Below, one piece after another: positions 1 through 22,809 of a stretch of DNA of 22,809 nt. The position numbers were made by a program, and so were the translations under genes. Source of the DNA: a virus; IMG/VR virus record IMGVR_UViG_3300044798_000058, positions 1 through 22,809 of that record. One strand, 5' to 3'. The stretch's first letter is position 1. Each line of letters starts with the position of its first letter. The notes beneath the pieces are model-generated. The model was not told where the DNA came from. It was given only the letters and a program-made list of their open reading frames with translations, and searched no databases.

Positions 1-510
1 GTCGAACCACAAGGAGATTTTGAGGTACTGCCACCCGACAAGTATCCGGTACTAATTGAAAAGGCAGAAGTTAGACAAACAAAATCTGGCACAGGATATT
101 ACATTGCATTGTGTTTATCCATCCTAGATGGCCCCGGCAAAAATCGCAAACTATTTGATAACATCAACATTGCCAATCCCTCGACGCAATGCGTTGATAT
201 TGGCTTGCGAACCCTTGCGGCATTGGGACAAGCAATTGGATTAACAGCTATTTCTGATACCAATCAATTAGTCAATAAAACATGTCTTGCTCATGTTAAG
301 GTCAAAGATGATCGAAACGAAATTAGGACATATTCAACCCTAACTCAAAATCCGAATCCCGCCCCCTATGCAAACAACTCGGGTTATCCTATAGGGCAGC
401 CTAATTTCCAAACCAAAACCAACGAACCTAATCCACAAGCTAACCAAGCTAGGCTTGCGGAAGCCGCCAACCCACCCTCTACCGGCAACAAGCCGCCTTG
501 GATGCGATGA
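1..510 (+). CDS. DUF669-family phage protein, probable ssDNA-binding protein (5' partial)
   Basis: The reading frame is open from the first base, so the start lies outside the window and the internal ATG at 109 is not the real start. The visible part matches what I know of DUF669, a family found in phage replication modules and thought to bind single-stranded DNA in recombination. Key features are a segment reading PPDKYPVLIEKAEVRQTKSG, then a strand ending in LDGPGKNRKLFDNINIANPS, a helix with LRTLAALGQAIG, and a strand with AHVKVKDDRNEIRTY. The last 50 residues are Pro/Asn/Gln-rich and disordered, ending in PPWMR, like the flexible acidic or aromatic tails of SSB-type proteins that recruit partners. 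The family match is by recall of the motif pattern; the ssDNA-binding role is inferred from family context and the neighbouring replication genes. Confidence 0.8.
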   Translation, partial: VEPQGDFEVLPPDKYPVLIEKAEVRQTKSGTGYYIALCLSILDGPGKNRKLFDNINIANPSTQCVDIGLRTLAALGQAIGLTAISDTNQLVNKTCLAHVKVKDDRNEIRTYSTLTQNPNPAPYANNSGYPIGQPNFQTKTNEPNPQANQARLAEAANPPSTGNKPPWMR

Positions 511-557
511 TTATGAACCTATACTATCTATTCCCGTTTTTAAGAAAGAGAGAACCC

Positions 558-767
558 ATGAGTAAAGTTCAAGTGTCTGATGAAGATTTTGTAAAATCCT
601 ACGTTGCAAGCGTTTCTTATGAAGGGCTTGCGGCAACAACGGGATTGAAAGAAACTTCCGTTCAAGCCCGTGCCTCTAAACTTCGTAAGGCTGGTGTCAA
701 CCTTGTACCCTATGAACGCAAGAAGAAAGAGGTAGATGTGGAGGGATTGAATTCGCTGCTTACTTAA
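558..767 (+). CDS. Small helix-turn-helix protein
   Basis: This encodes a 69-aa basic protein. The segment DEDFVKSYVASVSYEGLAATTGLKETSVQARASKLRKAG reads as a helix-turn-helix: an N-terminal helix, a short helix starting YEGLAATTG, a turn at LK, and a recognition-like helix ETSVQARASKLRK. I chose the ATG at 558 because AGAAAGAGAG lies just upstream. The open frame extends back to a TTG at 498 but has no ribosome-binding site there, and the added residues overlap the end of the DUF669 gene. It probably binds DNA, either as a regulator of the early operon or as a replication accessory; neither is shown. No specific family recognised. Confidence 0.7.
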   Translation: MSKVQVSDEDFVKSYVASVSYEGLAATTGLKETSVQARASKLRKAGVNLVPYERKKKEVDVEGLNSLLT

Positions 768-790
768 AGCCATGTCGTCACGGACGATGA

Positions 791-860
791 CAAAGAAACT
801 AGCTGACCGAGAGGCGTCTCGGCCTAACTGCAAAACGCAACAGGACACCTAGTTTCTTTG
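791..860. ncRNA. Candidate structured RNA / perfect inverted repeat in intergenic gap
   Basis: The 119-base gap between the HTH gene and the membrane-protein gene contains a perfect 12-base inverted repeat, CAAAGAAACTAG (791-802) and CTAGTTTCTTTG (849-860). The enclosed 46 bases hold a perfect 6-bp hairpin, CCGAGA/TCTCGG (807-812/817-822), with a GGCG loop. A second, weaker hairpin follows (823-825/842-844 plus 829-831/837-839). Together these would make a three-way junction. There is no U-run after the outer stem, so it is not a plain rho-independent terminator. It could be a processed small RNA, a 5' leader element for the genes starting at 887, or a DNA-level element such as an origin or protein-binding site. 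I could not match it to a known ribozyme or riboswitch; the hammerhead core is absent. Strand is left open because the stem is symmetric. Confidence 0.5.
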
Positions 861-886
861 CTATCGCCCTTAACGAAGAGAATTCT

Positions 887-1156
887 ATGATACCAGACTT
901 TACAAATAGTTGCTTCTTGTTTACGGCTTCTATCTGCTGTATTTTAAGTATTGTAAAAACATCAAGAGACAAGACTACAAAGGGTATTTCGATTTTCCAA
1001 ATCATACACTTATGGGCATGGACGATATGGGGGTGTTTCTTCTACTACTATTATGCGATTTGGTGGTCCTTTGCATGTAGTGTATTACTTGCTATAGTAG
1101 AGACTACATGGATGGCACAGGCCGTGTATTATAGAGAGAATTGGAGGCCAACTTAA
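887..1156 (+). CDS. Small membrane protein
   Basis: This 89-aa protein has two or three probable membrane segments: SCFLFTASICCILSIVK near residues 8-24, IIHLWAWTIWGCFFYYYY near 39-56, and AIWWSFACSVLLAIVETTWM near 57-76. It is rich in Trp, Tyr and Cys. The ATG at 887 is preceded by GAAGAG at about the right distance, and the folded element at 791-860 lies immediately upstream. The stop is two bases before the next start, so it is part of the early operon. No family recognised. Early phage membrane proteins sometimes block superinfection or anchor replication, but nothing here decides that. Confidence 0.7.
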   Translation: MIPDFTNSCFLFTASICCILSIVKTSRDKTTKGISIFQIIHLWAWTIWGCFFYYYYAIWWSFACSVLLAIVETTWMAQAVYYRENWRPT

Positions 1157-1157
1157 A

Positions 1158-1565
1158 ATGGGTAATTTAGAAAATGCAGTTGCTTATCTTCGTTCTATGA
1201 AAAGTGATGAAGAGTTAGCGAAGATGCAGAGGATCGAAGCCGAAGAAGCCGTTGCCGCCCTAATTCCCGGCCCCGAACGCGGATCAAAAACAGCTACGCT
1301 TGAGGACGGAACGAAAATAACCGTTGAGAGGGGGCTATTGTATAAAGCAGATATAGAAGGAATAAAAAAGACTTGGGACACAGACTACACAAAAACCATT
1401 ACTGATTTTCCACCTCCTATAAAATCCAAAACAAATTATAGTCTTGATGAAGTTGGTTATGAATGGATTAAAGCCAATCGACAAGATGTTTTTGGTATTA
1501 TTTCTCAATACGTCCAGGTTACCCCGAAGAAAATCGCGGTTTCAATAAAAGCTAAAAAAGAATGA
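1158..1565 (+). CDS. DUF7173-like phage protein
   Basis: This 135-aa, mostly helical, charged protein has the core TATLEDGTKITVERGLLYKA followed by IKSKTNYSLDEVGYEWIKAN and a C-terminal YVQVTPKKIAVSI strand. That layout resembles small phage proteins I associate with DUF7173, which occur beside DUF669 and nuclease genes; the family name is from memory and moderately sure. The function is unknown. It starts two bases after the preceding stop and its TGA overlaps the next ATG (ATGA), which indicates translational coupling with the nuclease. Residues 76-82 (DYTKTIT) are encoded by a 20-base stretch repeated exactly near the end of the helicase gene. Confidence 0.75.
   Translation: MGNLENAVAYLRSMKSDEELAKMQRIEAEEAVAALIPGPERGSKTATLEDGTKITVERGLLYKADIEGIKKTWDTDYTKTITDFPPPIKSKTNYSLDEVGYEWIKANRQDVFGIISQYVQVTPKKIAVSIKAKKE
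1383..1402 (+). repeat. 20-base direct repeat, copy 1
   Basis: GACTACACAAAAACCATTAC here is identical to 5215-5234. Both copies are in coding sequence and in the same frame, each giving DYTKTIT. The flanking bases and amino acids do not match. Confidence 0.9.
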
Positions 1566-2701
1566 CCGACATTACTCAACATCTCCCCGAAAATTCGCCT
1601 GTGGTTGATGCCATTTATGCCTATCACAAGAATCGCGGAGACTCAGGACAGTTCCGGCAATATCTTGGAATGTCAGAAATAGGGGGGCCTTGTGAACGTG
1701 CATTATGGTATAAATTTAAGCATTGTTGTAAATCGGAATTTTCGGGGCGACTCTATCGTTTGTTTGAGACAGGAGATTTAGCTGAATCCCGTTTTATTAG
1801 AGAATTACGAGCAATAGGTTGTGAGGTTCACGATAAAGATGAATCCGGTAATCAGTTTGCATTTAGCGATTTTGGAGGGCATTTTTCGGGACACATGGAT
1901 GGGTGTGCGCTAGGGGTTCCCGGCGGCGAGAAGTCATGGACGATTTTGGAATTTAAAACGTCCAATGATAAATTATTCCAGAAGTTAAAAAAAGAAGGAG
2001 TAAAAAAGGCAAAACCTACTCACTATTGTCAGATGACGTGCTATATGGGCTATTCGGGAATGAAAAGGGCATTATATTTAGTGTCCAATAAAGATGATGA
2101 CTCCTTATATAGTGAAAGAATACAATTTAATAAAGAAGAATTTGATGCTTTAATAAAAAGGGCCGAGAGGATAATTACTTCGTCGGAACCACCGGATCGG
2201 TGCGCTTCTCGACCAGATTATTATGAATGTTCTTATTGCGATGCAAAAGAGATTTGCTGGGGAGGCGGAAAGTCTGCTCTCCCGGTCCCGGCCATAAACT
2301 GCCGACAATGCTGTCATGCTACGGCCACAGTGGACGGCAATGCTTGTTGGAAATGTGAAAAACATAAACGTGGGCTATCTCCTGCTGACCAATCGAGAGC
2401 TTGCAACGATCACCTTGTCTTGCCAGGGTTGATTAGTTTTGCAACTCCGGTGGATTATAAAAATGATTCTATTGTATATGAAAACAATAGTGATAAAAAA
2501 GCATGGAGATGTGGGGGAGAAAACAGTTTTTCTACAAAAGAACTAATGCAATTATCTCCTGAACAATTAATTAATCTAACTATATTAAAAGTCAAAGAAG
2601 TTTTTGACGCAACCGTAGAAAGGGTTTGGAAAGATGAGGATTCCGATAACAGTAATTCTAATATTGGCGGCGACTCGGGTATGGGCGGGAATTCCCGATG
2701 A
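1562..2701 (+). CDS. Cas4/RecB-like PD-(D/E)XK nuclease with Fe-S cysteine motif and extra zinc ribbon
   Basis: This is a probable DNA exonuclease of the PD-(D/E)XK superfamily, 379 aa. Visible motifs are SEIGGPCERALWY (Cys44, N-terminal motif), FETGDLAESRF, GHMDG (Asp113), LEFKTSN (Glu130, Lys132) and QMTCY (Gln157, Tyr161). Together these form the RecB/Cas4 nuclease core. Cys44 plus the C-terminal Cys223, Cys226 and Cys232 match the four-cysteine cluster that binds [4Fe-4S] in Cas4 and AddB. A second cysteine group (247, 250, 262, 265) looks like an added zinc ribbon. No Cas1, Cas2 or CRISPR repeats are nearby, so a role in phage replication or recombination is more likely than in spacer acquisition. 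The start is coupled by ATGA to the previous gene. The last 68 bases overlap the serine protease gene in another frame. Confidence 0.88.
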   Translation: MTDITQHLPENSPVVDAIYAYHKNRGDSGQFRQYLGMSEIGGPCERALWYKFKHCCKSEFSGRLYRLFETGDLAESRFIRELRAIGCEVHDKDESGNQFAFSDFGGHFSGHMDGCALGVPGGEKSWTILEFKTSNDKLFQKLKKEGVKKAKPTHYCQMTCYMGYSGMKRALYLVSNKDDDSLYSERIQFNKEEFDALIKRAERIITSSEPPDRCASRPDYYECSYCDAKEICWGGGKSALPVPAINCRQCCHATATVDGNACWKCEKHKRGLSPADQSRACNDHLVLPGLISFATPVDYKNDSIVYENNSDKKAWRCGGENSFSTKELMQLSPEQLINLTILKVKEVFDATVERVWKDEDSDNSNSNIGGDSGMGGNSR

Positions 2702-3506
2702 TCTGCAAACCGTAAGCGTTACGATCAAAGCCGGAAATGTCCAAGGCTCAGGAACTATTATAACGCGAAAAATTGGCGATGACAATGTTACGTTTGTGTG
2801 GACGGCGGGGCATGTTGTTTCTGGGCTTCGTTCTTTGCGAACAGTTGTTATTGCCGGCACCACGAAAACTTTGATTGCTTACAGGGACGCCGAAATTATC
2901 CAAGAAATGCAAGAAGACGGCCGGCGAATCGGCGAAGTTAAATATGATGCTAAGGTTATTAAGGTATCTGATGCCGACTATGGGGAGGATTTGGCATTAC
3001 TTATGGTTCGTAGAAAGAATGCCTACCCAACAACCGTATGTGTAAAGTTCAAACTTGACAAGCAATATATTCCACCAATCGGAATTAGCTTAGTTCATGT
3101 TGGAAGTCTACTTGGGCAGTTTGGGGCAAACAGCTTCACCAGCGGCCTTATGTCGCAAACAGGCCGACTTCTGTCCGGCAGGGGTGCCGAAAGTAAGGTT
3201 TTCGACCAAACGACCGTAACGGCCTTTCCAGGTTCTTCAGGCGGCGGTGTATTCCTCGCAGAAACCGGAGAATACATTGGGATGCTTACCCAAGGTGTTC
3301 AAAAACTACAAGGCTTTAATTTTATTGTGCCTATCCGCCGTATTCATAAATGGGCTTGCGATAGCAAAATTGAATGGGCCATTGATCCATCAGTTGCCGG
3401 TCCATCCCTTAAGGAAATTGATGCTATCTTAGTAGAAGATGTAAGTTCATTAAGTGATTCAGGGAGACAGGAAAATCCAGAAGATAAGATTCCGGTTGCG
3501 AGGTAA
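2634..3506 (+). CDS. Exported trypsin-like (chymotrypsin-fold) serine protease
   Basis: This 290-aa protein has a clear catalytic triad: His60 in TAGH, Asp119 in EDLALL, and Ser202 in PGSSGGG. That is the pattern of HtrA/trypsin-like proteases. The N-terminus MRIPITVILILAATRVWA is a typical signal peptide (Arg, hydrophobic core, small-residue cleavage site VWA|G), so it probably acts outside the cytoplasm or stays membrane-tethered. No PDZ domain follows. The C-terminal 40 residues are acidic and low complexity. The ATG at 2634 is preceded by GGAAAG and lies inside the end of the nuclease gene; the signal peptide supports this start. An exported protease is unexpected in a replication operon. 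It could attack periplasmic or receptor proteins, or protect the infected cell; this is inference. Confidence 0.88.
   Translation: MRIPITVILILAATRVWAGIPDDLQTVSVTIKAGNVQGSGTIITRKIGDDNVTFVWTAGHVVSGLRSLRTVVIAGTTKTLIAYRDAEIIQEMQEDGRRIGEVKYDAKVIKVSDADYGEDLALLMVRRKNAYPTTVCVKFKLDKQYIPPIGISLVHVGSLLGQFGANSFTSGLMSQTGRLLSGRGAESKVFDQTTVTAFPGSSGGGVFLAETGEYIGMLTQGVQKLQGFNFIVPIRRIHKWACDSKIEWAIDPSVAGPSLKEIDAILVEDVSSLSDSGRQENPEDKIPVAR
2686..2697. repeat. 12-base perfect palindrome in gene overlap
   Basis: CGGGAATTCCCG is self-complementary over 12 bases and lies in the short stretch where the nuclease and protease frames overlap. It could form a small hairpin near the nuclease stop or bind a dimeric protein, but chance under dual coding constraint is also plausible. 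Confidence 0.6.
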
Positions 3507-3508
3507 TT

Positions 3509-3697
3509 ATGCCGATTTATGAATATGAATGTAATGATTGCAAGTTAGAGTTTGAAAAACATCATTACGGTAAGGGAAGCCAAGTAGTCGAATGTCCGAA
3601 ATGTGGTGGACCGGCAGATAAGAAATTCTCTCCGCCCGTAATAATCCAAAAAGGTTACAAAGAAACTGACGCAAGATATAATCGTGGAAAAGGATAA
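3509..3697 (+). CDS. FmdB-type zinc ribbon protein
   Basis: This encodes a 62-aa protein starting MPIYEYECNDCKLEFEKHH, the classic opening of FmdB-family putative regulatory proteins (CxxC_CxxC_SSSS). It has two zinc-binding pairs, C8/C11 and C29/C32 (CPKCGG). The family is widespread in bacteria and phages, and its function is not well established. A GAGGT ribosome-binding site precedes the ATG, which follows the protease stop by two bases. Its TAA overlaps the helicase ATG (TAATG). Confidence 0.9.
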   Translation: MPIYEYECNDCKLEFEKHHYGKGSQVVECPKCGGPADKKFSPPVIIQKGYKETDARYNRGKG

Positions 3698-5292
3698 TGC
3701 AACTTCGCCCCTATCAAATAGAAGCAATAGAAGCACTACACACACATATATGCACAAAAGAAACTAACCCGTGCATTGTGCTGCCGACCGGATCGGGCAA
3801 GTCAGTTGTGATGGCAGCAGTTATTGAAAAATGGAAAAAAGAATCGCCTAATGTACGTGGGTGTATTCTTGCCCATAGAAAGGAATTAGTAGAACAAAAT
3901 GCCAGACAGCTTAGAAATATCGGAACAGAAGTTGGTGTCTTTTCTGCGGGTCTTGGAAAACGGGACTACGAAGCTCCGGTCCTCTTTGCTTCAATTGACT
4001 CAATCTATAAAAAAGCCGGGGAATTTCAGCCGTTTGACTTTATCTTTGTTGATGAGTCTCACAGAATCCCGCCTTCCGGTGAAGGAAAATATAGAACTTT
4101 TATTAAGGGGTGCAAGAGATTCAATCCGAACTTACGGGTTATAGGATGGACAGCAACAGCCTTTCGTATGGGCTGTGGCCCAATATGCCACAAGGACCAC
4201 ATTTTAAACGAGATGTGTTATGAAGCAAAAATCACAAATCTTATCAATGACGGATACCTGTGCAACTTGCGTTCAAAAGTTGGAACAGTTATACCTGATT
4301 TGCAAAATGTACAACATAACTCCAGAGGAGATTACATCACTAATTCGCTTGCAAAAGCAACCAATAAAAAATCAATCATCTCTGGAGCAATTGCAGAAGC
4401 CGTTAGAATTATAGCCTCCGAAAAACGTCGGGCAGCAATTTTCTTTTGTGTAGATATAGAACATTGCGAAAAAGTTTCTCATGAATTACAAAAACATAAT
4501 ATCTATGCCCCGTTTGTTACGGGGAAAACCAAGCAGCACGAACGCGATAGACTTATACGAGATTTTCGTAATGGCACAATTCGTGCTATTTGCAATGTAA
4601 ATGTTTTAACGGAGGGATTTGATGCTCCGCATATTGACTGTATTGTATTGCTTCGGCCAACTTTGTCTGCTGGTTTATTTTCTCAGATGGTTGGTCGCGG
4701 ATTACGACTATTCCCTGGAAAAAACCATTGTCTTGTGCTGGACTTCGGTGGGTGTATTGATGAACATGGGCCTATTGATTTACTTGGCGAAAATCAACGA
4801 GTGGTTATGGCAACGTGTCAAAGTTGCCGCGAAAGTTTTTCTAGGGCTATTAGGATTTGCCCGGCGTGCGGAACAGAACTTACTCGCAAAGAAGTTGATC
4901 GACTTGAACAGGTTGAACGAGAACGCCGAATGCACGGCACAAAAGCCAGTGGCAAAAACATCCTCTCAATTGAACCAGAAACCTTCGCCGTTAATACTGT
5001 ATACGTCGAAAGACATATTAAACCAGCTTCGCCAGATTCTCTCCGAATCAAATACCGATGCGGCCTTAGCGTCTTTCGAGAATGGGTTTGCCTCGACCAC
5101 CCCGGAGAAGCCGGACAGATTGCCCAGACGTGGTGGAAGCAAAGGTTCCAAAACAAAAACAAGATCACAGTCAACGATGCGCTCCAAAATATGTTCGCGT
5201 CGCAAACGATCCTCGACTACACAAAAACCATTACAGTAATCCGCAAAGGAAAGTATTTTCAAATAATTGGATACAATAAGGCTATAAATTGA
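3697..5292 (+). CDS. Phage superfamily 2 DEAD/DEAH-type DNA helicase
   Basis: This 531-aa helicase has the SF2 motifs in order: an N-terminal QLRPYQ (Q-like motif), PTGSGKS (Walker A, Lys35), DESHR (motif II, 119-123), TAT (motif III, 152-154), TEGFDAP (motif V) and QMVGRGLR (motif VI, 330-337). A four-cysteine ribbon (Cys374, 377, 388, 391) follows. The C-terminal region with SLRIKYRCGL, EWVC and TWWKQRF recalls the tail of other phage helicases of this kind. It is probably the fork or recombination helicase, working with the primase-polymerase. The start overlaps the previous stop by one base, and its stop overlaps the TTG start of the next gene. DYTKTIT near residue 507 is encoded by the 20-base repeat shared with 1383-1402. 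Confidence 0.93.
   Translation: MQLRPYQIEAIEALHTHICTKETNPCIVLPTGSGKSVVMAAVIEKWKKESPNVRGCILAHRKELVEQNARQLRNIGTEVGVFSAGLGKRDYEAPVLFASIDSIYKKAGEFQPFDFIFVDESHRIPPSGEGKYRTFIKGCKRFNPNLRVIGWTATAFRMGCGPICHKDHILNEMCYEAKITNLINDGYLCNLRSKVGTVIPDLQNVQHNSRGDYITNSLAKATNKKSIISGAIAEAVRIIASEKRRAAIFFCVDIEHCEKVSHELQKHNIYAPFVTGKTKQHERDRLIRDFRNGTIRAICNVNVLTEGFDAPHIDCIVLLRPTLSAGLFSQMVGRGLRLFPGKNHCLVLDFGGCIDEHGPIDLLGENQRVVMATCQSCRESFSRAIRICPACGTELTRKEVDRLEQVERERRMHGTKASGKNILSIEPETFAVNTVYVERHIKPASPDSLRIKYRCGLSVFREWVCLDHPGEAGQIAQTWWKQRFQNKNKITVNDALQNMFASQTILDYTKTITVIRKGKYFQIIGYNKAIN
5215..5234 (+). repeat. 20-base direct repeat, copy 2
   Basis: This stretch is identical to 1383-1402 and lies in the same reading frame (DYTKTIT) inside the helicase C-terminus. 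Confidence 0.9.
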
Positions 5293-7538
5293 ATCAACTT
5301 TTAGAAGTCGCCTTAAACTACGCCAACATCGGATGGGCGATATTTCCGCTTGTTCCTAAGCAAAAGGTTCCGCTTACCGAACATGGCGTAAAAGATGCTA
5401 CTACAAACTATGACCAGATAAGAGCATGGTGGGCCAAGTGGCCTAATGCCAATATCGGTTTAGCTTGTGGGGAAAAGAGCGGAGTTTATGTTATTGACGT
5501 AGATATATCGGCAGATGAAAGTATTAATGGAATTGAATCGCTAAAAGAATTTCCAACATTACCAGAAACGGTTAAACAACTTACCCCAAGAGGCGGTTTT
5601 CATGCCTTATTTAAAACTAAAAATCCTCCTGCAAATCGCAATAGTTTCCGTCCTGGCATTGATATTCGTGGTATTGGATATTACATTGTTATCTCGCCTA
5701 GTATACATCCTAATGGCGGGAGGTATAATTGGGATGATGGCTGTGATCCTTGGAAATTGGAATTAGCGGAATTCCCTGATTTTATGCGACCTGTTGTGCG
5801 GGCACCGTGGGCTAGTAATGACGCTCCGGCGAAACGTGAAGTCTCTGTGGTGCCTGCACCTTTGAATATTTTACAACGCGCAAGTCTTTACCTTGCCCAA
5901 TGTGATCCAGCTATCCAAGGCTGTGCCGGCCACGACAAGTTGCTTTGGGCGGCGACGGCAATGGTTCATGGCTTCCAGCTTTCAGATGGACAAGCCTGCG
6001 ATCTTTTATCCAGAGAATATAACCCACGATGTATCCCGCCGTGGGATTTCAGTAATCAAAAAGATGAAAAAGATTTTTGTCGGAAGATTACTGAGGCTAG
6101 AAAATTAACTCCGCAACAACAACCCGGATGGTTATTGAAAGATGATTTTCATAAAGAAGTTGATACAAGTATAATTGATGTAAAGGCGTTAATTGAATTA
6201 ACAGATAAAAAATTAACTAGTGGAGAATGGAAGAATAGTACTTTTACATATTCTAAAGATGTGATAGAAAAAGTTGAACTCGACTTTCTCTGCCAACCAA
6301 CTGGGTTATTAGGAGAAATTTGCTCGTGGATAAACTTAACATCTATGAAAGAACAACCCTTTCTAACCCTTGCTTGTGCCTTAGCCTTCTTGGGAGCTTT
6401 ATTCGGGCGGAAATTAAGAGACTCCCTCGGGAGCCGAACAAATCTGTATTGTATGGGAGTGGCTGCTTCGTCAGCGGGGAAGGCCCATGCAATGAACCAG
6501 ATTCGGCGACTGGGGATGGAGTCGGGATGCCTGCCGATGTTTGGTGGCGACAGCATTGCCTCTGATTCGGCAATTGAGGATCGAATGAGCCGCGTAGAAG
6601 CTACGCTTTTTATGTGGGATGAAATCGGGCACCTGCTAACTCATATAAAATCGGGAGCGAGTCGGCATCTTGCTCAAGTTGTATCTTTGCTTATGAAATT
6701 GTATTCTGCCGCCGGCAGTAGTTATTGCGGCAAAGAATATGCCGAGCAAGGCAAACAAAGAACGATTATACAACCGTGTTGCTGTATTTATGGAACGTCA
6801 ACAGCCGAAAGATTCACCACGGGGATTACCCACGCGGAACTCCAGGATGGTTGGTTAAGTCGATGTTTGGTATTTTGTTCGCCCGACAACCCAATTAAAA
6901 TGAGAGGTAGAACTGAAACTACAATCCCACAAGAAATTATTAGTAAAGTACATGATTGGTATTTCAGGGAACTTGGGCCAGAAAGCGATGGACATAGTTT
7001 GAGTGGATATGTTACTAATAGCGGAACAAAACCCGCTCCCACGCAACTAATTGTGCCCACAGAAAACGAAGCGGAAAAAATATTTATTAACTTTGATAAC
7101 GAAACAATCAGATACGGAAAAGAACAACCACAACTCGCATGTATATGGGCAAAAGGAGAAGAAAATGCTAGACGCATTTCCCTTATTGTCGCTGCCGGAG
7201 AATGTTTCGATAGCCCCATCATTACCCCTGCAATTAGCGATTATGCTTGTAGACTCATGCGATACTTACTGCTCGATTTTGAGAAAACGATTGTACCAGA
7301 AATTGTGGCTGGAGAACTTGAAAGTAAAAAAAGAAAGTTAGTTTCTATTATTGAAAAGAAAGGCGAAAAAGGTTGTGACAAAAGGGATTTAACACGTGCT
7401 TCACAGTGGGCTAATCAGAAACAACGCAATGACCTTATAGCCGATCTCATTGAGGCAGGAGAAATTATAACTCAAGCAGATGTTGCCGGACGATCTAGAT
7501 TTTGGACAGTAGAAAACTTTAGTAAATTGAAGAAATAA
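5289..7538 (+). CDS. Bifunctional primase-polymerase fused to phage replicative helicase/ATPase domain
   Basis: This 749-aa protein probably primes and unwinds phage DNA. Residues 1-170 form a PrimPol (archaeo-eukaryotic primase) domain: GWAIFPLVPKQKVPL, catalytic VIDVDIS (Asp70, Asp72) and GGFHALF (His105). Residues 198-272 resemble a primase C-terminal linker (GHDKLLWAA, GFQLSDGQA, YNPRCIPPW). From about 340 there is an ATPase-type domain with GVAASSAGKAH (Lys398) as a variant Walker A lacking the usual Ser/Thr after Lys, and FMWDEIG (Asp444, Glu445) as Walker B. The C-terminus (about 680-745) looks like a winged helix. The start must be TTG at 5289: an in-frame TAA lies 12 bases upstream, the PrimPol fold begins at once, AAGG lies 7 bases ahead, and TTGA overlaps the helicase stop. 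Confidence 0.9.
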   Translation: MNQLLEVALNYANIGWAIFPLVPKQKVPLTEHGVKDATTNYDQIRAWWAKWPNANIGLACGEKSGVYVIDVDISADESINGIESLKEFPTLPETVKQLTPRGGFHALFKTKNPPANRNSFRPGIDIRGIGYYIVISPSIHPNGGRYNWDDGCDPWKLELAEFPDFMRPVVRAPWASNDAPAKREVSVVPAPLNILQRASLYLAQCDPAIQGCAGHDKLLWAATAMVHGFQLSDGQACDLLSREYNPRCIPPWDFSNQKDEKDFCRKITEARKLTPQQQPGWLLKDDFHKEVDTSIIDVKALIELTDKKLTSGEWKNSTFTYSKDVIEKVELDFLCQPTGLLGEICSWINLTSMKEQPFLTLACALAFLGALFGRKLRDSLGSRTNLYCMGVAASSAGKAHAMNQIRRLGMESGCLPMFGGDSIASDSAIEDRMSRVEATLFMWDEIGHLLTHIKSGASRHLAQVVSLLMKLYSAAGSSYCGKEYAEQGKQRTIIQPCCCIYGTSTAERFTTGITHAELQDGWLSRCLVFCSPDNPIKMRGRTETTIPQEIISKVHDWYFRELGPESDGHSLSGYVTNSGTKPAPTQLIVPTENEAEKIFINFDNETIRYGKEQPQLACIWAKGEENARRISLIVAAGECFDSPIITPAISDYACRLMRYLLLDFEKTIVPEIVAGELESKKRKLVSIIEKKGEKGCDKRDLTRASQWANQKQRNDLIADLIEAGEIITQADVAGRSRFWTVENFSKLKK

Positions 7539-7540
7539 AA

Positions 7541-7645
7541 ATGGCTCTTATTGCAGCTTACTTTGCAGGTATTCTTTTTATGAAAGGTTATTGGGGATGG
7601 ACTATAGTATTAATTTTTCTAGCTGTAGCTCGCAATAAATCGTAA
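7541..7645 (+). CDS. 34-aa single-span membrane peptide
   Basis: A short ORF fills the gap between the primase and the resolvase: MALIAAYFAGILFMKGYW, then GWTIVLIFLAVARNKS. It is almost entirely hydrophobic with a basic end, so it would span the membrane once or form a helical hairpin around MKGYWG. The ATG is two bases after the primase stop and its TAA overlaps the resolvase ATG (TAATG). This is the coupling seen at other junctions in the operon and the main evidence that it is translated. Its own ribosome-binding site is weak. Function unknown. Confidence 0.6.
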   Translation: MALIAAYFAGILFMKGYWGWTIVLIFLAVARNKS

Positions 7646-8031
7646 TGACTCCCGAAACAATAACCATTGTATTACCGCTTCCCAATAAGGTTTTGCAGCC
7701 TAATTGTACTATTGGTAGTTTTGGTGGTCGTATGATGAAGGCAGCGGCATCTAAGAAATATCGACGACTTGCGCGAGAAGCAATAGAAGCAGAGCAGATT
7801 GAAACTTTTCCTTGGAAGAAAGTTAAGGTAAGCGCCATTTTTTATCATGCTAATAAAAGAAAAAGAGATCAAGACAATGCAATGGGCGCGCTTAAGGCTG
7901 CTTATGATGGAATTACAGAATCAAAACTTGTGGCTGATGACGACTATCTTCACATGAATCGGGGAATTCCAGAATTTAAACTTGACAAAGAATTTCCACG
8001 AGTTATACTAACTATTACACGGTTGGAATAA
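7645..8031 (+). CDS. rusA: RusA-family Holliday junction resolvase
   Basis: This 128-aa protein has the length and layout of RusA, an endonuclease that cuts four-way DNA junctions. The acidic catalytic set is visible: Asp75 and Asp77 in KRDQDN, followed by the ALKAAYDGI helix with Lys84 and Asp88, then a DDD cluster (98-100) in KLVADDDYL. The N-terminal ITIVLPLPNK fits the first strand. It would resolve branched DNA formed during phage replication before packaging. The start is coupled to the preceding 34-aa ORF. Confidence 0.9.
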   Translation: MTPETITIVLPLPNKVLQPNCTIGSFGGRMMKAAASKKYRRLAREAIEAEQIETFPWKKVKVSAIFYHANKRKRDQDNAMGALKAAYDGITESKLVADDDYLHMNRGIPEFKLDKEFPRVILTITRLE

Positions 8032-8033
8032 AG

Positions 8034-8204
8034 ATGATTACAGATAAACAAGAAAAGGGAATTTTATATTATCTTCAATATAACTTTCCAATTGAAGCTA
8101 TTGAACTTAGAACAAAAATTCCAGCAGAACATATTCGCACAATCAAAAAATATCACCAACTTAAAGGAACCTTTAATGGCGAAAAAGAAAACCCAAAAGA
8201 TTAA
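8034..8204 (+). CDS. 56-aa protein, possible HTH
   Basis: The ATG at 8034 comes two bases after the resolvase stop. The 56-aa product has LYYLQYNFPIEAIELRTKIP then AEHIRTIKKYHQ, which looks like a short helix-turn-helix (helix, helix IEAIELRTK, turn IPA, helix EHIRTIKKYH). The tail is Lys-rich. It overlaps the start of the metallophosphoesterase gene by 29 bases in another frame. No family recognised. Its spacing and its composition, which is like that of its neighbours, support expression. Confidence 0.55.
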   Translation: MITDKQEKGILYYLQYNFPIEAIELRTKIPAEHIRTIKKYHQLKGTFNGEKENPKD

Positions 8205-9027
8205 CAATCTTGTTATAGTAAGTGACTTGCATTGTGGTTGTCGTCTTGGACTTTGCCCGCCAGACCCAATTAAACTTGATGATGGGGGATATTATATATC
8301 ATCGAATATACAACAAAAGGTATGGGCGTGGTGGCAAGAATTTTGGTATGATTGGGTGCCGCAAGCCACACACCATGAACCATTTGCAGTTTGCGTAAAT
8401 GGCGATGTAATTGATGGGGTACACCACAATTCCACAACCCAAATCAGCCATAATCTGCAAGACCAAAAGCGTATTGCAATTGCAGTATTGAAGCCTATCG
8501 TAAAGTTATGTAAGGGCCGCTTCTATATGGTTCGCGGAACTAATGCCCATGTTGGCGAAAGCGGTTGTGATGAAGAGGGCGTTGCAGAACAACTGGGGGC
8601 TATTTCCGATGAAGAGGGCCGATATGCTCATTGGGAGCTTTGGTGTAGAGTTGGTAAAGGTCTCATACATTGTACACACCACATAGGAACCACAGGAAGC
8701 AGCCATTATGAATCAACAGCAGTTACTAAGGAGCTTACTGAGAGTTATACACAAGCTGGGAGAAATAGACTCGAACCACCAGATGTCGTTGTCCGTTCGC
8801 ACAGACACCGCCATATTGAAGTACGAGTCCCCACCGCTCTCGGATACGGAATTAGTTTCGTTACTGCTGGATGGCAATTGCGAACTCCGTTTGCGTATAA
8901 AATCCCCGGAGGTCGTGTTACAACGCCCCAATGTGGAGGGTCATTAATCCGCCAAGGCGACGAAGATTTATTCACAAGGCACAAGATTTGGGACATTGGA
9001 CGTTCTAAAGTAGTGGAGGATTTATGA
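8176..9027 (+). CDS. Calcineurin-like metallophosphoesterase
   Basis: This 283-aa enzyme has a two-metal phosphoesterase site: SDLHCG (Asp17, His19), NGDVIDG (Asp77), RGTNAH (Asn123, His125), HCTHH (His165-169) and RSHRHRH (209-213). The third motif reads TNAH rather than the usual GNH. Phages use such proteins as nucleases or as phosphatases on nucleotides or RNA ends; the substrate cannot be told. I chose the ATG at 8176, with AAAGGA upstream and a Lys-rich N-terminus. The frame is open further upstream to a TTG at 8092, but that would overlap most of the 56-aa ORF. The stop overlaps the next ATG (ATGA). Confidence 0.85.
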   Translation: MAKKKTQKINNLVIVSDLHCGCRLGLCPPDPIKLDDGGYYISSNIQQKVWAWWQEFWYDWVPQATHHEPFAVCVNGDVIDGVHHNSTTQISHNLQDQKRIAIAVLKPIVKLCKGRFYMVRGTNAHVGESGCDEEGVAEQLGAISDEEGRYAHWELWCRVGKGLIHCTHHIGTTGSSHYESTAVTKELTESYTQAGRNRLEPPDVVVRSHRHRHIEVRVPTALGYGISFVTAGWQLRTPFAYKIPGGRVTTPQCGGSLIRQGDEDLFTRHKIWDIGRSKVVEDL

Positions 9028-9248
9028 CAGAAATTTCTTTATCAGAATGGCGGGAGGCATTGAATGCTAACCAACCCAACGATCTCGGTTATACTATAAC
9101 GGAATTATCGAAATTATTAGACTTATCAAGATCAGCAACACGAAAACGCATTGATGATGGCATTAAAGACAGAAAGATTAAAGTTGGGCAAGCTATGCGA
9201 AACAACAGAGTCTATGAAGTTTATCAACTTATTAAGAAAGGGAAATAA
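9024..9248 (+). CDS. Small HTH DNA-binding protein
   Basis: This 74-aa protein contains GYTITELSKLLDLSRSATRK followed by RIDDGIKDRKIKVGQA and NNRVYEVYQL, the pattern of a winged helix-turn-helix: two helices, a recognition helix SRSATRKRID, then a beta wing. It is probably a regulator. It starts with ATGA overlap after the phosphoesterase, with GGAGGA just upstream, and ends with TAATG overlap into the next gene. Confidence 0.75.
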   Translation: MTEISLSEWREALNANQPNDLGYTITELSKLLDLSRSATRKRIDDGIKDRKIKVGQAMRNNRVYEVYQLIKKGK

Positions 9249-9724
9249 TGGCACCTAATCTCACACCAAATTTATGCGATCTTTATGAAGATAATAATGG
9301 AAATTTAGTGCGTAAATTCCCCACTGGAGCAACACGCGATACTGATGATGGCAAGCCTGATTACCGAGGATTTTTTAGTCCTTTAGTGTTTAAACGATAT
9401 GGTGAGTACATGAATCAGCATCGTAAACAATCCGATGGGCAATTAAGAGCATCGGATAATTGGAAGAAGGGGATACCGCTTAAAGAATATGCAAGTTCTC
9501 ATTGGCGTCATTTCATAGATTTCTGGACTTTAGATGATGGTTTTGGTCCAATATACGATATAAAAGATGGACATGAAATAACAAAAGAAGAGACTTTATG
9601 TGCTATAATTTTTAACGCTTCTGGATACTTGCATGAATTGTTGAAATCTCAACAAGAGAAAAATCAAGCAAGTGACAAAGCATATGATCTCGATTCCTAC
9701 GGAGAATATCATGCCATACATTAA
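9248..9724 (+). CDS. dATP/dGTP diphosphohydrolase-like protein (MazG-related)
   Basis: The protein has 158 aa. FPTGATRDTDDGKPDYRGF then SPLVFKRYGEYM, NWKKGIPLKEYASSHWRHF and a final helix ETLCAIIFNASGYLHELL match my recollection of the phage dATP/dGTP diphosphohydrolase N-terminal domain (formerly DUF5664). This domain includes MazZ of cyanophage S-2L, which feeds 2-aminoadenine (Z-DNA) synthesis. It would cleave deoxynucleoside triphosphates and act with the deoxyribosyltransferase-like gene downstream in nucleotide metabolism. No PurZ or DatZ homologue is visible in this window, so a modified-base pathway is not shown here. An AAGGGA site precedes the start. Confidence 0.78.
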   Translation: MAPNLTPNLCDLYEDNNGNLVRKFPTGATRDTDDGKPDYRGFFSPLVFKRYGEYMNQHRKQSDGQLRASDNWKKGIPLKEYASSHWRHFIDFWTLDDGFGPIYDIKDGHEITKEETLCAIIFNASGYLHELLKSQQEKNQASDKAYDLDSYGEYHAIH

Positions 9725-9992
9725 ACAAGAGCGACGCGAAAGATTAGATTTGCTGATTGACGCTTTAATTGCCGGTATCTGGGGTAGTGATTCTATAGGA
9801 GGAGAAGTCAATTATATTATTTCAAGAATTGTCGCTGGAGTATTGGCAAGTTGTATTCCGTTACGTTATAAGGATATAGCAGAAGCAGTAAGTGCTTTCG
9901 AGTGTGCTAAACTAGAATTTTATCGTAGAGTAGCGTCTAAACTGGAAGATCACGCAATACAAAGAAATGGAGATATTCAGGAGTATGCTTAA
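9711..9992 (+). CDS. DUF6899-like phage protein
   Basis: This 93-aa helical protein begins MPYIKQERRERLDLLIDALI and continues with GGEVNYIISRIV, LRYKDIAEAVSAFECAKLEF and YRRVASKLEDHAIQRNGDI. I associate this sequence pattern with DUF6899, found in phages beside nucleotide-metabolism genes; the function is unknown. I chose the ATG at 9711, with GGAGAA upstream, over the 9672 start because the family begins at MPYI. It overlaps the preceding gene by 14 bases and the next by 8. Confidence 0.8.
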   Translation: MPYIKQERRERLDLLIDALIAGIWGSDSIGGEVNYIISRIVAGVLASCIPLRYKDIAEAVSAFECAKLEFYRRVASKLEDHAIQRNGDIQEYA

Positions 9993-10443
9993 AATCTATT
10001 TAGCCGGACCGATTTCTGGACTGAATCACAGCAATGCAACTTCATGGAGAGAGGAAATCTGGACTTTATTTAAACATAGTAGAGGCATCGTCCAATGCCT
10101 CTCTCCTATGAGATCAAAGGATAAATTAATGGGTATGGGCACTATAGAACAATCATACGAAAAGTTCGGTTGCATGTACTCAGATCGAGGTATCATATCG
10201 AGAGATTTTCACGATTGTACAACATCTGATTTAGTAATATTCCATTTACTTGGGGCAGAAAAAATTAGTATTGGAACAATAATGGAATTAGCATGGTGTT
10301 ACCAAAAGAGAATCCCCACAGTCGTAATCATGGGACTAAAATGGAATATTCACGATCATCCGATGGTTCGTGAAGCAATTAATTTTCGTGTAGATTCAAT
10401 CGAAGAAGCAGTGGAAGTTGCAATTTCTGTTTTAGGATTATAA
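9985..10443 (+). CDS. Nucleoside 2-deoxyribosyltransferase-like protein
   Basis: This 152-aa Rossmann-like protein begins MLKIYLAGPISGLN, the signature opening of the nucleoside 2-deoxyribosyltransferase family. HDCTTSDLVIFHLL follows, then IGTIMELAWCYQKRIPTVVI, where Glu101 is the probable nucleophile. The family moves deoxyribose between bases or hydrolyses nucleotides. Here it probably acts in nucleotide salvage together with the diphosphohydrolase-like gene. The ATG at 9985 fits the family start best, although AGGAG sits only one base away; GGAG at 9969 and an alternative ATG at 9967 are other options. Confidence 0.82.
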   Translation: MLKIYLAGPISGLNHSNATSWREEIWTLFKHSRGIVQCLSPMRSKDKLMGMGTIEQSYEKFGCMYSDRGIISRDFHDCTTSDLVIFHLLGAEKISIGTIMELAWCYQKRIPTVVIMGLKWNIHDHPMVREAINFRVDSIEEAVEVAISVLGL

Positions 10444-10444
10444 T

Positions 10445-10747
10445 ATGACCACACAAAAATGGCGTAAATTAACGAAGTGGATTAGAGATCATTTTATTGT
10501 TCTCTTGCCAGTTAAAATAACACGAAAAAAAACAGATTGTTGTGGTAAGGTCTTTAAAGACCGTGGTATTTGGAATATTACAATTAATATAGGTCAATGT
10601 GACATATTACAAAAGGATAGTTTATTACATGAATGGGCACATATAATGGCCGATGAATGTAACGGATCAGAAAAGCGCATACATGGCCCAAAATGGGCAC
10701 GATGGTATGGGAAAATATATGAAGCTTGGGAAAGAGATCACGGTTAA
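10445..10747 (+). CDS. SprT-like zinc metalloprotein
   Basis: This 100-aa protein carries a metalloprotease motif HEWAH (His62, Glu63, His66) and a downstream HGPKW with His80 as a likely third zinc ligand, followed by an aromatic-rich helix. This is the layout of SprT-like and related small zincins. The N-terminus has strands around FIVLLPVKIT and GIWNITINI that could form the sheet before the active-site helix. It is the last confident gene of the plus-strand operon. Target unknown. Confidence 0.78.
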   Translation: MTTQKWRKLTKWIRDHFIVLLPVKITRKKTDCCGKVFKDRGIWNITINIGQCDILQKDSLLHEWAHIMADECNGSEKRIHGPKWARWYGKIYEAWERDHG

Positions 10748-10913
10748 AGACCTTGCCAATCAGCGTTGCCTTCTTTGCGGGCAGCTTCGTAAGTGGTGTC
10801 TTTGCAATAAAAAAAGCCAGTCATATAGGCTGGCTAAACCGCTTCCTAATGACAGCGGGGAGTCGTTTAATCATCATCAAGAAGATCATCCAGCTTCTTA
10901 CAAGCCTGCTTAA
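10719..10913 (+). CDS. Possible small cysteine-cluster ORF at the end of the operon
   Basis: This 64-aa ORF overlaps the end of the SprT-like gene. It encodes KDLANQRCLLCGQLRKWCLC, a CxxC then CxC cluster that could bind zinc. There is no convincing ribosome-binding site. The ORF runs across the minus-strand terminator and 47 bases into the converging minus-strand gene, so it may be spurious. Confidence 0.3.
   Translation: MKLGKEITVKDLANQRCLLCGQLRKWCLCNKKSQSYRLAKPLPNDSGESFNHHQEDHPASYKPA
10809..10835 (-). terminator. Rho-independent terminator of the minus-strand operon
   Basis: Read on the minus strand, a 6-bp stem AGCCAG/CTGGCT (10830-10835 and 10815-10820) with a 9-base loop runs directly into seven U residues (10809-10815). 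It lies about 30 bases beyond the last minus-strand gene. On the plus strand no U-run follows, so it works for one direction only, and I see no matching terminator for the plus-strand operon. Confidence 0.8.
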
Positions 10914-11064
10914 GTAGGCTGTACCCAGTTGTGAAACTGGCAACTACTTCTTCTCTACTCCTGGTGCCGGCCATTGGGTATGCCATAAATCCATCTATAA
11001 ACACATCACACATTCCCATTAGAGTTTTTTCTTTAACTCGATTTATGATTTCTTGTTTATTCAT
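10867..11064 (-). CDS. Small soluble protein, unknown
   Basis: This 65-aa protein has a helical N-terminus (NKQEIINRVKEKTLMGM) and an acidic end (KKLDDLLDDD). No membrane segment. The ATG has the strongest ribosome-binding site in the cassette, GGAGGT, nine bases upstream. It is the last gene before the terminator. No family recognised. Confidence 0.65.
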   Translation of the reverse strand: MNKQEIINRVKEKTLMGMCDVFIDGFMAYPMAGTRSREEVVASFTTGYSLLKQACKKLDDLLDDD

Positions 11065-11071
11065 AAATTAT

Positions 11072-11338
11072 CTACCTCCATTGGCAATGCCCGCTAGTGC
11101 ATCCAGGACACCGTGGGGCGACCGGAGCCGCCGGAGCAATCGGAACTGGCGGCTTGGGTTTGCACGGTCCGGGACAAGGGCAGGGCTTCGGAGCGGGGGC
11201 CGGCGGCGGAACTACTGGTTGAACTACTGGTGTAATTGGACTAGGAGCCTGCTGTTTAGGACAGGCATAAATACTTAAAACAATAATCCCTACTATAATT
11301 AACACAATCAACAAAATGCCTTTAGTTTTTTTCTTCAT
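11072..11338 (-). CDS. Membrane-anchored Pro/Cys-rich protein, possible outer-spanin-like
   Basis: This 88-aa protein has a short KKKTKG start, a membrane segment ILLIVLIIVGIIVLSIYAC, then a Pro/Ala-rich stretch with CPCPGPCKP and a C-terminal CPGCTSGHCQW. The Cys after IYA could serve as a lipid-attachment site, although Tyr at -2 is not a standard lipobox. Proline-rich small lipoproteins are typical of outer-membrane spanins (Rz1), which are needed for the last step of lysis. That is a possibility only, because seven cysteines are more than usual and a metal-binding or disulfide role is equally open. Confidence 0.65.
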   Translation of the reverse strand: MKKKTKGILLIVLIIVGIIVLSIYACPKQQAPSPITPVVQPVVPPPAPAPKPCPCPGPCKPKPPVPIAPAAPVAPRCPGCTSGHCQWR

Positions 11339-11346
11339 GTTTTTCC

Positions 11347-11769
11347 CTATCCTATACGAGTAATGACTTGTAATTTATCACGAATTTTTGAGCATTCTAA
11401 ATCAATATCAATTCCTAGTTCTTTACTTATCTTTTGCATGGCATCGACAAATCCATTTCCGGCAGCACACATATTAGCTACATTAGTTAGCATGATATTT
11501 CCTACTGATGCCTGGACCTCAACGGCTTTAGCATTAACTTTTACGGATTCTTGAATAGTTTCAAGGAAAACGTCTAGGCGATCCATCAGCTTAACGCCTA
11601 TCTTGTACAGCAAATATCCAGCACCAAGTACGAAGGATACGAAGGCCGCAAAAGAAATTATAGCAAATAACCATACGGGGCCAGTCTCTTTTGCAAGACT
11701 GGCCCAAGCTGCCGGATCAGTCGCGGCATGGCTTATACTCTCTTCTGCAAAAAGTGCTAGAGAATACAT
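11347..11769 (-). CDS. Single-span membrane protein with long helical tail
   Basis: This 140-aa protein has a membrane segment around residues 32-55 (VWLFAIISFAAFVSFVLGAG) followed by an amphipathic region with DRLDVFLETIQESVKVNAKA and a C-terminal helix KISKELGIDIDLECSKI. The layout resembles inner-membrane spanins or chemoreceptor-like helical proteins, but no family is recognised. AAAGG lies upstream of the ATG. It sits next to the Pro/Cys-rich lipoprotein-like gene, which would fit a two-component spanin pair; this is inference. Confidence 0.65.
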   Translation of the reverse strand: MYSLALFAEESISHAATDPAAWASLAKETGPVWLFAIISFAAFVSFVLGAGYLLYKIGVKLMDRLDVFLETIQESVKVNAKAVEVQASVGNIMLTNVANMCAAGNGFVDAMQKISKELGIDIDLECSKIRDKLQVITRIG

Positions 11770-11771
11770 AG

Positions 11772-11996
11772 TTATTTTACCTTTGCAGATGTTCCGGTTC
11801 CAGTTGTAGTCGTTGTAGTTGTTGCTTTTGTAAGCAACGCAACCACGAACTTATATAATGCAGCAGGCGAGGCAATAACAGTCTTGCTGATTGCCGTCGC
11901 TACTGAATCACCAGCAGTAATTCGCTCTTGGTAATAAGCCAAGAATAACCCGCCTGCAAATACCCCAATAGCTAATCGCACCCAAATTGGTAACAT
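11772..11996 (-). CDS. Small membrane protein with Thr-rich tail, holin-like size
   Basis: This 74-aa protein has an N-terminal membrane segment WVRLAIGVFAGGLFLAYY and a second hydrophobic stretch SPAALYKFVVALL, then a tail with a run of seven Thr and TGTGTSAKVK. A GAGGT site precedes the ATG. Size, two hydrophobic segments and a basic end fit a holin, but nothing is diagnostic. The Thr tract resembles the one in the 13289-13531 gene of the same cassette. Confidence 0.6.
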   Translation of the reverse strand: MLPIWVRLAIGVFAGGLFLAYYQERITAGDSVATAISKTVIASPAALYKFVVALLTKATTTTTTTGTGTSAKVK

Positions 11997-12003
11997 TTTA
12001 ACC

Positions 12004-12762
12004 TCACTTTGAATAAGTAACTTGTCTTACAACATAAGCTTCACTAGGAATTTTTTTACTTCCGCTAACCAACATATCTTGCCCTGCACCCCATGTATTA
12101 GGAAGCCATGGGCAAATCTCGGTTCCTTTCATTTGTAACTCTTCCATGTTCATCGCGTGACCCAGCCAGTTATAAGCGATGTAAACAGCGTCGCCGGATA
12201 GTAATGCAGTTACGCATTCTGCCCACATATCTTTTGTGCCAAGGTCGAATCGCTCAAGCGGCACAACGTCTAGGGACTTTACTTCCCATCCAGGGGTAAA
12301 CGTCTTTGGGTTGAGATCATACAATGGAATCATTGATCTTGGGGCTACGCCATGTGCTGCGATATAAGCAAGGGCATCATCTAATGCCCCACCTTGGTCT
12401 CTGAAGTTATAAGTCCCCGCAATTGACTCTGGAGATAGTTGATGATAAGGGAGATTTTCTTTAGCTCGGACGCATTCAATATGCTGTGCCAGAGAAAAGG
12501 CCCAACACAACGGATGATTACCTTGATTCTGTAATGCAGGATTGAAACTCTCATACTTTTGGCGAATGAACTTTCCCTTCATGGTTTCCATTCTGGCCGG
12601 CCACTGAGATTCAGGGATAAGCTCCATTACATCAGCGTAAGGCAATACCCCTTCTAATTGACCTAAAATACTCTGGCGTGGTAAAGCCCCGCAAAGTCCT
12701 GGAGTGTTTAGGGCTGCTCTTGCATATTGTTCCCAATTTCCATCATGGATATGAATAGTCAT
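12004..12762 (-). CDS. Papain-like (C1 family) cysteine peptidase
   Basis: The protein has 252 aa. The papain active-site pattern is visible in order: NQGNHPLCWAFS gives Gln80 (oxyanion hole) and Cys86 (nucleophile), LSPESI and GGALDDALAYIAAHGVAPRS match the typical mid-region, GHAMN gives His202, and PNTWGAG gives Asn222. The usual disulfide cysteine before the active site is replaced, which fits a cytoplasmic enzyme, and no signal peptide is present. The N-terminal 65 residues act as a leader containing IPESQWPARMETM, which I recall from C1 proteins of Planctomycetota phages. The substrate is unknown: head maturation, host proteins or peptidoglycan cross-bridges are all possible. It sits among membrane-protein genes; AAAGG lies ahead of the start. 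Confidence 0.88.
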   Translation of the reverse strand: MTIHIHDGNWEQYARAALNTPGLCGALPRQSILGQLEGVLPYADVMELIPESQWPARMETMKGKFIRQKYESFNPALQNQGNHPLCWAFSLAQHIECVRAKENLPYHQLSPESIAGTYNFRDQGGALDDALAYIAAHGVAPRSMIPLYDLNPKTFTPGWEVKSLDVVPLERFDLGTKDMWAECVTALLSGDAVYIAYNWLGHAMNMEELQMKGTEICPWLPNTWGAGQDMLVSGSKKIPSEAYVVRQVTYSK

Positions 12763-12771
12763 TCTGTACCT

Positions 12772-12879
12772 TTATCTTAATGAGTTAAAATCCCAATACC
12801 ACGCTAGAAAAACTTCCGCACCTATTGTAAAAATTATCCCCAAAATAAATCCAATAATAGAGCATATTAATTTACTCAT
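12772..12879 (-). CDS. 35-aa single-span membrane peptide
   Basis: This short ORF encodes MSKLICSIIGFILGIIFTIG followed by AEVFLAWYWDFNSLR: one membrane helix with an aromatic exit. Its ATG overlaps the stop of the upstream gene (ATGA) and it ends 9 bases before the peptidase start, so it fits the operon exactly. Function unknown; it could be a small holin or antiholin-type peptide. Confidence 0.6.
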   Translation of the reverse strand: MSKLICSIIGFILGIIFTIGAEVFLAWYWDFNSLR

Positions 12880-13292
12880 TTCAATTTCTCCAACGCTGTC
12901 TTTTCATCGGCAGGAAGCGGAATAGCCGTTATCTTGTATCCGCGTTTACAAACTAATGCCGGCAACTTCACTGCTTTAGCCGCTTCCAAATACGGTATTA
13001 AATCTTGCGGAGGCTTCTTATCCCGATCAACGATGTCCTTATCGAAGCAGCCAAGATAAGAGCCTCCAGATTTTTGTATCTCTTGTGGAAATGTAACTGA
13101 ATCCATAAGAGCAATTTGAGGGGCCGGCAACGTCGAGCGAACGGCGGTTTCCTCGATGATCGCCACGGTTGCCGGACCATGTACGATCCAATTAAGTGGA
13201 TTTAGCCAATCGGGGATTGCTGGCGTTGCCGGTCCCAATAGTAAACCGATTCCGATTACCAGTAAAGCAATGGGTATGCGAATATCTTTCAT
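12876..13292 (-). CDS. Membrane-anchored thioredoxin-like protein (tentative)
   Basis: This 138-aa protein has an N-terminal anchor or signal (IPIALLVIGIGLLLGPATPA) followed by a soluble domain: TVAIIEETAVRSTLPAPQIA, then GSYLGCFDKDIVDRD, YLEAAKAVKLPALVC and ITAIPLPADEKTALEKL. The order strand, helix, strand with DKD, helix, LPALV strand resembles thioredoxin-fold proteins I recall from Planctomycetota genomes and phages, but the CxxC active site is missing. It would sit outside the inner membrane. Both ends overlap neighbours by ATGA. The fold call is an inference from pattern only. Confidence 0.7.
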   Translation of the reverse strand: MKDIRIPIALLVIGIGLLLGPATPAIPDWLNPLNWIVHGPATVAIIEETAVRSTLPAPQIALMDSVTFPQEIQKSGGSYLGCFDKDIVDRDKKPPQDLIPYLEAAKAVKLPALVCKRGYKITAIPLPADEKTALEKLK

Positions 13293-13531
13293 GCCGGCAC
13301 CTTAGACATAAGGGTCCAGACCTCCGCAACCTTTCCGGCCAACTCTGTATTTTTATTCTTCCAAGCAATGCTGGTTAGCGTAACACAAGCCGCTGCTGCA
13401 TCGGTTAAATCTGAGTTTGTAGTCGCCGCTACGGTTGTAGTTGTGGCTGTAGTTGTAGTTTGAAAATAATTCGCATAAACAAGCCACAACAACCACACTC
13501 CGCCAATTCCGATTACAATCCAAGCAATCAT
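13289..13531 (-). CDS. Small membrane protein with Thr-rich linker
   Basis: This 80-aa protein has a membrane segment IAWIVIGIGGVWLLWLVYAN, then a Thr/Ala-rich linker (YFQTTTTATTTTVAATT) and a helical C-terminus. AAGGGAG lies upstream of the ATG. The linker suggests the C-terminus is held away from the membrane on the outside. No family recognised. Confidence 0.6.
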   Translation of the reverse strand: MIAWIVIGIGGVWLLWLVYANYFQTTTTATTTTVAATTNSDLTDAAAACVTLTSIAWKNKNTELAGKVAEVWTLMSKVPA

Positions 13532-13543
13532 ATATTCTCCCTT

Positions 13544-13690
13544 CTAAAACGGATAGTTCAATACCCAAATAGGCCAAAACAAAATGTCAAAGATAATTTG
13601 TGAAAAACAGGCAGTGTGTCTGACTATTAAACCAGTAAGTATAGCGCCAATAAGTAAATAGATAAGCGATATAGTAAATAAAACCTTCAT
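13544..13690 (-). CDS. 48-aa membrane peptide
   Basis: This encodes MKVLFTISLIYLLIGAILTG with LIVRH after it and a second hydrophobic stretch IIFDILFWPIWVL, so it makes one or two membrane passes. The ATG overlaps the upstream stop (ATGA), with GAGGGTG ahead of it, and the stop is 12 bases before the next start. No family recognised. Confidence 0.6.
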   Translation of the reverse strand: MKVLFTISLIYLLIGAILTGLIVRHTACFSQIIFDILFWPIWVLNYPF

Positions 13691-13863
13691 ACTTGTTCAC
13701 CCTCTCTTAAAATGTGATGAATTCTTGGCGGAACATTCGGTTGGATTACCCGTCCTCTGGGTTGTAGACATCCCCTAGAATGTAGTACCACTATAGCTAG
13801 TATAAGGAATGTTAAACACCACCAAACCACATTTGGTATCGCAGCTAATAATGTTTTAAACAT
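13687..13863 (-). CDS. 58-aa membrane protein, first gene of the cassette, possibly leaderless
   Basis: This encodes MFKTLLAAIPNVVWWCLTFL continuing into ILAIVVLHSRGC and a basic, Pro-rich tail. It has one membrane helix with a Cys/Arg exit. The frame extends upstream to a TTG at 13881, but that would lie inside the promoter and has no ribosome-binding site. The ATG at 13863 coincides with the predicted transcription start of the promoter at 13870-13897, so the mRNA may begin exactly at AUG. It is coupled by ATGA to the next gene. Confidence 0.55.
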   Translation of the reverse strand: MFKTLLAAIPNVVWWCLTFLILAIVVLHSRGCLQPRGRVIQPNVPPRIHHILREGEQV

Positions 13864-13869
13864 AACTGT

Positions 13870-13897
13870 AGTATACTTCAAAAAAAGTATTTGTCAA
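13870..13897 (-). promoter_or_regulatory. Sigma-70-type promoter for the membrane/peptidase cassette
   Basis: On the minus strand TTGACA (13892-13897, all six consensus bases) and TATACT (13870-13875, five of six) are separated by 16 bases. The predicted start seven bases past the -10 is an A at 13863, which is the A of the first ATG of the cassette. It lies in the only intergenic space between the 1571-aa gene and the cassette. Confidence 0.75.
13873..13890. repeat. Inverted repeat in promoter spacer, possible operator
   Basis: ATACTT (13873-13878) and AAGTAT (13885-13890) are exact inverted arms with a 6-base A-rich centre. They overlap the -10 box and fill the spacer of the promoter. This is where a repressor or activator would act, but the sequence alone cannot tell. 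Confidence 0.4.
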
Positions 13898-13901
13898 GTT
13901 A

Positions 13902-16900
13902 TTATTCGCGTAGTTTATTAATTTTTTCAGGCGTGAATACATCTCTGAATTTATTGGCAATTTCCATGCGCCCAGCCTTTGCTTTATCATAAGCCCCTAA
14001 CTGCTCTTTATTCAGAGTTTGTTTGAACTGGTATTCCAGTTTCTTGCTATCAGTAAAGGTTTCAAACGGATACTGTCGATAGTGTTTATAAATTGCCGGG
14101 GTTTCTTTTATTTTAACCAATTCCTTCATTGCCTTATCTGCCCGGTTAGTATCGCCCTGGCGAAGCGCGTGGGTTAATTCAGCATAATCGCCCGCCTCAG
14201 AAGGCGGCTTTGGCGGCAGTTTCACGCCCGTCTTACTCGTATAGCTATTCCTAAATTTATCTGCCAAGGCGTATATGCGATTCTCGGGCAATGGAGCCAT
14301 ATCAGTTTTTATTCCTGCCGACGCCATCAACTGCTTTTCAATTTGTCCAGGATAATCTTCTGCAACTTTTCCACCAGCAATAGATTTCCCAGCAGCCGCA
14401 ACAGCTTTTGCGGGAATCGGTAATGGAAGCAGGCCGCTCCCGGCAGCTTTAATTGCTTCCCAATCTGATCCGCCTTTCTGTACAGCATCTAAAGCAGCGT
14501 GCATGGACCGTGGAATCGGCCCCGCCTTATACCCCACAACATCAGCAGCAGCTTGTAGAAGAGTCCCGTCTTTTTCTAATCGAGCGATAACTTGATGCGT
14601 AATTTCAGCAGGCAAGGCTAAGGGATTAAGAAACACTCCGCCTTTACCAAATGGATTAGGTATATATGCAGATATTTTAGAGCCGAATCCTTCTTCTTCA
14701 TTTTCCCAAGTGGGCTTTCCACGAGTAATATAATTTAAGATTTGGTTAGCAAGAAATGTTCCAGCAATTCCAGTTACAACAGATTTTGTTATGGCATTTG
14801 AAACTAGTCTGCCGGATGCGGCGTATCGTGCAGTTTCACCCAGTCCCTTAACGGCATTATACTCCGATTTTATAAGCCCTTCATTCCATTGTGGGGCTAA
14901 GAATGTTAGCCGAAGGACATCCTTTAATGTATTACTCTTTATCCAACCTTGCGAACCAAGATTACCAAATCTTGTATTAAGATCGCCGGAAACTCGTTGT
15001 GCAATTTGATTATCATTTAATTCCGGCAGCATTCCTTTTACACGATCAAATTCAATATCGTAGGCTGTTGTTATTGCTCCGCGTTGATATTGCTCGAATA
15101 ACCATGTATTATATGCCCCTGCCGTTTGTTTTATAATTGGCATAGTCTTTAAAAAATTAGGGGCAATGTTGTCTGAGATACGCCCAACATTCAAACCATT
15201 CTTGATACCTAAATCTAGTTTGCGGCGCTTTTCCATTAACCCATCTATATATTCTTTTGGAATATCTCCATCGCGGGCCATCCTCTGCAGTTCTGTGTCG
15301 GTATTGTCAAGCAAGGAAAGCCCACGCTTATACCTTGCTTCACCCATAATAGTTGCTGTTGGATGAAGCGAAGATGTCCAGAATGCAAGTCGACCAAGAT
15401 GGTAGGTATCGAATAACAATAAGCCGTGTTTTATACCGCCTACTCCTGTCATAGCCACACGGCCAAGTGTTGAATTGCGAATATCACTTCCACCTGTTAA
15501 GGCATCATATAAACTTGCATATCCTTGATGCACAGCTACTTGATTTCCACCAATATTCTTAACCACGTATCCAGACGGAGCGACCTTATCGCTAATTATT
15601 TGTTTTTTTTCTAAATCTTTTAATACAGGTTGTTTGGTGGTTGGGTCAATAGTGTGTTTATCGGCATCGGTAAAATGACTATAAGTTTTCTTTTCATCAT
15701 ATCCATTTAAAACAGCCATTTTAACGCCATTAACAATTTTCTTTACATATCCCTTAGGAGCTACCACTCTTCCTTCAGGATCATCTTTATACTTTACTTG
15801 CAAATCAGTAATCAAAGGCATCTTGGTGGTTGGGTCTGTAATAGATCGACCAGCTTCCGCAAATTCCTTTTGTGTTTCCATGCGAATTCCTTTACGCATC
15901 CTTGCCTTAAATAAATCTATCGCATCTAATGTTTTAGGTTTAATGCCGGCAGCAATGGAATCGGCAAGACTTTCGTATACACGTTGATGTGCAAACGATT
16001 TTCCGCCGTATCCTTTTTCTGGAAACAATAATGCTAATTCTGGCTTTACTTCTTGTTCATGGGGCAAGTAATTCGGCCCCATATCCTTTACATCAAAACC
16101 TTTCTCCTGCTCCGACATAAGGCGATCCTCAAGGAAATGAAGCATTCGATCCTGAGCAGAATCTAATGCTTCTTGATTATCTTGAGCAATATGAACCGCT
16201 TCTTTAGCTATTCTATTACCTTGTGTTGCATCAATTTTATTTACGAATTCCTGCATCTTCTCGCGTGATCCATTAGCCTCTCTCGCAAAGGATAGAGCCA
16301 TTCTATCCCAAGGTTTTGACTTTAGATTTTTACGACCCATTGATCGTGCCAATTCGTGATTTACTTCATTGGCATATTTTTCCGCTTCTATAACAGGAAG
16401 ATTTTCGGAGTAGTCTTTAGCGATTGATAGTGCTTTTGTTGGGTCGGCCATTCGCAGAGCGTTACCAACCTTATTCCGAACTTCAGTTAACTTCTCTACA
16501 ACAGGTTCTATTGGAACTGCCGCCTCTTCAGACTTCATAAATCCTTTTTTCTTCGCCATTTCAGTAATAGCTCGCGGGAACTTTCCTCCAGGAGTTCCGG
16601 ATACTCCCTGAACATTTTCAGAAGTGAGATTTTCATATCCTCCTTCTTCTTTTCCTAAAACATTCTCATCAAGAAACTGCCCTTTATATGTCCAACCATA
16701 TTTTGCATTCACATAAGCCTTTTCGTCATATCCGGCTTCTTTGGCTTTCTGTAAGGCTTTCCCGTGATTTCCTTTAACTTCTGCCTCAAAGATTTTGCCA
16801 TCGGCCATTTTCACCGCTGGTCGGCTATTCTCTTTGAAATCTTTTATAAACTCTTCTTCGTTAACGGGGGGCGGTGCACTCCTTACATCACCCTCACCTT

Positions 16901-18617
16901 TCTCGGCCCAGCCCCACTCCATTTTATTTGCTTCAGGGTGGGCATCATCATACTTCATCCCTTTATTGCTCATCAAATGCTCTTCAAGAGCCTCATGTGC
17001 CGCCCACTTGGGTAGCTCTTCTGGAGGCACGTAATCCGCTACCCAGAGTTCATTCTCCTTGGGGCCTTTATCATTCTTAAAGAGTTCCTTCCACCAAGGG
17101 GGGTTACCTCCACTTATGAAATCTTCCGCGCCTTTCTTATCAACTAAAGACCTATTGACATCTATGGCATTAACAGCCATGACTCGCTTACCATTAACAT
17201 CACCCAAATACTCGCCTTTAACTTCTGGCTTATCTCCTTCCGCCGGATAAAGAACCTCAGTTTTATCTCCAGTTGGGGGTTTTAATTTTAATGCTTGGGA
17301 TTTTATAGTATCCGTCAAATCTTTATGAACATTAAGGCTTTTTGATATATCTTCAGCCTTTTCAGAAGGAACCGTTGTAGTCTCTTGTGGGGCCTTTGGC
17401 TGCGTTGGAACCGCCTGGGCAGTTTGGGCCTTATGTTCTTCAGCGGCCTTCTGTAGAGCCGCTGTGCGATTCTTGATATTGTTTTCGCCCTCTATTTGCA
17501 AATTCCAATCTTTAGCCTGAGTACGCGACGGTTTAACCCCGCTATCAGCAGCTTTAATAACAGCCTGTTGGGTGTCGGTTAGTTCTGGGGGAGGGGGAGC
17601 CTCCGCTGGCCGACCAATCTTGCTGATACCCTCTATCGCTGCACCCGGTAAAGCCAATACCGCCATAGTTGGTATAGATTGCATCCAAGTTTGTGCAGCA
17701 TTTGCGGCAATTCGCTGAACATCTGGCGTTTTACCCTGGGCGAAATCTTGTATGGCTTCATTAGCTGCCTGTGCACCAGCCATAGTGCCTGGACCGCGAA
17801 TGAGTGCGGTCTTGGCATATCTAGCGACGAAATTCTCTGCGAGCTCGCTCCCTAAAGCTTCTTGTGTCATTCCCTTCGGCAACATTTTCTCGGGAAGCCC
17901 GCTAAAAATTGCACCAGTAACAACTCCACTGAAAGCCGCCGCTGCCTTAGCTGTATTGGGGGCAACACCCTTTTCCATTAAGTCATCGTATGTTTTTCCG
18001 GCAGCAGGGGCACCAAAAGCAAGCATGGGACCGGCACCAATAGCTGCTTCCATTTGCGGAGCCGCTTCGGCAACACTCACTCCTATCTTTCTTGGACTAT
18101 ACCAAGGAGCATCAGGATTGGTTAAGGGATCGGCTTTACTCCATGCAGCATCTACATGCTTCTCAAATTTCCGCATATCTTCTGGTTCTTGAGCTAACCC
18201 CGTTTTCTCGGCAAAAAATTCTCCTAATCCAACTGCTTGATTAAACATCCCGACAGCCATTGCCTTAGGAGCGCCCATTTGCTGAGAAGTCTTTTTATGC
18301 CCTGCATATTCGTGAATAGCTTGTAGGAATTCTTCTCTTTGATCTGCCGGAACCCCGCCAGCAGACGCCATTGACAAAACCTTATTATAAGGATAATCAG
18401 TAAGTTTATCTGCTGCTTTATATGCTTGAGTATTATATTTTTCAGGATCAGCTAACTTCCTATAGGGCAAAGATTGGTTAGCTACAGTATCAAATTGCTT
18501 TAGGGTATCATCTTGTGGCTGCTGCTCTTGCTGAATAGGTGGAGTATTATCCAGCGGATGTGACCCAAATTTCTTTTGCCACAAATCATCAAATTGGTTC
18601 TGTAATTCGTCGTCCAT
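13902..18617 (-). CDS. Large polyvalent-type virion protein, probable DNA-ejection protein (1571 aa)
   Basis: This very long, mostly helical protein matches the general pattern of large polyvalent phage proteins that are packaged in the virion and injected with DNA. Residues 115-340 alternate Ala/Gly-rich, membrane-active helices (AAIGAGPMLAFGAPAAGKTY, AAAAFSGVVTGAIFSG, SIPTMAVLALPGAAIEG). Residues 341-480 are disordered and charged. Residues 485-570 hold HEALEEH (541-547) with YDDAHPEANKMEW after it, a possible metal-binding or hydrolase motif. Residues 927-973 and 990-1033 are a tandem duplication (DPTTK ... VAPxGYV ... GY). A further hydrophobic stretch (VVTGIAGTFLANQILNYIT) lies about 300 residues from the C-terminus. 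It starts with TAATG overlap after the Gln-rich gene. Exact family not determined. Confidence 0.8.
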   Translation of the reverse strand: MDDELQNQFDDLWQKKFGSHPLDNTPPIQQEQQPQDDTLKQFDTVANQSLPYRKLADPEKYNTQAYKAADKLTDYPYNKVLSMASAGGVPADQREEFLQAIHEYAGHKKTSQQMGAPKAMAVGMFNQAVGLGEFFAEKTGLAQEPEDMRKFEKHVDAAWSKADPLTNPDAPWYSPRKIGVSVAEAAPQMEAAIGAGPMLAFGAPAAGKTYDDLMEKGVAPNTAKAAAAFSGVVTGAIFSGLPEKMLPKGMTQEALGSELAENFVARYAKTALIRGPGTMAGAQAANEAIQDFAQGKTPDVQRIAANAAQTWMQSIPTMAVLALPGAAIEGISKIGRPAEAPPPPELTDTQQAVIKAADSGVKPSRTQAKDWNLQIEGENNIKNRTAALQKAAEEHKAQTAQAVPTQPKAPQETTTVPSEKAEDISKSLNVHKDLTDTIKSQALKLKPPTGDKTEVLYPAEGDKPEVKGEYLGDVNGKRVMAVNAIDVNRSLVDKKGAEDFISGGNPPWWKELFKNDKGPKENELWVADYVPPEELPKWAAHEALEEHLMSNKGMKYDDAHPEANKMEWGWAEKGEGDVRSAPPPVNEEEFIKDFKENSRPAVKMADGKIFEAEVKGNHGKALQKAKEAGYDEKAYVNAKYGWTYKGQFLDENVLGKEEGGYENLTSENVQGVSGTPGGKFPRAITEMAKKKGFMKSEEAAVPIEPVVEKLTEVRNKVGNALRMADPTKALSIAKDYSENLPVIEAEKYANEVNHELARSMGRKNLKSKPWDRMALSFAREANGSREKMQEFVNKIDATQGNRIAKEAVHIAQDNQEALDSAQDRMLHFLEDRLMSEQEKGFDVKDMGPNYLPHEQEVKPELALLFPEKGYGGKSFAHQRVYESLADSIAAGIKPKTLDAIDLFKARMRKGIRMETQKEFAEAGRSITDPTTKMPLITDLQVKYKDDPEGRVVAPKGYVKKIVNGVKMAVLNGYDEKKTYSHFTDADKHTIDPTTKQPVLKDLEKKQIISDKVAPSGYVVKNIGGNQVAVHQGYASLYDALTGGSDIRNSTLGRVAMTGVGGIKHGLLLFDTYHLGRLAFWTSSLHPTATIMGEARYKRGLSLLDNTDTELQRMARDGDIPKEYIDGLMEKRRKLDLGIKNGLNVGRISDNIAPNFLKTMPIIKQTAGAYNTWLFEQYQRGAITTAYDIEFDRVKGMLPELNDNQIAQRVSGDLNTRFGNLGSQGWIKSNTLKDVLRLTFLAPQWNEGLIKSEYNAVKGLGETARYAASGRLVSNAITKSVVTGIAGTFLANQILNYITRGKPTWENEEEGFGSKISAYIPNPFGKGGVFLNPLALPAEITHQVIARLEKDGTLLQAAADVVGYKAGPIPRSMHAALDAVQKGGSDWEAIKAAGSGLLPLPIPAKAVAAAGKSIAGGKVAEDYPGQIEKQLMASAGIKTDMAPLPENRIYALADKFRNSYTSKTGVKLPPKPPSEAGDYAELTHALRQGDTNRADKAMKELVKIKETPAIYKHYRQYPFETFTDSKKLEYQFKQTLNKEQLGAYDKAKAGRMEIANKFRDVFTPEKINKLRE
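15634..15647. repeat. 14-base repeat within the 1571-aa gene, copy 2
   Basis: TTGGTGGTTGGGTC occurs here and at 15823-15836, 189 bases (63 codons) apart. It encodes DPTTK in both copies of the internal protein duplication. Confidence 0.8.
15823..15836. repeat. 14-base repeat within the 1571-aa gene, copy 1
   Basis: Identical to 15634-15647 and in the same frame; this marks the first copy of the duplicated segment (residues 927-973). Confidence 0.8.
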
Positions 18618-19756
18618 TACTCTTCCTGTTGATCTTGTTCATCCTGAGATTGTTGTTGCTCTTGTTCAAGCTGCTGTTGTTGAGGTTGTTGCTGCTGTAA
18701 TTGGGGCTGAAGTTGAGGCTGTTGAATTTGTGGCTGTTGCTGCTGTTGATCCTGAATAGGCTGTTGCTGTATTTGCCGCAAGCCTTGCCTAGCCTCCATT
18801 GCCTGTTTAGCAAAATCTGGATTATTTAGTTTATCTGGATTTTTGATTGCGTCATTTAAGATGTCCTGATGTTTATTGAGTTGCATTTGTTGCAATTGTT
18901 CTGTGCTTATTTCTGGCGGCATTCGGCGAAGGCCATGAACAGTATCCATCATCTTATTAACTTCATCTATAGTGCGATATTTAGGCTCTAACGAACTGCC
19001 GTCTGCGCTCTTTCTTCCCTTATTTAAATCTTCCGTGGTCGCCTTTTCTCGCCAATCCAAAGTTTTCTTTGCATGATCGTGTTCCAACTCCGCTTGATAA
19101 TCTGCCGGGCTTTTTTGATTCTTGTCTACCTTAAATACCTTACCATTAGCATCCCTTGAAAGTTTATATCCACCTTCATCCCACACGCTCCCAATTTCCT
19201 TGCCTTTAGTATATGGCTGTAACTTAACTAAATCACTTGGTGTTACTCCTGAAATTTTTAATTCAATATCACGATTTATTGCAGCTTTTTCTTCATCAGA
19301 AAAATTAGGATTATTTTTCAACTCATTTTGAGATTGCCTAAGTTGTGATATTTGTGCTTTCTGTTTAAAGGTAAACCTTTTTTCAAAAGTATCTTCTAAA
19401 AGCTTTTGTTGCTCTTGCATTTTTTGAATTGCATATTGGTGGGCCTGCTGCGTAGCCTCCTGATGACGTTGTGCCGCTTGCATTTCAGGAGTTATACCAT
19501 ACTTTCCTGGAATACCAGCAATCCACTGTTGGAATTCCTTTTCTCTTAGCATTTTATTTTGTATGCTTTCTCTTTCCGCCTGTCCTGGGGTTTGACCGCG
19601 ACCCCCTCCGCCTCCTCCGGCGTGCCGTGGCGTAGCACCTTCGCCCCCACCCCCGCTTGGATGTGCAGTTGCTTGTGGAATTATTTGTTGGTGCCCCCCG
19701 CTAAGCGCGTGAGCAAGGGCGTCCCAATTCTGTTTATTAAATACTATTTTAGGCAT
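18617..19756 (-). CDS. Gln-rich coiled-coil virion-type protein
   Basis: This 379-aa protein has a Gly-rich stretch (residues 34-53), a long helical region (64-150: QNKMLREKEFQQWIAG, QQAHQYAIQKMQEQQKLLED), a middle domain with SGVTPSDLVKLQPYTKG, and a Gln-dominated C-terminus from about residue 321 ending in QDEQDQQEE. Its place just before the ejection-type gene and its low-complexity, helical nature suggest an internal virion or scaffold-like protein. No family recognised. It is coupled to the next gene (TAATG). The Gln tract is encoded by mixed CAA/CAG codons. Confidence 0.7.
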   Translation of the reverse strand: MPKIVFNKQNWDALAHALSGGHQQIIPQATAHPSGGGGEGATPRHAGGGGGGRGQTPGQAERESIQNKMLREKEFQQWIAGIPGKYGITPEMQAAQRHQEATQQAHQYAIQKMQEQQKLLEDTFEKRFTFKQKAQISQLRQSQNELKNNPNFSDEEKAAINRDIELKISGVTPSDLVKLQPYTKGKEIGSVWDEGGYKLSRDANGKVFKVDKNQKSPADYQAELEHDHAKKTLDWREKATTEDLNKGRKSADGSSLEPKYRTIDEVNKMMDTVHGLRRMPPEISTEQLQQMQLNKHQDILNDAIKNPDKLNNPDFAKQAMEARQGLRQIQQQPIQDQQQQQPQIQQPQLQPQLQQQQPQQQQLEQEQQQSQDEQDQQEE

Positions 19757-19757
19757 T

Positions 19758-20435
19758 TTACTTTACTCCTTGCGCCGCCGATACTGCGGGATAACTAGTT
19801 CCGACACTTGGCGATGTACCTACTGTTCCAGTTGTCCCTGCTGCCCCAGTCCCAGCACCAAGGGTCATGCCCCCTAAAGCCGTTGATATTCCACCTGTTC
19901 CGTAGATGCCAGTTTGTTGTCCAATAAGTCCAGTAAGCGCAGAAATTATATCGGTTGTGGGATACATGATATTTCTATTTTCCATAATCCCTAACTTAGT
20001 CTGCAATGATGTATCTGCCGCTGTATTTAAAGCAGCCTGTTGTTGGCGCATGTTACCCTGCCCCAATGATTGTCCAACTGTAGTATTGCCCATACCCAGC
20101 TTAGCAAGTTGTTGCATTTGTTGAGAACCTTGAGCACCAAAAGCACTAATAATATCCGCGCGTTTTTGGCCGGTTTCGGTTCCGGCAGCGGCCATCTCCG
20201 CTTGATATTGAGATTCGTTTAAAGCTTGAGCGGCGTTGAATGAAGTATTATAAGAGTTTATTAATGAGTTAAGGCCGGCCATTGACTGTTGAGCAGCGGC
20301 TTGCTGCTGAGCTTGCTGCTGCTGATATTGCTGTACTTGCCAATTCCATTGCTGTTGCTGGAGATTAAATTGCGCACCCTGAAGGCCATATCCGACTTGT
20401 GGGTTATACGGACTATAGTAAAGATCATCGGCCAT
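19758..20435 (-). CDS. Gln/Ala-rich virion-type protein
   Basis: The protein has 225 aa. The N-terminus is aromatic and Gln-rich (MADDLYYSPYNPQVGYGLQG, then repeated Gln to about residue 50). The middle is helical (SQYQAEMAAAGTETGQKRAD, GMGNTTVGQSLGQGNMRQQQ). The C-terminus is a Gly/Thr low-complexity stretch. AAAGGAAA lies upstream of the ATG. This resembles small helical proteins seen next to ejection proteins in podovirus-like genomes and may be an internal core or tail component, but I recognise no specific family. Confidence 0.7.
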   Translation of the reverse strand: MADDLYYSPYNPQVGYGLQGAQFNLQQQQWNWQVQQYQQQQAQQQAAAQQSMAGLNSLINSYNTSFNAAQALNESQYQAEMAAAGTETGQKRADIISAFGAQGSQQMQQLAKLGMGNTTVGQSLGQGNMRQQQAALNTAADTSLQTKLGIMENRNIMYPTTDIISALTGLIGQQTGIYGTGGISTALGGMTLGAGTGAAGTTGTVGTSPSVGTSYPAVSAAQGVK

Positions 20436-20447
20436 GTTATGTTTCCT

Positions 20448-21758
20448 TTAAAGTTCTGTGATTATATAGGTGTTGTCTGTTAAGTCCAGCCGTAACCACG
20501 TTACAAATAAACCTTCTGGTCCACAACTAAACGATCTGCTATGTTCATCTATAAGTATATCTTTATTGTAAAGTTTAACGTTAATCGTTGCAGAAACAGA
20601 GTCCCCTGAGAATCCCGTAGATAACCACACTGTAAATTCATAAATATTATGGTTTGTAATAAATGATTTACTAGTAATAACTCCTCCCGAATATGACAAA
20701 TCAGTTAGGGTAAAATTATTGCTGCAAGATGTGCCATTAAAATTTAAACCCTCTTGTTCGTCTGCAATTCTAATATTTGCGTAATCATTATCAGGATCAT
20801 CAATACTATGAATATCAGCCGTTTCTAATATGGCAAACCCAGGACCCCCCACAATCAAATTAACATTAGAAACAGTAATGACTATTTTTGGTCCAACATT
20901 CGTCACTGACACGCTGCTTGGATATTTCTTATTGTAATCTCTATCAAGACTCACGGTCGGCCCCATCTTAATTTTATATTTCACGTCTTTAGTTAAATGG
21001 CTATCGGGAACACCAGTAACCGTAACGTAATGGGGAATGTCCCAATTTCCTTGATCAAAACTAATTGACGTTGCATTACAAAGAACAGGCGAAACTCCTA
21101 AGTCAGAAACTTTACCTTCTTGATTATTGCTTGTATAAACAGGTACGGTTACGGGTGCAGTTGGTTGGCATTTAAGACATACGGAAAATTGATCTGTTCC
21201 ACCATCTCTTGTAGTAATAAGTCCACTAGTAGGTTCTACATTAAAACCAGCGTTTGTATGCGGGTCTACCACAAGCACATCTACTGTATCAGAAAAATAA
21301 TAAGTAGTTGTGCTAGAAAATCCCGGAAGCAAGCTAAGTGTGTAATTAAATGGCCCAGCAGTTACAGTAAGCGGTATCCATTTTCCTACATCGGCATCTG
21401 AAATATCAAAATAAAGTTCGGGAGAATCGCCCCAAAAACCCTCACTATCCTCTTCATAGTCTGTGGTAATGTCTGGTTCAAATGGACCGGGATTTCTTAT
21501 ACCATAACCCCCGGCATTCCACTCCAAATGACCATCTGGTTTTGTTGTCGTAAAATCTATAAAGTCCGAAACGATTGCCTTACAATTCCCTAAAGCCGAC
21601 CCAACTTTCACTCTTTGATCTGCCGTCAAACTAACCGCATACATCGGCCAGTATCCCGGTGAAAACGGCGGTCCAGGGAAAGCCCAATATATATTCCACC
21701 CCGGCGCTACGGGCGGGTTTCCGGGTCCAGGTGGTAATGCTACATAAACTCCAGGCAT
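20448..21758 (-). CDS. Tail/adhesin-type protein with Calx-beta-like repeat
   Basis: This 436-aa, beta-rich protein has a Pro/Gly/aromatic N-terminus (PPGPGNPPVAPGWNIYWAFP). Residues 174-288 form an Ig-like repeat recognisable as VEPTSGLITTRDGGTDQFSV, then ISFDQGNWDIPHYVTVTGV, DYNKKYPSSVSVTN. This matches the repeat type seen in bacterial surface adhesins (TSGLxTTExGGTxxFxVxL ... NWxxPQxVTVTGVxD), where it can bind calcium. The rest is beta-strand material with no clear family. It is probably a tail fibre or decoration protein touching the host surface. No strong ribosome-binding site is seen; the start is two bases after the preceding stop. Confidence 0.72.
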   Translation of the reverse strand: MPGVYVALPPGPGNPPVAPGWNIYWAFPGPPFSPGYWPMYAVSLTADQRVKVGSALGNCKAIVSDFIDFTTTKPDGHLEWNAGGYGIRNPGPFEPDITTDYEEDSEGFWGDSPELYFDISDADVGKWIPLTVTAGPFNYTLSLLPGFSSTTTYYFSDTVDVLVVDPHTNAGFNVEPTSGLITTRDGGTDQFSVCLKCQPTAPVTVPVYTSNNQEGKVSDLGVSPVLCNATSISFDQGNWDIPHYVTVTGVPDSHLTKDVKYKIKMGPTVSLDRDYNKKYPSSVSVTNVGPKIVITVSNVNLIVGGPGFAILETADIHSIDDPDNDYANIRIADEQEGLNFNGTSCSNNFTLTDLSYSGGVITSKSFITNHNIYEFTVWLSTGFSGDSVSATINVKLYNKDILIDEHSRSFSCGPEGLFVTWLRLDLTDNTYIITEL

Positions 21759-21760
21759 AA

Positions 21761-22809
21761 TTATGATTGAATATATGACATTCCGCTTTGTGTGTTTATA
21801 GTGGGATTATAATCAGTAGTATTTCCTGAGGCAGTATTTGATGATACACGAATATAGGCAGCTTTATCTGCATAATATCCCGTTGTATTACCTGTTGCTA
21901 CCGTTTGTTCTGCGTCGCTAGAGCTACTTTGAAGTACGTAAAATCCATACGTATTCCCCGACGCTATGGCATAAAATAAATTTACACCTGAGTTAGCCTG
22001 CGTAAGAAAACCTATAGTACAACCAGACGAAAAAAGTGCCGATGTAACTGTTGTTAATATTGCCCCATTTTGTACGTTCCAGCCATAATTAAAATTACAA
22101 CAACCTACATTGACACCAATCCAAATCGCTGATCCATCTATAGTTATTCCTATATTAGTTGCACCTGGACCAGCTAAAACCAAATTAGAAATTAATTGAA
22201 ATTTACTTCCTACAGTTAAGGTAAGTCCGTCCCCGGCACAAGTAATTACGGCTTTTACTACTACTAATGTGCCACTAGAAATATTACTAGCGTAAGCTGC
22301 TGATTTATGAACAGATGTCAATGTAACATATTTATTACCTACATCAAAAGCCGTAACCACATGGCAACCATCCAAAAATGATGGGTTCGTACCGCCAGCC
22401 ATAGCGGAAATTAAAACATAATCACCAATTGCAATATTGTTGGCGTTATTCAAAACTAACTGATAGGACCATGCGCCCGCGCCACCCGAGCGGGCGTTGA
22501 TTGAGCTAATTGTTTTTGAATATGTATTTGTTCCTGTAAGTTTAATTTGTGATCCAAAGGGGTGATTTAAAGATGTTCCCGCCGCAACGGAATAGTGCCC
22601 GTCTGCCATCGTAATTGTTATAGTGACACCAGATGCAATAATAAATGACGCTAAATATGACATTGCTTTTGCAATTGTCAACCAAGGAGTTCCAGATGAC
22701 CCATTTCCAGTAGTATCGTTTCCGGTTGTTGCAATATAATATGTTATATTGGTAGTAATCGTTTGTTGTGCAGAGAATCCTCCTATAGTACAAGCTGGAA
22801 CAGCCAAAG
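21761..22809 (-). CDS. Beta-helix tail spike/fibre protein (5' partial)
   Basis: The frame is open to the window edge; the codon at 22805-22807 is TTG inside the frame, so the true start is probably outside. The visible 348 residues open with TNITYYIATTGNDTTGNGSS then GTPWLTIAKAMSYL, the usual start of pectate-lyase-fold tail spikes. Many short rungs rich in Gly, Asn, Thr and Ser follow (NVGCCNFNYGWNVQNGAI, SGNTYGFYVLQSSS, ATGNTTGYYADKAAYIRVSS). Such proteins form trimeric fibres that bind or cut host polysaccharide. No catalytic residues can be assigned from this fragment. It ends two bases before the adhesin-type gene. Confidence 0.78.
   Translation of the reverse strand, partial: LAVPACTIGGFSAQQTITTNITYYIATTGNDTTGNGSSGTPWLTIAKAMSYLASFIIASGVTITITMADGHYSVAAGTSLNHPFGSQIKLTGTNTYSKTISSINARSGGAGAWSYQLVLNNANNIAIGDYVLISAMAGGTNPSFLDGCHVVTAFDVGNKYVTLTSVHKSAAYASNISSGTLVVVKAVITCAGDGLTLTVGSKFQLISNLVLAGPGATNIGITIDGSAIWIGVNVGCCNFNYGWNVQNGAILTTVTSALFSSGCTIGFLTQANSGVNLFYAIASGNTYGFYVLQSSSSDAEQTVATGNTTGYYADKAAYIRVSSNTASGNTTDYNPTINTQSGMSYIQS

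Follow-up and report, generated by a model that had tools for sequence, protein, structure and literature searches.

A cassette of ten small genes, one of them for a papain-like (C1) cysteine peptidase, closes the late operon of a tailed phage known only from metagenomes. We tentatively regard it as a late module for envelope attack or egress, in which a conserved core, formed by the peptidase and the product of a gene designated d, is combined with fast-changing membrane partners. The window, i.e. the whole 22,809-nt fragment analysed, carries replication and recombination genes (including those for a Cas4-type exonuclease, a helicase, a primase-polymerase and RusA) on the plus strand up to position 10747. 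The late genes are convergent to these, occupying positions 22807 to 10867 of the minus strand, and one of them encodes a 1571-aa protein that matches no family.

The cassette is composed of ten minus-strand ORFs (10867–13863), the peptidase gene and nine others designated a to e and g to j, with intergenic spacing of -4 to +12 nt, and, as the last unit of the late operon, has its own promoter and terminator. ATGA overlaps of 4 nt are found at three junctions (a/b, c/d and d/e). A 19-residue hydrophobic segment, with peak Kyte-Doolittle values of 1.87 to 3.22, is present in eight of the ten products, but not in the peptidase or the product of gene j. By this crude threshold, hydrophobic products account for 8/10 of the cassette genes and 6/19 of the other genes in the window (Fisher p = 0.017). 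The original prediction of ten consecutive genes sharing one promoter and one terminator, with several ATGA junctions, eight membrane proteins and one small soluble protein besides the peptidase, is borne out in each of these respects.

A sigma-70 type promoter, TTGACA-16-TATACT (13870–13897, minus strand; 11/12 match), precedes gene a. Its hexamers and spacer length are identical in a sister phage, where a conserved block surrounds it. The ATG of gene a is located ~6 nt past the -10 box, and with the two so near, gene a is possibly leaderless. The predicted intrinsic terminator (10809–10834, minus strand) is GCCAG-N9-CTGGC-T7, with a 5-bp core stem followed by T7; the hairpin was read from the sequence, and its 9-nt loop exceeds the limit of the terminator scanner. 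The sister phage has an analogous hairpin with a different stem in the same place. A second exact TTGACA-16-TATACT, also conserved in the sister, lies at 7982–8009 (plus strand), inside the RusA-like gene and before a phosphoesterase gene.

The sister phage is represented by overlapping contigs (IMGVR 3300039412_000015, 3300039412_000016, 3300017929_000029, 3300017929_000025, 3300018004_000050 and 3300018024_000027) that tour one map, computed from the overlaps as ~48.4 kb. It carries counterparts of a, c, d, the peptidase gene, g, h, i and j, with dN/dS ratios of 0.03–0.25 that indicate purifying selection, though several dS values are >1 and saturated, so that the ratios are only rough. Genes b, e, h and i turn over rapidly between the two phages. 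The contig of another relative (47% in the portal) stops within its large protein, before any cassette. Among annotated phages, no match was obtained for the portal, the large protein, the peptidase or gene d.

Gene a (13687–13863, minus strand, as are all cassette genes) predicts a 58 aa protein with one transmembrane segment (TM), 84% identical in the sister (dN/dS 0.08). Gene b (13544–13690; 48 aa, one or two predicted TMs) has only a positional counterpart of 32–37 aa, which is unalignable (16%). Gene c (13289–13531; 80 aa) predicts an N-terminal TM, a Thr-rich linker and a short helical tail, and is 72% identical in the sister (dN/dS 0.07). Gene e (12772–12879; 35 aa, one TM) is missing from the sister, and there gene d and the peptidase gene consequently overlap directly by 4 nt. 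Downstream of the peptidase gene, gene g (11772–11996; 74 aa; sister 89%, dN/dS 0.04) encodes a clear hydrophobic segment, a second, weaker one and a Thr-rich basic tail, and its product could cross the membrane twice. Gene h (11347–11769; 140 aa; sister 41%, dN/dS 0.23) predicts one TM (residues 32–50) and a charged helical C-terminal tail, with a probable N-out/C-in topology. The products of g and h fit a holin in size and hydropathy, but neither has a family match in Pfam/PHROG-type scans. Gene j (10867–11064; sister 75%, dN/dS 0.17) predicts a soluble 65 aa protein with an acidic tail.

Gene i (11072–11338; 88 aa) predicts a hydrophobic N-terminus leading to SIYAC, a weak lipobox, and a Pro/Cys-rich tail. 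The features that recall a spanin are this lipobox and Pro-rich tail and, in gene c, the N-terminal TM and short helix, together with only a weak Rz-like match (E 0.14). The sister copy of gene i predicts 151 aa with a complete thioredoxin domain (Pfam Thioredoxin, 1.1e-10) and the motif WCKPC. The thioredoxin-like partner that had been proposed is therefore real in the sister, but the domain is missing from the window copy.

The peptidase gene (12004–12762) predicts a 252 aa protein with no signal peptide or other export signal. The window sequence alone scores 15.2 bits against Pfam C1, under the cut-off of 20.7. However, relatives in other phages exceed the cut-off, and a profile of C1-matching homologs, with the window group left out, finds the window peptidase at 1.4e-6. 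A profile of the peptidase family matches solved C1 enzymes, with the best match (1.6e-18) to the cysteine protease PDB 3ois (xylellain); this is a cellular enzyme, and the window peptidase differs from it in a shortened C-terminal half. On these profile matches, the protein is assigned to the papain/xylellain group of family C1. It is 90% identical in the sister, with the lowest dN/dS of the shared genes (0.03).

The spacing between Gln80 and Cys86 is that of papain, and His202 and Asn222 were assigned from the HAM and PNTWG motifs, not from structure. The sister peptidase reads PGTWG, placing Gly at the position of the catalytic Asn222, and the earlier claim of a C1 peptidase with all four catalytic residues consequently stands for family membership but holds for the window copy only as regards the residues. 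The C-terminal half is also ambiguous in wider alignments, and a distant alignment puts the His region elsewhere. Given this ambiguity and the Gly222 of the sister, the peptidase is probably, though not certainly, enzymatically active. A structure predicted from 7 sequences (pLDDT 36) was too poor for a fold search. No relative was found in bacterial genomes with the few patterns scanned, which makes this absence weak. Two further protease-type genes lie on the plus strand of the window. One, in the replication module (2634–3506), encodes a trypsin-like (HtrA-like) protease with a signal peptide and intact H-D-S motifs, is kept in the sister, and is predicted to be a second phage protease directed at the periplasm. 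The other (10445–10747) predicts a SprT-like metalloprotease-type protein with an HEWAH motif.

Gene d (12876–13292; 138 aa; 83% in the sister) predicts an N-terminal TM or signal anchor followed by a soluble domain of ~100 aa. In phages of 135 and 144 kb, this soluble domain and the peptidase are encoded adjacently and in the same order, and both homologies are independently significant. A profile of the gene d partners from these phages finds the window d at E 6.6e-6 (tblastn 1.4e-6), and the partner there has a clear lipobox and is predicted to be a lipoprotein. Among records of 19, 103, 187, 341 and 595 kb (LR756511.1), a peptidase gene of the same family directly follows one for a secreted protein, stop and start often overlapping, and is followed by genes for amphipathic, membrane-anchored and secreted proteins. 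The link between window d and the secreted protein of the huge phages is positional only, with a non-significant E of 0.3–0.5. Beyond the 48 kb group, neither g nor h was seen in the neighbourhood of the peptidase, and the other membrane genes of the cassette are not common to the large phages. The co-occurrence expected of the cassette applies to most of its genes in the sister, and to the d-peptidase pair in the 135 and 144 kb phages. Across the 135–595 kb phages, only d or its positional counterpart stays with the peptidase, without the holin-like g and h, and this separation at large distance counts in part against the original proposal. No description of the pair was found in the open-licence papers searched.

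A thioredoxin fold for gene d, suggested by motif reading only, was not supported: there is no CxxC, and neither a PDB profile search nor hhalign gave a match, a thioredoxin profile included; its structure predicted from the single sequence (pLDDT 39) was too poor for a fold search. In the 135 and 144 kb phages, the gene just after the d-peptidase pair is the phosphoesterase-like gene that is also found in the window (8092–9027, plus strand) and at 10001–10843 of L015, and that is shared with 54–83% identity by ten viral contigs varying greatly in size. In the huge phages L062, L063 and L064, a second C1 peptidase, which is xylellain-like, is encoded away from the cassette amid metabolic genes (e.g. 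CTP synthase).

In the large phages, the cassettes are more in keeping with envelope remodelling or superinfection exclusion, in which the membrane proteins and peptidase would alter host surface or periplasmic proteins without lysis. In the 187–595 kb phages, the peptidase gene belongs to a separate cassette for secreted and membrane-anchored proteins amid opposite-strand metabolic genes. One long secreted protein has a cytochrome-c-like motif (a weak match to a planctomycete cytochrome family), which, like the thioredoxin domain, would suit periplasmic redox work, and rapid change in b, e, h and i fits the same role. However, in the 48 kb phage the cassette is terminal and late with its own promoter, and if its role were remodelling, no recognisable gene for lysis would be left in that phage. 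We consider this explanation unlikely, though it is the most serious competitor.

No muralytic family of Pfam, PHROG or NCBIfam was found in the cassette. The absence of a muralytic endolysin from the window, as first noted, also stands, but says little alone, since the window spans just roughly half of a genome. The sister pieces cover the rest of the map, and no standard holin/endolysin/spanin set was found there: among 51 proteins, Pfam and PHROG searches (complete for Pfam; 25 of the 37 matched families for PHROG) detected no endolysin, holin or spanin. Targeted endolysin searches covered eight records, comprising peptidase-bearing large phages and sister-phage contigs. Amidase_2, SLT, Phage_lysozyme, NlpC/P60 and M15_4 had no match in these eight, and M23 was over threshold only in the 595 kb phage, with weak matches in ~1450-aa ORFs of the 135 and 144 kb phages that may be entry proteins. 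PF05838 had no match anywhere, controls included, and that result therefore says nothing. Diverged endolysins may escape Pfam and PHROG models, and the 1571-aa protein is unannotated. In one survey, a recognisable lytic protein was present in 97.4% of double-stranded DNA phages (PMC12596118).

The anatomy of the cassette, taken with this genomic gap in lysis genes, favours egress or envelope attack. Under this preferred reading, the conserved core would pair a C1 peptidase produced in the cytosol with a partner (gene d) that is either anchored in the membrane or secreted, while a, b, c, e, g, h and i would form the fast-changing, holin-like or spanin-like part. The small membrane proteins may let the peptidase reach the envelope layers, or may pull the layers together. 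The peptidase, if released to the periplasm, would cut an envelope protein or peptide cross-links, and in the sister gene i would contribute a thioredoxin. A role in lysis, as originally suggested, is partly supported, by the terminal late position, the strong conserved promoter and the terminator, by strong purifying selection on adjacent small membrane genes as well as on the peptidase itself, by the d-peptidase pair (135/144 kb) and the secreted protein and peptidase neighbours (19–595 kb records), and by the lack of a known lysis family in the sister. Against it count the lack of an export signal on the peptidase, the Gly in place of the catalytic Asn in the sister, the absence of holin-like genes from the large phages, and the long secreted proteins and cytochrome-c-like motif found there, which are unusual for lysis. 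In addition, C1 peptidases are not established as hydrolases of peptidoglycan.

The same lack of known peptidoglycan activity, together with a position just downstream of the gene for the 1571-aa late protein, would suit a virion protease that processes structural proteins (e.g. the 1571-aa protein) or that travels in the virion to act at entry. This is improbable, because the peptidase gene is far from the capsid and scaffold genes, its neighbours in the 135–595 kb phages encode a secreted protein and metabolic functions with no counterpart of the 1571-aa protein, and the membrane genes would be left unexplained. Slightly less probable still is a chance gathering of unrelated late accessory genes at the operon end, for although two close phages differ in b, e and i and holin-like genes are not kept beside the peptidase in large phages, the genes share a promoter and terminator and are mostly under purifying selection, and the d-peptidase pair is kept across phages of very different size.

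In organisation, the cassette resembles the lambda-type holin-endolysin-spanin cassette, with a compact group of small membrane proteins surrounding a single soluble enzyme, overlapping starts and a location at the end of the late genes. It differs in that the enzyme is a C1 peptidase and not of a peptidoglycan hydrolase family, in having its own sigma-70 promoter, and in that its products match no holin or spanin model. Pseudomurein endoisopeptidases (Pei) are cysteine peptidases of another family than the C1 peptidase here. They offer a parallel in methanogen viruses as viral lytic enzymes that cut wall peptide bonds (PMC12596118). Papain-like cysteine peptidases are also found in phages as endolysin domains (CHAP, NlpC/P60 and Amidase_5), and a review groups the wall enzymes in an NlpC/P60 and CHAP cluster (PMC10318531); the cassette peptidase, however, matches C1/xylellain and not CHAP or NlpC/P60.

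As precedents for C1 domains in lysis, there are only one annotation and one author listing. The annotated endolysin of Alicyclobacillus phage MMB025 (XXN61434.1) has an N-terminal C1 domain with a profile match of 1.4e-11 to the cassette peptidase family, but is 753 aa, combines C1 in one chain with Rv2525c GH-like and PG_binding_1 domains, and is an endolysin by annotation only. For Xanthomonas jumbo phage XacN1, the C1 family peptidase ORF382 is listed by the authors as a potential lytic enzyme (PMC5852040). This likeness is drawn from the published description alone, and the available text of that description reports no membrane cassette.

The presence of the d-peptidase pair in far larger phages suggests that there may be a protease-based breach of the envelope without a recognisable wall enzyme. 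A wider form of this idea, protease-based lysis or egress with interchangeable membrane proteins in ~48–595 kb phages lacking classical endolysins, possibly in Planctomycetota or similar hosts with an unusual envelope, is doubtful as it stands, the planctomycete link being a weak hint that comes from the large phages only. With its C1 peptidase and no known wall enzyme, this phage group opens to test whether murein hydrolysis can be replaced, or prepared for, by proteolysis. The recurrence of peptidase and partner in giant phages provides a handle on how phages exit from little-studied environmental bacteria.

Three features of the structural and packaging genes were also observed. The terminase large subunit is encoded by one ORF in L034 (3458–5320) and by two overlapping ORFs in sister contig L035 (8039–9857), where the split may represent a frameshift, an intron remnant or an assembly error. 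A gene for a D-Ala-D-Ala-ligase-like ATP-grasp enzyme adjoins the terminase genes in L035 (6834–7835, plus strand), and an Endonuclease VII-like gene lies between the scaffold and capsid genes of sister contig L020 (2228–2734, minus strand).
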